From Streptomyces sp. RPA4-2 (GTDB lineage Bacteria > Actinomycetota > Actinomycetes > Streptomycetales > Streptomycetaceae), in the NCBI RefSeq assembly GCF_012273515.2, contig NZ_CP050975.2, forward strand, positions 2,232,001 through 2,296,000: a DNA stretch of 64,000 bases, given 5' to 3'. Both the position numbers and the translations under genes were made by a program. Of this stretch, positions 1-64,000 are shown in pieces (position 1 is the stretch's first letter; every line of letters begins with the position of its first letter). A model generated the notes under the pieces. It was not told the DNA's origin. It did no database searches and saw nothing but the letters and a program-made list of their open reading frames with translations.

Positions 1-301
1 GATTCCGAACACGACACTCCCCCGTGACTCGTCCGACGTTGAGCTGCGGCATCGTATCGACCACCTCGTTCACCCGTACGCCCCACGCGTCACCCGATCG
101 CCGTCGAGAATCATATTTCACTCTTAGTCAGCAGCCGTATACGGCACGGCCCTTGGGAGGCGCGGGCTCTCGACGAATTCGCTGTGCACCAGTACCGTCA
201 CGAAACCCCCGCGCGGCGTCTATCCACTTGGCGCGACATCCGCATCATGGACGACCATGGGGATGCGGAAGCAAGAAAGACCGCTGTGAGAGGAGGCGTC
301 C
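1..301. other. Intergenic region upstream of sepF-like gene
   Basis: No convincing gene starts here; overlapping open frames lack Streptomyces-like third-position GC and a ribosome binding site. The stretch is less GC-rich than its surroundings and presumably carries the promoter of the sepF-like gene. An AGAGGAGG ribosome binding site lies at about 288-296, just before the ATG at 302. I could not assign -35/-10 boxes with confidence. Confidence 0.5.
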
Positions 302-742
302 ATGGGATCGGTGCGCAAGGCGAGTGCCTGGCTTGGCCTCGTCGACGACAACGATGACGAGCGTTACTACGACGACGACAACTACGCCGAGGGGCAGGAG
401 CCCGGCGATGCCTGGGTCACCGACCCGCGCGTGAAGGTCGCGTCCGAGACGGCGGAGGAGAAGGGCCGCCGGATCGGCACGGTCACCCCGGACAGCTTCC
501 GGGACGCACGCGGCATCGGTGAACTCTTCCGGGACGGTGTCCCGGTCATCATCAACCTCACGGCCATGGAGCCCTCCGACGCCAAGCGCGTGGTGGACTT
601 CGCGGCCGGTCTGACCTTCGGCCTGCGCGGCACCATCGAGCGGGTCGCCACCCGGGTCTTCCTGCTGACCCCCGCCCACACGGAGATCGTCAGCGGCGAG
701 GCCGCCGGCCGCCCCGCGGACGGCTTCTTCAACCAGAGCTGA
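302..742 (+). CDS. SepF-family cell-division protein (paralogue)
   Basis: A 146-residue protein of the SepF family, which in actinobacteria links FtsZ polymers to the membrane. The N terminus (about 1-12) could form the short amphipathic membrane-binding helix typical of SepF. An acidic, Asp/Tyr-rich linker follows (about 15-40). The conserved C-terminal SepF fold occupies about 58-130, with the signatures [10 protein letters not shown] and [13 protein letters not shown]. The start is set by a strong AGAGGAGG site 6-7 nt before ATG. The gene stands alone, not in a division-gene cluster: next on the right is a convergent acyl-CoA dehydrogenase. Streptomyces is known to carry several SepF paralogues, so this is probably an accessory copy rather than the main sepF beside ftsZ. 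The family is clear; its specific role is inferred. Confidence 0.88.
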
Positions 743-781
743 GGCAGGGCCGCTCACCGGCCCCGCCCTGCGGTGCCCGGT

Positions 782-1975
782 TCACCGGAAGGCGTCGAGT
801 CCGGTGAGCGCCTTGCCCAGTACCAGCTGATGCATCTCCACGGTGCCCTCGTAGGTGAGCACCGATTCGAGGTTCGTGGCGTGCCGCATCACGGGATATT
901 CGAGCGAGATCCCGTTGGCGCCGAGAATGGTCCGGGCGGTCCGGCAGATCTCGATCGCCTCGCGCACGTTGTTGAGCTTGCCGAAACTGACCTGCTCGGG
1001 ACGGAGCCGTCCCGCGTCCATGCGCCGGCCGAGATGGTGGGCGAGCAGAATTCCCTTGTGCAGTTCGACGGCCATGTCGGCGAGCTTGGCCTGGGTGAGC
1101 TGGAAGCCGCCGATGGGCCGGCCGAACTGCTCCCGGGTCTTCGCGTAGGAGACGGCGGCCTCGAAACTGGCCCGCGCGGCGCCCATCGCACCCCATACGA
1201 TCCCGTAGCGCGCGTGTGAGAGGCAGCTGAGCGGCCCCTTGAGCCCGCGCACCCCGGGCAGTACGGCGTCGGCGGGCAGCCGCACGTCGTCGAGGATCAG
1301 CTCACTGGTGACGCTGGCCCGCAAGGACCACTTGTGCTTGATCTCGGGTGCGGAGAACCCGGGTGCGTCGGTGGGGACCACGAATCCCCTGATCCCGTCG
1401 TCGGTCTGCGCCCAGACGACGGCGACCCCGGCGACCGACCCGTTCGTGATCCACATCTTCCGCCCGTTGAGAATCCAGTCGCCGCCCGCGTCGCGCTTGG
1501 CGAAGGTCCGCATGGCACCGGGGTCCGAGCCGTGGTCGGGCTCGGTGAGCCCGAAGCACCCGATGACGTCGCCGGAGGCCATCGAGGGCAGCCAGCGCTG
1601 CTTCTGCTCCTCGGAACCGAAGCGGTGGACGGCGTACATGGCGAGCGATCCCTGTACCGAGACGAGGGAGCGGATCCCCGAGTCGGCGGCTTCCAGCTCC
1701 AGACAGGCGAGCCCGTACTGCACCGCGCTCGCCCCGGCGCACCCGTAGCCCTCCAGCGACATCCCGAGCGCCCCGATCCCGCCCAGCTCCCGTGCCAGCT
1801 CGCGGATTCCGGGGAGCTCCCCCTTCTCGTACCACTCGGCGACGTACGGCAGCACGCGGTCCGCGGCCCAGGTCCGGACCGTGTCGCGGATCGCGAGGTC
1901 CTCCGCGTCCAGCAGGTCGTCGACGCCCAGCGGATCGGCGGGGTCGAAGGGCGGCAGCTTCGAGGACGCGGACAT
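782..1975 (-). CDS. Acyl-CoA dehydrogenase, glutaryl-CoA dehydrogenase-like
   Basis: A 397-residue FAD-dependent acyl-CoA dehydrogenase of normal family length. It has the N-terminal helical domain, the central beta domain with the flavin-binding signature (CFGLTEPDHGSDPG, about 139-152) and the C-terminal helical domain. The likely catalytic glutamate lies in TYEGT at about residue 376, the position used by the glutaryl-CoA/isovaleryl-CoA branch. Overall it looks most like glutaryl-CoA dehydrogenase, which oxidatively decarboxylates glutaryl-CoA to crotonyl-CoA in lysine and tryptophan breakdown; substrate choice cannot be proven from sequence. GGAGG lies about 7 nt before the ATG. It is monocistronic and convergent with the sepF-like gene. 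Confidence 0.9.
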   Translation of the reverse strand: MSASSKLPPFDPADPLGVDDLLDAEDLAIRDTVRTWAADRVLPYVAEWYEKGELPGIRELARELGGIGALGMSLEGYGCAGASAVQYGLACLELEAADSGIRSLVSVQGSLAMYAVHRFGSEEQKQRWLPSMASGDVIGCFGLTEPDHGSDPGAMRTFAKRDAGGDWILNGRKMWITNGSVAGVAVVWAQTDDGIRGFVVPTDAPGFSAPEIKHKWSLRASVTSELILDDVRLPADAVLPGVRGLKGPLSCLSHARYGIVWGAMGAARASFEAAVSYAKTREQFGRPIGGFQLTQAKLADMAVELHKGILLAHHLGRRMDAGRLRPEQVSFGKLNNVREAIEICRTARTILGANGISLEYPVMRHATNLESVLTYEGTVEMHQLVLGKALTGLDAFR

Positions 1976-2118
1976 GGCAGAACCTCCGGCACACTAAAAC
2001 TAGCAGTGATAGTCACAACAGCTTCGGGGCCGACGCTACGACGCGGTGTCCCGTACGTCCAGGGCCCACCGGCACGCGAGCGGGGGAACCTGGCGAGACC
2101 CGGTGAAAACTGGTGAAA

Positions 2119-3729
2119 CTACGCGGAGACCCGGGCCCCGGTCGCTTCCCGGGGCGCGGGAATCTCGGCCGCGCCCGTCACCGCGGGCACCTCGCAGTCC
2201 ATCACCCGGGGCAGCCGCAGCGCCATCACCGCTCCCAGCACCAGCAATCCCGCGCTGACCAGCAGGGTCACATGCAGCCCGTGCACGAAGGAGTCGCGGG
2301 CCGCGTGCCGCAGGGCGGCCCCGCGGGCCCCGCCCAGCCGCGCGGCCACGTCGTACGCCTCGCCCAGCGAGTGCCCCGCCGCGGCCGAGTCGGCCGCCGG
2401 GACCCCCCGCACGGACGACAGCCCGGGGGCGTACGCCGCGTTCATCACACTCCCCAGGAGGGCTATGCCGATCCCGGCACCCAACTGGTACGAGGTCTCC
2501 CCTATCGCCGCGGCCCCGCCGGCCTGCGCGGGCGGCGCCTCGCTCAGCATCGACTCGTACGCCCCGAAGAGCGTCGTCTCCAGCCCGAACCCGAGCAGCA
2601 CGAACCCGACGAGCAGCAGCCCCGCGTTGTCGTTCCCGCCCATCGCGGTGAGCGTGACCACCGCGGCCGCGGTGGCGCAGAACCCGGAGCAGACCATCAC
2701 GCGCGGCCCGAACCGACGCAGCATCCGGGCCCCGACGAGCCCCGCGGCCATCGCCGCGAAGGTGAGCGGCAGCAGTCGCAGCCCGGTCTCCAGCGGGGAG
2801 AGCCCGAGCACCAGTTGCAGGTACTGGGCGGCGATCAGCTCCAGGCCGACCAGCGCGAGCATGGCGAGCACGATGCATCCCACCGAGGTGCTGAACGCGG
2901 GCCGCGAGAACATCCGCAGATCGACCAGCGGATACGCGCGCCGCCGCTGTCGCCGTACGAATCCGAACATCAGCGCGGCACCGAGGAGCAGTGGCGCCAG
3001 CGTGAACGGGCCGAAGGGCGCCTCGCCCCCCCCGAGCTGTTTCACCCCGAGGACCAGCCCGAAAAGTCCGGCGGCCGCCATCAGCGCGCCGGTCACGTCC
3101 CAGGGTCCGTTGCGTTCGCCGCGCGACTCGGGCAGCAGCAGCCGTCCGACCGGCAGGCTGACCAGCATCAGCGGGATGTTGATGAGGAATACGGATCCCC
3201 ACCAGAAGTGTTCGAGCAGGAAGCCGCCCAGCAGCGGCCCTACGGCGGCGCCGACCGCGGCGACCGCGCTCCAGATGCCGATCGCGAGCGCCCGCTCGCG
3301 CCGGTCGGGGAAGACCTGGCGCAGGATCGACAGGGTGGCAGGCATGATCATCGCGCCGCCCACGCCGAGCAGGGCACGGGCCCCGATGAGGAGCTGCGCG
3401 CTGTCGGCGAGGGCGGCGACGCCCGAGGCGACGCCGAACAGCGCGTATCCCAGCAGGAGGACACGTCTGCGGCCGATCCGGTCGCCCAGCGTGCCGAAGA
3501 GAATGAGGAGCGAGGCACAGACGAGCGGGTAGACGTCGACGATCCAGAGCAGCTCTATCGCGCCGGGCTTGAGGTCCTCGGTGACGGCGGGGACCGCGAC
3601 GTGCAGCACGGTGGCGTCGAGGGCCACGAGGAGCAGGCTGACGCACAGCACCACAAGGACGACCCAGCGGTTGGCACCGGCCCCGGTCTCCCGACGGCGA
3701 CAGGTGTCGGCCGTGGTCGTCCCGGACAT
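2119..3729 (-). CDS. MFS multidrug exporter, DHA2 (EmrB/QacA) type
   Basis: A 536-residue, 14-helix major facilitator of the DHA2 drug:H+ antiporter group. The start is the ATG at 3729, which has GGGAGGT about 6 nt upstream; the open frame runs further up but that extension is not membrane-like. Helix 1 carries the motif LDATVLHVAVPAV typical of this group (LDxTIVNVALP), and the A-motif GDRIGRRRVLL follows helix 2. Exporters of this family expel cationic or hydrophobic drugs, including self-made antibiotics, but no regulator or biosynthetic gene is adjacent, so the substrate is unknown. Confidence 0.9.
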   Translation of the reverse strand: MSGTTTADTCRRRETGAGANRWVVLVVLCVSLLLVALDATVLHVAVPAVTEDLKPGAIELLWIVDVYPLVCASLLILFGTLGDRIGRRRVLLLGYALFGVASGVAALADSAQLLIGARALLGVGGAMIMPATLSILRQVFPDRRERALAIGIWSAVAAVGAAVGPLLGGFLLEHFWWGSVFLINIPLMLVSLPVGRLLLPESRGERNGPWDVTGALMAAAGLFGLVLGVKQLGGGEAPFGPFTLAPLLLGAALMFGFVRRQRRRAYPLVDLRMFSRPAFSTSVGCIVLAMLALVGLELIAAQYLQLVLGLSPLETGLRLLPLTFAAMAAGLVGARMLRRFGPRVMVCSGFCATAAAVVTLTAMGGNDNAGLLLVGFVLLGFGLETTLFGAYESMLSEAPPAQAGGAAAIGETSYQLGAGIGIALLGSVMNAAYAPGLSSVRGVPAADSAAAGHSLGEAYDVAARLGGARGAALRHAARDSFVHGLHVTLLVSAGLLVLGAVMALRLPRVMDCEVPAVTGAAEIPAPREATGARVSA

Positions 3730-3973
3730 GTACGTACCTCCCAGATGTTCCCTCGCGTTCGGCGATCCGCTGGGTGGGGACTCCCTGCGGCTGCGGCGGG
3801 AGGAACGGTTTCCCGGGCGCACACGACCAAGGCGAGTGAGCGGCCAGCGTACGCGAGTTCCCCTTCCCTCCACGTGGCGGACCTCTCACGTTCCGCCGGC
3901 CGGGCATGTGGCGTACACCACGCCCGGCCTGTCCGCCCCTACCCCGGGAGGCCGGCCGGTTCCGCGGGCCGTC

Positions 3974-3987
3974 GATAATCGAGCCCG
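3974..3987 (+). promoter_or_regulatory. Candidate -10 box for a leaderless transcript
   Basis: GATAAT at 3974-3979 is close to the vegetative -10 consensus. It is followed after 7 nt by the GTG start of the mannosyltransferase, with no ribosome binding site between. A transcription start at or next to the GTG would give a leaderless mRNA, common in Streptomyces. No clear -35 element was seen. Confidence 0.4.
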
Positions 3988-5156
3988 TGACCGATCTTGA
4001 GACGCCCGCCGCGACACCGCCCCGTACGGGCGCGCTGCGCCGCGCCGCACCAGCCCTTCTCGGGTACGCGGGCGTCCGCGCCCTGGGCCTGATCACCCTC
4101 TTCCTGTGGAGTGCCGCGAACGGCAAGAGCGCCCACACCCTGCTGACGGCGCGCTGGGACTCGCTCTGGTACACCCGGGTCGCCTCGTTCGGCTACGGCT
4201 GGCAGGTCCGGCTGCCCAACGGCGACGTGCACTCCAACCTCGCGTTCTTCCCGCTGCTGCCCTGGCTGGAGCGGCTCGTCGCGGCTCTGTCCCCCTTGTC
4301 GTACGCGGACGCGGGCCTGCTGGTGGGCACGCTCGCCTCGTTGGCCGCGGCCTGGGGGATCTTCGCGGTCGCGGACCACGTGTACGGACGGCGGGCCGGT
4401 GTCTGCGCCGCGCTCGTCTGGGCGGTACTGCCCGTCGGCATCGTGCAGTCGATGGCGTACAGCGAGTCCTTGTTCACGGCGCTGGCCGCCTGGTCGCTCT
4501 ACGCGGTACTGACCGGCCGCTGGGTGACGGCGGGCCTGCTCGCCTCGCTCGCCGGGCTGACCCGTCCGGTGGGGGCGGCGGTGGTCGCGGCGCTCTGGGT
4601 GGCGGCGATCACCTCGTTCGTGCGGGAGCGGAGCACGCCTTCCGCGCGGGGCGCCTCCCGATGGCGACGCGCCCTCGGCATGCTCCTCGCGCCGCTCGGC
4701 GCCGCCGGATACGTCCTGTGGGTCGGCCACCGTACGGGCCGGGGTCCGCTGGGCTATCTCGACATCCAGGGGCAGTGGGGCAACGGATTCGACGGCGGAT
4801 ACGCGTTCGCGCGCTTCGTGGGCGCCAAGTTCACGTCATTCCCGTCGGCCCTCGCCGGTGTCGGGCTGATCGCCGGGGTCGCCCTGGTGATCTGGCTGTA
4901 CGTCAGCTGTGTGCGACAGGGGCAGCCCCTCCCGCTGCTGGTGTACTCGGGGATCGTCACCGCACTCGCCCTGTGCGCTTCGGGCTACTTCGGCTCGAAA
5001 CCACGCCTTCTGCTGCCCGCCTTCCCCCTGCTGCTGCCCCTGGCGGTGGCTCTGGCCAGGCTGCGTACGGCCAGGTCAGCGGCGGTTCTCGGCGCCGTGG
5101 CCGCGGCGTCGGCGGTCTACGGGGCCTTCTGGCTGAACGGCTCCGGACCGCCATGA
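3987..5156 (+). CDS. PIG-V-like membrane mannosyltransferase (GT-C fold)
   Basis: About 389 residues, mostly membrane helices (roughly ten). The first external loop holds ARWDSLWYTRVA, matching the acidic W-D motif of polyprenyl-phosphate-sugar-dependent GT-C enzymes, and SNLAFFPLLP follows. This pattern fits the bacterial PIG-V/GPI mannosyltransferase-II-like family, which would move a sugar from a lipid carrier to an extracytoplasmic acceptor; acceptor and sugar are unknown. The GTG at 3987 is preferred: residues encoded upstream are not membrane-like, and a GATAAT hexamer at 3974-3979 sits 7 nt before it, with no Shine-Dalgarno sequence. This suggests a leaderless mRNA. The gene may be functionally linked to the PAP2 phosphatase that follows, since both act on polyprenyl-phosphate chemistry. 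Confidence 0.8.
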   Translation: MTDLETPAATPPRTGALRRAAPALLGYAGVRALGLITLFLWSAANGKSAHTLLTARWDSLWYTRVASFGYGWQVRLPNGDVHSNLAFFPLLPWLERLVAALSPLSYADAGLLVGTLASLAAAWGIFAVADHVYGRRAGVCAALVWAVLPVGIVQSMAYSESLFTALAAWSLYAVLTGRWVTAGLLASLAGLTRPVGAAVVAALWVAAITSFVRERSTPSARGASRWRRALGMLLAPLGAAGYVLWVGHRTGRGPLGYLDIQGQWGNGFDGGYAFARFVGAKFTSFPSALAGVGLIAGVALVIWLYVSCVRQGQPLPLLVYSGIVTALALCASGYFGSKPRLLLPAFPLLLPLAVALARLRTARSAAVLGAVAAASAVYGAFWLNGSGPP

Positions 5157-5396
5157 CCGGCCCCCGCACGGTCGGTGAGCAGCCGGAGAATTCCAGTCAA
5201 GCTTTCGGTGAACGAATTAATAAGCGCCATATAAGCGTGCCCAGAACCGATCAATGGAATTACGGGACCACCCCCCTCGAGGATTAGCGAATCATTAGAA
5301 ATAAACATCGCCCTGAGAGGAATCCCACATCACATCGTCATCACAAAGCGAGTGATTCGGCCTGGAACGCAGCTCACTCGCTGTAGCGTCGATTGG
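5157..5396. other. AT-rich intergenic region upstream of PAP2 gene
   Basis: About 240 nt with a clear drop in GC, including runs such as GAATTAATAAG and ATTAGAAATAAACA. Short open frames on both strands lack ribosome sites and family resemblance. The region probably holds the promoter of the PAP2 gene; TAGCGT at 5384-5389 lies 7 nt before the preferred GTG start. Confidence 0.4.
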
Positions 5397-6440
5397 GTGC
5401 GTACCGAACGAAACCTCACCCGTCTGGACCGGGTCTTCGCCCGGCTGGACCGTGAGCCGGAACGACCGGCCCACATCGATGTGCCGAAGATGAGCAGGCA
5501 CAGGGTCGTGCTCTTCGGAGCCACCCTGGCCTTCTACGTGGCCATCGTGTGGGCCGTGGCGATCACTTCATGGCTGGTCCGGTTCGACTGGCAGGTCATG
5601 TTCTTCCGGCCGTACCAACAGTGGCCGGAGATCCACGCGTTCCTCGACTACTACGTGGTGCTCGGCCAACGCGGCCCCACCGCCGTGATGGTGGCGGCCT
5701 GGCTCGGCTGGCGCTCGTGGCGGCAGCACACCCTCCGCCCGCTGCTGACGCTGGGCGCGTCACTGCTGCTGCTGAACATCACGGTCGGCGCCGCCAAGCT
5801 CGGCATGGGCCGTCTCGGTCCGCACTACGCCATCACGATCGGCTCGAACGAGATGGGCCTGGGCGGCGATATATTTCCTTCGGGTCATACCGCGAACGCC
5901 GTGGTGACCTGGGGGATTCTGGCGTATCTGGCCTCGACCCCGGGCGCGCGGCGCTGGCTGTCCGCGGTGTCCGCCGTGACCTCGCTGGGGGTCGGCCTCA
6001 CCACCGTCTACCTCGGTACGCACTGGCTGAGCGATGTACTGCTGGGCTGGGCCGCCGGCCTGCTGATCCTGCTGGCGCTGCCCTGGTGCGAGCCGCTGAT
6101 CGCCCACGCCGAGACCGGGATCTTCACGCTGCGCGACGCCTGGCGTTCCCGTCGCGGCCGCGTGGCGCCCGCTCCGGCCGACGTTCCCGTCGGCGCCCCG
6201 GTCGGCGCGCCCGTCCTGGTCAAGCAGCACGGCCCCGTGGACGAAGAGGTGCCGGCCCGCGAGACCGTGGCCGCCGCGCGCTCGGCCCGGGGACCCGTCC
6301 ACCTGGCCCCCGGACCGCACTTGGCCCGCTCGGAGCGCACCCCGGTCACCCCGGCCGGCAGCCGCCGGCCGCCGCACGCGGACCGCGCGGCACGCTCCGC
6401 GGCCACCACGGCGTCGGCCCGGCCCGCCACGGGCGGCTAG
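5397..6440 (+). CDS. PAP2-superfamily phosphatase, variant active site
   Basis: About 347 residues with five or six membrane helices and a disordered Pro/Arg/Ala-rich tail of about 100 residues. The PAP2 core shows KLGMGRLGP (motif 1), FPSGHTANA (motif 2, with the catalytic-type His) and YLGTHWLSD (motif 3, with nucleophile-type His and Asp). Compared with the consensus K-x6-RP and SR-x5-H-x3-D, the motif 1 arginine is Gly and the SR pair of motif 3 is Thr-Thr, so the usual phosphate-binding arginines are absent. Lipid phosphatases of this family remove phosphate from phosphatidic acid or undecaprenyl pyrophosphate. Here the reaction may be altered. The start is GTG 5397, probably leaderless (TAGCGT 7 nt upstream). 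Confidence 0.82.
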   Translation: MRTERNLTRLDRVFARLDREPERPAHIDVPKMSRHRVVLFGATLAFYVAIVWAVAITSWLVRFDWQVMFFRPYQQWPEIHAFLDYYVVLGQRGPTAVMVAAWLGWRSWRQHTLRPLLTLGASLLLLNITVGAAKLGMGRLGPHYAITIGSNEMGLGGDIFPSGHTANAVVTWGILAYLASTPGARRWLSAVSAVTSLGVGLTTVYLGTHWLSDVLLGWAAGLLILLALPWCEPLIAHAETGIFTLRDAWRSRRGRVAPAPADVPVGAPVGAPVLVKQHGPVDEEVPARETVAAARSARGPVHLAPGPHLARSERTPVTPAGSRRPPHADRAARSAATTASARPATGG

Positions 6441-6482
6441 ACCCGGAACACGGCGGGGCCGGTACGCACGACCTCCCCGCAC

Positions 6483-6520
6483 GCGAAGGCCCCCGGCTCA
6501 CACGAGCCGGGGGCCTTCGC
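6483..6520. terminator. Strong hairpin terminator after PAP2 gene
   Basis: A perfect 17-bp inverted repeat (arms 6483-6499 and 6504-6520) with a 4-nt loop, very GC-rich, about 43 nt after the PAP2 stop. There is no U-run, as is usual for Streptomyces terminators. Confidence 0.8.
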
Positions 6521-6755
6521 GCGATCCGGTTCCCGGGCGCTTCGGCCGTTGGAATCCCCGGTCCTGTCGATCCCTCAAGTCCCATTTGACCCTTTTTGGG
6601 TCCTTCATCCCCTCAGGCCTCGAGGCTCGGATTCCGGACCTGCCGGCCCAGGGCCCCAAAGTCCCGGAACCCGGGACCCGGAACCCCGGATTCCCGGGCC
6701 CCTGATCCTCCGGAAACGTGACGCCCGCGGCGAAGGAGCCGGAACGGACCCGGTC
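6521..6755. other. Intergenic region with CCCGG-rich imperfect repeats
   Basis: Non-coding spacer between the PAP2 terminator and the stop of the I78-type inhibitor. It contains many short copies of CCCGG/CCGGGA (about 6650-6710) that could fold, but no clear gene. Confidence 0.4.
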
Positions 6756-6971
6756 TCAGCCCTTCCAACAGCGGGTCACCCGGCCGTGACCGACCTCGAA
6801 GTTCAGCCGCCCCACGCGGTACTCCATGGTGATGATCGCGCCGGGCGGAAGCGAGCGCACCGAGGACCAGCCCCGCTCACGGGCGCGGCGCTCGGCGCTG
6901 CTCGCCTCCATCCCGACATAGGTCTCCGGGCTGTCCTCGGGTTCCGCGGGCGGGGTGGGAATGGGTGCCAT
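6756..6971 (-). CDS. I78-family peptidase inhibitor
   Basis: A 71-residue protein from ATG 6971 (an in-frame GTG at 6980 is possible). After a Pro/Glu-rich start it has the compact I78 inhibitor fold: ERGWSSVRSLPPGAIITMEY, then RVGRLNFEV and the terminal RVTRCWKG. Family members resemble the potato-inhibitor-I loop and are thought to inhibit serine proteases. There is no signal peptide, so it probably acts in the cytoplasm or leaves by an unknown route. The gene is monocistronic. Confidence 0.75.
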   Translation of the reverse strand: MAPIPTPPAEPEDSPETYVGMEASSAERRARERGWSSVRSLPPGAIITMEYRVGRLNFEVGHGRVTRCWKG

Positions 6972-7303
6972 GACCGCCACGTTAGGCGGCCCGTCCCGGC
7001 CGGGGAAGTCCGAACCGGGGACCCTGTGTCACCCGTGCCCCTCCGGTCACACTTCTGTCACAGGATCACAACACGCGTTTCGGCCGAACTCCGTCACACG
7101 AACGAGCGGTTCGGTGGATGAGCCGCACGCCTTCGAACGTAATTCGGAACCTTCCCGACCCCGTTCCGAATAACGAGGGGGAAAGCGCGCGCACCAGCGC
7201 CGGAACCGCACTTTGCATTCCGATTCCGGCGCGTGTCACGGAAGCCGGTGGCGCATAGGAAATGCACGGTTCCGGCACAGAACCCCCGCACATCCTCGGT
7301 CCG
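6972..7303. other. Intergenic region with one inverted repeat
   Basis: About 330 nt between two minus-strand genes, no credible gene. It contains a 9-bp inverted repeat, ATTCGGAAC (7142-7150) and GTTCCGAAT (7163-7171), with a 12-nt gap. This could be the terminator of the WYL regulator or an operator for the inhibitor gene. Confidence 0.45.
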
Positions 7304-8341
7304 TCACACCATCCCTGATCCGCCTCCGGTCCCCGGTGTTCGGCCCGTGCCGTCCCCCGTCCGGGGCGATTCCCCGGGAGTCCGCTCCAGTGCCCGGGCC
7401 AGTCGGCCGTGCGCCGCTCCGATCGCCTCGGTCAACGCGGCCGGTTCGAGCACCTCGAACTCGAAGCCCATGAGCATCACGTGGATCACCATCACGTCGA
7501 GGCTCGCGGCTCCGGTACGCAGGACGCAGCTGTCCTCGCCCTCGGCCTCCAGCGTCCCCGCCGAAGGTGAGATCCGCCCGGCCGCCTCCGCCAGGGGAAC
7601 GAGCAGCCGCACCACCGCCTGTGCGGCGTACGCGCCCGTGGAGACTCCCCGGGAGACATAGGCGGCCAGGTCGTCCGCGGGCGGGGTACGCGGTGGGCAG
7701 CGCGGTCCGTGCGGCGGCCTGGGCGTGATGCGGTCCACCCGGAACGTACGCCAGTCGTCACGGTCGACGTCCCAGGCGACGAGGTACCAGCGGTGTTCGG
7801 TGCACACCAGGCGGTGCGGTTCGACGGTGCGGCGGGTCGGGGAGCCGCCGTGGTCGAGGTACTCGAAGCGCAGCCGCTCGGAGTCCCGGCAGGCGTTGGC
7901 GAGTTCCGTGAGCACGGCCGGGTCGACCGCGGAGGGCCCCGGGCCGCGCAGCATCGGCACGGTGAAGGCGTTGAGGGCGCTCACCCTGCGGCGCAGCCGG
8001 TTCGGCAGCACCTGTTCGAGCTTGGCGAGGGCCCGTACGGACGTCTCGCCGATGCCCTCGATGCCCTGTCCGGCGGCCGTGCGCAGTCCGACCGCGACGG
8101 CCACCGCCTCGTCGTCGTCCAGGAGCAGCGGCGGCAGTTCGGCGCCCGCGCCCAGCTGATAGCCGCCTCCGGTTCCGGGGCTGGCGTTCACGGGGTATCC
8201 CAGTTCGCGCAGCCGGTCCACGTCACGGCGCACCGTGCGGGGCGTCACGCCGAGGCGGTCCGCCAGGTCGGCACCCGACCAGTCGCGGTGGGCCTGCAGC
8301 AGCGAGAGCAGCCGCAGCAGTCGTGCCGATGTCTCCAGCAT
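7304..8341 (-). CDS. WYL-domain transcriptional regulator (YafY/DeoR-like)
   Basis: About 345 residues from ATG 8341. The N-terminal helix-turn-helix (about 1-60) contains SGADLADRLGVTPRTVRRDVDRLRELG. The middle and C-terminal part is a WYL domain, with the signature HRWYLVAWDVDRDDWRTFRVDRI. WYL regulators usually sense a ligand or nucleic acid and include regulators of DNA-damage and phage-defence genes. No obvious target operon is adjacent. A 9-bp palindrome directly upstream (8363-8383) suggests autoregulation. Confidence 0.88.
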   Translation of the reverse strand: MLETSARLLRLLSLLQAHRDWSGADLADRLGVTPRTVRRDVDRLRELGYPVNASPGTGGGYQLGAGAELPPLLLDDDEAVAVAVGLRTAAGQGIEGIGETSVRALAKLEQVLPNRLRRRVSALNAFTVPMLRGPGPSAVDPAVLTELANACRDSERLRFEYLDHGGSPTRRTVEPHRLVCTEHRWYLVAWDVDRDDWRTFRVDRITPRPPHGPRCPPRTPPADDLAAYVSRGVSTGAYAAQAVVRLLVPLAEAAGRISPSAGTLEAEGEDSCVLRTGAASLDVMVIHVMLMGFEFEVLEPAALTEAIGAAHGRLARALERTPGESPRTGDGTGRTPGTGGGSGMV

Positions 8342-8362
8342 GGCGTCGAGTCTGCCAGCCGT

Positions 8363-8383
8363 CACGGACAGCCACTGTCCGTG
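8363..8383. promoter_or_regulatory. Candidate operator of the WYL regulator
   Basis: Perfect 9-bp inverted repeat CACGGACAG (8363-8371) and CTGTCCGTG (8375-8383) with a 3-nt spacer, 21 nt before the regulator start. Position and symmetry fit an autoregulatory binding site. Confidence 0.5.
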
Positions 8384-8444
8384 GGGCGATGCCGGGGACG
8401 GGAGTTGGTGGCGTACGGGAGCCGGTGGCCTGTGCGGGAGGAGT

Positions 8445-9314
8445 TCAGTCCGCCGGGGTGACCGTCACGGAGAGGTCGTTGTCGCGCGTGTAGTAGGGGC
8501 CGGCCGTCAGCGGGCCGTGCGGCGTCCGCACGGTGGTCCTGGGGTGGAGGAGGACGGTCTTCTTGTCGGCGATGTCGTCGAGCAGCCGCGCGACGCGCAC
8601 CCGGGGCCCGCTCTCCCCCGCCGGCCGCAGCCAGAGGTCCCAGACGCCGGGCCGCAGGGCGTCGTACGCCACCGTGAAGCCGAACTCGGTCTGGTCCACG
8701 GCCACTTCGGCACGCACCAGGGCACCGGGCACGTCCCGGTGGCACACCTCGGCATACGCGTCCGGTGCGAGCCCGACACCGTACACACGACCGCGTATCC
8801 CCAGGCCCCGCTCCCCGCGGCCCAGTTCGACCGCCTCCGCGTGCGGGGCGCGCAGCCAGCTGCGGACGGTGAGGCGGCCGGGCCGGGGCGAGGGTCTCTC
8901 CTGTCCGGGCGGAGCCGGGAACCCGGCGGCGTACGGGATGCGGACGGCGACGTGACCGAGCGCGCCACTGGGGACCCGGGCGACGAGTGAGCGCAGGTCG
9001 TTGACGCCGGGGGCGAGGCGGCGCGGTTCTCCGCCCGCCACCTGTGCGAACGCGTCCCAACGGCCCTCGGGCAGGGGGACGCTGCTGGGCAGGGCGGCAC
9101 GCAGCCGACCGTCCCCGGCGGGGGTCAGCGGCAGCCTGACCTCCTCGTGAGCCCCGCGGCGGCGCAGCACGAGGAGCGCGGCACCCGGCTCGCCGGTGTC
9201 GGTGACGTCGAAGGTCAGCCCGCCCGCGGAGTCGGCGATGCAGTCGGCGCACGGGGGCACGGCGGTGTCCGCGTCGGCGCGCCGTCGCGCGGCCCGCGGG
9301 ACCGGCGTCATCAT
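8445..9314 (-). CDS. Conserved hypothetical protein, beta-rich
   Basis: About 289 residues from ATG 9314, which has AAGGGAC about 10 nt upstream. I do not recognise a named domain. The composition suggests a repeated beta-sandwich arrangement: strands with LPEGRWDAFAQVAGG near 100 and GVWDLWLRPAG near 230 look like two related modules. It resembles proteins annotated loosely as 'transferase' next to glycosyltransferases in Streptomyces, in which such modules accompany sugar-transfer domains, but no catalytic motif is visible. There is no signal peptide or membrane helix. Confidence 0.7.
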   Translation of the reverse strand: MMTPVPRAARRRADADTAVPPCADCIADSAGGLTFDVTDTGEPGAALLVLRRRGAHEEVRLPLTPAGDGRLRAALPSSVPLPEGRWDAFAQVAGGEPRRLAPGVNDLRSLVARVPSGALGHVAVRIPYAAGFPAPPGQERPSPRPGRLTVRSWLRAPHAEAVELGRGERGLGIRGRVYGVGLAPDAYAEVCHRDVPGALVRAEVAVDQTEFGFTVAYDALRPGVWDLWLRPAGESGPRVRVARLLDDIADKKTVLLHPRTTVRTPHGPLTAGPYYTRDNDLSVTVTPAD

Positions 9315-9599
9315 GCGGGGCGTCCCTTGCTCGCGTGGACCTCTTGGGTGATGAGACCGCGGACCCGGCCGATTGGTTGCCTCCCACCGGCACATCAGGG
9401 CTCGTGGAACAGCCGCGGCATCACGAGAAGCAGCCGTCGCTCATGTCGCCCTCCCCCGAAAGCCCCACGCGTGGGACTCCCGTGGCCCCGGACCCGGTGG
9501 CGCCCGGGAACAGGACGGCCAGGCCTCCCGCTTCCGGGTGGCCTGGCGTCGGGCCCCGTCCGGGCCCCTCCGGCCTCTGAGCCGCGCCGCGCCCCGGCG

Positions 9600-9633
9600 G
9601 GGTCCCGTCCGGTCGGACGACCGGACGGGACCC
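9600..9633. terminator. Hairpin terminator of the Rpf-like gene
   Basis: Perfect 15-bp arms (9600-9614 and 9619-9633) with a 4-nt loop, 27 nt downstream of the minus-strand stop at 9661. Confidence 0.75.
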
Positions 9634-9660
9634 TGTGCCCGGGGTCGGGTCAGGCGGTGC

Positions 9661-10910
<1,250 letters not shown>

Positions 10911-11684
10911 GTGCCGCGCATGCTCGACGTCAGCGACGACGTACGCGCCGAGATCGGCGACGAAGAAGCCGACCGGCTGCTCGCCGGAGAGAACGCCCCG
11001 GGCAGTTACGACTGCACGTCCTGCCGCACACCGGGCGACTCGGAACAGGAGCGCACCAGCACCGTCCTGTTCATCGGCGACGAGACCGCCGTCCTCGCCT
11101 TCGCCCACGCCACCTGCCTGCCCTCACAGGTCGTACAGGTCACCGAGGAGCAACTGCAGGGCGCCGTCCGCTCGATCAACCCCGACGGCGCGCCCGGCCA
11201 GTCCGCCCCGGAGCAGGCCGTGCTCGGCGTCACCAGCGGACTCGTCCTGCTGGGCGGCGAGTTGCACCCGGCGCTCGTCGTCGAACCGACCGGCCCCATC
11301 GTGCGCCCCGGTTCGACGGACATCGGCGACGACTTCCTGCCGCTCCTGATCGAGCAGGGCTTCATGCCGGTGACCCAGCTGCACTCGGTGCCGCCCGTGC
11401 TGCACGGCTGGTCGGTCCTGCTCGCCATGGGCCAGCTGCACGCCGTGCTCCAGCCGGGGACCGGCGGCGGCTCGCCCGTCGCCTGGTGGCAGGCGCACCA
11501 GGCGCTCCAGGTCGCCGAGAGCTGGCGGGCGGCCGCCAACAAGCACCAGCAGGTGCTGCTGTTCGCCGCTCCGGTCGGCTCGATCGGCCGGCAGCCCCGT
11601 GAGGACCTGCTGCGCGACGCGCTGGACAAGGCCGCGGCCAACGGAAAGCTGGTGGCCGCGGCGATGCCGCTCGCCGGTACGTGA
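10911..11684 (+). CDS. Conserved actinobacterial hypothetical protein
   Basis: About 257 residues from GTG 10911, preceded by GAGGAG at a 7-8 nt spacing. There is no signal peptide or membrane segment. A Cys pair lies near residue 38 (YDCTSCRTPG) and a third Cys follows in AHATCLPSQ at about 70, possibly a small metal or redox site. The rest is a mixed alpha/beta protein with a His-rich central part. It is single-copy with a normal codon pattern, so it is a real gene. Function unknown. Confidence 0.75.
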   Translation: MPRMLDVSDDVRAEIGDEEADRLLAGENAPGSYDCTSCRTPGDSEQERTSTVLFIGDETAVLAFAHATCLPSQVVQVTEEQLQGAVRSINPDGAPGQSAPEQAVLGVTSGLVLLGGELHPALVVEPTGPIVRPGSTDIGDDFLPLLIEQGFMPVTQLHSVPPVLHGWSVLLAMGQLHAVLQPGTGGGSPVAWWQAHQALQVAESWRAAANKHQQVLLFAAPVGSIGRQPREDLLRDALDKAAANGKLVAAAMPLAGT

Positions 11685-11863
11685 GCGCTCTCCCCGGGGG
11701 CGCGGGCCACCGCGCTCGTGCCGACCGCTCCGGTCACCCGGCCGACCCCGGCCGTCCCTGACCGAGCGCACGGTCGTCCGCACCCCCGAGGGCGTCGAGC
11801 GTCCCCCGGACGCCGGATCCGGGTCCCCGCTGACCTGCGAAAGCGACGCGGCGGCCGCATCCG

Positions 11864-12301
11864 TTGGGCGATGGGGTCGTTGGCACATACGTGCACACCT
11901 ACGACGCCCCCCGCCGCCGCCAGTCCCTCCAGCCGGTCCCGCCCGCGCGACCGGCCCAGGATCACCAGGGCGACCCCTCGGCCACGCCGATCTACGACGC
12001 GCTCTACGCCGAGTGGGCCAGATGCTTCAGGGCGCTGCCCGGCGACCGGCACGGCGAGGAGGAGCTCGGCTTCACGGCTTTCGGGAATCTGGCGCACGGC
12101 ACGGGCGGGTACGGATCGTCCTCGTACACCTCGTCGTTCAGCTCCTACAGCGCGGGGGCCTACTCCGCGCGCCACGGCGGTGTGACGCCGGGGCACACCA
12201 CGACGGCGACGGCCGTCTGGCAGCCGGGCGGGCGGCAGCAGGGCACGGGCATGCACCACGTCCCGGCCGCCCTGCCGCCCGCGCCACGCCGGGGGCTCTG
12301 A
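11864..12301 (+). CDS. Small Ser/Tyr/Gly-rich hypothetical protein
   Basis: 145 residues from the ATG at 11864; the start is uncertain because no good ribosome site is visible. The N-terminal half has ATPIYDALYAEWARCFRALPGD. The centre is low-complexity and Ser/Tyr-rich (TGGYGSSSYTSSFSSYSAG) and the C terminus is Pro/Ala-rich. It resembles small disordered proteins found across Streptomyces. No function can be assigned. Confidence 0.6.
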   Translation: MGDGVVGTYVHTYDAPRRRQSLQPVPPARPAQDHQGDPSATPIYDALYAEWARCFRALPGDRHGEEELGFTAFGNLAHGTGGYGSSSYTSSFSSYSAGAYSARHGGVTPGHTTTATAVWQPGGRQQGTGMHHVPAALPPAPRRGL

Positions 12302-12320
12302 GCGGAAACGATCGGTCGAA

Positions 12321-12360
12321 CGGGTGAGGGGCGGCTCCCATGGGAGCCGCCCCTCACCCG
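12321..12360. terminator. Bidirectional terminator, 40-bp perfect palindrome
   Basis: A perfect 20+20-bp palindrome without a spacer between the convergent hypothetical gene (stop 12301) and der (stop 12379). It can end transcription from both sides. Confidence 0.85.
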
Positions 12361-12378
12361 TTGCCGCCGCTCTCGCGA

Positions 12379-13866
12379 CTACTTCTTCTTGTTGACGCCG
12401 CGCTTCTCGCGCACCCGGACCGAGATGTGGATCGGCGTGCCCTCGAAGCTGAACTCCTCGCGCAGCCGGCGCTCGATGAAGCGCCGGTAGCCGTGCTCGA
12501 TGAAGCCGGAGGCGAAGAGCACGAACCGCGGCGGCTTGGTGCCCGCCTGCGTGCCGAACAGGATGCGGGGCTGCTTGCCGCCGCGGACCGGGTGCGGGTG
12601 GGCGGCGACCAGCTCGCCCAGGAAGGCGTTCAGGCGGCCGGTCGGGACACGGGTCTCCCAGCCGTCCAGGGCCGTCTCGATCGCCGGGACGAGCTTCTCC
12701 ATGTGCCGGCCGGTACGGGCCGAGACGTTCACCCGGGGCGCCCAGGCCACCTGGGCGAGCTCGGTCTCGATCTCCCGCTCCAGGTAGTAGCGGCGCTCCT
12801 CGTCGAGGGTGTCCCACTTGTTGAAGGCGAGGACGATCGCGCGGCCCGCGTCGACCGCCATGGTGACGATCCGCTGGTCCTGCACGGAGATGGTCTCGGA
12901 CGCGTCGATCAGGATGACCGCGACCTCGGCCTTCTCGACGGCGGCGGCGGTGCGCAGCGAGGCGTAGTAGTCCGCGCCCTGCTGGAGGTGGACGCGCTTG
13001 CGGATGCCCGCCGTGTCGACGAACTTCCAGGTGATGCCGCCGAGTTCGATGAGCTCGTCGACCGGGTCACGGGTGGTGCCCGCGACCTCGTTGACGACCA
13101 CGCGGTCCTCGCCCGCCACCTTGTTCAGCAGGGAGGACTTGCCGACGTTCGGGCGGCCGATGAGGGCGATGCGGCGGGGGCCGCCCACCGCGGTGCCGAA
13201 GGTCTGCGCCGGGGCCTCGGGCAGCGCCTCCAGGACGGCGTCGAGCATGTCGCCGGTGCCGCGGCCGTGCAGCGCGGAGACCGGGTGCGGCTCGCCGAGA
13301 CCGAGGGCCCACAGGTACGAGGCGTCGGCCTCGCCGCTCATGCCGTCGACCTTGTTGGCGCACAGGACGACGGGCTTGCCGGCCTTGCGCAGCAGCCGTA
13401 CGACCGCCTCGTCGGTGTCGGTCGCGCCGACCTTGGCGTCGACGACGAAGACGACCGCGTCGGCGGCCTCGATCGCGTACTCGGCCTGCGCGGCGACGGA
13501 CGCGTCGATGCCGAGGACGTCCTGCTCCCAGCCGCCGGTGTCGACGAGCTTGAAGCGGCGGCCCGCCCACTCGGCCTCGTAGGTGACGCGGTCGCGGGTG
13601 ACACCGGGCTTGTCCTCGACGACGGCCTCGCGGCGGCCGATGATCCGGTTCACCAGGGTCGACTTGCCGACGTTCGGGCGGCCGACGACGGCGAGGACGG
13701 GCAGCGGGCCGTGGCCCGCCTCGTCGATCGCGCCCTCGACGTCCTCGATGTCGAAGCCCTCTTCCGCGGCGAGCTCCATGAAGTCCGCGTACTCGGCATC
13801 GCCAAGCGCCCCGTGCTCGTGCTCGGCGGGGCCGGCCGAGCCGTCGGGCTGGATGTGGTCGTTCAT
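12379..13866 (-). CDS. der: Ribosome-assembly GTPase Der (EngA)
   Basis: A 495-residue tandem-GTPase protein needed for 50S subunit maturation. The first G domain has GRPNVGKST at about 62-70 and the second GRPNVGKSS at about 238; each is followed by its switch and NKxD-type motifs (CANKVDG; FNKWDT). A C-terminal KH-like domain ends in a Lys-rich tail. The N-terminal acidic extension of about 50 residues is longer than in E. coli and typical of actinobacteria. It is the last gene of the aroH-tyrA-cmk-plsC-der series, with the cmk-der neighbourhood shared with mycobacteria. Confidence 0.97.
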
Positions 13867-13944
13867 GAAGTCCGTACCTCGTCGTTCATTCGTGGTGATC
13901 GGTGGACCGCCCGCACATCGGGTGATCCACTACTCAAGTGTCGC

Positions 13945-14619
13945 CTAGTGCCCGGTGGGGCGCCCGGCGGTTTCCGGGCGTCCGGTCAGACGCCTGGCAT
14001 GGTCCAGGTGGGCGCTCAGCTGTTTCTGGATGCGCGTGGTCGCCTCGTCCAGCGCCTTGCGCGTACGTCGCCCGCTGCCGTCGCCCGCCTCGAAGGGGTC
14101 TCCGAAGACGACGTCGACCCGGCTGCGCAGCGGGGGGAGCCCCTTGGTCAGCCGGCTGCCCTTCCCGGAACTTCCCAGTACCGCCACCGGGACGATCGGG
14201 GCGCCGCTGCGGACCGCGAAATAGGCGAGCCCGGCGCGCAGCGAGGCGAAGTCGCCCTCGCCCCGGGTGCCCTCCGGGAAGATGCCGAGCACCCCGCCGG
14301 CCGACAGGACGCCGAGGGCCTGGGTGATCGCCGTGCGGTCGGTGGTCGTCCGGTCGACCTTGACCTGCCCGATACCGAGCAGGAAGGGGTCGAGAGGGCC
14401 GATGAACGCTTCCTTCTTGATCAGGAAGTGTGTGGGCCGGGGTGCCACGCCCATGACCATCGGACCGTCGATGTTGTGCGAGTGGTTCACGGCGAGGATC
14501 GCCGGGCCGGTCGCGGGGACCTTCCAGGCGCCGAGCACGCGCGGCTTCCACAAGCCGTACATCAGTCCGACGCCGATACGGCGCCCGATCTCGGCGCCTC
14601 TCTCGGAGGGTGGGGTCAC
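13945..14619 (-). CDS. 1-acylglycerol-3-phosphate acyltransferase (PlsC family)
   Basis: About 224 residues from GTG 14619, which overlaps the cmk stop by 4 nt (GTGA), so translation is coupled. The PlsC domain carries the catalytic HX4D box (NHSHNID), the substrate-binding FPEGTRG and a hydrophobic stretch (GAPIVPVAVLG). It should acylate lysophosphatidic acid, or a related lipid, at the membrane. Lying between cmk and der, it belongs to the arrangement commonly seen in Streptomyces. Confidence 0.9.
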   Translation of the reverse strand: MTPPSERGAEIGRRIGVGLMYGLWKPRVLGAWKVPATGPAILAVNHSHNIDGPMVMGVAPRPTHFLIKKEAFIGPLDPFLLGIGQVKVDRTTTDRTAITQALGVLSAGGVLGIFPEGTRGEGDFASLRAGLAYFAVRSGAPIVPVAVLGSSGKGSRLTKGLPPLRSRVDVVFGDPFEAGDGSGRRTRKALDEATTRIQKQLSAHLDHARRLTGRPETAGRPTGH

Positions 14620-15311
14620 TTGGCGGCCCGCTTCTCCTCGACGAGGGTGACGACGCACTCTATGACCTGCTGGAGCGTGAGGTCGGAGGTGTCCACCTCG
14701 ACCGCGTCGTCCGCCTTGGCGAGCGGAGAGGTCTTGCGGCTGGAGTCGGCCGCGTCCCGCTTCAGCAGGGCCTCGCGCGTCGCCCGGACGTCGGCGCCCT
14801 TCAGCTCACCGCTGCGGCGGGCGGCACGCGCCTCCGGGGAGGCGGTGAGGAAGATCTTCAGGTCGGCGTCGGGCAGCACCGTGGTGCCGATGTCCCGTCC
14901 TTCGACGACGATGCCGTCCTCCGCGCCCGCGGCGATCGAACGCTGCAGCTCGGTGATCCGGGCGCGCACCTCGGGCACCGCGCTGACCGCGCTGACCTTG
15001 GAGGTGACCTCCTGGGTGCGGATCGGGCCCGCGACGTCGGTCCCGTCGACCGAGATGGCCGGCGCGGACGGGTCGGTGCCGGAGACGATCTCCGGCTTGC
15101 CCGCGACGGCGGCGATCGCCGTCGGGTCCGTGATGTCGATGCCGTTGCTCACCATCCACCAGGTGATCGCCCGGTACTGCGCGCCCGTGTCCAGGTAGCT
15201 GAGGCCCAGCTGCGCGGCCACCGCCTTGGAGGTGCTCGACTTGCCCGTGCCGGAGGGGCCGTCGATGGCGACAATCACTGCCGGGGCGGTCCGGGCGGCG
15301 CCGTTTTCCAC
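14616..15311 (-). CDS. cmk: Cytidylate kinase
   Basis: A 231-residue nucleoside monophosphate kinase converting CMP/dCMP to the diphosphates. The P-loop is GPSGTGKSS (about residues 18-26). The NMP-binding region includes YLDTGAQYRA, and EGRDIGTTVLPDADLKIFLTAS is the conserved signature further on. The start is GTG 15311, with AGGAAGG about 9 nt upstream; the much longer open frame beyond it is an overlap artefact. It is coupled to plsC downstream. Confidence 0.96.
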   Translation of the reverse strand: MENGAARTAPAVIVAIDGPSGTGKSSTSKAVAAQLGLSYLDTGAQYRAITWWMVSNGIDITDPTAIAAVAGKPEIVSGTDPSAPAISVDGTDVAGPIRTQEVTSKVSAVSAVPEVRARITELQRSIAAGAEDGIVVEGRDIGTTVLPDADLKIFLTASPEARAARRSGELKGADVRATREALLKRDAADSSRKTSPLAKADDAVEVDTSDLTLQQVIECVVTLVEEKRAAK

Positions 15312-15475
15312 GGTGGAGACACCTTCCTGGTGCGGGGTGGAGGTCTGTGCGGGACGCGAACGCGCCCCGCACAAGGTTACTGGTTCCCCAGGCCCCGTAT
15401 TACTGGCCTTGTCGCCGCTCCCCCGCACCGGCTCTTCCCGGCCCGCGCGGCGAGGGCCCCGCACCCCCGGTCGCC

Positions 15476-16561
15476 CTACTGGCGCAGCGCCCAGCCCCGG
15501 TCCCGCAGCGCCGCACTCAGCACGGGCACGGCCTTCGGCTCGACCATCAGCTGGACCAGACCGGCCTGCCGGCCCGTCGCGTGCTCGATCCGTACGTCCT
15601 CGACGTTGACGCCGGCCGCCCCGGCGTCGGCGAAGATGCGGGCCAGCTGGCCCGGCTGGTCGTCGATGAGGACGGCGACCGTCTCGTACGTCAACGGAGC
15701 GGCGCCGTGCTTGCCGGGGACCCGTACCTGGCCCGCGTTGCCGCGCCGCAGCATCTCCTCGATGCCGCCGGCGCCCTCGCGGCGCTTGGCCTCGTCGGAG
15801 GACTGGAGGGCACGCAGCGCCAGGACCGTCTCGTCGAGGTCGGCGGAGACGTCCGCGAGGAGGTCGGCGACCGGTCCCGGGTTCGCGGAGAGGATGTCGA
15901 TCCACATCCGGGGGTCCGAGGCCGCGATCCTGGTCACGTCGCGGATGCCCTGCCCGCAGAGCCGTACCGCCGCCTCCTCCGCGTGCTGCAGACGCGCGGC
16001 GACCATGCTGGACACCAGGTGCGGCATGTGCGAGACGAGCGCGACCGCCCGGTCGTGGGCGTCGGCGTCCATGACGACGGGGAGCGCGCGGCAGTGCGAG
16101 ACCAGTTCCAGCGCGAGGTTCAGGACCTCGGTGTCCGTGTCCCGGGTGGGCGTCAGGACCCAGGGGCGGCCCTCGAAGAGGTCACCCGTCGCGGCCAGCG
16201 GGCCCGACTTCTCGCGCCCCGACATGGGGTGCGAGCCGATGTACGCGGAGAGGTCGAGGCCGAGGGCCTCCAGTTCACGGCGCGGGCCGCCCTTGACGCT
16301 CGCCACGTCGAGATAGCCGCGCGCGGCCCCGCGCCGCATGGCGTCCGCGAGGGTCGCCGCCACGTGCGCGGGCGGGGCCGCGATGATCGCGAGGTCCACG
16401 GGCCCGGTGGGCGGCTCCTCGGTGCCGGCGCCGAGCGCGGCCGCCGTGCGGGCCTGCTCCGGGTCGTGGTCGGTGAGGTGGACGACGACGCCCCGCTGGG
16501 CGAGCGCGAGCGCCGCCGAGGTGCCGATCAGGCCGGTTCCGATGACGAGTGCGGTTCTCAC
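15476..16561 (-). CDS. tyrA: Prephenate dehydrogenase with ACT domain
   Basis: About 361 residues from GTG 16561, which overlaps the aroH stop by 4 nt (GTGA). The N-terminal Rossmann motif is VIGTGLIGTSAALAL; the substrate region has GSHPMSGREKSG with the key His. A C-terminal ACT domain (about 290-355, with DDQPGQLARIFADAGAAGVNVEDV) gives probable feedback control by an aromatic amino acid. It oxidatively decarboxylates prephenate toward tyrosine. Together with aroH it converts chorismate to 4-hydroxyphenylpyruvate. Confidence 0.95.
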   Translation of the reverse strand: MRTALVIGTGLIGTSAALALAQRGVVVHLTDHDPEQARTAAALGAGTEEPPTGPVDLAIIAAPPAHVAATLADAMRRGAARGYLDVASVKGGPRRELEALGLDLSAYIGSHPMSGREKSGPLAATGDLFEGRPWVLTPTRDTDTEVLNLALELVSHCRALPVVMDADAHDRAVALVSHMPHLVSSMVAARLQHAEEAAVRLCGQGIRDVTRIAASDPRMWIDILSANPGPVADLLADVSADLDETVLALRALQSSDEAKRREGAGGIEEMLRRGNAGQVRVPGKHGAAPLTYETVAVLIDDQPGQLARIFADAGAAGVNVEDVRIEHATGRQAGLVQLMVEPKAVPVLSAALRDRGWALRQ

Positions 16562-16920
16562 TGGGCGATGTCCTTGCGCAGGGCGCCCGCGGCGCCCAGG
16601 TAGACGTGCGCGATGTCGGCACGGGGCCGGTCGGACTCGATGTGCGCGAGGATCCGTACGACGCGGGGCATCGCGCCCTCGATGTCCAGCTCCTGCGCGC
16701 AGATCAGCGGTACGTCGACGATGCCCAGCTTGCGGGCCGCGGCCGCCGGGAAGTCGCTGTGCAGATCGGGCGTCGCGGTGAACCAGACGCTGATCAGGTC
16801 GTCCGTGGTGAGACCGTTCCGCTCCAGGACGGCGGTGAGCAGCTCGCCGACCCGCTCCTCCATGTGACCGGCCTCGTCCCGCTCCAGTTGGACGGCGCCC
16901 CGGACCGCTCGTACCGCCAC
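16558..16920 (-). CDS. aroH: Chorismate mutase, AroH class
   Basis: A 120-residue trimeric-type (Bacillus AroH-like) chorismate mutase. It begins MAVRAVRGAVQLERDE, with the active-site Arg of AVRGA, and includes SVWFTATPDLHSDFPAAAAR and VPLICAQELDIEGAMPRVVRI, both diagnostic. It catalyses chorismate to prephenate and directly precedes tyrA with coupled translation. In many Streptomyces another AroQ-type mutase also exists, so this may serve mainly the tyrosine branch. Confidence 0.95.
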   Translation of the reverse strand: MAVRAVRGAVQLERDEAGHMEERVGELLTAVLERNGLTTDDLISVWFTATPDLHSDFPAAAARKLGIVDVPLICAQELDIEGAMPRVVRILAHIESDRPRADIAHVYLGAAGALRKDIAQ

Positions 16921-17041
16921 GGCAATGCTCCTCGCTGATCTGCGTACACGTCTGCCACACCAGCGTAGTCAGCCCGCGGGCGCGCCGGTGCGCGGCGCCC
17001 GCCTGACGAGACGGGCACCGCGCTCCGGCCACCTGCCACGG

Positions 17042-17461
17042 TCAGAGCGACTGCTGTCTGATGAGGTCCTCCAGGGAGGCGCCGGACCGCGGCAGCTCGC
17101 CGCCCGGGGTCAGTTTGTCGACCGCCTGCGGCAGGTGCCGGGCGATCTGGTCCGCGGCCTTCTCCGAGCTGACCCCGGTCTGGGCGGCGACCTCCTGGAG
17201 GGTGTCGGCGGGCAGTGCCTGCGCGACCTGTTCGGCGGAGACGGGCTTGTTCTCGCCGGTGCCGATCCACGACTGCGCCTGGTCCGCCAGCCCCGACTTC
17301 GTGAGCATGTCCATCAGCCCGCCCAGCGGGTTGCCGCCGCCGCCCTGGCCGTTGGTCAGGGACCGGAGGAGCGAGCCCAGGATGTCGCCCCCGCCGGAGG
17401 CACCGCCCTGCCCGCCGCCGAGGAGACCGCCGAGCAGGCTGCCGAGATCGTTGTCCGCCAT
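17042..17461 (-). CDS. YidB-family (DUF937) protein
   Basis: 139 residues. The Gly-rich N terminus (DLGSLLGGLLGGGQGG) is followed by the family core: LGGLMDMLTKSGLADQAQSWIGTGEN (about 45-70) and SAEQVAQALPADTLQEVAAQTGVSSEKAADQIARHLPQAVDKLTP. No biochemical function is established for the family. It is monocistronic. It ends about 120 nt upstream of aroH, which is transcribed in the same direction. Confidence 0.85.
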   Translation of the reverse strand: MADNDLGSLLGGLLGGGQGGASGGGDILGSLLRSLTNGQGGGGNPLGGLMDMLTKSGLADQAQSWIGTGENKPVSAEQVAQALPADTLQEVAAQTGVSSEKAADQIARHLPQAVDKLTPGGELPRSGASLEDLIRQQSL

Positions 17462-17638
17462 GGGGCGACGCCTTTCGAAGAGTGGGGCCGGGGTGGGTCA
17501 CCCCCGGCCCGAGACCTAGCCAATGTCACTTGAATCACCCCATTCCGCCACTTGTAGTGAGAATGCACCCCGTGCGCCTCTGGACGCCGGGGCGCCGGTC
17601 CGCTCTGATGGCAGAAGACCGCCTCGGGGGAGGCCCGC

Positions 17639-18313
17639 ATGAAGCGCCCAGGACCCTTGCTCACTCTGCTCGCCGGACTGCTTCTCGCCGTGTTCATGCT
17701 GTCGCTCAACGCGACGACGGGGGTGAGGAACGCGTCGTCGTCCCGCCCGCGGACGCCGGGCACCGCGCCGCCGGCGAGCGCGACACCCGGGAAGTCCACG
17801 TCACCGCCGAGCCCGTCACCGTCCGCGTCGCCGTCCGCGAGCCCCGTTCCGAACGCCGACTACGCGGGCCGCACCGACGACGACTCCTCGGCCGTCGCCG
17901 TCTCGCTGCGCGACGGCCGCGCGATCGCCTACTTCTGCGACGGCCATGACAAGGAGTCATGGCTCAAGGGCGACGTCAGGGACGACGGCACCCTGCGGCT
18001 CACCGGAAAGAACGGCGCGGGACTCGACGGCACGCTGCGGGACGGCAGGCGGATCCGCGGCACCGTCGAATTCGGCGGCCGGCACTACGCCTTCACCGCC
18101 GACAAGGCGGTCAAGCCGTCCGGGCTCTACCGCGCGACGGCCACGGTGCGCGGCGCCGAGCTGGACGGCGGCTGGATCGTGCTGCCCGGCGGCAGGCAGG
18201 TCGGCGTCCTCGACCGCGACGGCGAACCGTCCGCGGCACCCGTGATCGACCCGGAGACCGGCGCCGTCACGGTCGACGGGCAGAAGCTCACCGCACGCCC
18301 CGTCACTCCGTGA
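17639..18313 (+). CDS. Membrane-anchored exported protein of unknown function
   Basis: 224 residues. An N-terminal signal anchor (about 7-24, LLTLLAGLLLAVFMLSL) is followed by a Ser/Pro-rich linker (about 33-72) and an extracytoplasmic beta-rich domain (about 75-224). That domain has repeated segments such as LKGDVRDDGTLRLTGKNG and GTLRDGRRIRGTVEFGGRHYAF. It may be a small cell-surface protein. It precedes the DUF6529-like/Rieske pair in the same orientation with a 100-nt gap, so co-expression is possible but unproven. Confidence 0.75.
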   Translation: MKRPGPLLTLLAGLLLAVFMLSLNATTGVRNASSSRPRTPGTAPPASATPGKSTSPPSPSPSASPSASPVPNADYAGRTDDDSSAVAVSLRDGRAIAYFCDGHDKESWLKGDVRDDGTLRLTGKNGAGLDGTLRDGRRIRGTVEFGGRHYAFTADKAVKPSGLYRATATVRGAELDGGWIVLPGGRQVGVLDRDGEPSAAPVIDPETGAVTVDGQKLTARPVTP

Positions 18314-18319
18314 CCCGCT

Positions 18320-18410
18320 CGCCCCTACCCGCTCGACGCCCTTTCCCCGGCCCTTCCCGACCAGGAACCCTTCCCCGGCCCTTTCCCGGCCCATTCCCGA
18401 CCAGGGAGCC
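18320..18410. repeat. Imperfect CCCTTCCCGGCCC-type tandem repeat
   Basis: Two to three imperfect copies of a block containing CCTTTCCCCGGCCCTTCCCG and ACCAGG, lying just upstream of the DUF6529-like gene, whose ribosome site (AGGGAG) forms the end of the last copy. Confidence 0.5.
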
Positions 18411-18413
18411 GAT

Positions 18414-18998
18414 ATGACCGCGGATCCGAACGCCGCCACGCAGGGCTACCCCGCCGACCCGCCCGCCCACCGCCGCCCGCATCCGGCCCGATATCTCGTC
18501 CCGGCCCTGGTGGCCGCGGCCGTCGCGGTCGGCCTCGGCGCGTACGGCAGGACGCACGACCCGACCGGGACCGCCTTCAATCTCGCGGGGTTCAGCAGTA
18601 CGAGCGCGGTGAAGTCGTGGCTGGCCAGCACGGCGTTCGCCTTCGCGCTCGTCCAGTTGGTCTCGGCGTTCATGGTGTACGGGAGACTGCCGGGGCCGAG
18701 CTGGGCAGCGGCCCTGCACCGCTGGTCCGGGCGGGTCGCTTTCCTGGTCGCGGTCCCCGTCGCGGTGCACTGTCTCTACGCGCTGGGTTTCCAGACGTAC
18801 GAGCCGCGCGTGCTGTGGCACTCGCTCCTGGGATGCTTCTTCTTCGGGGCATTCAGTGCCAAAATGCTCCTGCTCCGCTCGGAGCGACTGCCCGGCTGGC
18901 TGCTGCCCGTGGCCGGAGGACTCGTCTTCGTGGTCCTCACCTCCATCTGGCTGACGTCGGCTCTCTGGTTCTTCCGTACGTTCGGAGTGACGACATGA
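18414..18998 (+). CDS. DUF6529-like five-helix membrane protein, possible heme b protein
   Basis: 194 residues with about five membrane helices (roughly 27-44, 68-88, 106-125, 135-154, 162-186). Three histidines are spaced 17 residues apart, H102 in LHRWSGRVAF, H119 in AVHCLYALG and H136 in VLWHSLLG, at matching helix depths, as in cytochrome b561/ferric-reductase-like heme proteins. Its stop overlaps the Rieske ATG by 4 nt (ATGA), so the two are made together. It is probably the membrane electron-transfer partner of the Rieske protein. Heme binding is inference. Confidence 0.78.
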   Translation: MTADPNAATQGYPADPPAHRRPHPARYLVPALVAAAVAVGLGAYGRTHDPTGTAFNLAGFSSTSAVKSWLASTAFAFALVQLVSAFMVYGRLPGPSWAAALHRWSGRVAFLVAVPVAVHCLYALGFQTYEPRVLWHSLLGCFFFGAFSAKMLLLRSERLPGWLLPVAGGLVFVVLTSIWLTSALWFFRTFGVTT

Positions 18999-19420
18999 CC
19001 AACCCCCCGGCGCGGCGCACCGTTCTCGGCACGGGCGCGGCCGCCGCCCTGCTCGTGGGGTGCAGCAAATACGGGGACAGCGGGGGCAGTTCGCAGGCGC
19101 CCGCCTCACCGCCCGCGTCCGGCGCGGCCGGCGGCGCCGAGCTCGCCACCAAGAGCGACATCCCGGTCGGCGGGGGCAAGATCTTCAAGGACCGCAAGAT
19201 CGTGGTCACCCAGCCCACGAAGGACGAGTTCAAGGCCTTCTCGGCGGTCTGCACCCATCAGGGCTGCACCGTGAGCACCGTCGCCAACGGCACGATCGAC
19301 TGCCCCTGCCACGGCAGCAAGTACCGCATCACCGACGCCTCGGTGGTGGCGGGCCCCGCTCCGAGGCCCCTGCCCGCCGAGCGGATCACCGTGGAGGGAA
19401 ACTCGATTCGCCTGGCCTGA
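18995..19420 (+). CDS. Rieske (2Fe-2S) protein, Tat-type lipoprotein
   Basis: 141 residues. The N terminus has a twin-arginine (PARRTVLG) and a lipobox-like LLVGC (Cys about 23), so a Tat-exported lipoprotein is likely. The Rieske domain has CTHQGC (C86, H88) and CPCHGS (C103, H106) as cluster ligands, with C91 and C105 positioned for the stabilising disulfide. The pattern is complete, so the cluster should form. It is coupled to the DUF6529-like gene by a 4-nt overlap. The physiological electron donor and acceptor are unknown; it is not the bc1-complex subunit, which lies with qcr genes. Confidence 0.92.
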   Translation: MTNPPARRTVLGTGAAAALLVGCSKYGDSGGSSQAPASPPASGAAGGAELATKSDIPVGGGKIFKDRKIVVTQPTKDEFKAFSAVCTHQGCTVSTVANGTIDCPCHGSKYRITDASVVAGPAPRPLPAERITVEGNSIRLA

Positions 19421-19442
19421 ACCACCCCGTAGGCTCCCGGAC

Positions 19443-20207
19443 ATGCGATCCGAGGCCCTGGTGCGCGACCACACGATCTACTCCTGCGTGATGGGGTCGC
19501 GCGCCTTCGGCCTGGCCACCGACGACAGCGACACGGACCGCCGGGGCGTGTTCCTCGCCCCGGCCCCCCTGTTCTGGCGCTTCGAGAAGCCGCCGACACA
19601 CGTCGAGGGCCCGGCCGAGGAGCAGTTCAGCTGGGAGCTGGAGCGGTTCTGCGTCCTCGCGCTGCGCGCCAATCCGAACATCCTGGAGTGCCTCCACTCC
19701 CCCCTCGTCGAGTACGCCGACGACACGGGCCGCGCGCTGCTCGCCCTGCGCGAGGCCTTCCTCTCCCGCCGGGTCCACGAGACGTTCGCCCGCTACGCGC
19801 AGGGCCAGCGCAAGAAGCTGGAAGCCGACGTCCGCCGGTACGGCGCCCCACGCTGGAAGCACGCGATGCACCTGCTCCGCCTCCTCATGTCCTCCCGCGA
19901 CCTGCTGCGCACCGGCGCCCTGACCCTCGACGTCGGCGAGCAGCGCGAACCGCTGCTCGCCGTCAAGCGGGGCGAGGTCCCGTGGAGCCGGGTGGAGGCG
20001 TGGATGAGCCGCCTGGCCGCGGAGACCGACGAGGCCGACGCGCGCAGTCCGCTGCCGGCCGAGCCGGACCACGCCCGCGTCGAGGACTTCCTGGTCGGTG
20101 CGCGCCGCGCCTCAGCCCGTCGCGCCGACCCCGGCGTCCGCCAGACGCACCCGGACGACGAGCGCGTGCAGGGCGTCGTGCACGGACGGGGCGTCCGGCA
20201 GCGCTGA
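19443..20207 (+). CDS. RlaP-type (DNA polymerase beta-like) nucleotidyltransferase A
   Basis: 254 residues. The catalytic core of the polymerase-beta superfamily is intact: GSRAFGLATDDSDTDRRG (about 18-35), i.e. GS followed by the D-x-D metal pair. A helical region follows (WELERFCVLALRANPNILECL; KHAMHLLRLL). It matches the family known as RlaP / 'RNA repair pathway DNA polymerase beta'. The last 30 or so residues are Arg/Asp-rich, unlike the family, and read into the antisense of the next gene (96-nt overlap). Its stop may therefore have been lost. It may add or remove nucleotides at RNA ends; substrate unknown. Confidence 0.8.
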   Translation: MRSEALVRDHTIYSCVMGSRAFGLATDDSDTDRRGVFLAPAPLFWRFEKPPTHVEGPAEEQFSWELERFCVLALRANPNILECLHSPLVEYADDTGRALLALREAFLSRRVHETFARYAQGQRKKLEADVRRYGAPRWKHAMHLLRLLMSSRDLLRTGALTLDVGEQREPLLAVKRGEVPWSRVEAWMSRLAAETDEADARSPLPAEPDHARVEDFLVGARRASARRADPGVRQTHPDDERVQGVVHGRGVRQR

Positions 20208-20885
20208 GGCCTGCTGGGCCGCGTCCAGCAGGGCGTGCAGCCGCGCCACGTCGTCCGCCACCCACGCGTGGTCGACGTCCGCGGCCCCGTGCTCCCGCTC
20301 CGTCTTCGCCGCCATCAGATCCGGCAGGTACGAGGGAGCGCCCGCCTCCTCGACGAGCGCGCGCAGATCGGCCTGCACCTCGCCGCTGCGCATCAGGTGG
20401 ATGCCGGTGAGCAGCACCCGGAACGTGTAGAGCAGCGGCTTGAGTTCACCGGTCTTCCCGAAGAGCCGCCACTGCGTCGTGGCGAACCCCCGGTAGTGGT
20501 GGGCGTGATGACGGGTGAGAGTCCCCGGCGCGAGCGAGACCAGCTCGCGGTGGGCCTCACCGGTGTGCACGACCAGGGGCGAGAGCAGCTGCTCCAGCAC
20601 GTAGCCGTTGCGCCGCAGCATCAGGCGTACGAACTTGCGCAGGTCGTGGGTGACGAGGTCCATCTCGACACCGTCCCGGTCCCACATCCGCGACCGGGTC
20701 TCCTCCGGTTCGCGCAGCCCGACCAGCTCGGCCGTCGGCAGCAGGTGAACGCCCCGCAGGTCGACGTCGGAGTCGCGCGAGGGGAAGCCGTACAGGTGTG
20801 CCCCGGAGATGGTGGCGAACAGCACCGGGTCGGGCTGCTCGGCCACCACCCCCGAGAGGTCGATGTCCAGGACGTCGTCGATCAT
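20112..20885 (-). CDS. RlaP-type nucleotidyltransferase B
   Basis: 257 residues, a second member of the same family as its convergent neighbour. The core is GAHLYGFPSRDSDVDLRG (about 28-45), with the D-x-D pair conserved, then EMDLVTHDLRKFVRLMLRRNGYVLEQLLSPLVV and a helical C-terminal part (LKPLLYTFRVLLTGIHLMRSG). It begins 3 nt after the ADP-ribosylglycohydrolase stop, so it is the third gene of the NUDIX-ARH-RlaP operon. The catalytic Gly-Ser of member A is Gly-Ala here. Having both members side by side suggests they may form a heterodimer or act in sequence. Confidence 0.82.
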   Translation of the reverse strand: MIDDVLDIDLSGVVAEQPDPVLFATISGAHLYGFPSRDSDVDLRGVHLLPTAELVGLREPEETRSRMWDRDGVEMDLVTHDLRKFVRLMLRRNGYVLEQLLSPLVVHTGEAHRELVSLAPGTLTRHHAHHYRGFATTQWRLFGKTGELKPLLYTFRVLLTGIHLMRSGEVQADLRALVEEAGAPSYLPDLMAAKTEREHGAADVDHAWVADDVARLHALLDAAQQASALPDAPSVHDALHALVVRVRLADAGVGATG

Positions 20886-20888
20886 CGG

Positions 20889-21914
20889 TCAAGCATCCCA
20901 GAGCGCCCCCAGCGACATGAGGTCGCTCTGGTATTCGATGCGGTCGGCCCACTCGGTCGGCCAGACGTCCGAGCCGTGGTGGGCACCCGCGAACGCGCCC
21001 GTCAGGCAGGCGATGGAGTCGGAGTCGCCGGAGGTGCAGGCCGCCCGGCGCAGCGCGGTGACGGGCTCGTCGACGAAGAGCAGGAAGCAGAGCAGGCCGG
21101 TGGTGAGCGCCTCCTCGGCGATCCAGCCCGCTCCGGTGGCGAGGCAGGGGTCGGTCTCGGGAGAGGGGGCGCGCAGGGCGTCCCTGAGCCGGTCCAGCGC
21201 GCCCAGGCACTCGTCCCAGCCGCGCTGGATGAAGTGCTCCGGCGTGGGGTCCTGGCTGCGGGTCCACAGGTCGCCGAGCCAACGGGAGTGGTACTGGCCG
21301 CGGTTCTCCTCGGCGTACGCGCGCAGCAGCCCGACCAGTTCCGCGGGCTCGGCACCCTGTACGAGGAGCCGGACGGCGTGGGCGGTGAGGTCGGAGGCGG
21401 CGAGCGCGGTGGGATGTCCGTGGGTGAGCGCCGCCTGCAACTGCGCCGCGCCCGCCCGCTGTTCGTCGCTCAGTCCCTGTACGAGACCCACCGGCGCCAC
21501 CCGCATGTTGGCGCCGCATCCCTTGGAGCCGATCTGGCTGGCGTCCTGCCAGGGGCGGCTCTCGTCCTTCAGGAGGTTGCAGGCGACCAGGCAGGTGCGG
21601 CCGGGCGCGCGGTTGTTGTCCGGCGACAGGTACCAGTCCACGAACTCCTCGCGCACCGGCCGTTCCATCCGCAGCGGTCCGAGCAGACCGCGGTCCATGG
21701 CCGTGCGCAGGCCCCGCCCCAGCGCCAGTGTCATCTGGGTGTCGTCGGTGACGATCGCGGGCCTGGGCAGTGCCATCTCCCGCCAGGGGCCGCACTTGGC
21801 GAGGATCGCCGGTATGTCGTTGAACTCGGTCGGGAATCCCAGCGCGTCGCCGAGGGCGAGGCCCAGCAGGGACCCGGTGGCGGCGTGCTTCGCGAGCGTC
21901 GGGGTGGTGGTCAT
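20889..21914 (-). CDS. ADP-ribosylglycohydrolase family protein
   Basis: About 341 residues of the DraG/ARH fold. Metal-binding motifs are present: IVTDDTQMTLALGRGL (about 55-70, the DDT pair) and CTSGDSDSIACLTGAFAGA (about 295-313, the GDSDS pair), which hold the two Mg ions. Enzymes of this family remove ADP-ribose from proteins, DNA or RNA, or cleave O-acetyl-ADP-ribose. The ATG overlaps the NUDIX stop by 1 nt (TGATG), so translation is coupled. With an NrtR-like sensor upstream and RlaP genes downstream, its product ADP-ribose could be the signal or the waste handled by this operon. Confidence 0.9.
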   Translation of the reverse strand: MTTTPTLAKHAATGSLLGLALGDALGFPTEFNDIPAILAKCGPWREMALPRPAIVTDDTQMTLALGRGLRTAMDRGLLGPLRMERPVREEFVDWYLSPDNNRAPGRTCLVACNLLKDESRPWQDASQIGSKGCGANMRVAPVGLVQGLSDEQRAGAAQLQAALTHGHPTALAASDLTAHAVRLLVQGAEPAELVGLLRAYAEENRGQYHSRWLGDLWTRSQDPTPEHFIQRGWDECLGALDRLRDALRAPSPETDPCLATGAGWIAEEALTTGLLCFLLFVDEPVTALRRAACTSGDSDSIACLTGAFAGAHHGSDVWPTEWADRIEYQSDLMSLGALWDA

Positions 21915-22663
21915 CAGGGCCGTCCTTCCGAAGGGGGACGCAACAGGGGCGGATGCAGGGCGGTGGCGCCGCCCGCGCGGTAGAGCGCGGCGGGTTTGCC
22001 GCGGCCTCCGGTGAGGCGAGCGGCCCCGGGAACCGGTTCGACGAAGCCCGGCGTGGCGAGGACCTTGCGCCGGAAGTTGGGCCGGTCGAGCTCGGTGCCC
22101 CACACCGTCTCGTAGACCCGCTGCAACTCGCCGAGGGTGAACTCGGGCGGGCAGAAGGAGGTGGCGAGACAGGTGTACTCGAGCTTGGCGCCGACGCGTT
22201 CGTGGGCGTCGGCGAGGATGCGGTCGTGGTCGAAGGCGAGCGGGCCGGGTGTGCGGTACGGCTGCCACCGGGCCTGCGCCGCGTCGCCGCCGCCGTGCGG
22301 CTCGGGAGGGTCGGGGAGCAGCGCGGCGAACGCGACGGAGACGACCCGCATCCTCGGGTCGCGGTCGGGGTCGCTGTAGGTCCGCAACTGCTCCAGGTGC
22401 AGGCGCGAGACGTCCGACAGACCGGTCTCCTCGGCGAGTTCGCGCCGGGCGGCCGTCTCCGCGGACTCGGCCGGCAGCACGAACCCGCCGGGCAGCGCCC
22501 AGTGGCCCGCGTACGGCTCCTGCCCCCGCTCGACGAGCAGCACCTCCAGCACGTCTGCGCGGATCGTCAGGACGGCCAGGTCCACGGTCACGGCGAAGGG
22601 TTCGAACGCGTACTTGTCGTAGCCCTCGGGCGCACTGCCGCCGGACGAGCGGTCCTGCCGCAC
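21914..22663 (-). CDS. NrtR-like NUDIX regulator (NUDIX + winged helix)
   Basis: About 249 residues from GTG 22663 (starts up to 22729 are possible). The NUDIX domain has an intact box, GFVLPAESAETAARRELAEE followed by TGL, so it may still hydrolyse its ligand. The C-terminal part (about 150-215, with TSFCPPEFTLGELQRVYETVWG and NFRRKVLATPGFVEPV) is the winged-helix domain of NrtR-type regulators. Characterised NrtR proteins repress NAD-metabolism genes and release DNA on binding ADP-ribose. It heads the operon with ADP-ribosylglycohydrolase and RlaP-B. A perfect 6-5-6 palindrome lies 113 nt upstream. Confidence 0.85.
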   Translation of the reverse strand: MRQDRSSGGSAPEGYDKYAFEPFAVTVDLAVLTIRADVLEVLLVERGQEPYAGHWALPGGFVLPAESAETAARRELAEETGLSDVSRLHLEQLRTYSDPDRDPRMRVVSVAFAALLPDPPEPHGGGDAAQARWQPYRTPGPLAFDHDRILADAHERVGAKLEYTCLATSFCPPEFTLGELQRVYETVWGTELDRPNFRRKVLATPGFVEPVPGAARLTGGRGKPAALYRAGGATALHPPLLRPPSEGRP

Positions 22664-22775
22664 GCGCACACCCACCCGGATCCGCCTCCACGTCCGCACG
22701 GCTCGCGGCCGACCCGATCGAGGGATCACCGGGAGCGGGGATCACCACGGGAGGTCGTCGGCGCGGCCATGAGTA

Positions 22776-22792
22776 ATAGTCACTGAGACTAT
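22776..22792. promoter_or_regulatory. Palindromic operator candidate of the NrtR-like regulator
   Basis: ATAGTC (22776-22781), five spacer bases, GACTAT (22787-22792): a perfect inverted repeat in an AT-rich patch that also looks promoter-like on the minus strand. Its size and location upstream of the NUDIX operon fit an NrtR-type operator. Confidence 0.55.
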
Positions 22793-23120
22793 AAAGAGCG
22801 CGGGGGACGGCCACAACCCTCCGGACGCCGGAACCCCGCCCGTTCCGAGCCGGACGCACGACGGCGCGCGTCCGCGACGTCGCCGTGGCGGTCCCTGGGG
22901 CCCCGCTGACGGCCGTGGAGCCGGGGGATGAGGAATGGTGGCCGCGCGCCTCTCCGGAGCCGTGAGGGCGACCACAGCCGCGCCCGCACGGCCGCCGGAC
23001 CGCTGCCCGGCGGCGGAAACGCGTCGGCCGGCCCCGGGGCACTCCCGGGACCGGCCGAAACGACGGAGATCGCGAACGAAGGGTGTCGCGAACCGGCGGG
23101 TGTCGCGAACGACGGACGCT
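22793..23120. other. Intergenic region with TCGCGAAC direct repeats
   Basis: No gene was found between the NUDIX operon promoter and rluB. Near its end, TCGCGAAC occurs three times (from 23070, 23086 and 23103) at 16-17-nt spacing, immediately downstream of rluB on the minus strand. These could form part of its 3' end or a binding array. Confidence 0.45.
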
Positions 23121-24319
23121 CTAGAGGTCGACCTCGTTCATGAGCATGCCGACCTCGGTGTTCGACAGTCGGCGCAGCCAGCCCGACTTCTGGTCGCCGA
23201 GGGTGATCGGGCCGAAGGCGACGCGTACGAGCTTGTCCACCGGGAAGCCGGCCTCGGCGAGCATGCGGCGCACGATGTGCTTGCGGCCCTCGTGGAGGGT
23301 CACCTCGACCAGGTAGTTCTTGCCGGTCTGCTCGACGACGCGGAAGTGGTCCGCCTTCGCGTACCCGTCCTCCAGCTGGATGCCGTCCTTGAGCCGCTTG
23401 CCCAGGTCACGCGGGATCGGGCCGACGATGTGCGCGAGGTAGACCTTCTTCACGCCGTACTTCGGGTGGGTCAGCCGGTGCGCCAGCTCGCCGTGGTTGG
23501 TGAGCAGGATGACGCCCTCGGTCTCGGTGTCGAGCCGCCCGACGTGGAAGAGCCGCGTCTCGCGGTTCGTCACGTAGTCCCCGAGGCACTGCCGGCCCTC
23601 GGTGTCCTCCATGGTGGAGACGACACCGGCGGGCTTGTTCAGCGAGAAGAACTGGTACGACTGCGTGGCGACGGTCAGACCGTCGACCCGGATCTCGTCC
23701 TTCTCGGGGTCGACGCGCAGCCCCTGTTCGGTGACGATCTGGCCGTTGACCTCGACCCGGGCCTGCTCGACGAGCTCCTCACAGGCACGACGGGAGCCGT
23801 AGCCCGCCCGCGCGAGAACCTTCTGCAGACGCTCGCCCTCCTGCTCGGCGCCCGGGAAGGTCTTGGGCAGCTTGACCTCGGGCTTGCCCGCGTACCGGTC
23901 CCGGTTGCGCTCCTCGGCCCGCGTCTCGTACTCACGGGAGCGCGCGGGCTCCGTACGGCCGCCGCGCTGCTGGCCCTGCTTGGGGCCGCCCTTGGCGCCG
24001 CCGCGGGCCGCGTTGCCGCGCCCGGACTTCGGTCCCTCGTGGGTGGCGCCGGGGCCTACGTCGTAGCGGCGCTCCTCGGGACGGGGCTTGCTTAAGCGCG
24101 CTTCGGCCTGTCGTCGCCGCTCCCTCCGCCGCTCCGGGGCTGGGAGCCGCCCCCGCCGCTCCTCGACTGGGAACCGCCCCCGCCACTCCGGGGCTGAGAG
24201 CCGCCTCCGCCGCTCCGGGGCTGGGGACCGCCCCCGCCACTCCGGGGCTGAGAGCCGCCCCCGCCGGTCCCCCGGGGGTTGCCGCGTCCGCTGTTCCTGC
24301 CACTGCCACTGCTTCGCAT
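23121..24319 (-). CDS. Large-subunit rRNA pseudouridine synthase RluB-like, apparent frameshift
   Basis: S4 domain (LQKVLARAGYGSRRACEELV) followed by a pseudouridine synthase domain, with the catalytic-type Asp in HVGRLDTETEGVILLTNHGELAHRL; C-terminal motifs (LHEGRKHIVRRMLAEAGFPVDKLVR) are intact. The RluB/RluF family modifies a uridine near the 23S peptidyl-transferase region. The natural start is ATG 24319, overlapping the scpB stop (TGATG), and reads MRSSGSGRNSGRGNPRG then five Gly-rich GGGGSQPRS units. That frame hits TAA at 24094-24092, while the conserved part (from SKPRPEERRYDVGPG) continues in another frame. One base added near 24093-24097 would join them. It is either a sequencing error or a real lesion; translation might also start internally. 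Confidence 0.82.
24119..24276. repeat. Tandem repeat (27-nt units) encoding GGGGSQPRS
   Basis: Five near-identical 27-nt units in the 5' part of the rluB-like gene, encoding a flexible Gly/Ser/Arg/Gln linker on the minus strand. Such units readily expand and contract, and the apparent frameshift lies just beyond the array. Confidence 0.7.
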
Positions 24320-24975
24320 CAAAGTTCCGTCGTCGTCGTGTCGTCTGCATCTGCGTCCGGTGCATCCGGATGGAACGACGGGACCCCTTCCAGCGTCTCG
24401 GCTTCGATCGCGTCCGCCTCGGGGAGGAAGGGCGCGAGCTCCGGGAGCTCGTCCAGACCGCGCAGGCCCATTCGCTCCAGGAAGTAGTTCGTCGTCGTGT
24501 ACAGGATCGCACCTGTTTCGGGTTCCGTGCCCGCCTCCTCGACCAGACCGCGCTGCAAGAGGGTGCGCATCACCCCGTCACAGTTCACTCCGCGGACCGC
24601 CGAGACCCTGGAACGGCTGACCGGCTGGCGGTACGCGACGACCGCCAGGGTCTCCAGCGCGGCCTGGGTGAGACGGGCCTGCTGGCCGTCCAGGACGAAG
24701 CGTTCCACGGCCGCCGCGTACGCGGGCCGGGAGTAGAAGCGCCAGCCGCCGGCGATGAGCCGGAGCTCGAAGCCGCGGCCCTGGACGGTGTACTCGTCGG
24801 CCAGCTCCCGCAGCGCGTCCCTGACCTGCCGTTTCGGCCGCTCGAGGATCTTCGCGAGGTGCTCCTCGGTCGCGGGTTCGTCCACGACCATGAGGACGGC
24901 CTCCAGGGCGGGCCGGAGATCGAGGTCGGCGACGGTGCCCTGGTCCGCCGGGATCCCGCTGGTCTGCTCGCTCAC
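24319..24975 (-). CDS. scpB: Segregation and condensation protein B
   Basis: 218 residues, a kleisin-associated subunit of the SMC-ScpA-ScpB condensin. It has tandem winged helices: the first around PALEAVLMVVDEPATEEHLAKIL and the second around LTQAALETLAVVAYRQPVSRSRVSAVRGVNCDGVMRTLLQRGLVEEAG. The acidic, Thr-rich tail (DADADDTTTTEL) is variable. The GTG start overlaps the scpA stop by 4 nt and its own stop overlaps the rluB start, so all three are translationally coupled. Confidence 0.96.
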   Translation of the reverse strand: MSEQTSGIPADQGTVADLDLRPALEAVLMVVDEPATEEHLAKILERPKRQVRDALRELADEYTVQGRGFELRLIAGGWRFYSRPAYAAAVERFVLDGQQARLTQAALETLAVVAYRQPVSRSRVSAVRGVNCDGVMRTLLQRGLVEEAGTEPETGAILYTTTNYFLERMGLRGLDELPELAPFLPEADAIEAETLEGVPSFHPDAPDADADDTTTTEL

Positions 24976-26249
24976 GCCTTCTCCTTCCTGGCGTCTTCCT
25001 TCGCTGTCGCTGTCTCGGGCGGCCGGTCGAATTCGTCCGTCACCCTGGGCTCCTCGGCACTGTCCCCACCCGTCCAGCGCACCAGCAGGTCCCCCAGCGC
25101 CTCCTCCTGGTCGAGGGCGACCGCCTTCTCCCGGTAGAGCTCCAGCAGGGCCAGGAAACGGGCCACGACGGTGAGGGTGTCGGTGGTGTCCGCGACGAGG
25201 TCGCGGAAGCTGGCTTCCCCGTGTTCGCGCAGCAGCGCCACCACGATCTCCGCCTGTTCCCGCACGCTGACCAGCGGGGCATGGATGTGGTCGACGTACA
25301 CCTGCGGCTTGGGCCTGGGCTGCATCGCCTTCACCGCGAGCCGGGCGAATCCCTCCGCCCCGATGCTGATGACGACCTCGGGCAGCAGTTCGGCGTGGTG
25401 GGGTTCGAGACCGACGGTACGGGGGTAGCGGCGGGCCTCCTCGTCGAGGCGGGCGTTGAAGATGTCCGCGATCCGTTTGTACGCGCGGTACTGCAGCAGC
25501 CGGGCGAAGAGGAGGTCCCGGGCCTCCAGCAGGGCCAGGTCGGCCTCGTCCTCGACCTCCGCGGCGGGCAGCAGCCGCGCGGCCTTGAGATCGAGCAGGG
25601 TCGCCGCGACGACCAGGAACTCGGTCGTCTGGTCGAGGTCCCAGTCCGGTCCCATGGCCCTGATGTGCGCCATGAACTCGTCGGTCACCCGTGACAGCGC
25701 CACTTCCGTGACGTCCATCTTGTGCTTCGAGATCAACTGGAGCAGCAGGTCGAAGGGGCCCTCGAAGTTGGCCAGCCGCACCTTGAAGACCCCGTCACCG
25801 GCTTCGGCTTCGGCTTCGGCTTCGGCTTCGGCTTCGGCTTCGGCTTCGGCTTCGGCTTCGGCTTCGGCTTCGGCTTCGGCTTCGGCGAGAATGCCCGGCT
25901 CGACGGCGGTCGTGGCTTCCGGACCGGCGGGCGACCCGGTCCCGGCGGGAGTTCCGAGTCCGGCGGATGCCCCAGGTGTGACCGACATCTCCGATCCGGC
26001 TCCGGCTTCCGGGCCGTCTGGAGCGGGAGAGGACTCCGAAGCGGGAGCGGACCCGGGGCCGTGATGCGGCGTCGGGCCGGTCGGCGGCTCGGGCTCCGCG
26101 GGAATCCCCGGCTCGGCGGACTCCTCGGCGGATTCGTCGGCCGGTTCCCCGGAGGGCGGTGCGGCGGGAGCCGGACCGGCCCCCGGTCCTCGGCCGAGCG
26201 CACGTCGGCGACCGGCGGAGCCGGCGGCGGGGGCGTCGTTCGAGGTCAT
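24972..26249 (-). CDS. scpA: Segregation and condensation protein A (kleisin) with Ala-Glu repeat
   Basis: 425 residues. The real kleisin part begins near 155: FKVRLANFEGPFDLLLQLISKHKMDVTEVAL is the N-terminal SMC-neck-binding region, and the C-terminal winged helix includes FRDLVADTTDTLTVVARFLALLELYREKAVAL. The N-terminal 150 residues are a disordered Pro/Ala/Glu/Ser extension, longer than in most bacteria. This ends in an alternating Ala-Glu run of about 30 residues made by a perfect GCTTCG hexanucleotide repeat (25801-25884 on the plus strand). The run is in-frame whatever the copy number. It lies 18 nt after the RHH-like gene and is coupled to scpB. Confidence 0.94.
   Translation of the reverse strand: MTSNDAPAAGSAGRRRALGRGPGAGPAPAAPPSGEPADESAEESAEPGIPAEPEPPTGPTPHHGPGSAPASESSPAPDGPEAGAGSEMSVTPGASAGLGTPAGTGSPAGPEATTAVEPGILAEAEAEAEAEAEAEAEAEAEAEAEAEAEAGDGVFKVRLANFEGPFDLLLQLISKHKMDVTEVALSRVTDEFMAHIRAMGPDWDLDQTTEFLVVAATLLDLKAARLLPAAEVEDEADLALLEARDLLFARLLQYRAYKRIADIFNARLDEEARRYPRTVGLEPHHAELLPEVVISIGAEGFARLAVKAMQPRPKPQVYVDHIHAPLVSVREQAEIVVALLREHGEASFRDLVADTTDTLTVVARFLALLELYREKAVALDQEEALGDLLVRWTGGDSAEEPRVTDEFDRPPETATAKEDARKEKA
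25801..25884. repeat. Hexanucleotide microsatellite (GCTTCG)14 inside scpA
   Basis: Fourteen perfect copies of GCTTCG, with partial copies at each edge. The minus strand encodes the Ala-Glu run of ScpA. Copy-number changes in multiples of six bases would lengthen or shorten the linker without breaking the frame. Confidence 0.95.
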
Positions 26250-26267
26250 AGCCGTCGCAGGCTACCG

Positions 26268-26837
26268 CTACCGCCCGCGGAGCCGTCGTACGAGAATGCT
26301 CGCGTCCCCACGGGATTCGAGATCGGCGAGCACGACCGCGACCGCCTCGCGGACGATCCGCCCGCGGTCGACCGCGAGCCCGTGCTCCCCGCGCAGCACC
26401 AGACGGGCGTGTTCGAGGTCCATGAGCTCCTCGGCGGACACGTACACCGTGATCTTCTCGTCGTGCCGCTCCCGCCCGCTGGGCCGCCGGTTGGCGGCGC
26501 GCTGACGCTTGCGGGACTGCTGCTGGGCGGCGGCGGAACCGCTGCCAGAACCTTCCTGCGTCGCCTGGCGCCGCGCCGAACGCTCCGGAGCCGTGCCCCG
26601 GCTGCGCGACTCCCCCGTGTCGGCGTCGGAGCCGGCCGCGACGTGTTCGTCGCCCTCGCCGTCGCCGCCCTGCACGGGCACCGAATGCGGCGCGTCCTCC
26701 GCCGAGGCGGCCGGATCGCTCTCGCCGGCCGGAGCCGGCACCCGGGCCTCACCGTTGGTCCGGCGAGTGGGAGTGGAGGACTGGAGTGCCATGCCCCCGG
26801 TGGTGCGGAACAGTTCGTCGGCCCCCGGCAGACTCAC
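26268..26837 (-). CDS. Hypothetical ParA-partner-like protein, small DNA-binding-type C terminus
   Basis: About 189 residues from GTG 26837, overlapping the parA stop by 4 nt (GTGA). Residues 1-120 are disordered (Ser/Ala/Gly/Glu/Arg-rich, ending in a basic QQQSRKRQRAANRRPSGRER). The last 65 or so fold as a small helical domain: KITVYVSAEELMDLEHARLVLRGEHGLAVDRGRIVREAVAVVLADLESRG. This resembles a ribbon-helix-helix. Its tight coupling to an orphan ParA suggests an adaptor or DNA-binding partner. The exact role is unknown. Confidence 0.75.
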   Translation of the reverse strand: MSLPGADELFRTTGGMALQSSTPTRRTNGEARVPAPAGESDPAASAEDAPHSVPVQGGDGEGDEHVAAGSDADTGESRSRGTAPERSARRQATQEGSGSGSAAAQQQSRKRQRAANRRPSGRERHDEKITVYVSAEELMDLEHARLVLRGEHGLAVDRGRIVREAVAVVLADLESRGDASILVRRLRGR

Positions 26838-28003
26838 TCGGCGGGACACCGGGCGAGCACCTCCCTGGCGAGCTGGCGATAGGCGGCGGCACCGACGGAG
26901 TTGGAGGCGTACGTGGTGATCGGCTCACCGGCGACGGTGGTCTCCGGGAAGCGGACGGTCCGGCCGATCACCGTGTGGTACACGTGATCGTCGAAGGCCT
27001 CGACCACCCGGGCGAGCACCTCACGGCTGTGCACCGTGCGGGAGTCGTACATGGTCGCGAGGATGCCGTCGAGCTCCAGCTCGGGGTTGAGCCGCTCCTG
27101 GACCTTCTCGATGGTCTCGGTGAGCAGCGCGACACCACGCAGCGCGAAGAACTCGCACTCGAGCGGCACGATCACCTTGTGCGCCGCCGTCAGGGCGTTG
27201 ACGGTGAGCAGGCCCAGCGAGGGCTGACAGTCGATCACGATGTAGTCGTAGTCGGCCATCAGCGGCTTCAGGGCGCGCTGCAGCGTGGACTCGCGCGCGA
27301 CCTCGGAGACGAGCTGCACCTCGGCGGCGGACAGGTCGATGTTGCTGGGCAGCAGGTCCATGTTCGGGACCGCCGTCTTCAGGAGCACCTCGTCGGCCGC
27401 CATGCCCCGCTCCATGAGCAGGTTGTAGACGGTGAGGTCGAGCTCCATCGGGTTGACGCCGAGACCGACCGAGAGCGCGCCCTGCGGGTCGAAGTCGACG
27501 AGCAGGACCCGGCGTCCGTACTCCGCGAGCGCGGCACCCAGGTTGATGGTCGACGTCGTCTTGCCGACCCCGCCCTTCTGGTTGCACATCGCGATGATCT
27601 TCGCGGGGCCGTGGTCGGTCAGCGGGCCCGGGATCGGGAAGTACGGCAGCGGGCGTCCGGTCGGGCCCACGCGCTCACGGCGCTGGCGGGCCGCGTCGGG
27701 CGCGAGCGTGGCCGCGTACTCCGGATCGGGCTCGTACTCGGCATCGGGGTCGTAGAAGTGCCCCTCGGGCAGTTCGTCGTAGTCGGCGAAGTGGGTGCGG
27801 TTCTCGCCACTTCCGTTGCCGGCCATGGCGTTCACGTGATGGCCATCCATGCTCGGGTGTGCTGTCTGAGTCATCCGGGGACTCTGATGGGCTGCGAAGG
27901 TTCGGACAGCGACGGAGCCGACAGCCTCGAGCCCCGTGGGGCCCTGGCCCCGCGCCGGCATTCCTGGTTGACCACCCCCGGGAGTAAATGTCGACTCATT
28001 CAC
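26834..28003 (-). CDS. ParA-family ATPase (orphan, scpAB-linked)
   Basis: 389 residues from GTG 28003, with AAGGAGG 10-11 nt upstream. A disordered 130-residue N-terminal extension precedes a full ParA/Soj domain: the deviant Walker A MCNQKGGVGKTTSTINLGAA with signature lysine, VLLVDFDPQGAL, DYDYIVIDCQPSLG and VPLECEFFALRG. It is not beside parB or oriC; it heads the operon parA, RHH-like gene, scpA, scpB, rluB. The same ParA-ScpA-ScpB linkage occurs in mycobacteria, so this is a second, ParB-independent ParA probably working with condensin or another positioned cargo. Confidence 0.93.
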   Translation of the reverse strand: MNESTFTPGGGQPGMPARGQGPTGLEAVGSVAVRTFAAHQSPRMTQTAHPSMDGHHVNAMAGNGSGENRTHFADYDELPEGHFYDPDAEYEPDPEYAATLAPDAARQRRERVGPTGRPLPYFPIPGPLTDHGPAKIIAMCNQKGGVGKTTSTINLGAALAEYGRRVLLVDFDPQGALSVGLGVNPMELDLTVYNLLMERGMAADEVLLKTAVPNMDLLPSNIDLSAAEVQLVSEVARESTLQRALKPLMADYDYIVIDCQPSLGLLTVNALTAAHKVIVPLECEFFALRGVALLTETIEKVQERLNPELELDGILATMYDSRTVHSREVLARVVEAFDDHVYHTVIGRTVRFPETTVAGEPITTYASNSVGAAAYRQLAREVLARCPAE

Positions 28004-28385
28004 AAGTCGTCTTACCTCCTTGGTGACCAGGAAACTTCTCGATAGGTCAGCGTGGCACCATGCCGACGGTTGGCGACTCTATGGCGTGTCACCGCTCCGC
28101 AGCAACACAATCCGCCGGACCCGACCCGATGTGTCGGCAACCGAACACCCCTCTGTCAAGGGCGTAAGGCCGTCGCACAGCAGGTTTCACCGGTGTGCGA
28201 ATCGGTCGAAGAGTTACGTTCGTGGCGAGTTGAACGAGTGTCGCAAAGTGACCCGACACACATCCGGCCGGACCTTGCTGGGCAAGGTCCGGCCGGATGC
28301 GGGACGTTGACGACCTGTGTTGACGTATCGCCTTTTGCTCGGCGGCCGGTCCGCGACCGCTGGTCGGCGGGCCGGCCGGGCGGGG
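28004..28385. promoter_or_regulatory. Promoter region of the parA-scpAB operon and ald 3' end
   Basis: 382 nt without a gene. The minus strand here carries the AAGGAGG site of parA and presumably its promoter. The ald terminator hairpin lies within it at 28261-28299. No other structured element was recognised. Confidence 0.5.
28261..28299. terminator. Hairpin terminator between ald and parA
   Basis: Perfect 18-bp arms (28261-28278 and 28282-28299) with a 3-nt loop, GC-rich, 87 nt past the ald stop. Confidence 0.8.
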
Positions 28386-29510
28386 TCAGCCGAGCAGGGA
28401 CTCCAGCGCCACGTGCTCCAGACCGTGCGCCTCGGCGACCTCGCGGTAAACGACCTTGCCCTCATGCGTGTTGAGGCCCTTGGCCAGCGCGGGGTCGCGG
28501 CGCAGGGCCTCGGCCCAGCCGCGGTTGGCGAGCTCCACGATGTACGGCAGCGTCGCGTTGGTCAGCGCGTACGTCGAGGTGTTCGGCACGGCGCCGGGCA
28601 TGTTGGCGACGCAGTAGAAGACCGAGTTGTGGACCGGGAAGGTCGGCTCGGCGTGCGTGGTCGGACGCGAGTCCTCGAAGCAGCCGCCCTGGTCGATCGC
28701 GATGTCGACAAGAACACTTCCCGGCTTCATCCGCGACACGAGTTCGTTGGTGACCAGCTTCGGGGCCTTGGCGCCCGGGATGAGGACGGCGCCGATGACG
28801 AGGTCGGCCTCGAGGCAGGCCTTCTCCAGCTCGAAGGCGTTGGAGACGACGGTCTGGATCTTCGTGCCGAAGATCTTGTCCGCCTCCTTGAGCTTGTTGA
28901 TGTCGCGGTCGAGCAGGGTCACCTGGAACCCCATGCCGATGGCGATCTGCGCGGCGTTCCAGCCGGAGACGCCGCCGCCGATGACGACGACCTTGGCGGG
29001 CAGCACGCCGGGAACGCCGCCCGGCAGCACCCCGCGGCCGCCGTTGGCGCGCATCAGCTGGTAGGCGCCGACCTGCGGGGCGAGCCGGCCCGCGACCTCG
29101 GACATCGGGGCGAGCAGGGGCAGGGCGCGGTTGGGCAGCTCGACCGTTTCGTACGCGATGGCCGTGGTGCCGGACTCCAGGAGCGCGTCCGTGCACTCCT
29201 TGGAGGCGGCCAGGTGGAGGTACGTGAAGAGCGTCTGGTCCTTGCGGAGGCGGTGGTACTCCTCCGCGATGGGCTCCTTGACCTTCAGCAGCAGGTCGGC
29301 GGTGGCCCACACCTGGTCGGCGGTGGGGAGGATCTGCGCACCGGCGGAGACGTACTCGTCGTCCGTGATCGAGGAGCCGACACCGGCGTTCTGCTCGACG
29401 AAGACCTGGTGGCCGTGGCGCACCAGCTCGTGGACGCCGGCGGGGGTGATGGCCACCCGGAACTCGTTGTTCTTGACCTCGCGGGGGATACCGACCTTCA
29501 CGTCGATCAC
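28386..29510 (-). CDS. ald: Alanine dehydrogenase
   Basis: About 374 residues from GTG 29510, with AAGGA about 4 nt upstream. It contains the N-terminal signature VGIPREVKNNEFRVAITPAGVHEL, catalytic Lys and His regions (LLKVKEPIAEEY; LFTYLHLAA) and the NAD-binding VIGGGVSGWNAAQIAIGMGFQV. It reversibly converts alanine plus NAD to pyruvate, ammonia and NADH. In Streptomyces it serves alanine use and is typically induced by alanine. It sits alone between two terminators. Confidence 0.96.
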   Translation of the reverse strand: MIDVKVGIPREVKNNEFRVAITPAGVHELVRHGHQVFVEQNAGVGSSITDDEYVSAGAQILPTADQVWATADLLLKVKEPIAEEYHRLRKDQTLFTYLHLAASKECTDALLESGTTAIAYETVELPNRALPLLAPMSEVAGRLAPQVGAYQLMRANGGRGVLPGGVPGVLPAKVVVIGGGVSGWNAAQIAIGMGFQVTLLDRDINKLKEADKIFGTKIQTVVSNAFELEKACLEADLVIGAVLIPGAKAPKLVTNELVSRMKPGSVLVDIAIDQGGCFEDSRPTTHAEPTFPVHNSVFYCVANMPGAVPNTSTYALTNATLPYIVELANRGWAEALRRDPALAKGLNTHEGKVVYREVAEAHGLEHVALESLLG

Positions 29511-29671
29511 GGTCCTTGACTCAGAGGGTTCTGGGCTATGCACGGCCGGGCGACGCAAGCCGGGGCGATGCATGTCATACCCGGATGCACGGGCGCGCCG
29601 GGAGACACCACGAAAGAACGCAGCGGAGCCAGTCTAATGAAGGGATTCTCTCTGTCTAGCCTTTCAATGCA

Positions 29672-31753
29672 TCAATCTTCTGCGGATGTACTGCGGATTT
29701 CGCAGGCGTTAGCGTCCTGTTCCATGGCCATCGAGCTCTCCGGGAGCTCATCACCCAGCATGCGCTCGGCCGCCCCGCGGTGCAGCTGGGCCGCGGCGGG
29801 GTCGCCGAGCCGGTCCAGGGTGTCGGCCAGCCTGAGCTGCAGCGCGGCCTGCAGCCGCAGGTCCTCGGCGCGGCGGGCCCACTCGACGGCGTCCTGGCAG
29901 GTGCGCAGCGACTCCTCCGGCCGTCCCGCGTACTCCTGCACCCGCGCCAGCTCGCTCAACGCCCGTGCCTGGGACGCCACATCGCCGTTCCTGCGATGTC
30001 CGGTGACGGCGGCGCGCCAGTTGCGCAGCGCCTCGCCGTAGCGGCCCGCGTAGGTGTGCGCGGTGGCGATCCGGCCGTAGAGCCGGGCGGCGTCCAGCCG
30101 CTCGTCGCGGGCCAGGCGCTGGGCGAGCGCCCGGCCGTACCAGTCGGCGGCCCGGTCGAAGTCCCCGAGCTCCAGGTGGGCGCCGCCTACGGATTCCATC
30201 GCCCGGCCGATCGCGTACGGGTCGTTCGCCTCGCGCGCGGCGTCGAGCGCGGCCCGGTAGCGGGCCAGGGCCGCCACGGTGCGGCCGGTGCGTTCGTCCA
30301 GGTCGGCCAGGTTCAGCAGGGCCGCGGCCCGCTCCCGCGGCAGCCTGCGGCGCTCGGCGACGTCGAGGACGAGCCGGTGGATGCCGTAGAGCTCGGGTGC
30401 CGCGGCCCGGGTGCCGAAGTGGACGACCAGCGCCCGCACCAGGGCGGCCATCAGGCGGCGGGCCAGGGTGTCCAGCTCGCCGTCGGCGACCGCGAGCCGG
30501 GCGGCGGCCAGCAGCGCGGGCTGCCGGATCCGCAGCCAGTCCTCGGCCGCCCTGGGGTTCGGGAAGCGCAGCGCGCGGGGCATCCCGGCGAGCTTCTCGC
30601 GGGCCGGCGAGCTGTCGGTCTCGGTGATCGCGCGGCAGGACACCAGCAGCCGCACGGTCCGCTCCAGCATCCGGGCGCGGGCCAGCTGCAGCTCGGCCGG
30701 GCGGTCCTCGCTCTCGGTGAGGGTGCGCAGCAGCGGCAGCAGGAAGCCGGGGACCTCGTACTGCGGCAGCGGCGACTCGACCGGCCGCAGGAGCCCGAGC
30801 GCGGCGAAGTCGTCCAGCGCGCCGTGGGCGGCTCCGACCGAGCAGCCGGCGAGCGCGGACGCGGTGTGCGGGTCGACGAGCCCGGCCGGCGCGAGGGAGA
30901 GCAGTCGCAGGGTCCGCGCGGCGGCGGCGGGCAGCCCGGTGTACGTGAGCCGGAAGATCCGGGCGGACGCCGAGCCCTCCTCGCCGTCCGCGCGCAGCTG
31001 CTTGGCGAGGTCGGCGACGGCCGAGGTGGGACGGGCCGCGAGCCAGCCGCCCGCCAGCACCAGGGCGCCGGGCTGGCCCGCGCACTCCTCGACCAGCCCC
31101 TCGGCGGCGAGTGGGTCGACGGTGATACGGACCGAGCCCGCGAACCGTTCCAGGAGTTCCAGCGCGGACTTGGTGTCGAGGCCGCCCAGGGTGCAGGGGC
31201 GCACGTCCGCGATGCCGGTCAGCGGCCCTCCGGAGACGGCGACCACCAGGCATTCGGGGGTGTCGGGCAGCAGGACGTCGACCTGCTCGGCGTCGGCCGC
31301 GTCGTCGAGCAGGAGCAGGGCGCGCCGGGTGGCGAGGGCGTCGCGCACCGCCGCGCTCAGGTCCTCGGCGTCGGCTCCGGGCGGCGCGGGCAGTTCCAGG
31401 GCCGTGAGGAGTTCCCGCGCGGTGCGCTCGGTGGGCACCGGGGTGCCGTCGGGTTCGGCCAGCCGGGCCCGCAGCACCCCGTCCGGGTAACTCTCGGCGA
31501 CCTGCCGGACGAGTTCCTCGGCGAGCGCGGTGCGGCCCGAGCCGGGCTTGCCGGCGATGAGCAGCACCCGCGCACGGGGGGCTTTGCGGCCCGCCAGGGT
31601 GTCCAGTCCGGCCCGTTCGATGTCGGCCCGGAGTTCCTTCAACTCTCTTGTACGGCCGAGGAACTGACCCTTGGTAGGAGCGGACCCGGCAGCCGGACGC
31701 CGCCCTGCCGACGGCGCTTTCGCGCCGTCCGTGTCCACCGCCTGATCTGTCAC
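29672..31753 (-). CDS. STAND/NB-ARC ATPase with TPR repeats (AfsR-like, no DNA-binding domain)
   Basis: About 693 residues. A short basic N terminus precedes GQFLGRTRELKELRADIER, typical of the AfsR-type NB-ARC region (AFSR/SARP family). The P-loop reads IAGKPGSGRTALAEELV: the invariant Lys is replaced by Arg. A Walker B-like LLLLDDAAD follows. Winged-helix and arm regions reach about 430, and TPR repeats occupy about 440-670 (e.g. ALARYRAALDAAREANDPYAIGRAMESVGGAHLELGDFDRAADWYGRAL). The SARP DNA-binding domain is absent. It is probably a signalling or scaffolding switch protein. GGGAG lies 8 nt upstream of GTG 31753. Confidence 0.85.
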   Translation of the reverse strand: MTDQAVDTDGAKAPSAGRRPAAGSAPTKGQFLGRTRELKELRADIERAGLDTLAGRKAPRARVLLIAGKPGSGRTALAEELVRQVAESYPDGVLRARLAEPDGTPVPTERTARELLTALELPAPPGADAEDLSAAVRDALATRRALLLLDDAADAEQVDVLLPDTPECLVVAVSGGPLTGIADVRPCTLGGLDTKSALELLERFAGSVRITVDPLAAEGLVEECAGQPGALVLAGGWLAARPTSAVADLAKQLRADGEEGSASARIFRLTYTGLPAAAARTLRLLSLAPAGLVDPHTASALAGCSVGAAHGALDDFAALGLLRPVESPLPQYEVPGFLLPLLRTLTESEDRPAELQLARARMLERTVRLLVSCRAITETDSSPAREKLAGMPRALRFPNPRAAEDWLRIRQPALLAAARLAVADGELDTLARRLMAALVRALVVHFGTRAAAPELYGIHRLVLDVAERRRLPRERAAALLNLADLDERTGRTVAALARYRAALDAAREANDPYAIGRAMESVGGAHLELGDFDRAADWYGRALAQRLARDERLDAARLYGRIATAHTYAGRYGEALRNWRAAVTGHRRNGDVASQARALSELARVQEYAGRPEESLRTCQDAVEWARRAEDLRLQAALQLRLADTLDRLGDPAAAQLHRGAAERMLGDELPESSMAMEQDANACEIRSTSAED

Positions 31754-31990
31754 GGGCCACACTCCCGTCCCACTGCACGCGCAAGCCCGCCGGGACTCCG
31801 GTTCGGGCGTTTCCAGAGCCTAGTTCACGCTCTGCGACGAACCGTGCGGAGCACGGCGGGGACATCCCTCGATCGGATCAGCCGATCGTAGGACCGGATG
31901 GGCGTGCTGTGGGGCACCGGAGGACCGCGGAAGGCGCCGAGGGCGCCGAAGAGCCCAGGGAGGGGCGTCCAGGGCGCCGCGGCGGGCCTG

Positions 31991-32617
31991 TCAGGCCTCG
32001 AAGGGGCGCGCCGGCCAGGGCGCCTCGGCCGGACGCAGCGCGTCGAGTCCGTCCCCGGCGCGCGCGGCGAGCAGGGCGAGGACGCCGACCACGAGGCAGT
32101 CGTTGTGCAGGTCGCCGCCGAGGACCCCCCGGACGAGCTCGTCGAGGGGGACCCGTGCCAGCTCCATGTCGGCCTCCTCGTCCTCCACCTCGAAGCGCTC
32201 CCCCTCCGCCTCGGAGAGGTCACGCGCGAGGAAGACGCGTACGGCCTCGGAACTGCCGCCGGGGGTGGTGTAGACGTCGGTGAGCACGCGCCAGTTCTCG
32301 GCCTTGACGTGCGCCTCCTCGTACAGCTCGCGCTGGGCGGCGTGCAGCGGGTTCTCGCCGGGGACGTCGAGCAGGCCGGCCGGGATCTCCCAGAGCTTCT
32401 GACGCACGGGGTGCCGGTACTGGCGCAGCACCACCACCCGGTCCCGGTCGTCGAGGGCGACGACGGCCACGGAGCCGGGATGGACCTGGTAGTCGCGCCG
32501 GGCGACCGATCCGTCGGGCATGACCACGTCGTCGGTACGGACGGAGGTCTTGTTGCCGACGAAGGGGGTCGCGGTCGCCCTGACCTCCCATTCCTCGGCG
32601 GTGTCCTTGATCGTCAT
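31991..32617 (-). CDS. ADP-ribose pyrophosphatase (NUDIX)
   Basis: 208 residues from ATG 32617 with GGGAGGA 6 nt upstream. The NUDIX signature is AGLLDVPGENPLHAAQRELY then EEAHV, with the one-residue-longer loop also seen in the mycobacterial homologue that lies next to pyrG. It should hydrolyse ADP-ribose to AMP and ribose-5-phosphate. Its neighbour pyrG is in the same direction, about 110 nt upstream. It is distinct from the NrtR-like NUDIX regulator at 22 kb. Confidence 0.92.
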   Translation of the reverse strand: MTIKDTAEEWEVRATATPFVGNKTSVRTDDVVMPDGSVARRDYQVHPGSVAVVALDDRDRVVVLRQYRHPVRQKLWEIPAGLLDVPGENPLHAAQRELYEEAHVKAENWRVLTDVYTTPGGSSEAVRVFLARDLSEAEGERFEVEDEEADMELARVPLDELVRGVLGGDLHNDCLVVGVLALLAARAGDGLDALRPAEAPWPARPFEA

Positions 32618-32727
32618 GCCCTGTCCTCCCACACGTGCAAAAGAAACCGGTCCCGGTGCCGAAAACGACCGAGACCGGGGTGCCTGCCCCGCAAGGCACA
32701 CACCCCGGCCACCGTACAACCCTGGTG

Positions 32728-34395
<1,668 letters not shown>

Positions 34396-34891
34396 GGCCA
34401 AGAGGGGGCTCCCGTGGTCGCGGTCTGGGGTGCGTACCGGCGTGGTGTCCGAGAATTCTTCGGAGGTGCCGTCGCTGCGGTTCGGGGGTTTCTTGCCCAC
34501 CGGTCCACGGGCTACCAGGGTATCAGCGACCCGGCGAGGCCGCTTCCGGCCACGCTCCGCACACACGTCGACACGAACCCCGCACGCCACTCACTCGATC
34601 GGCCCACCCGGGATACCGGGAGCGGCACGCGGATCTTCCACGTGCGTCGTATCCTGCTCGGACACTCGCTGCCGAGCCCGGCCGACACACGGCACCATCC
34701 CCGCCCGTATCCCGGAACAACGAGGGCTCGTCAGTTCGTTTCGCAACGACAATCGGACCAATAATTGACGTTCCGCAGCGACGCTTCACCAACGTTCTTA
34801 CATTCAACCTTCTAACGTTTTGAACGTTCCCTTGACCGCAGAGCGACCGCCCCTCGCGGGGGGCGACGTGGCCGTTCGACTGGAGATGCAC
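34396..34891. promoter_or_regulatory. Divergent promoter region pyrG / GH15 gene, AACGTT motifs
   Basis: 496 nt without a supported gene. It contains three AACGTT hexamers (34791-34796, 34814-34819, 34823-34828); the last lies in the 8-bp palindrome GAACGTTC. They sit about 60-100 nt before the preferred GH15 start and could be an operator for a LacI-type or similar regulator. The rest, upstream of pyrG, is relatively AT-rich with no recognised structure. Confidence 0.45.
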
Positions 34892-36694
34892 GTGGCCGGG
34901 CGCATCGAGGACTACGCACTCATCGGAGACATGCAGACCGCAGCGCTGGTCTGCCGGGACGGCACAGTGGACTGGCTGTGCCTGCCCCGCTTCGACTCCC
35001 ATGCCATCTTCGCGGGACTGCTCGGCACGGAGGAACACGGATTCTGGCGGCTCGGCCCGGCCCACGCGGCCGACGCCGAACCGCCGATGGCGGCACGCCG
35101 CTCGTACCGCGGCGACTCGCTGATCCTCGAATCCGAGTGGGACACCCCCCGCGGCACGGTCCGGGTGACCGATTTCATGCCGCCCCGTGACGGCGCGCCG
35201 CAGCTCATCCGCATCGTGGAAGGCGTCACGGGCCGCGTCCCGATGCGCTCCGCGCTGCGGATGCGGTTCAGCTACGGGCGGGTGGTGCCCTGGGTGCACA
35301 AGCACGAGGGGCGCACGGTCGCCGTGGCCGGACCGGACTCGGTGTGGTTCGACACCCCCTGCGAGACCTACGGCAAGGCGTTGACCACGTACGCCGACTT
35401 CACGGTGGCACCGGGTGACCGGATCGCGTTCACCATCTCGTGGGAGCCCTCGCACAAGCGGCCCCCGGCGCTGCCCGAGCCCGAGCAGGCCCTGGAGGCC
35501 ACCGAGGAGTTCTGGCGCGACTGGGTCGACCAGTGCACGTACCACGGCCCCTATCGCGAGGCCGTCGTCCGCTCGCTGATCACCCTCAAGGCCCTGACGT
35601 ACGCGCCCACGGGCGGCATCGTCGCGGCGCCCACCACCTCCCTGCCGGAGGAGATCGGCGGCGTACGCAACTGGGACTACCGCTACACCTGGCTGCGCGA
35701 CGCCGCGATCACCCTCTCCTCCCTGCTGCGCACCGGCTACCGCGAGGAGGCACGGGCCTGGCGCGAGTGGCTGCTGCGCGCGGTCGCGGGCGACCCGGAG
35801 AACCTCCAGATCATGTACGGCATCGCGGGCGAACGGGAGTTGGGCGAGGCGGAACTCGACTGGCTTCCCGGATACGAGAATTCGGGCCCGGTACGGGTCG
35901 GCAACGGCGCCGCGCACCAGCTCCAGCTGGATGTGTACGGCGAGGTCACCGAGGCCCTGCACCTGGCCCACATGACGGGTCTGTCCCGCAACGACTACGC
36001 CTCGCTGCTCCAGTTGAAGCTGATCCGCTATCTGGAGGACCACTGGGACCAGCCGGACGAGGGCATCTGGGAGGTCCGCGGTCCGCGCCGGCACTTCGTG
36101 CACTCCAAGGTGATGGCCTGGGTCGCCGTCGACCGCACCATCAAGCTCATCGAGTCGGGCGACGCGGACGGCCCGCTGGAGAAGTGGCGCGAACTGCGCG
36201 ACGACATCCACCGGGACGTGTGCGAGAAGGGCTACGACAAGGAGCGCAACACGTTCACGCAGTCGTACGGCTCCAGGGAGCTGGACGCCTCGCTGCTCCT
36301 CATCCCGCAGATGGGCTTCCTGCCGCCCGACGACAAGCGCGTCATCGGCACCATCGAGGCGATCCAGCGCGAGCTGTCCACCTCGGACGGCTTCATCCTG
36401 CGCTACCCGACCTCCGGCGAGGACGCGGGCGTGGACGGGCTGGAGGGCGACGAGGGCGCCTTCCTCGCGTGCTCGTTCTGGATGGCGGACGACCTGGCGA
36501 TGATCGGCCGGGTCGACGAGGCCCGCAAGCTCTTCGAGCGGCTGCTGGCGCTCCGCAACGACCTGGGCCTGCTGGCCGAGGAGTGGGACCCGCGTCTGCA
36601 GCGCCAGGTGGGCAACTTCCCGCAGGCCTTCAGCCACGTGCCCCTGATCGACACGGCACTGAGGCTGACCGCGAGCGGGGCGTACGGCGGCTAG
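34892..36694 (+). CDS. Glycoside hydrolase family 15 protein (trehalase-like)
   Basis: About 600 residues from GTG 34892 (GGAG 6-7 nt upstream; earlier in-frame starts are possible). The N-terminal beta-sandwich (about 1-220, RIEDYALIGDMQTAALVCRDGTVDWLCLPRFDS) is followed by an (alpha/alpha)6 barrel with GVRNWDYRYTWLRDAAITLSS, MYGIAGERELGEAELDWLPGY and EEWDPRLQRQVGNFPQAFSH. Mycobacterial homologues of this arrangement are trehalases that need phosphate and Mg. A glucoamylase role is the alternative. There is no signal peptide, so it acts on cytoplasmic sugar such as trehalose. Its TAG stop is part of a partial copy of a repeat element. Confidence 0.9.
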   Translation: MAGRIEDYALIGDMQTAALVCRDGTVDWLCLPRFDSHAIFAGLLGTEEHGFWRLGPAHAADAEPPMAARRSYRGDSLILESEWDTPRGTVRVTDFMPPRDGAPQLIRIVEGVTGRVPMRSALRMRFSYGRVVPWVHKHEGRTVAVAGPDSVWFDTPCETYGKALTTYADFTVAPGDRIAFTISWEPSHKRPPALPEPEQALEATEEFWRDWVDQCTYHGPYREAVVRSLITLKALTYAPTGGIVAAPTTSLPEEIGGVRNWDYRYTWLRDAAITLSSLLRTGYREEARAWREWLLRAVAGDPENLQIMYGIAGERELGEAELDWLPGYENSGPVRVGNGAAHQLQLDVYGEVTEALHLAHMTGLSRNDYASLLQLKLIRYLEDHWDQPDEGIWEVRGPRRHFVHSKVMAWVAVDRTIKLIESGDADGPLEKWRELRDDIHRDVCEKGYDKERNTFTQSYGSRELDASLLLIPQMGFLPPDDKRVIGTIEAIQRELSTSDGFILRYPTSGEDAGVDGLEGDEGAFLACSFWMADDLAMIGRVDEARKLFERLLALRNDLGLLAEEWDPRLQRQVGNFPQAFSHVPLIDTALRLTASGAYGG

Positions 36695-36740
36695 GGCACG
36701 CCAGGCGTCGCGAGGCGGGCGGGACTCTCGCAACCCGCCC
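36691..36740. repeat. Partial copy of the MITE-like repeat
   Basis: CTAGGGC at the start, then CGCCAGGCGTCGCGAGGCGG and GCGGGACTCTCGCAAC, closely matching the right half of the element at 38572-38779. It looks like an internally deleted remnant. The GH15 stop codon TAG (36692-36694) lies in its first bases. Confidence 0.65.
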
Positions 36741-36906
36741 CGGCACGACGACGCGACCTACGGCGGCCGCCGGACAGCGGCCACCGTGGGCGCCCCGCGA
36801 GGGGCGCGGCACCGACAGGCGCGGCCCGGACCGCGTGCCGGCGGGCACCCGGCGGCACCGGCCTCGGAGGTGCCCGCGCACGGGGTGCACGGGTAGCGTC
36901 CGCAGC

Positions 36907-38547
36907 ATGGACAGCCGTACGGACAGCAGCTTCGACACCCAGGGCGCCGGAATCACCGTGCAGCGGGCGCTGGAGCTGCCCGGGCTGCGCAGCGGACTGC
37001 CGGAGATCCTCGCGGGAGCCGACCGGCTGCAGCGCACCGTGCGCTGGGTGCACGCGGGCGAGGTCCCGAACATCGCCTCACTGCTCAAGGGCGGCGAACT
37101 GCTCCTGACCACGGGCTACGGCCTCGGCACCCGCCCGGCCGACCAGCGCGCCTTCGTCCGGACGCTGGCCGAACGCGGCATCGCGGCGCTCGTCGTCGAA
37201 CTCGGCCCGCGTTTCACCCGACTGCCCGCGGCCCTCGTCGAGACGGCCCGCTCGGCCGGCCTCCCCCTCGTCCAGCTCCACCGGGAAGTGCCCTTCGTGG
37301 CGGTCACGGAGGAGATCCACACAGAGATCGTCAACGGCCACTACGCGCTGCTCCAGCAGGCCGAGGAGGTGCACCGGCGCTGCACCGAGGCCCTCCTCGG
37401 CGGTGGCGGTGTCCCCCAGGTCCTGCGCATCCTGGCCGACTTCAGCGGCAACCCGGTCTTCCTGGAGACCGCCGACGGACAGCTCCTGTACGCCGCCGGA
37501 TCCGGCTCCGCGGGCGCCGATCCGCTCCAGGTGTGGGAGGGCATGCGCGGCCAGCACAAGGACCAGCCGCCCGCCGGGACGACGCTCGTGGACGTGCCCG
37601 GCGGCGGCCCCGGTACCGGCGCGGTACGGGCCCGGCTGGTCCTGCTGCCGGTCGGCGCCCCGGTCATCCCCGTGCACCGGATCGCGGCGGAGCGGGCCGC
37701 CGGCATCCTGGCCGTCGTCCTGATGCAGGCCCGCCAGGAGGAGGAGCTCGCCGCGCGCGGACGCGGCGACTTCCTGACGGACCTCGCGGAGGGCCGTATC
37801 CAGGCGGAGGACGCTCCCGCCCAGGCCCGGGTGCTCGGTTTCAAGCCGGGCAGGAGCCCGCTCCTGCCCGTCGTGATGCGGCTCGCCGACGGTCTGTCCC
37901 CCGGCGGGGGCTGGGCGGTCCTGGCGCGGGCCGTCGCGGAGGAACTCGCTTCGGTGGGGGTACCGGTCCTGCTCGGCGTACGTCCCGTCGAGGGCCGTGT
38001 CCCGCTCCTGCTCGGCCTGCGTTCGGAGTCCGAGCGCCAGGCGGTCGCGGACCGGGTGGCACTGGCGCTGCGGGCGGGCGTGGAGCGCGCGGGGATGCAG
38101 CGGCCCGGTGCGCTGCCGCCGGTGGTGGTGGTCGGCGTCGCGGGCGGCTGGGCGGCGGCCTCGGCGGGCCTGCGGCACGCGGCGGAGACGGCGACCGCCG
38201 CGCAGGGCCTGTCGGACCGCCCCTGGTACGACGCCCGCCGCCTCGACATCGACCTCCTCCTGTGGCGCCTGCGCGACCACCCGGACCTCGCGGCCTTCGT
38301 GGACCGCGCCATCGGCCCCCTCCGCGACCACGACCACCGCTCCAGGCCTCCGCTGCTGCCCACCCTGGAGACGTATCTGGCGCACGCGGGCCGCAAGGCG
38401 GAGACGGCCCGCGAGCTGCATCTCAACCGGCAGACCCTCTACAACCGCCTCGCCAGGATCGGGGAGTTGCTGGGTACGGACCTGGACGACCCGCAGACGG
38501 TACTGGCGTTGAGCCTGGCGCTGCGCGCACGAAGGCATGTGTCCTGA
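36907..38547 (+). CDS. PucR/CdaR-family transcriptional regulator
   Basis: 546 residues. The N-terminal PucR ligand-sensing domain (about 20-140) has VQRALELPGLRSGLPEILAG and LRGG-type ELLLTTGYGLG. A middle GGDEF-like domain follows (about 300-430). The C-terminal helix-turn-helix is ARKAETARELHLNRQTLYNRLARIGELLG (about 490-525). PucR proteins activate catabolic genes, for example purine breakdown, in response to small metabolites. No catabolic target is adjacent. The gene is bracketed by two copies of one repeat element, a partial one upstream and a complete one downstream. Confidence 0.92.
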   Translation: MDSRTDSSFDTQGAGITVQRALELPGLRSGLPEILAGADRLQRTVRWVHAGEVPNIASLLKGGELLLTTGYGLGTRPADQRAFVRTLAERGIAALVVELGPRFTRLPAALVETARSAGLPLVQLHREVPFVAVTEEIHTEIVNGHYALLQQAEEVHRRCTEALLGGGGVPQVLRILADFSGNPVFLETADGQLLYAAGSGSAGADPLQVWEGMRGQHKDQPPAGTTLVDVPGGGPGTGAVRARLVLLPVGAPVIPVHRIAAERAAGILAVVLMQARQEEELAARGRGDFLTDLAEGRIQAEDAPAQARVLGFKPGRSPLLPVVMRLADGLSPGGGWAVLARAVAEELASVGVPVLLGVRPVEGRVPLLLGLRSESERQAVADRVALALRAGVERAGMQRPGALPPVVVVGVAGGWAAASAGLRHAAETATAAQGLSDRPWYDARRLDIDLLLWRLRDHPDLAAFVDRAIGPLRDHDHRSRPPLLPTLETYLAHAGRKAETARELHLNRQTLYNRLARIGELLGTDLDDPQTVLALSLALRARRHVS

Positions 38548-38571
38548 TCCCACGCGCAGGGCCGCGCACGG

Positions 38572-38779
38572 ACTAGGGCGTGTTGCGAAAGTCCCGTCGT
38601 CCGCCCGGAGGGCGGGCCTCGCGGCGTCCGGTGCGTGCTCTGGGGGTCCCCCCGGCCGGAGGCTGGGGGAGTGCCGGGCGGAAGCCCGCGTACTGGACGT
38701 GCTCGGGTTTTCGCCCGGTGCGGCGAGAGTGCGTGCCAGGCGTCGCGAGGCAGGCGGGACTTTCGCAACACGCCCTAGT
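38572..38779. mobile_element. MITE-like inverted-repeat element, 208 bp
   Basis: Perfect 25-bp terminal inverted repeats (38572-38596 and 38755-38779), starting ACTAGGGCGTGTTGCG and ending CGCAACACGCCCTAGT. Beyond them the arms continue with imperfect pairing (GCCTCGCG region). The centre holds a GGGGGTCCCCCCGGCCGGAG block that occurs widely in Streptomyces intergenic DNA. No open frame. It probably moved with a transposase encoded elsewhere. It also forms a long hairpin after the PucR gene and could end transcription. Confidence 0.8.
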
Positions 38780-38788
38780 GCCACGGCA

Positions 38789-39925
38789 CTAGACGAGGGG
38801 CCAGGCCTGGGTCAACTCGTCGTAGACGCTGAGCACTTGCGCCACCGTCTCGTCCTCGGTCGGCCAGCTCGCGGCCTGCCGTACGCCCCTCTCGCGGAGC
38901 AGCTCCCGGCGCGCCGGATCGCCGAGAAGGCGCGCCACGGCCGCGGCGAGCGCCTTCGCGTCCGCGTACGGGACGAGCTCGGCGGCGTCACCGACCAGTT
39001 CGGGGATGCCGCCGACCGCGCTCGCCACCAGCGGCACGCCCGCGCGCAGGGCCTCCTGGGCGAGGACGGAACGGGATTCCCAACCGCTCGGCAGCAGTGC
39101 GAGGTCGGCGGCGGGCAGCAACTCGCAGACGTCGTCGCGCCGGCCGAGCAGCCGGACCGGCAGTTCCTCGTCCTCGACACGCCCCTGGAGGACGGTACGC
39201 AGCGGTCCCTCGCCGGCGATCACGAGAAGCGGCACGGGGTCGAGGTCCCGCCACGCGCGCGCGGCGTCCAGCAGGGTGCCGTATCCGCGGTGCCGGTCGA
39301 GGGCGCCCACCACCATGAGCAACGGGCGTTCGGTGGCGCCCAGTTCGGCCCGCGCCTTGTGGCGCGACCGGTCGGGGTCCCCGTACTCGACGGCCTGGCG
39401 CGGCGCCGGGATCGCGACGGCGGAGAGCCGGGCGTCCCGGGCCCCGCGGCGGCGGGCACGATCCACCAGGTCCGAGGAGGTGGCGAGGACGACGGAGGCG
39501 GCCCTGGCGACGCGCCGCTCCAGCAGACGCAGCAGATGGGCCCGCGCCCCCTCGGCATGCGAGCGGGTGTGCCAGGTGACGACGAGCGGGGTGCGCAGCC
39601 CGCTGAGCGCGAGCGTGGCCCGCAGCGCGGCGTGCAGCCCGTGCGCGTGTACGAGGTCGGCGTCCGCGCAGGCGATCCGCAGCGCGGCCACGGAGGCGGG
39701 GTCACCGCTGCGGGGCACCGGGACGTGCTGGGCGCCCACACCCGTGAATCCGTACGCGCGGTCGGCCTCGGCGGGGGCACAGACGGTGACCCGCACGCCA
39801 CGGGCGACGAGGCCCGAGGCCAGCGACCGCACATGGGCGCTGCTGCCCGCGCTTCCGCCGCCGAGCACCTGCACGGTGCGCAGCGGCGACTGGCCGGGCG
39901 GTGAGTGGCTGCTCACGTGGCTCAC
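38789..39925 (-). CDS. GT4-family glycosyltransferase
   Basis: About 378 residues from GTG 39925, with AGGAG 10 nt upstream. GT-B fold: N-terminal GGGSAGSSAHVRSLASGLVARGVRVTV, C-terminal nucleotide-sugar site with VVGALDRHRGYGTLLDAARAW and the E-x7-E motif in GWESRSVLAQEALRAG. It resembles MshA/PimB-type enzymes, but donor and acceptor are unknown. It is convergent with the PucR gene and in the same direction as the MraY-like gene upstream, 182 nt away. A polyprenyl-linked glycan route is possible. Confidence 0.9.
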   Translation of the reverse strand: MSHVSSHSPPGQSPLRTVQVLGGGSAGSSAHVRSLASGLVARGVRVTVCAPAEADRAYGFTGVGAQHVPVPRSGDPASVAALRIACADADLVHAHGLHAALRATLALSGLRTPLVVTWHTRSHAEGARAHLLRLLERRVARAASVVLATSSDLVDRARRRGARDARLSAVAIPAPRQAVEYGDPDRSRHKARAELGATERPLLMVVGALDRHRGYGTLLDAARAWRDLDPVPLLVIAGEGPLRTVLQGRVEDEELPVRLLGRRDDVCELLPAADLALLPSGWESRSVLAQEALRAGVPLVASAVGGIPELVGDAAELVPYADAKALAAAVARLLGDPARRELLRERGVRQAASWPTEDETVAQVLSVYDELTQAWPLV

Positions 39926-40107
39926 GTGGCCGGGGCTCCTGGTTCGGCGTCGGACGGTCACGGAGAAACGTACAGAAAGGTCTGCAGAGGGGGGTGTACC
40001 GCACGTCGTGCTCCGCGTACTACGCCAAGGATGCCAGGCCGTACGGGTGTTCCGGGACCGCCATCGGAGCGCGCTGCGCGGCACACCGGCCGACGCGACG
40101 GCACCTG

Positions 40108-41001
40108 TCACCCACACGGGTGAGTGGTCCCCCCTCCCCAGGCCGGGTCGGCGGGGCTCGGCGGGCCTTCGTGACCCCCGCCGGGGCGAGGGGGCGAGGG
40201 GCGGAGGTACTGGGGGGCGCGGGAGGCCCCGGCGGGCGCGGAGGCCCGGGTCGGGCGCGGGCGCCGTCCGGCTCGCGCCGCCGCGCTGACCTGCTCCCCG
40301 CACACCGTCGCGGCCACCAGCGCGACGGCGTGCGCGAGAAGTCCGGCCCGCCCGTTGCCCGCGACGACGGCGGTACCCAGCGCGGCGCCGAGCGCGTGGG
40401 CCCCGGTGTCGCCGATCATCGCGCGCTCACCGAGATCGTCGGGGAAGACGGCGGCCGCGGCTCCCGTCGCGGCGGCCGCGAGCCGCCCGGCGCGCCCGCC
40501 CCGCAGCAGTCCGGGCGCCCCCAGCACCAGCACCGCGCCGGCGGCCCGCCCGGGACGCACATCCACGAGGTTGACGAAGTGCGCGCTCCCGGCGATCACC
40601 ACTCCCGCGAGCAGCCGGTCCAGGGGCCGCTCCTTCAGCAGCGCCCCCGCCACCAGCCCCGCGGCCGAGATCCCGAACAACTTGACGGCGCCACTGGTGA
40701 CTTCGCCGTCCCGCAGTGCTCCGAGATGCGCCCGGAACCCACGACGTGGGTCACCGGCCCCGGCGATGTCGTCGTACGCGCCGCACGCGCCGGCGGCCAG
40801 CACGGCGAATCCGGCTCCACGGTGGGCCAGGCCGGCTCCGAGCGCCGCTCCCACGGCCACCGCGGGACCCGCGTACAGCTCGACGGCGCGGCCGGCGTGG
40901 TTCTCCCGCTCCCAGCGGCCGGGACCGCCCGGGGGTTTGGCCCGCAGGGCGGCGAGAAGCGCGCGGGTGGTCGCGGCGGCGGTACCGAACACGGAGATCA
41001 T
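40108..41001 (-). CDS. Divergent MraY/WecA-like membrane glycosyl-1-phosphate transferase homologue
   Basis: About 297 residues with roughly eight to ten membrane helices and a Pro/Arg-rich tail. It contains ACGAYDDIAG, FVNLVDVRPGRA (like the NxxDGxxGLA motif, with V-D-V-R in place of D-G) and GDTGAHALGAALG (like the GDxGAxxLGA motif). These match the family that moves phospho-sugars onto polyprenyl phosphate. The catalytic Asp-Asp pair seems kept (YDDI); the His-loop is not obvious. It probably works with the adjacent GT4 gene on an envelope glycolipid, or it may be an inactive relative. The start, ATG 41001, is chosen because upstream codons read through degenerate repeats. Confidence 0.75.
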   Translation of the reverse strand: MISVFGTAAATTRALLAALRAKPPGGPGRWERENHAGRAVELYAGPAVAVGAALGAGLAHRGAGFAVLAAGACGAYDDIAGAGDPRRGFRAHLGALRDGEVTSGAVKLFGISAAGLVAGALLKERPLDRLLAGVVIAGSAHFVNLVDVRPGRAAGAVLVLGAPGLLRGGRAGRLAAAATGAAAAVFPDDLGERAMIGDTGAHALGAALGTAVVAGNGRAGLLAHAVALVAATVCGEQVSAAARAGRRPRPTRASAPAGASRAPQYLRPSPPRPGGGHEGPPSPADPAWGGGTTHPCG

Positions 41002-41486
41002 GCAGGCCACTCCAGGGACCCGCAAAGCGGGCCGGGACGGGGCGCGAAGCGCCGAGAGGGACGGGCGGGGAACTGCCGCGGAGCGACAAGGGGCAGAGCC
41101 GCCTCTCCGTCGCTCCGCGCGGAGCGACAAGGCCACGGACCGCGAACCGGTCGGGCCTGGCCGCGATGGCCGGAGCCCGGCCGGACCGCAGAGCGCCAGA
41201 CCCTGGCCGGACCGCGAAGCAGACGGGACCCGGCCGGAACGGAGAGGGCCAGCCCCTGGCCGGACCGCGAAATAGTCGGAGCCCGGCCCGAACGCGGAGG
41301 GCCGGAGCCCGACCGGAACGCGAAGGAGACGGAGCCCGGTGGGGTCGCGGAGGATCAGAGCCCGAGCCCGGTCGGCTCGGGGAGCCGGCACGGCCCGGTG
41401 GGCTCGCGGGGGCCAGAGCCCTGCCGGGGCGGAGGCTGACAGGGCCCGGCCGAATCGCGAAGCGGCGGCGCACCGCCGCCGGACGG
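41002..41486. repeat. Degenerate GC-rich repeat region between recN and MraY-like gene
   Basis: 485 nt with no real gene. From about 41090 to 41480 there are around ten imperfect copies of a 30-36-nt block built from CGGAGCCCGGCCGGAACGCG-like sequence. Several frames are open only because of this repetition. In other actinobacteria genes such as steA and mctB lie near this position; they were not seen. Confidence 0.65.
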
Positions 41487-43223
41487 CTACGCGTCCGCCC
41501 GCGCGGTGGCCAACAACTCCTCCGCGTGGGCCCGAGCGGTCTGCGAGTCCTCCTGACCCGCCAGCATCCGGGACAGCTCCCTGATGCGGTCCTCCCCCTC
41601 CAGCACCTTCACACCGGACCGGGTCACCGACCCGTCGTTCGTCTTCTCGACCAGCAGCTGCCGGTCCGCGAACGCGGCCACCTGCGGAAGGTGCGTCACC
41701 ACGACCACCTGCGCGCTCCTGGCGAGCCGCGCCAGCCGCCGCCCGATCTCGACCGCGGCCTTGCCGCCGACCCCCGCGTCGACCTCGTCGAAGAGATACG
41801 TCGGTACGGGATCGGTTCCCGCGAACACCACTTCCACCGCGAGCATCACCCGCGAGAGCTCGCCACCGGACGCCCCCTTGGCGATGGGCCTCGGCGGGGC
41901 GCCGGGGTGCGGCGCGAGCAGCAGCTCGACCTCGTCGACGCCCGCGGGCCCGTACGCGACCGTACGCCCGTCGAGTTCCACGCCCTCGGGGTCGTCGGTC
42001 TGCCGGATCTCGAACGAGACGCGCGCGTGCGGCATGGCGAGCGAGGCCAGCTCCGCGGTCACGGCCGCGGCGAACCGTTCCGCGGCCTCCGTCCGGGCGT
42101 CCGTCAACGCCTGGGCCAGCCCGCCCAGTTCGGCCCGCAGCACGTCCCGCTCGGCGGTCAGTTCGCCGATCCGCTCGTCGTCGCCCTCGAGTTCGAGGAG
42201 GCGCGCGGCGCCCTGCTCCGCCCAGGCCAGCACGGCGTCGACGTCCTCGCCGTACTTCCGGGTGAGCTGGGTGAGTGCGGCCCGGCGCTCCTCGACCGCC
42301 GCCAGCCGTAGCGGATCGGCGTCGAGGTCGTCGGCGTACCCGGCCAGTTCCCCCGCCACGTCCCGCAGCAGGATGTTGATCTCCCCGATCCGTCCGGACA
42401 GCCCGGCGAGCGCGGAGTCGTGCGCGCGGACGGCCTCCAGCGCCCGGTGGGCGCCCGCGACGAGGGTCGCCGCGTCGATGCCCTCGGGGTCCTCGGGATT
42501 GCCGGCGAGCGCGGCGTGCGCGGCGGTGGCGGCCGATGCCAGCGCCTCCGCGTGTCCGAGCCGCTCGGCCTCCGCCGACAGTTCCACGTCCTCGCCCGAG
42601 CGCGGCTCCACCGCCGCGATCTCGTCGAGCCCGAAGCGCAGCAGGTCGGCTTCCTGGGCCCGCTCACGCGCGCGGGTGGTGATCTCGTCCAGCTCGGTGG
42701 TGATCGCCCGCAGCCGGCGGTAGGCACCGGCGTACTTGGCGAGCGGCGCGGCGACCGCGTCCCCGGCGTACCGGTCGAGTGCCTGCCGCTGCCGGGACAG
42801 TTTGAGCAGCCCCTGCTGATCGGTCTGTCCGTGCACGGCGACCAGCTCGTCGGCGAGTTCGGCCAGTACTCCCACGGGTACCGAGCGTCCGCCGATGTGC
42901 GCCCGCGAGCGCCCTTCGGCCGACACGGTGCGGCTGATCAGCAGCGCGCCGTCGTCGAGTTCGGCCCCCGCCTCCTCGGCCCGCCGGATCGCCGTTCCTC
43001 CCGCGGGTACGGCGATCCGGCCCTCGACGACGGCGTTCTTGGCGCCGATCCGTACGAGGGCGGGGTCCGCGCGCCCGCCGAGCAGCAGCCCGAGGCTGGT
43101 GACCACCATCGTCTTGCCCGCACCGGTCTCACCCGTCACGGCGGTGAAGCCGGGCGACAATTCGACGACTGCGTCGTCGATGACTCCGAGCGACCGTATC
43201 CGCATCTCCTCCAACACGGACAC
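41487..43223 (-). CDS. recN: DNA repair protein RecN
   Basis: 578 residues, an SMC-like ATPase for double-strand-break repair. The Walker A motif lies in FTAVTGETGAGKTMVVTSLGLLLGG near the N terminus; a long coiled-coil middle (about 160-370) follows. The C-terminal half has the ABC-type signature AKGASGGELSRVMLAVEVV, Walker B TYLFDEVDAGVGGKAAVEIG and the H-loop VVVTHLPQVAAFAD. The start is GTG 43223 with AAGGTC a few nt upstream (an ATG 18 nt later is possible). It lies in the conserved tlyA-nadK-recN order. Confidence 0.96.
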   Translation of the reverse strand: MSVLEEMRIRSLGVIDDAVVELSPGFTAVTGETGAGKTMVVTSLGLLLGGRADPALVRIGAKNAVVEGRIAVPAGGTAIRRAEEAGAELDDGALLISRTVSAEGRSRAHIGGRSVPVGVLAELADELVAVHGQTDQQGLLKLSRQRQALDRYAGDAVAAPLAKYAGAYRRLRAITTELDEITTRARERAQEADLLRFGLDEIAAVEPRSGEDVELSAEAERLGHAEALASAATAAHAALAGNPEDPEGIDAATLVAGAHRALEAVRAHDSALAGLSGRIGEINILLRDVAGELAGYADDLDADPLRLAAVEERRAALTQLTRKYGEDVDAVLAWAEQGAARLLELEGDDERIGELTAERDVLRAELGGLAQALTDARTEAAERFAAAVTAELASLAMPHARVSFEIRQTDDPEGVELDGRTVAYGPAGVDEVELLLAPHPGAPPRPIAKGASGGELSRVMLAVEVVFAGTDPVPTYLFDEVDAGVGGKAAVEIGRRLARLARSAQVVVVTHLPQVAAFADRQLLVEKTNDGSVTRSGVKVLEGEDRIRELSRMLAGQEDSQTARAHAEELLATARADA

Positions 43224-43674
43224 GACCTTACGAGGTCAGGGACCCGATGTGCGACGGGCCCTGCCCTCCTTGTGCGAAGGCGCAGGTGGCGGGGGTCACC
43301 CGGGCACGTGTGTCACCCGCTGGGGTGGGGTTTGCCGACCACGGCCCCGCCATGCCCGTGCGAGGCCCCGGACGGGGCGCCCGCGCGGCCGGGACCGACG
43401 TGTACGCCCCCGCCCCCGCCGGTTCCCGGGCTCTCCCCGGGCCGCACGGGCCCTCCGGCGCTTCCCGGGCCACCGGGGGCCCACAGGCCGTCACGGGCCT
43501 CCGTAGGCCTTCGTGGGCATCCTGACGGCCGTGGGGAACCCGCACGGGGTCCGCCGCGTTCGCCGCGAGCGCGCTGCCGTCGCGGCGAACGCCGCCATCG
43601 CTGCCTTCGCGGCGAACCCTCGCCCCGCTCTCCTTCGAGCGCCCGCCGGACGGCCCCGCCGCCCGGCCCGCGGC
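43224..43674. other. Long GC-rich gap between nadK and recN
   Basis: 451 nt, unusually long for this block. No open frame has a ribosome site or family likeness. Around 43550-43625 the sequence repeats CGCGGCGAAC/TTCGCCGCGAGCG-like motifs that can fold; elsewhere it is a Pro/Gly-codon-like GC-rich spacer. It presumably carries the recN promoter. Confidence 0.45.
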
Positions 43675-44580
43675 TCAGTGCGGCGCCCCGCGCCACCCCG
43701 CCACCGGCAGCGCGAACTTCGCGACCAGCCGGTCGGTGAACGACGCGTGGTGCAGCCGTGCGAGCCGTACCGGAACGGCACCGCGCCGTACCTCGACCCG
43801 CGCCCCCGGCGGCAGTTCCACCGTGCGCCGCCCGTCGCACCACAGCACGCCGGGCGGGATGTGCGGCAGCACCTCCACCGCGAGCACGGAGTCCGGCGAG
43901 GTCACCAGCGGCTTGGCGAACAGCGCGTGCGCGCTGATCGGCACCATGAGCAGTGCCTCGACCTCCGGCCACACCACGGGCCCGCCCGCGGAGAAGGCGT
44001 ACGCCGTGGACCCGGTGGGGGTCGCGCAGACGATGCCGTCGCAGCCGAAGCCGGTGACCGGCCGGCCGTCGATCTCCAGGATGACCTCCAGGAGCTTCTC
44101 GGCGGACACCTTCTGCACGGCGGCCTCGTTCAACGCCCAGTCGGTGTGCACGATGTCGCCGTTGCGGTGCACGACGACGTCGACGGTCATCCGCTCCTCG
44201 ACCTCGTACGCCCGGGTGACCACCCGGTCGACGACCTTGTCGAGGTCGTCCCGCTCGGCCTCGGCGAGGAACCCGACGCTGCCGAGGTTGACCCCGAGCA
44301 TCGGGACGCCGGACGCGCGGGCGAACTCGGCGCCGCGCAGCAGCGTCCCGTCACCGCCGAGCACGATCAGCAGTTCGCACCCGTCGAGGCACTGCGGGGT
44401 GGCCTCCCTGACGAGTTCCACCTCGGGTGGCAGCGGCAGGTCCGCCGCCTCCGCCTCCAGGACCCGGACTCCGAGTCCGGAGCGCAGCAGCCCCTGGACG
44501 ACGAGTTCGGCGCTGCGGATCGCAGCGGGCCGCCCGGTGTGGGCGAGCAGGAAAACAGTACGAGCTCGGGTCTGTGTCAA
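43675..44580 (-). CDS. nadK: NAD kinase
   Basis: 301 residues. The ATP-NAD kinase signatures are present: LLIVLGGDGTLLRGAEFA (GGDG motif), GVNLGSVGFLAEAE and CATPTGSTAYAFSAGGPVVWPE. It makes NADP from NAD. The start is TTG 44580, within the tlyA stop (TTGA, 4-nt overlap), so initiation depends on coupling to tlyA. This is a less common start codon even for Streptomyces. Confidence 0.95.
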   Translation of the reverse strand: MTQTRARTVFLLAHTGRPAAIRSAELVVQGLLRSGLGVRVLEAEAADLPLPPEVELVREATPQCLDGCELLIVLGGDGTLLRGAEFARASGVPMLGVNLGSVGFLAEAERDDLDKVVDRVVTRAYEVEERMTVDVVVHRNGDIVHTDWALNEAAVQKVSAEKLLEVILEIDGRPVTGFGCDGIVCATPTGSTAYAFSAGGPVVWPEVEALLMVPISAHALFAKPLVTSPDSVLAVEVLPHIPPGVLWCDGRRTVELPPGARVEVRRGAVPVRLARLHHASFTDRLVAKFALPVAGWRGAPH

Positions 44581-45392
44581 CGCGGCCCCTCCGCCACTGC
44601 ACGGTCAACGTCGGCCGGGTCGAGTTCGGGCGACCCGGCACGCAGCCACAGAAAGTACTCGACATTGCCCGAGGGTCCGGGCAGCGGACTGGCGGTCACG
44701 CCCTCCACCCCGAGCCCCAGTTCCGCGGCCCGTCCGGCCACGCCGCGCACCGCTTCGGCGCGCAGTTCCGGACTGCGTACGACTCCACCACTGCCCAGCC
44801 GTTCCTTCCCCACCTCGAACTGCGGCTTGACCATCATCACCAGATCGGCGTCGGGCGCCGCGCACCGCACGAGGGCGGGCAGCACCAGTCCGAGCGGGAT
44901 GAAGGACAGATCCCCGACAACAAGGTCCACGGGCTCCCCATCGATCGCCTCCAACGTCAACTCGCGTACGTTCGTACGGTCCTTGACGGTGACGCGTTCA
45001 TCGCTCTGCAGAGACCAGGCCAGTTGACCGTAGCCGACGTCGACGGCGACGACATGGGCGGCGCCCGCGCGCAGCAGGACGTCGGTGAAGCCTCCGGTGG
45101 ACGCTCCGGCGTCCAGGGCCCGCCGCCCCTCGACCCGCAGGCCCCGGGGTACGAAGGCCGCCAGGGCGCCCGCGAGTTTGTGCCCGCCGCGCGAGACGTA
45201 GTCGGGGTCGTTGTCGTCCCGGGTGACCACGATCGCGGCCGCGGTCTCCACCTGGGTGGCGGGCTTGGTCGCCAGGGTCTTGCCGACGGTGACCCGGCCC
45301 GCGGCGATCAGCTGGCCTGCGTGTTCGCGCGAGCGGGCGAGTTTCCGGCGGACCAGCTCGGCGTCGAGGCGGCGGCGTGCCACTCCTGCCAC
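44577..45392 (-). CDS. tlyA: TlyA-family rRNA 2'-O-methyltransferase
   Basis: 271 residues. The N-terminal S4 RNA-binding domain (RRRLDAELVRRKLARSREHAGQLIAAGRV) is followed by an FtsJ-like methyltransferase with LDAGASTGGFTDVLLRAGA (SAM site), VVGDLSFIPL and MVKPQFEVG. Mycobacterial TlyA methylates C1409 (16S) and C1920 (23S) and so makes ribosomes sensitive to capreomycin. Both domains needed for 16S and 23S activity are present. The start is GTG 45392 with AGGAG 11 nt upstream. Confidence 0.94.
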   Translation of the reverse strand: MAGVARRRLDAELVRRKLARSREHAGQLIAAGRVTVGKTLATKPATQVETAAAIVVTRDDNDPDYVSRGGHKLAGALAAFVPRGLRVEGRRALDAGASTGGFTDVLLRAGAAHVVAVDVGYGQLAWSLQSDERVTVKDRTNVRELTLEAIDGEPVDLVVGDLSFIPLGLVLPALVRCAAPDADLVMMVKPQFEVGKERLGSGGVVRSPELRAEAVRGVAGRAAELGLGVEGVTASPLPGPSGNVEYFLWLRAGSPELDPADVDRAVAEGPR

Positions 45393-45447
45393 GTTCGGTT
45401 CAGCTCCTGCGGTCGTACGGCCAATGAGAGGTGTGACCCGAAGGGTC

Positions 45448-45765
45448 TCATTGAGGGGCGGTGGTCGGGTGACGGGTGGGTACCGGAGGTCCCGGGCGGG
45501 CGTCGAGCTCGGTCAGCGCGTCACGCAGCCCCCGGTGCACATCCTCGTACACCTCCAGGTGTCCGTCCGTGGCGAGGTGGTCGGCGTCGCCCAGCCGGTC
45601 GAGCTGTGCGTCGACCTCGGCGCTTCCCGTGGGGACGCGTTCCACGTCCAGCGGGGCCGGCGCGGCAGGGTCGTACGAGAGTTCGATCGCGTCCCGCGCA
45701 TCCTCCGGGAGCACCCCCGCCTCTGCCTCCGGCACGGCCCCGGACTCCGGCACTGACTCGTTCAT
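45448..45765 (-). CDS. Small acidic hypothetical protein upstream of tlyA
   Basis: 105 residues, acidic, without membrane segments. It contains DAIELSYDPAAPAPLDVERVPTGSAEVDAQLDRLGDADHLATDGHLEVYEDVHRGLRDALTEL. It lies 55 nt upstream of tlyA in the same direction, so it is probably co-transcribed. The sequence looks like the small proteins commonly found at this position in Streptomyces. Function unknown. Confidence 0.75.
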   Translation of the reverse strand: MNESVPESGAVPEAEAGVLPEDARDAIELSYDPAAPAPLDVERVPTGSAEVDAQLDRLGDADHLATDGHLEVYEDVHRGLRDALTELDARPGPPVPTRHPTTAPQ

Positions 45766-45807
45766 GCCCCGACGCTACCTCGAAGCGCTGCGGTACGGTC
45801 GATCACG

Positions 45808-46155
45808 ATGGCGACGACTGAGGAGTGCCGTGCGGCGCTCGACAAGCTCTCGGACAACCTGGCGGGTGCCGAAGGGGACGTACGCAGCGCGGCGGCCCTG
45901 GACCGTTCGCTGAGCTGCCGTATCACCGACCTCGACATCACCTTCGTGGGGCGTCTCGCGGACGGCCGGATCGAGGTGCTCGACACCGTCGCGGGCCCGC
46001 CCCGCGAGAAGGCCCAGATCCGTCTCACCATGAGCGGCGACGACCTGGTCGCGATGGTGAACGGGAATCTGCACTTCGCGAAGGCGTGGGGTTCGGGCCG
46101 GGTGAAACTGGAGGCGGGCCTGCTGGACCTGTTCCGCCTCAGGAGCCTTCTCTGA
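45808..46155 (+). CDS. SCP2 sterol-carrier-domain protein
   Basis: 115 residues, nearly all a single SCP2 domain. Signatures include RSLSCRITDLDITFVGRLADGRI and IRLTMSGDDLVAMVNGNLHFAKAWGSGRVKLEAGLLDLFRL. The domain binds lipids or acyl groups. It is divergent from the acidic hypothetical gene and convergent with the ABC ATPase (4 nt between stops). Confidence 0.88.
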   Translation: MATTEECRAALDKLSDNLAGAEGDVRSAAALDRSLSCRITDLDITFVGRLADGRIEVLDTVAGPPREKAQIRLTMSGDDLVAMVNGNLHFAKAWGSGRVKLEAGLLDLFRLRSLL

Positions 46156-46159
46156 GCCC

Positions 46160-46969
46160 TCAGGAGCCCTCCGTCACCGCGACGCGTGCCCTGCGGGCCG
46201 CCGGGACCACCAGCGGCGTTCCGGTCTCCGGGTCGTCGATGACCTGGCAGCGCAGCCCGAAGACCTCCTCGACCAGCTCGGCCGTCACGATGTCCCGGGG
46301 CGCGCCCTCGGCGACGACCCGGCCCTCGCGCAGGGCGATGAGGTGGGTGGCGTACCGCGCGGCGTGATTGAGGTCGTGCAGGACCGCGACCAGTGTCCGC
46401 CCCCGCTCCTCGTGGAGTTCGGCGCAGAGGTCGAGCACGTCGATCTGGTGCTGGATGTCGAGGTAGGTGGTCGGCTCGTCGAGCAGCAGCAGCGGCGTCT
46501 GCTGGGCCAGGGCCATCGCGATCCAGACGCGCTGCCGCTGGCCGCCCGACAGTTCGTCGACGTAGCGGTCGGCCAGTTCGGCGACGCCGGTCGAGGCCAT
46601 CGACTCCCGGACGACCCGCTCGTCCTGCGTCGACCACTGGCGCAGCAGCCCCTGGTGCGGATAGCGGCCACGGCCGACCAGATCGCCGACCGTGATCCCG
46701 TCCGGCGCGATCGACGACTGCGGGAGCAGCCCGAGCGTCCTGGCCACCTTCTTCGCGGGCATCGACTGGATGACCTGCCCGTCGAGCAGCACCCGCCCCT
46801 CGGAGGGCTTGAGCATCCGGGACAGGGCGCGCAGCAGGGTCGACTTGCCGCACGCGTTCGGGCCGACGATCACGGTGAAGGAGTGGTCGGGGATCTCCAC
46901 CGACAGCTTCTCCGCGATGACACGCTGGTCGTAGCCGAGGGTGACGTTGTCGGCGGACAGGCGGTTCAC
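46160..46969 (-). CDS. Siderophore ABC transporter ATP-binding protein (FecE/FepC-like)
   Basis: About 269 residues from GTG 46969, preceded by GAGGAG at 5 nt. Walker A VGPNACGKSTLLRAL, signature ELSGGQRQRVWIAMALAQ, Walker B LLLLDEPTTYLDI and the H-loop VLHDLNHAARYATHL are intact. It powers the two FecCD permeases directly upstream. The open frame extends upstream to a three-fold 15-nt repeat reading MSGSDMSGPNMSAP, but the strong ribosome site supports 46969. Confidence 0.93.
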   Translation of the reverse strand: MNRLSADNVTLGYDQRVIAEKLSVEIPDHSFTVIVGPNACGKSTLLRALSRMLKPSEGRVLLDGQVIQSMPAKKVARTLGLLPQSSIAPDGITVGDLVGRGRYPHQGLLRQWSTQDERVVRESMASTGVAELADRYVDELSGGQRQRVWIAMALAQQTPLLLLDEPTTYLDIQHQIDVLDLCAELHEERGRTLVAVLHDLNHAARYATHLIALREGRVVAEGAPRDIVTAELVEEVFGLRCQVIDDPETGTPLVVPAARRARVAVTEGS

Positions 46970-47005
46970 AGTGCTCCTCTGGGGTTTCTCGTTCGCGGGG
47001 GCGCT

Positions 47006-47050
47006 CATATTCGGCCCGCTCATGTCCGACCCGCTCATATCCGGCCCGCC
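47006..47050. repeat. Triplicate 15-bp repeat at permease/ATPase junction
   Basis: Three imperfect copies of a 15-bp unit (CTCATATTCGGCCCG, CTCATGTCCGACCCG, CTCATATCCGGCCCG). The last contains the permease stop codon; on the minus strand each includes ATGAG, offering multiple possible start codons for the ATPase. Confidence 0.75.
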
Positions 47051-48078
47051 TTGCGCTCGGTGACGAGCAGCCACAGCAGATAGATGCCGCCGAGGACTCC
47101 GGTGACGACGCCCACGGGCAGCTGGTCGGCTCCGAAGGCGCGCTGCGAGGCCCAGTCCGCGACGATCAGCAGGGCGGCGCCCATGCACATCGACGGCACC
47201 AGATTGGGTCCCGGTGAGCGGGTCAGGCGCCGGGCGAGCTGCGGCGCGGTGAGCGCCACGAAGCCGACCGGGCCGGCCGCGGCGGTGGCGCCCGCGGTGA
47301 GCAGGACGGCGGACAGCATCAGCAGCAGGCGGACGCGCTCGACCCGCACACCGAGTGCGTACGACACGTCGTCACCCATCTCCATCATGCGCAGCCCCCG
47401 CGCGTTGCCGAGGACGAGCGGCACCAGCACGGCGCACATCGCCAGCAGCGGCCACACCTGCGCCCAGTCACGGCCGTTGAGGGAGCCGGTCATCCAGACG
47501 ACCGCGCGGGCCGCGTCGACGAGGTCCGCCTTGGTCAGCAGGTAGCCGTTGACCGCGGTGACGATCGCGGAGACGCCGATCCCGACCAGGACCAGCCGGT
47601 ATCCGTGCACGCCGCGCTTCCAGGCGAGCAGATAGATGGCGACTCCGGTCACCAGGCCGCCGACGAACGCCCCGAGAGCGACCTGGTTCGCGGTCCCCGA
47701 GAACAGCACGATCATGATCAGCGCGCCGGCCGTCGCCCCCTGCCCCAGGCCGAGGACGTCCGGACTGCCCAGCGGGTTGCGGGAGACGGACTGGAAGATC
47801 GCCCCGCCGAGCCCGAGCGAGGCCCCGACCAGGAGGCCGACGAGCACCCGGGGCAGCCGCAGCTCGTTGACGATGAACTCCTGGCCCGCGTTCCCGTCGC
47901 CGGCCAGCGTCCTGAGGACGTCGGCGGCCGGGATCGGGAAGTCGCCGGTGCCGATGAGCACCACGCTCGCGGCGAGCGCGGCCACCAGCAGCAGGACGAC
48001 GACGACGAGCGCTCGCACGTCGAACCGGACCGACAGACCGCCGCGCGCGCGTAGGGATCGGGTACGTGTCGTGCTCAC
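47035..48078 (-). CDS. FecCD-family iron-siderophore permease 2
   Basis: About 347 residues from GTG 48078, which overlaps the preceding permease stop (GTGA). It has around nine to ten membrane helices. Conserved FecCD stretches include LRLPRVLVGLLVGASLGLGGAIFQ, NPLGSPDVLGLGQGA and the ATPase-contact region LGVRVERVRLLLMLSAVLLTAGATAAAGPVGFVALTAPQLAR. It forms a heterodimeric channel with permease 1. Confidence 0.92.
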   Translation of the reverse strand: MSTTRTRSLRARGGLSVRFDVRALVVVVLLLVAALAASVVLIGTGDFPIPAADVLRTLAGDGNAGQEFIVNELRLPRVLVGLLVGASLGLGGAIFQSVSRNPLGSPDVLGLGQGATAGALIMIVLFSGTANQVALGAFVGGLVTGVAIYLLAWKRGVHGYRLVLVGIGVSAIVTAVNGYLLTKADLVDAARAVVWMTGSLNGRDWAQVWPLLAMCAVLVPLVLGNARGLRMMEMGDDVSYALGVRVERVRLLLMLSAVLLTAGATAAAGPVGFVALTAPQLARRLTRSPGPNLVPSMCMGAALLIVADWASQRAFGADQLPVGVVTGVLGGIYLLWLLVTERKAGRI

Positions 48079-49118
48079 AGCTGGGCCGTCCTCCGCCGTC
48101 GTACGAGGTAGATGAAGACCGGGCCGCCGAGGACCGCGGTGACGATGCCGACCTGGAGTTCCGCGGGCCGGGCGATGATCCGCCCCAGCACGTCGGCGCC
48201 GAGCAGCAGCACCGGCGACAGCACGGTCGCGTACGGCAGGATCCAGCGCAGGTCCGGGCCGGTGAAGGACCGTACGACGTGCGGGACCATCAGCCCGACG
48301 AAGACGATCGGCCCGCAGGCGGCCGTCGCGGCGCCGCACAGCACGGTGGCGGCGGCCATGGACAGCGCACGGGTGCGGTTCAGGTTGGCGCCGAGCGCGC
48401 GGGCGGTGTCGTCGCCCATGGCCATGGCGTTCAGCGGCCGGGCGAGGCCCAGCGCGAGCACCGTGCCGGCCACCAGGAACGGCAGCACCTGCCTGATGGT
48501 CGAGTCCGTCGCCGAGGCCAGCGAACCGACCGTCCAGAAGCGCATCTTGCCCAGCGCCGCGTCATCCATGATCATCACGGCCTGGAGATAGCCGTAGAGG
48601 GCGGCGCTGATCGCGGTGCCGGCGAGCGCGAGCCGCACCGGGGTCGCTCCCCGGCTGCCGCCGAGGAACCAGACCAGGGCCCCGACCGCGGCGGCGCCGA
48701 AGAAGGCGAACCAGACGTATCCGCTCAGGCTGGTGACACCGAAGTACGTGATGGCGGTGACGACCGCGGCGGACGCGCCCGCGTTGATCCCGAGCAGTCC
48801 GGGATCGGCCAGCGGGTTGCGGGTGAGCGCCTGCAGGACGGCACCCGACAGCCCGAGCGCGGCGCCGACGAGCAGTCCGAGGACGGTACGCGAGAGCCGG
48901 TCGCCCACGACGACGTCGGCGTAGGTCCCCGAGTCGTGGAACAGGCCGTGCCAGACCTGGTCCAACGGCAGCGCTTTCGCACCGATCGCGATGCTCGCCA
49001 GCGCGACGAGCACGAGGACGGCCGCGGACACGACGAGCCCGACGGCACGAATCGCCCAGCGGTTCGGGGGCGCGGGGGCGGTTTCCGCGCGCTGTTGAGG
49101 GGGACTGTCGACCAACAC
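48075..49118 (-). CDS. FecCD-family iron-siderophore permease 1
   Basis: 347 residues with about ten membrane helices. Signatures: DRLSRTVLGLLVGAALGLSGAVLQALTRNPLADPGLLGINAGAS and LGANLNRTRALSMAAATVLCGAATAACGPIVFVGLMVPHVVR. It is first in the operon, starting at GTG 49118 without a Shine-Dalgarno site. An iron-box-like palindrome lies directly upstream, so it is probably leaderless and repressed by a DmdR/IdeR regulator in iron-replete cells. No substrate-binding lipoprotein gene lies alongside, so one must be supplied from elsewhere. Confidence 0.92.
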   Translation of the reverse strand: MLVDSPPQQRAETAPAPPNRWAIRAVGLVVSAAVLVLVALASIAIGAKALPLDQVWHGLFHDSGTYADVVVGDRLSRTVLGLLVGAALGLSGAVLQALTRNPLADPGLLGINAGASAAVVTAITYFGVTSLSGYVWFAFFGAAAVGALVWFLGGSRGATPVRLALAGTAISAALYGYLQAVMIMDDAALGKMRFWTVGSLASATDSTIRQVLPFLVAGTVLALGLARPLNAMAMGDDTARALGANLNRTRALSMAAATVLCGAATAACGPIVFVGLMVPHVVRSFTGPDLRWILPYATVLSPVLLLGADVLGRIIARPAELQVGIVTAVLGGPVFIYLVRRRRTAQL

Positions 49119-49122
49119 GTGG

Positions 49123-49141
49123 TTAGGTTAGCCTACCCTCG
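49123..49141. promoter_or_regulatory. Iron box (DmdR/IdeR-type operator)
   Basis: TTAGGTTAGCCTACCCTCG matches the actinobacterial iron-box consensus TTAGGTTAGSCTAACCTAA at about 16 of 19 positions. It lies 5 nt before the first codon of the siderophore-permease operon, overlapping its expected promoter. Confidence 0.8.
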
Positions 49142-49281
49142 CTGCCACTTGGTTCCCCGGCCACCGCTCAGCACCCCCTACGCCCTCGCATCCGCGCGAC
49201 GACCTCGCGGGAACCGCCCCCGAGCCCGCAGGCGCCGCCACCGAGCCCGAGTGAGCCGCCGGCCGGCCCCGGGACGCGCCG

Positions 49282-50310
49282 TCAGAGTCCCAGCCGCGCC
49301 AGCGCCTTGGCGCCGTCCAGCGCGCACGTCCCGTCCCCGGCCGCCGTCCACGCCGCCGCGCACAGTGCCCGCAGCCCGTCCAGCGCCTCACCCTCGCCCG
49401 CCAGTTCAAGCCGCTCGCTCCCGGCCGTCGCCGTCCACCCTCCGCACCGGAACCCGTCACCCTCCTGGCCGATCGCGGGCTGACCGGTCAGCAGACCTCG
49501 CAGATCGGCGTCGACATACGTCGGCCGGTGCTGCGGCGGGGCGGCGAGGAGCTGCGCGCCGTCCGTCACACCGGTGAGCACGAGCAGCGAGTCCACCTCG
49601 CCGTTGAACGCGCCCTCGATGTCCGTGTCCAGGCGGTCGCCGACCACCAGCGGCCGCTTCGCCCCGGTCCGCAGGATCGTCTCGCGGTGCATCGGGGGCA
49701 GCGGCTTGCCCGCCACCTGCGGCTCGGCGCCGGTGGCGATCCGTACGACCTCCACCGCGGCGCCGTTGCCCGGCGCGATACCGCGGGCGCTCGGAATGGT
49801 CAGGTCGGTGTTGGACGCGAACCACGGCACACCCCGCGCGATGGCGTAACAGGCCTCCGCGAACCGTGCCCACCGCAGGTCGGGACCCCCGTAACCCTGC
49901 ACCACCGCCACCGGATCGTCGTCGGCCGACTCGACCGGTTCGAGCCCGCGCTCGCGCAGCGCGACCCGCAGCCCCTCCCCGCCGATGACCAGCACACGCG
50001 CGCCGGCCGGCACCTGCTCGCTGATCAGCCGGGCCGCCGCCTGGGCGGAGGTGATGACGTCACCGGCGTCCGTCGGAATGCCCAGCTCGCCAAGGTGTTC
50101 GGCCACGGCGTCGGGCGTCCGCAGCGCGTTGTTGGTGACATACGCGAGGTGCATCCCGCCGGAGCGGGCGGTGCCGAGCGACTCCACGGCGTGGGCGATC
50201 GCGTTCCCGCCCGCGTACACCACCCCGTCCAGATCGAGCAGCGCCGTGTCGTACGCCTCACTCAGGGCCTGCTCGCTGCCCTCGGGGCGCGTCCTGGCGG
50301 TCTGGCTCAT
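49282..50310 (-). CDS. HAD-IIA family phosphatase (NagD/PGP-like)
   Basis: 342 residues. HAD motif I DTALLDLDGVVYAGG, motif II in AYVTNNALRTPDAVAEHL, and motif IV in RPLVVGDRLDTDIEGAFNGEVDSLLVLTG are intact, with a C2 cap between. The mycobacterial homologue in the tlyA region is a D-glycerol-3-phosphate phosphatase, so a lipid-recycling role is plausible. A C-terminal tail of about 80 residues (GGWTATAGSERLELAGEGEALDGLRALCAAAW) is typical of actinobacterial members. GAGGAG lies about 10 nt before the ATG. Confidence 0.9.
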   Translation of the reverse strand: MSQTARTRPEGSEQALSEAYDTALLDLDGVVYAGGNAIAHAVESLGTARSGGMHLAYVTNNALRTPDAVAEHLGELGIPTDAGDVITSAQAAARLISEQVPAGARVLVIGGEGLRVALRERGLEPVESADDDPVAVVQGYGGPDLRWARFAEACYAIARGVPWFASNTDLTIPSARGIAPGNGAAVEVVRIATGAEPQVAGKPLPPMHRETILRTGAKRPLVVGDRLDTDIEGAFNGEVDSLLVLTGVTDGAQLLAAPPQHRPTYVDADLRGLLTGQPAIGQEGDGFRCGGWTATAGSERLELAGEGEALDGLRALCAAAWTAAGDGTCALDGAKALARLGL

Positions 50311-50396
50311 TGCACATCGCTCCTCGTTCTAGCTCTTTCCCTCGATCATCGCGCATGGCATCGGCACGTACTGACGATCACACTTACGATGCGTCA

Positions 50397-51689
50397 ATGA
50401 ACACTGCAGGTCCCGCGGAGGAAACCCCGGTGCGCAGCGGCCTCGAACTGGCCCCGTTCCGGGGCGTGCGCTATGACCCCGACCGGGTCGGCAGCCTCGC
50501 CGCCGTGACATCCCCGCCGTACGACGTCATCGTCCGGCCGGACGGTCTGCTGCACCTCGAATCGGCCGATCCGCACAACATCGTCCGGCTGATCCTCCCC
50601 CAGGACGCGACTCCCCACGCCCGCAACCGCCAGGCGGCGGACACCCTGCACGCCTGGCTGTCCAAGGGTGTCCTGACCACCGACCCCGAGCCGGGCCTGT
50701 ACGTCTACGAGCAGCGCGACGACGACATGCTGCAGCGCGGCATCATCGGCACCCTGCGCCTGTCGGAGCCGGCCGACGGTGTCGTCCTTCCGCACGAGGA
50801 CGTCATGCCCCACATCGTCGCGGACCGCGCGGCCCTGATGCGGGCGACCTCCGCCAACCTCGAACCCCTTCTGCTGACCTACCGGGGCACCGGTTCCCGG
50901 GTCGGCACGGCCGCGGTCATCGAGCGCACGGCGGAGCGCGAGCCACTGCTGTCCACCACCACGGAGGACGGTCTGAGCCACCGTCTCTGGGCGATCACCG
51001 ATGCCGCCGATCTGGCCGAGATCCAGACGGACCTGGGCCACCACCAGGCGCTCATCGCGGACGGGCACCACCGCTGGGCGACCTATCTGCGTCTGCGCTC
51101 GGAGCACCCTTCGCCCAGCCCCTGGGACTTCGGTCTCGTCCTCCTGGTGGACACCGCGCGCTATCCGCTGCGCGTCCGCGCGATCCACCGTCTGCTGCAC
51201 GGGCTGCCGGTCTCGGAGGCGCTGGCGGCGCTCACGGACTCGTTCCGGGTCCGCCACCTCGACGTTCCCCTCGCGAAGGCCCTGGAGGCCCTCGCCTCGG
51301 CGGCCGCGGAGAGCAACGCCTTCCTCCTCGCGGGCGACGGCTCGTTCCACCTGGTCGACCGCCCGGACCCGGACCTCCTCACCCGTACGATCCCGGCCGA
51401 CCATCCCGAGGCCTGGCGCACCCTGGACGCGACCGTCCTGCACGCCACGCTCCTCGCGCACGTCTGGGGCATCCCGGAGGACTCGCCCGCCCACATCGCC
51501 TACATCCACGACACCGAGGCCACGGTCGCCAAGGCGGAGCTCGACGGCGGCACGGCGGTCCTCCTGCACCCGGTGCACGAGGAGGTCGTACGCGACCTCG
51601 CCCGTCAGGGCGTCACGATGCCCCGCAAGTCGACGTCGTTCGGCCCGAAGCCGGCGTCGGGACTGGTACTGCGGGCGCTCGCCGACTGA
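50397..51689 (+). CDS. DUF1015 family protein
   Basis: 430 residues from ATG 50397. It has the DUF1015 pattern: LAPFRGVRYDPDRVGSLAAVTSPPYDVI at the start, a PHNIVRLILP stretch, LIADGHHRWATYLRLR (the most conserved part) and a C-terminal MPRKSTSFGPKPASGLVLRAL. The function of the family is not settled; some members cluster with D-lactate or serine metabolism. TACGAT at 50385-50390 lies 6 nt before the ATG and there is no ribosome site, so a leaderless mRNA is likely. It is divergent from the HAD gene. Confidence 0.92.
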   Translation: MNTAGPAEETPVRSGLELAPFRGVRYDPDRVGSLAAVTSPPYDVIVRPDGLLHLESADPHNIVRLILPQDATPHARNRQAADTLHAWLSKGVLTTDPEPGLYVYEQRDDDMLQRGIIGTLRLSEPADGVVLPHEDVMPHIVADRAALMRATSANLEPLLLTYRGTGSRVGTAAVIERTAEREPLLSTTTEDGLSHRLWAITDAADLAEIQTDLGHHQALIADGHHRWATYLRLRSEHPSPSPWDFGLVLLVDTARYPLRVRAIHRLLHGLPVSEALAALTDSFRVRHLDVPLAKALEALASAAAESNAFLLAGDGSFHLVDRPDPDLLTRTIPADHPEAWRTLDATVLHATLLAHVWGIPEDSPAHIAYIHDTEATVAKAELDGGTAVLLHPVHEEVVRDLARQGVTMPRKSTSFGPKPASGLVLRALAD

Positions 51690-51694
51690 GACGC

Positions 51695-51730
51695 CGAGCG
51701 GCGGGACCCCTTCCGGAGTCCCGCCGCTCG
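51695..51730. terminator. Bidirectional hairpin terminator
   Basis: Arms CGAGCGGCGGGAC (51695-51707) and GTCCCGCCGCTCG (51718-51730), 13 bp, with a 10-nt loop between two convergent stops at 51689 and 51755. Confidence 0.8.
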
Positions 51731-51754
51731 TGTTCTCACCGCGTGGTTCAGGCG

Positions 51755-54118
51755 TCAGCCGCGAGGCGCGCCCTCGTCGTGGCCGTCGTCATCGTCACCT
51801 TCGTCCTCGCGCTCTTCGTTCCGCTCTTCGTCGCGCTCGTCCTCGGCGTCATCGAGGTCATCGTCGGCGAGGTCCTCGTCATCGACGTCGTCGATCTCGT
51901 CGACCTCATCGACCTCATCGATCTCGGCCTGGATCACCCGGTCGGCCTCACGTACGGACGTGGGCTCGGCCCCGGTCCCGGAGTCCGCCTCGGACTCGCT
52001 CTCGTCCTCGACCAGGGCGTCGACGAACTCGACACCGTCCAGCTCCGCGAGCCGGTCCGAGGCGTCCGTGCTGCCGTCCTTGTCGGACTCGACAGCCTTG
52101 GCGAACCACTCGCGCGCCTCGTCCTCACGACCGGCGGCGAGAAGCGCGTCAGCGTACGCGTAGCGCAGTCGCGGGGTCCAGGGCTGCACGGAGTGCGAGG
52201 CCAGCTCGGGGCTCTGGAGGGTCACGATGGCGGCGTCGAGCTGCCCCATGTCCCGCCGCGCCCCGGCGGCGACCAGCCGCATCTCGACCTGACCGGCCTT
52301 GTCCAGCTTCTGCACGTCGGGCGCGCCAGCCATGTCCAGCGCCTTCTCGGGCCGGCCCATACCCCGCTCGCAGTCCGCCATGACGGGCCACAGGTCGACG
52401 TTGCCGGTCATCCGACGCGCCGCACGGAACTCCGCGAGCGCCTCGCTGTACTTCTGGCTCGCGTAGGCGGCGAATCCGGCCGCCTCGCGCACGGCGGCGA
52501 CCCGCGACGCCAGACGCAGCGCGATCCTGGAGTAGGCGTACGCGCCCTCGGGGTCCTCGTCGATGAGCCGGGCGACCATCACCAGGTTCCTCGAGACCTC
52601 CTCGGCAAGTCCCTTCGGCAGGCTCTGGAGCTCCTGCCGGACGTCCTTGTCGATCTCGTCGCCGGTGACGTCGTCCGGGATCGGCAGCCGCTTGATCGGC
52701 TCACGGTCCCGGTCGCGGTCACGGTCGTCGCGGCCACGGAAGCCGCCGCCCCGGCTGTCGCCACCCCGACGGTCGTCACGGCCCTGGAAGCCGCCGGGAC
52801 GGCCGCCCCGGTCGTCACGACGGAAGCCGCCACCACTGCCGCCGCCGCGGTTGTCGTCGCGACGGAACCCACCACGGTCGTCATCACGACGCGGAGCACC
52901 GGAACGCTCATCACGCCGGAACGGAGGACGGTCTCCGTCACGCCGGGGTCCCCTGTTGTCGCCACCCCGGTCGTCACGGCGGAAGGGGGGACGGTCTCCC
53001 TCGCGACGGTCCCCACGGTCGTCACGCCGGAAGTCGTTGCGGTCGTCACGGCGGAACCCACCACGGTCGCCACCGCGGTCGTCCCGACGGTCGTCGCGAC
53101 GGAAGTCACTGCCACCACGGCTGTCGTCGCGACGGAACCCACCGCGGTCACCGCCACGATCCCCACCGCGGTCATCACGACGGTCGTCGCGACGAAAACC
53201 GCCGCGGTCGTCATCGCGACGCGGGCCGCCCGTCGGACGGTCGTCACGGCGGAAGGCGGGACGGTCCCCGTCCCGACGGAAGCCACGGTCATCGCCCCGA
53301 CGGTCGCCACCACGGTCGTCACGGCGGTCGTCACGGCGGAAACCACCGCGATCGCCGGCGCCGCCACGATTGTCATCGCGCCGGAAGTCGTTGCGGTCGT
53401 CGCGACGGAAACCACCGCCGGTACCACCACGGTTGTCGTCACGACGGAAACCACCGCCGGTACCACCACGGTTGTCGTCACGACGGAAACCACCGCCGGC
53501 GCCGCCACGGTTGTCGTCGCGACGGAAACCACCGCGATCCCCGCCGCGGTCATCACGACGGTCGTCACGACCGCGGAAGCCGCCGCGATCGCCGCCACCG
53601 CCACGGTTGTCATCACGTCGGAACCCACCGCGATCACCACCGCGATCACCACCGCGGTCGTCACGGCGGTCGTCGCGACGGTCGTCGTCACGACGCGGGC
53701 CGCTCGGCCGGTCGTCGCGGTTGAAGGAGGGACGGTCGCCGTCCCGGCGGAAGCCACCGCCGCGGTCGTCACGGCGCGGGCCGCTCGGCCGGTCGTCACG
53801 ACGCGGGCCACCGGTGGGGCGGTCGTCACGCCGGAACGGCGGACGGCCACCACTGGCGCCACCGCGGTTGTCATCACGACGGAACCCACCACGATCGCCG
53901 GCGCCGCCACGGTTGTCATCACGACGGAACCCACCACGGTCACCGCCACGATCCCCACCGCGGTCGTCGCGGCGGTCGTCACGTCGGCCGGAGCCACCGC
54001 GGTCGTTGTCGCGCCGGTCGTTGTCACGGCGCGGGCCCCCGCGGTAGCCGCCGCGGTCACCACTGTCCTGGCGTCGCTGATCGCGCTCCGGTCGCTCATC
54101 GGGAGAGTTGGTGGACAT
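51755..54118 (-). CDS. TPR-domain protein with giant RGG/RDD-rich disordered region
   Basis: 787 residues from ATG 54118 (GGAG 6 nt upstream). Residues 1-471 are almost only Arg, Gly, Asp, Phe and Pro in repeated units such as GGFRRDDNRGG, RRDDRGGDRGG and RRDDRPSGPRRDD: a long low-complexity, net-positive, RGG-box-like region. From about 472 a folded helical part begins (REPIKRLPIPDDVTGDEIDKD), with TPR-like helices (EGAYAYSRIALRLASRVAAVREAAGFAAYASQKYSEALAEFRAAR) to about 700. The last 85 residues are very acidic. A shorter TPR protein lies next to the HAD gene in mycobacteria. RGG regions usually bind RNA or drive condensates. It lies just downstream of the rRNA operon, same strand. Confidence 0.85.
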   Translation of the reverse strand: MSTNSPDERPERDQRRQDSGDRGGYRGGPRRDNDRRDNDRGGSGRRDDRRDDRGGDRGGDRGGFRRDDNRGGAGDRGGFRRDDNRGGASGGRPPFRRDDRPTGGPRRDDRPSGPRRDDRGGGFRRDGDRPSFNRDDRPSGPRRDDDRRDDRRDDRGGDRGGDRGGFRRDDNRGGGGDRGGFRGRDDRRDDRGGDRGGFRRDDNRGGAGGGFRRDDNRGGTGGGFRRDDNRGGTGGGFRRDDRNDFRRDDNRGGAGDRGGFRRDDRRDDRGGDRRGDDRGFRRDGDRPAFRRDDRPTGGPRRDDDRGGFRRDDRRDDRGGDRGGDRGGFRRDDSRGGSDFRRDDRRDDRGGDRGGFRRDDRNDFRRDDRGDRREGDRPPFRRDDRGGDNRGPRRDGDRPPFRRDERSGAPRRDDDRGGFRRDDNRGGGSGGGFRRDDRGGRPGGFQGRDDRRGGDSRGGGFRGRDDRDRDRDREPIKRLPIPDDVTGDEIDKDVRQELQSLPKGLAEEVSRNLVMVARLIDEDPEGAYAYSRIALRLASRVAAVREAAGFAAYASQKYSEALAEFRAARRMTGNVDLWPVMADCERGMGRPEKALDMAGAPDVQKLDKAGQVEMRLVAAGARRDMGQLDAAIVTLQSPELASHSVQPWTPRLRYAYADALLAAGREDEAREWFAKAVESDKDGSTDASDRLAELDGVEFVDALVEDESESEADSGTGAEPTSVREADRVIQAEIDEVDEVDEIDDVDDEDLADDDLDDAEDERDEERNEEREDEGDDDDGHDEGAPRG

Positions 54119-54194
54119 GGGTGACTCCTGTCTTCGGTACCGCAAGTCATTCTCGCGCAGCCGGGTACCCGGCGCGCTTCCTAAAAACAAAAAA

Positions 54195-54233
54195 GGACCT
54201 CTGGTCCCAGCGAGTCGCTGGGACCAGAGGTCC
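54195..54233 (-). terminator. rRNA operon terminator (hairpin plus U-tract)
   Basis: Perfect 19-bp arms with a single-base gap (54195-54213 and 54215-54233). On the minus strand it is followed by a U-rich tail (TTTTTTGTTTTTAG). This is a classical intrinsic terminator 10 nt past the 5S gene. Confidence 0.95.
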
Positions 54234-54242
54234 TCAAAGATT

Positions 54243-54361
54243 GTTCGGCGGCGTCCTACTCTCCCACAGGGTCCCCCCTGCAGTACCATCGGCGCTGTGA
54301 GGCTTAGCTTCCGGGTTCGGAATGTAACCGGGCGTTTCCCTCACGCTATGACCACCGAAAC
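54243..54361 (-). rRNA. rrf: 5S ribosomal RNA
   Basis: About 119 nt. The minus strand starts GTTTCGGTGGTCATAGCGTG and ends GAGTAGGACGCCGCCGAAC, and includes CCGAACCCGGAAGCTAAGCC, all typical of actinobacterial 5S rRNA. The ends pair to form helix I. Confidence 0.97.
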
Positions 54362-54499
54362 CCTGTCAGACATCTCGTTTTTCAACGAGACCTCGAACGG
54401 GCAGCGAACAAGCACACTATTCAATTCATTAGTGAAACTGTTCAGCCAGCACAACCGTTCGTTGTCTGGGAACTACACAGTGGACGCGAGCAACTGAGG
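54362..54499 (-). other. 23S-5S spacer
   Basis: 138 nt of AT-richer spacer with no tRNA. An inverted repeat flanking 54367-54390 (GACATCTCGTTTTTCAACGAGA-like) is a likely processing stem. Confidence 0.6.
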
Positions 54500-59458
<4,959 letters not shown>

Positions 59459-60000
59459 ATGTTTTCCCGTAATCGGGACGACACCACGAGAGCGGAACCA
59501 GGAAGAGGAATAATCCTCCCGGTTCACAGCGTCCTCGCTGTGCGCCTACCCCAAGGGGCAGGACTTTTTCAAAGGAACCTCGCCCCGACCGATCGGCCGG
59601 AGACGGGGTATCAACATATCTGGCGTTGATTTTTGGCACGCTGTTGAGTTCTCAAGGAACGGACGCTTCCTTTGTACTCACCCTCTCGGGCTTTCCTCCG
59701 GGCGCTTCCCTTCGGTCTTGCGTTTCCGACTCTATCAGACCGTTTCCGTATCCGATTTCCTCGGTGCTTTCCAGGTTTCCGCTCTCGCGTTTCCCTTTCC
59801 GGCGGTTCCGACTCTATCAGATCCTTTCGGGCCTGATTCCCAGTCGGTGGGTTTGTCTTTCGGCTTTGAGTTCTTTCGTCTCTTGGCCTTTCGACATTCA
59901 CTACGCTAGCCGATTCCCTCCGCAACTCATAATCGAGCACCGCGAGATTGAATTCAGGCATGCGGACACGCCGAATTCGCCCCCGCTGAGGGGAGGTCGT
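59459..60000 (-). promoter_or_regulatory. rRNA operon leader and tandem promoters
   Basis: On the minus strand, TCTGATAGAGTCGGAA occurs twice (59724-59739 and 59806-59821), each with a TAGAGT -10 box, 82 nt apart. A third candidate has TTATGA (59927-59932) and TAGCGT (59903-59908) at 18-nt spacing. TTGAGAACTCAACAGCG near 59639-59655 resembles the boxA antitermination site found in Streptomyces rRNA leaders. Short open frames in this stretch are not genes. Confidence 0.75.
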
Positions 60001-60090
60001 AGGTAGTGGGTTGGCCACTTCCGGCTGCAGGCTGAACGCCGTACCCGGGTCAAGCGGCTCGGGCTACATTACGGACCCCCCAGAGGCGAG

Positions 60091-60732
60091 TCAAGTTGAG
60101 CGGCGGCGGGGCGTATGGGCCCGATAAGGGCTCACGGTGGGGTCGTTGGCGACCCAGAAGCGCCACGGGTGGACGCCCCCGTCGCCGGACACCCCGGTAC
60201 GTGGACCGCTGCGTACCTGGTCGGAGCTGACGGGTGCCCCCGTCAGCATGGTCAGCGGACCCCCCTCGGGGGCGCAGGCATCGGTGCCGTCGAGGGACCG
60301 GTCCACGTCCAGCGCCGTCGCCAGGCGAGCGGGCCCTTTGGCCAGTTCCTTGTCGTTCCGGGCCGAGAGTCGACGTTTGCGAGCGAGCTCCGCGCCCTCG
60401 ACGACCTCGCCGGCCCTCAGCAGGACCCCGCTGGGCCTGCCCGCCGGACCGCACACCAGGTTCATGCAGAACCACATGCCGTAGGTGAAGTAGACATACA
60501 CGTGCCCGGGCGGACCGAACATCACGCCGTTGCGGGCCGTGCGTCCGCGATACGCGTGGGAGCCGGGATCGTCCGGGCCGTCGTACGCCTCGACCTCCGT
60601 GAGGCGGAGCTCGATCGGACCATCCGGTGTGGTGCGCACGAGGACCCGCCCCAGGAGGTCGGGGGCGACCTCCAGTACGGGGCGGTCGAAGAACTCACGC
60701 GTCAGGGGCGTACGGTCAGGGGCCGCGATCAT
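60091..60732 (-). CDS. DNA-3-methyladenine glycosylase (AAG/MPG type)
   Basis: 213 residues of the mammalian-type alkyladenine glycosylase family. Core: [51 protein letters not shown], where the Glu of VEAY is the catalytic base. [18 protein letters not shown] and [16 protein letters not shown] follow. It removes alkylated purines from DNA to start base-excision repair. The same gene is found in the corresponding mycobacterial block. It lies just upstream of the rRNA promoters, same strand. Confidence 0.94.
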
Positions 60733-60826
60733 GGCGTACGAGCGTAGTCGAGCGACACGGACACGTGGGTACGTGTGGGTGCCGACGGGTGGTCAAGGAG
60801 CGTTCCCCTTGTAAGGGTGAGAACGC

Positions 60827-60852
60827 GGAACCGGCCGCGGTCGGATCGCGTT
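60827..60852 (+). promoter_or_regulatory. Candidate ECF-type promoter of spo0M-like gene
   Basis: GGAAC (60827-60831), 17 nt, CGTT (60849-60852): matches the GGAAC-N16-17-CGTT pattern used by stress-type ECF sigma factors, about 66 nt before the start. In Bacillus, spo0M belongs to an ECF (SigW) regulon, which makes this plausible. Confidence 0.45.
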
Positions 60853-60917
60853 TGTAGGGATCAGGAATCCAGACGCAGTACTACGGAGCACAGGCGTTGC
60901 CTGGGGAGGTTTGAGAC

Positions 60918-61703
60918 ATGGGGTTCAAGCGGCTGCTTGCGAGCCTGGGAGCCGGTGGGGCTTCGGTCGAGACGGTGCTGACCGAGGTCAACGTCGTTCC
61001 GGGCGGTGTCGTGCAGGGTGAGGTGCGGATCCAGGGCGGATCCGTGAACCAGGCCATCGAGGGGCTGTCGGTGGGGCTCCAGGCCAAGGTCGAGGTCGAG
61101 GGGCACGACGACCAGGAGTACAAGCAGGACATCGAGTTCGCGAAGCTGCGGCTCGGCGGGGCCTTCGAACTGCAGGCCGGTGCCGTGCACGCCGTTCCCT
61201 TCGGGCTCGACATTCCGTGGGAGACCCCGATCACCACGATCGACGGGCAGAGCCTGCGCGGCATGCACATCGGTGTCACCACGGAGCTGGAGATCGCGCG
61301 TGCCGTGGACTCCGGGGACCTCGACCCCATCAACGTGCACCCGCTCCCGGCGCAGCAGGCCATCCTGAACGCCTTCATCCAGCTGGGCTTCCGCTTCAAG
61401 AACGCGGACATGGAGCGCGGCCACATCAGGGGCACCCGGCAGAAGCTGCCGTTCTACCAGGAGATCGAGTTCTTCCCGCCCTCGCAGTACCGCGGGCTGA
61501 ACCAGGTGGAGCTGAGCTTCGTCGCGGACGACCGCGCGATGGACGTCATCCTGGAGATGGACAAGAAGCCGGGCCTTTTCAGTGAGGGCAGCGACTCGTA
61601 CCGCTCCTTCGAGGTGGGCCTGCACGACTTCCAGGGCACGGACTGGGCCGCGTACCTGAACCAGTGGCTGTCCGAGGTCGGCAGCAAGCGCAGCTGGTTC
61701 TAG
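60918..61703 (+). CDS. Spo0M-like sporulation-control protein (arrestin-like fold)
   Basis: 261 residues. It begins MGFKRLLASLGAGGASVETVL and continues with VVPGGVVQGEVRIQGGSVNQAIEGLSVGLQAKVEVEG, PFGLDIPWETPITTIDGQSL and the C-terminal YRSFEVGLHDF: the Spo0M pattern across its full length. The B. subtilis member affects sporulation, division and cell shape, and the fold is arrestin-like. GGGGAGG lies about 11 nt before the ATG. It probably acts in the cytoplasm or at the membrane edge. Confidence 0.93.
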   Translation: MGFKRLLASLGAGGASVETVLTEVNVVPGGVVQGEVRIQGGSVNQAIEGLSVGLQAKVEVEGHDDQEYKQDIEFAKLRLGGAFELQAGAVHAVPFGLDIPWETPITTIDGQSLRGMHIGVTTELEIARAVDSGDLDPINVHPLPAQQAILNAFIQLGFRFKNADMERGHIRGTRQKLPFYQEIEFFPPSQYRGLNQVELSFVADDRAMDVILEMDKKPGLFSEGSDSYRSFEVGLHDFQGTDWAAYLNQWLSEVGSKRSWF

Positions 61704-61742
61704 GCTCGGACCGAGAGATTCCGCCGTTCAGGAGGTACTGAC

Positions 61743-62276
61743 GTGACCGAGCTCAAAAGGGCGCCGCTCCCGCACGACTTCCATCCGCCCGTACCGGCTT
61801 TCACGGTCACCAGTGAGGACGTGGCGTCGGGCGCGGTGCTGAAGGACGCCCAGGTCTACGCGGCCGGGAACACTTCGCCGCAGCTGAGCTGGGAGGGCTT
61901 CCCCGCCGGGACCAAGAGCTTCGCCGTGACGTGCTTCGACCCGGACGCCCCGACGGGCAGCGGGTTCTGGCACTGGGTGGTGTTCGACATCCCGGCCTCC
62001 GTCACCGAGCTCACGACGGGAGCGGGCAGCGGCAAGTTCGAGGGCCTGCCGGAAGGTGCGGTCCAGGTGCGCAACGACTACGGGACCAAGGACTTCGGTG
62101 GCGCCGCCCCGCCGGCCGGGGACCCCGCGCACCGCTACCTCTTCACGGTGTACGCCGTGGATCAGGAGAAGCTCGGCCCGGACGCGGACGCGTCGCCGGC
62201 CTATGTCGGATTCAACCTGCGGTTCCACACGCTGGCCCGCGCCCATCTCATGGGCGAGTACGCGGCTCCCGCGTAA
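61743..62276 (+). CDS. PEBP family protein (YbhB/YbcL)
   Basis: 177 residues. The ligand-binding signature [23 protein letters not shown] (about 62-84) and [27 protein letters not shown] are typical of phosphatidylethanolamine-binding proteins. No signal peptide. AGGAGG is about 6 nt upstream of the start. Function of the bacterial members is largely unknown, with a proposed role in lipid or protein-kinase regulation. It follows spo0M by 39 nt, so an operon is likely. Confidence 0.93.
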
Positions 62277-62306
62277 AGCGTCGCAGACGGACGTTCACCG
62301 AACGTT

Positions 62307-62344
62307 TGCCCGCCTCTGGTCTTGGAAGTGATCAGAGGCGGGCA
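62307..62344 (+). terminator. Rho-independent terminator after PEBP gene
   Basis: Arms GCCCGCCTCTG (62308-62318) and CAGAGGCGGGC (62333-62343) with a 14-nt loop, followed by ATTTTTA. Confidence 0.85.
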
Positions 62345-62434
62345 TTTTTATTGCGTTGTCCATCTCGGCGTGCCCGGCCAGAGTTGATCCAAGCCCGCCA
62401 GGGGGTGGGCCGGTGCGTACGGGAGGTGGGCAGG

Positions 62435-62941
62435 ATGCGGGACACGCTGGTTCTGAACGCGAGCTTTGAGCCGCTGTCGACGGTGACGTTGAACCGAGCC
62501 GTCGTTCTGGTGCTCCAGGACAAGGCCGTCGTCGAGCAGGCCCACCCCGAACTGCGTATGCGTGGCGCCGCCCTCGACATACCCGTGCCGCGGGTGATCA
62601 GGCTGTGCAGATACGTCAGGGTGCCTTTCCGAAGACAAGCCCCGTGGTCGAGGCGCGGAGTCCTCGTGCGCGACCGCCACCGCTGCGCGTACTGCGGCAG
62701 GCGGGCCACGACGGTCGACCACGTGGTACCCCGCGCGCAGGGCGGCCAGGACTCCTGGCTGAACACGGTCGCGTCCTGCGCCGAGGACAACCACCGCAAG
62801 GCGGCCCGTACGCCGGAGCAGGCGGGGATGCCGCTGCTCAGGCAGCCGTTCGAGCCGACGCCCGCCGACGCGATGCTACTCACGCTGGACCGCGACGACC
62901 TCGACGCGCTGCCGCAATGGCTGGTGCAGCCCGCGGCCTAG
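62435..62941 (+). CDS. HNH endonuclease
   Basis: 168 residues from ATG 62435 with GGGAGG 8 nt upstream. Zinc and catalytic motifs: CAYCGRR, then VDHVVPRAQGGQ (catalytic His) and WLNTVASCAEDNHRKAARTP (C-x3-DN...K). The N-terminal part MRDTLVLNASFEPLSTVTLNRAVVLVL is conserved in actinobacterial HNH proteins. It is a stand-alone core gene, not part of a restriction system. Its target is unknown. Confidence 0.92.
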   Translation: MRDTLVLNASFEPLSTVTLNRAVVLVLQDKAVVEQAHPELRMRGAALDIPVPRVIRLCRYVRVPFRRQAPWSRRGVLVRDRHRCAYCGRRATTVDHVVPRAQGGQDSWLNTVASCAEDNHRKAARTPEQAGMPLLRQPFEPTPADAMLLTLDRDDLDALPQWLVQPAA

Positions 62942-62975
62942 GGAGGCCTAGGGGTCCTGTCGCGTGGCGGCAGGA

Positions 62976-63029
62976 CGTACGGCGAGGGGGCCCGTCTCCG
63001 GTCGGAGACGGGCCCCCTCGCCGTACGTC
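62976..63029. terminator. Bidirectional terminator, 25-bp stem
   Basis: Perfect arms 62976-63000 and 63005-63029 with a 4-nt loop between the convergent HNH gene and the Band-7 gene (stop 63034). Confidence 0.9.
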
Positions 63030-63033
63030 GTCA

Positions 63034-63969
63034 TCAGTCGGTGACGGACGGCTTCTCGCGGCGCTCAGAGCCGCCGCTGCCCGAACCACCGCCCATGGGG
63101 CCGAAGTTGCCCATGGCACCGCTCAGTCCCTTGAGGGCGTCGCCGATCTCGCTGGGCACGATCCAGAGCTTGTTGGCGTCGCCCTCGGCGATCTTGGGGA
63201 GCATCTGGAGGTACTGGTAGGCGAGGAGTTTCTGGTCCGCGTCGCCGGCGTGGATGGACTCGAAGACCGTGCGGATCGCCTGGGCCTCGCCCTCGGCGCG
63301 CAGCGCGGCGGCCTTGGCCTCACCTTCGGCGCGCAGGATCGCGGACTGCTTCTCACCCTCGGCGGTGAGGATCTGCGACTGGCGGATGCCCTCGGCGGTG
63401 AGGATCGCGGCGCGCTTGTCACGGTCGGCGCGCATCTGCTTCTCCATCGAGTCCTGGATGGAGGTGGGCGGCTCGATCGCCTTCAGTTCCACGCGGTTGA
63501 CGCGGATGCCCCACTTGCCGGTCGCCTCGTCGAGGACACCGCGCAGGGCCGCGTTGATCTCCTCGCGGGAGGTGAGGGTCCGCTCCAGGTCCATGCCGCC
63601 GATGATGTTGCGGAGCGTGGTGACGGTGAGCTGTTCGATCGCCTGGATGTAGCTGGCGACCTCGTAGGTCGCGGCGCGGGCGTCGGTGACCTGGTAATAG
63701 ATGACCGTGTCGATGTTGACGACCAGGTTGTCCTGGGTGATCACCGGCTGCGGCGGGAAGGGTACGACCTGTTCACGCAGGTCGATGCGGTTGCGGATCG
63801 AGTCGATGAACGGGACCACGATGTTCAGGCCGGCGTTGAGGGTCCGCGTGTACCGGCCGAAGCGTTCGACGATGGCGGCGCTGGCCTGTGGGATGACCTG
63901 GATGGTCTTGATCAGGGCGATGAAAACCAGCACCACCAGAATGATCAGGACGATGATGATGGGTGCCAT
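63034..63969 (-). CDS. SPFH/Band-7 membrane protein (QmcA/stomatin-like)
   Basis: 311 residues. An N-terminal membrane anchor (about 3-22, IIIVLIILVVLVFIALI) is followed by the SPFH domain (about 25-190, QVIPQASAAIVERFGRYTRTLNAGLNIVVPF). A coiled-coil with Ala/Glu repeats (AILTAEGIRQSQILTAEGEKQSAILRAEGEAKAAALRAEGEAQ) comes next, then a Gly/Ser-rich tail. These proteins form large membrane rings and microdomains. No NfeD partner is visible within the window, but the sequence ends just upstream. Confidence 0.94.
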   Translation of the reverse strand: MAPIIIVLIILVVLVFIALIKTIQVIPQASAAIVERFGRYTRTLNAGLNIVVPFIDSIRNRIDLREQVVPFPPQPVITQDNLVVNIDTVIYYQVTDARAATYEVASYIQAIEQLTVTTLRNIIGGMDLERTLTSREEINAALRGVLDEATGKWGIRVNRVELKAIEPPTSIQDSMEKQMRADRDKRAAILTAEGIRQSQILTAEGEKQSAILRAEGEAKAAALRAEGEAQAIRTVFESIHAGDADQKLLAYQYLQMLPKIAEGDANKLWIVPSEIGDALKGLSGAMGNFGPMGGGSGSGGSERREKPSVTD

Positions 63970-64000
63970 CGATTACTCCCCGTACCCTTCTCCGCCTCGG

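Follow-up and report, generated by a model that had tools for sequence, protein, structure and literature searches.

What could an ADP-ribosylglycohydrolase (ARH) and an RlaP-family nucleotidyltransferase be doing together behind a regulator of the NAD type? The question is raised by a locus of Streptomyces sp. RPA4-2 (GCF_012273515.2) lying in a stretch of 64,000 nt (NZ_CP050975.2, positions 2,232,001–2,296,000 of the forward strand), which we call the window and whose coordinates are used below. The original prediction placed four genes at 19443..22792, and all four were found there with Pfam domains over cut-off: an nrtR-like gene (21914–22729, minus strand), a gene of the ARH/DraG family (20889–21914, minus strand) and the genes of two RlaP-family nucleotidyltransferases, RlaP-A (20112–20885, minus strand) and RlaP-B (19443–20207, plus strand). 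The spacing was confirmed as well. The stop codon of nrtR and the start codon of ARH share one base (TGATG), a 1-nt overlap; 3 nt separate ARH from RlaP-A; the convergent RlaP-B gene overlaps the 3′-end of RlaP-A with its own final 96 nt. The start codon of nrtR is uncertain (GTG at 22729 or another). Judged by this spacing, the nrtR-like, ARH and RlaP-A genes form one predicted minus-strand operon with RlaP-A as its last gene, while RlaP-B is probably a separate transcription unit.

Upstream of nrtR lies a gene with S4 and pseudouridine synthase domains (23121–24512, minus strand), called rluB here and used as a syntenic marker only; scpB and scpA are situated beyond it. The genes between tyrA and rluB-scpB-scpA keep their order in relatives (flanking genes were named by Pfam), and thus the gene set is more than chance. 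In many relatives two further genes, recognised as pnuC and nadR with NCBIfam and Pfam models, sit between rluB and nrtR. The loci compared were selected for holding ARH or RlaP; therefore, the fractions given below are not genus-wide frequencies.

The statement that catalytic motifs are intact in all four genes held well: the motif residues are conserved in at least 97% of the aligned proteins of relatives, counted over core (syntenic) and non-core loci together. For the NrtR-like protein (NUDIX PF00293, 75.3 bits; NrtR_WHD PF21906, 59.4 bits) these are the Nudix box residues G-x5-E-x7-RELAEETG in 80 aligned proteins; for ARH (ADP_ribosyl_GH, 217.5 bits over the full length) they are DDTQM and GDSDS in 101 proteins, the Asp motifs of this family being metal-binding. 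Both RlaP proteins match PF10127 (177.8 bits for RlaP-A, 117.8 bits for RlaP-B); RlaP-A keeps SG, DSDxD and a third Asp (52 aligned proteins), and RlaP-B keeps GS, SDxD and a Glu as the third carboxylate (89 aligned proteins). The ARH scores stay below the cut-offs of the DraG equivalog TIGR02662 (69.5 versus 337) and of Tri1 NF041672 (64.2 versus 490). From its family membership ARH should remove ADP-ribose tags, as had been proposed.

The best of the 15 NCBIfam matches to the NrtR-like protein was to the equivalog NF050029 (ADPR responsive repressor), at 116.8 bits against a cut-off of 400; by this score the protein would be at most a diverged member of that equivalog. Its relatives with solved structures include AraR (5bs6) and 3gz5/3gz6, and 3gz6 is termed an NrtR structure in PMC5045206. 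The pair of domains, a conserved palindrome at its own operon and, in relatives, linkage to NAD genes all agree with membership in the NrtR group.

The palindrome is a perfect inverted repeat, ATAGTC-ACTGA-GACTAT, upstream of nrtR (putative operator, 22776–22792; read on the operon strand as TTTATAGTC), and the predicted operator may cover a −10 element. With at most one mismatch it was found upstream of the operon in 71 of the 80 core loci with nrtR, being absent from nine, and in 68 of the 76 named loci with nrtR, being absent from eight. Its position follows the head of the operon: it heads 34 of 40 core loci in which the operon starts with nrtR (and also L151), and 36 of 39 in which it starts with pnuC/nadR. 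One genome (G024) carries elsewhere a second pnuC-nadR-nrtR copy headed by a perfect operator, and in another (G121) pnuC-nadR is headed by an operator with one mismatch. The operator covaries with nrtR: in a tree-paired test the site accompanied nrtR in 3.8 of four supported independent pairs and never behaved in the opposite way, four pairs putting a p of 0.05 out of reach.

In the window genome ATAGTC-N5-GACTAT (at most one mismatch) occurs in a single copy, the reversed control pattern also giving one match. As this sole copy sits at the minus-strand operon and the genome pattern scan gave no operator on the promoter side of RlaP-B, RlaP-B falls outside the predicted regulon and a four-gene regulon was rejected.

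The genus has a second NrtR, whose own promoter carries a sister site, ATCGTC-N5-GACGA(C/T); at one mismatch this site was present in all 15 Streptomyces loci read, and outside Streptomyces it was perfect in three of five. Among 14 ARH genes with no local nrtR the first type of site was found in none and the second type in ten; four loci had neither. If confirmed, this switch from one operator type to the other at loci without their own repressor is a clean natural example of one regulator taking over from another. A genome scan with ATCGTC-N5-GACGAT gave 88 forward matches at one mismatch versus four for the reversed control; next to the three perfect sites, among the matches listed, no NAD gene was recognised by eye. 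One outgroup genome has its NrtR paralog next to a Sir2 gene (locus L183). Taken with both NrtR domains and the conserved operator, the second NrtR and its sister site support the predicted ADP-ribose-responsive control; the NrtR-like protein very probably senses ADP-ribose and controls the operon. This Streptomyces regulon could already be listed in the NrtR regulon tables of Rodionov (2008).

PnuC and NadR serve in the import of nicotinamide riboside and its conversion to NAD. In 36 of the 101 core loci pnuC, nadR and nrtR are all present, with pnuC and nadR first in the operon; thus NAD salvage appears as the main theme. In a run over 120 genomes, nadR was matched in 27 Streptomyces genomes, and in 25 of these it lies at this locus. 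No nadR match was obtained in the window genome, so NAD refill by that route is not expected there, and the pnuC-nadR arm has probably been lost in this species.

With reasonable, though far from full, confidence we consider the module to be an NrtR-repressed, ADP-ribose-induced operon for recycling of NAD and ADP-ribose, with pnuC-nadR-nrtR-ARH-rlaP as its fullest form in the genus; it looks like a unit for recycling and not like a self-contained system of RNA repair. In such an operon NrtR would occupy ATAGTC-N5-GACTAT across the promoter. Breakdown of NAD or ADP-ribosylation of macromolecules would yield free ADP-ribose, released in part by ARH, which would bind NrtR and open the operon; by taking ADP-ribose off an acceptor ARH would feed the signal. 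The response may be ended by NrtR itself, its intact Nudix site splitting ADP-ribose into AMP and ribose 5-phosphate. In loci that have them, PnuC and NadR would restock NAD from nicotinamide riboside. RlaP-A would transfer nucleotides, most likely onto nucleic-acid ends that this insult has also damaged. Of this scheme the window species keeps the ARH-RlaP arm and lacks the arm for refill.

A bolder version would make all parts serve one ADP-ribose-triggered response, in which ARH frees ADP-ribosylated RNA or protein, RlaP restores the RNA ends thus exposed, PnuC and NadR restore NAD consumed by an attack and the Nudix domain of the repressor switches the response off. In this version a paralogous NrtR takes over the promoter where the local repressor was lost, so that selection keeps ARH under ADP-ribose control. 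We offer it as speculation that is unlikely to hold in full.

Could the genes be neighbours by chance, ARH and RlaP simply adjoining an NAD salvage operon with no function in common? On the locus tree they do come and go separately. Among loci chosen for holding ARH or RlaP, ARH is steady (four changes), while RlaP-A, with 29 changes, is the most volatile part of the operon and, changing so often, cannot be essential to operon function; RlaP-B changed 14 times and nrtR 12 times. Of 30 gene-presence pairings run on this tree, none was significant. The nearest, RlaP-A with RlaP-B, went the same way in 3.2 and the other way in 0.2 of 14 pairs (median p 0.25, range 0.03–1). Yet the genes overlap or nearly so behind one predicted operator, the operator type tracks the regulator even at ARH genes with no nrtR, and in core loci an intact ARH accompanies 49 of the 50 RlaP-A genes that are intact. 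Chance is therefore a very doubtful explanation.

Conservation of the four genes across actinobacteria, which had been proposed as a check, did not hold. A sample of 396 genomes from the phylum, covering 241 genera, gave RlaP in 30 genomes and 14 genera, and neither ARH nor NrtR was seen at any of 20 RlaP loci outside Streptomyces within the limited flanks scanned (about 1.5 kb per side at most for 16 of them); a set conserved at this depth was rejected. The refuting case of genes scattered independently came half true: both RlaP genes and nrtR are gained or lost often on the locus tree, and the association was not seen within those flanks at the 20 loci outside the genus, while ARH is steady.

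The part played by RlaP is reached indirectly. The predicted structure of RlaP-A has a mean pLDDT of 91.3; a sequence search with it gave no solved structure at E ≤ 1, and a fold search gave many nucleotidyltransferases with similar scores. Since this fold is common to many nucleotidyltransferases, it does not tell substrates apart. Another proposal is that the locus serves metabolite damage control, with ARH cleaving a small ADP-ribosyl compound (e.g. alpha-NAD or O-acyl-ADP-ribose), RlaP adenylylating a small molecule and RNA not being involved. Human ARH enzymes do act on alpha-NAD; the neighbours of RlaP in phages favour RNA, and we find the proposal improbable. In nine of 15 records examined, the phage RlaP relatives had a gene annotated as RNA ligase or polynucleotide kinase nearby; Pfam confirmed one of each. 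It is mainly on these relatives that a role of RlaP-A in rebuilding RNA ends would rest. The annotated PnuC next to RlaP in phage GiJojo was dropped as independent support, having no Pfam match.

The predicted reprocessing of RNA ends thus gains from phages and loses at the locus itself: among the four genes and the eight flanking genes scanned with Pfam there was no RNA ligase or end-processing enzyme, and RlaP-B lies outside the operator's reach. In a hand count over 90 genomes of the genus (G000–G089) a strong RNA-ligase match (PF09414, E < 1e-15) was present anywhere in the genome in 21 of 41 genomes with RlaP-A versus 15 of 49 others. With 20 of the 41 showing no such match, the association is weak and the idea that RlaP requires an RNA ligase in the same genome was rejected. 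In the non-core RlaP loci read (L128, L131, L136, L144, L146 and L147) no recurrent neighbour was recognised by eye. Compared with other RlaP-family (PF10127) systems, the Pfam family name and the catalytic residues are common; here RNA ligase and kinase are absent and RlaP-A is joined to ARH and an NAD-type repressor. If RlaP acts on RNA ends here, a single operon would connect NAD stress with RNA damage.

The phage neighbourhoods also agree with a conflict system, in line with the original prediction: NrtR would turn the genes on when toxins of phages or competitors attach ADP-ribose to macromolecules of the host, ARH would undo the modification and RlaP would restore RNA ends. The patchiness of RlaP-A fits such a system, as does a distant ARH (28% identity) adjoining a tandem RlaP pair (L130 in G035). 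Furthermore, ARH-centred operons with Nudix-HTH repressors in actinobacteria have been predicted to be counter-ADP-ribosylation systems (PMC9503650); the coupling of ARH to a Nudix repressor is thus already published, and our locus looks like a differing version of it. In the section of PMC9503650 on these ARG-centred systems the repressors are of Nudix-HTH or WYL type, and, as here, no ADP-ribosyltransferase is beside the hydrolase; for the window ARH neither an ADP-ribosyltransferase nor a sirtuin was seen by Pfam among the flanking genes, one of the eight having no match. Phosphatase, chaperone, ARPP and REase are frequent there, though as extra parts not obligatory (phosphatase in a little over 55%), whereas the eight flanking genes of the window locus, again with one lacking any Pfam match, contain no phosphatase, chaperone, REase or transferase domain and no ARPP. 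That section mentions neither RlaP nor the nadR-pnuC of our relatives. Against a conflict system also stand the pnuC-nadR genes, which indicate metabolism, the fixed chromosomal place with an ARH near-constant among the loci chosen, unlike a mobile defence island, and the PADLOC defence models, which gave for the four proteins only a weak match in the Nudix region (PDC-S07, 25.2 bits). We regard the conflict system as rather unlikely, while granting it some weight, and continue with the recycling operon.

By gene order, we take SCO1766 of S. coelicolor to be the probable orthologue of the window ARH. It is listed as an uncharacterised DraG-like hydrolase in PMC5087735, where seven such hydrolases stand against only one possible ADP-ribosyltransferase listed and the roles of the hydrolases are left open; the passages naming SCO1766 are lists and do not describe its operon or regulation. 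One ARH tied to an NAD-type repressor with a defined predicted operator offers an entry to inducer, regulon and acceptor.

MsNrtR of M. smegmatis (PMC6800001) has in common with our regulator the Nudix and winged-helix domains, a palindrome at its own gene and a link to NAD genes. As described there, its operator is GTTTTCGA-N7-TCGAAAAC versus ATAGTC-N5-GACTAT here, its Nudix box is altered and inactive versus intact, and its linked genes are nadABC versus pnuC-nadR-ARH-rlaP. In the Deinococcus operon DRB0100-DRB0099-DRB0098 (RNA/DNA ligase, PARG and HD-phosphatase/polynucleotide kinase), for which the passages concerned in PMC11833690 name no NrtR or NAD salvage gene, the hydrolase is a PARG macrodomain rather than an ARH, and ligase and kinase stand in place of RlaP; still, an ADP-ribosylhydrolase with nucleic-acid end-repair enzymes in one operon is what that arrangement has in common with ours (PMC11833690).

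In the minus-strand operon, 21914-22729 encodes a NUDIX-winged-helix protein of the NrtR type, 20889-21914 a hydrolase of the ARH family and 20112-20885 the RlaP nucleotidyltransferase RlaP-A; the gene for another RlaP nucleotidyltransferase, RlaP-B (19443-20207), is convergent to RlaP-A. The original prediction had placed four genes here, and we confirmed their coordinates, the single base common to the nrtR-like stop and the ARH start, the 3-nt gap between ARH and RlaP-A, and Pfam matches above the curated cut-offs for all four. The convergent genes of RlaP-A and RlaP-B share 96 nt at their 3' ends (window 20112-20207); aligned relatives of RlaP-B are mostly shorter (median 233 aa versus 254). 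The flanking genes are ordinary: by Pfam, prephenate dehydrogenase, a YidB-like protein, an ORF without Pfam match, DUF6529 and a Rieske protein on one side, and an S4/pseudouridine synthase (called rluB), scpB and scpA on the other. The closest species-named relative is S. fagopyri (93% identity by RlaP-A, 91% by RlaP-B); the chromosome of the window genome is a single contig of 9.86 Mb.

Upstream of nrtR we observed a perfect inverted repeat, ATAGTC-ACTGA-GACTAT (22776-22792), a putative operator. With up to one mismatch it has a single copy in the window genome; the reversed control pattern also matches once, therefore uniqueness by itself proves little. What carries weight for the putative operator is its conservation in relatives. 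We fetched 120 relatives' loci, of which 101 had a flanking marker (rluB, or tyrA in the right frame) and made up the core. The nrtR gene was present in 80 core loci, and 71 of these (70 of 79, plus L151, a locus later added to the core) had the site with ≤1 mismatch in the 350 nt preceding the operon's first gene; as background, 2400 windows of 350 nt were drawn at random from these loci without masking the true sites, and 69 contained it. Among the 80 named loci nearest the window's ARH, the site was found in 68 of 76 nrtR-bearing loci, with one more locus too short; several genomes are common to the named and the other locus sets, therefore the two are not independent. By this comparison, control of the operon by the NrtR repressor through the putative operator is well supported, and ADP-ribose would, as follows from the family, be the signal. 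For MsNrtR, PMC6800001 describes a palindrome different from this site, loss of Nudix activity, and release by ADP-ribose, demonstrated at high concentration.

Among the matches listed, many Streptomyces genomes have a further NrtR-like gene, including the window genome (63% identical; G000:C1:6687431-6688180, outside the window), where it is accompanied by a palindrome of its own and followed by a gene for an ABC-transporter ATPase. The paralog's promoter carried ATCGTC-N5-GACGA(C/T), identical in layout to the first site and differing by one base per half, in all 15 Streptomyces loci read, at one mismatch; outside Streptomyces it was perfect in three of five paralog loci and absent in the other two. 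Fourteen core loci had ARH without nrtR: none had the first site, 10 had the second type (≤1 mismatch; background 12 of 2400 random windows) and four had neither. The simplest interpretation is that, where the local repressor is absent, the paralog would take over the promoter. On a locus tree built with FastTree from RluB, ScpB and ScpA (94 rows), 3.8 of the 4 independent pairs with support linked the first site to nrtR, and 1.9 of 4 set the second type against nrtR; four pairs are too few to reach significance. Sir2 is an NAD consumer. In the outgroup genome G191 the paralog directly adjoins a Sir2-family gene (L183:3612-4475 and 4528-5220). Genome G128 has an ARH relative (~60% identity) with Sir2 and Nudix genes within 4 kb (L143:3434-8241), a stretch from which nrtR and RlaP are absent.

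The original prediction read the module as an ADP-ribose-responsive system reprocessing RNA ends; the comparison adds probable operator control by NrtR, and pnuC-nadR in relatives shifts the likely centre of function, so that the interpretation needs to be recentred on NAD. In many relatives pnuC and a nadR-like gene sit between nrtR and rluB, and nrtR is then not the first gene. PnuC scored 107.6 bits with TIGR01528 (cut-off 42.45) and 199.2 bits with PF04973; the nadR-like product scored 155.2 bits with TIGR01526, under the cut-off of 341, and GKFYPPHxGH and a P-loop were spotted by eye. Among the 101 core loci, 39 had nadR and 36 had pnuC, nadR and nrtR together; the first site preceded pnuC/nadR in 36 of the 39 loci with these genes at the operon head. 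A second pnuC-nadR-nrtR copy elsewhere in genome G024 has a perfect first site, and a pnuC-nadR pair in G121, from a different family, has one with one mismatch. In a 120-genome run, 25 of the 27 Streptomyces genomes with a nadR match had it at the module locus, and the window genome had none at E 1e-25; with pnuC-nadR at the operon head in relatives, the window operon thus represents a shorter version, arising either through loss there or through gain of the pair in relatives.

The fewest changes on the locus tree were 4 for ARH, 6 for nadR, 9 for pnuC, 12 for nrtR, 14 for RlaP-B and 29 for RlaP-A, the steadiness of ARH being partly selection because loci were picked for having ARH or RlaP. 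ARH was intact in 49 of 50 core loci with intact RlaP-A, and six core loci had intact RlaP-B without intact ARH. An intact set of the four window genes was present in 41 of the 101 core loci and in 42 of the 80 named loci; 19 of the core loci had all six genes intact. None of 30 gene-presence pairings was significant over the locus tree. Genome-wide searches of 199 relatives found RlaP in 124 and ARH (E≤1e-20, scoring the ten best candidates) in 115; in a phylum-wide sample RlaP was found in only 30 of 396 genomes. Outside the core locus of genome G035, a tandem RlaP-B/RlaP-A pair adjoins a distant ARH, 28% identical to that of the window (L130:2945-5510), a second and separate ARH-RlaP neighbourhood. 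In G041 (L099, L100), pnuC-nadR-nrtR-ARH sit at the core locus and an RlaP pair is on a separate 12.5-kb contig, together with a short ARH-like fragment; this pair may be relocated or an additional copy.

By gene order, S. coelicolor SCO1766 is probably the counterpart of the window's ARH. It appears among uncharacterised DraG-like hydrolases in PMC5087735. ARH-centred operons with Nudix-HTH repressors have been predicted as counter-ADP-ribosylation systems (PMC9503650, section 3.8); the partners named there are phosphatases, chaperones, ARPP and REases, and RlaP and nadR are not among them. In PMC11833690, SCO5809, an ARH-like S. coelicolor enzyme, is shown to act on RNA phosphate ends, from which it strips ADP-ribose, but not on ADP-ribosylated guanosine bases; a Deinococcus ligase-PARG-kinase operon is also described. 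A role of RlaP at RNA ends may reasonably, if indirectly, be inferred; the prediction for RlaP is given in PMC7824862. An RNA-ligase domain match (80.6 bits, 355-aa gene; G000:C1:2164673-2165224) lies ~87 kb from the module in the window genome, and several relatives, among those listed, have similar matches at a roughly similar distance from the locus.
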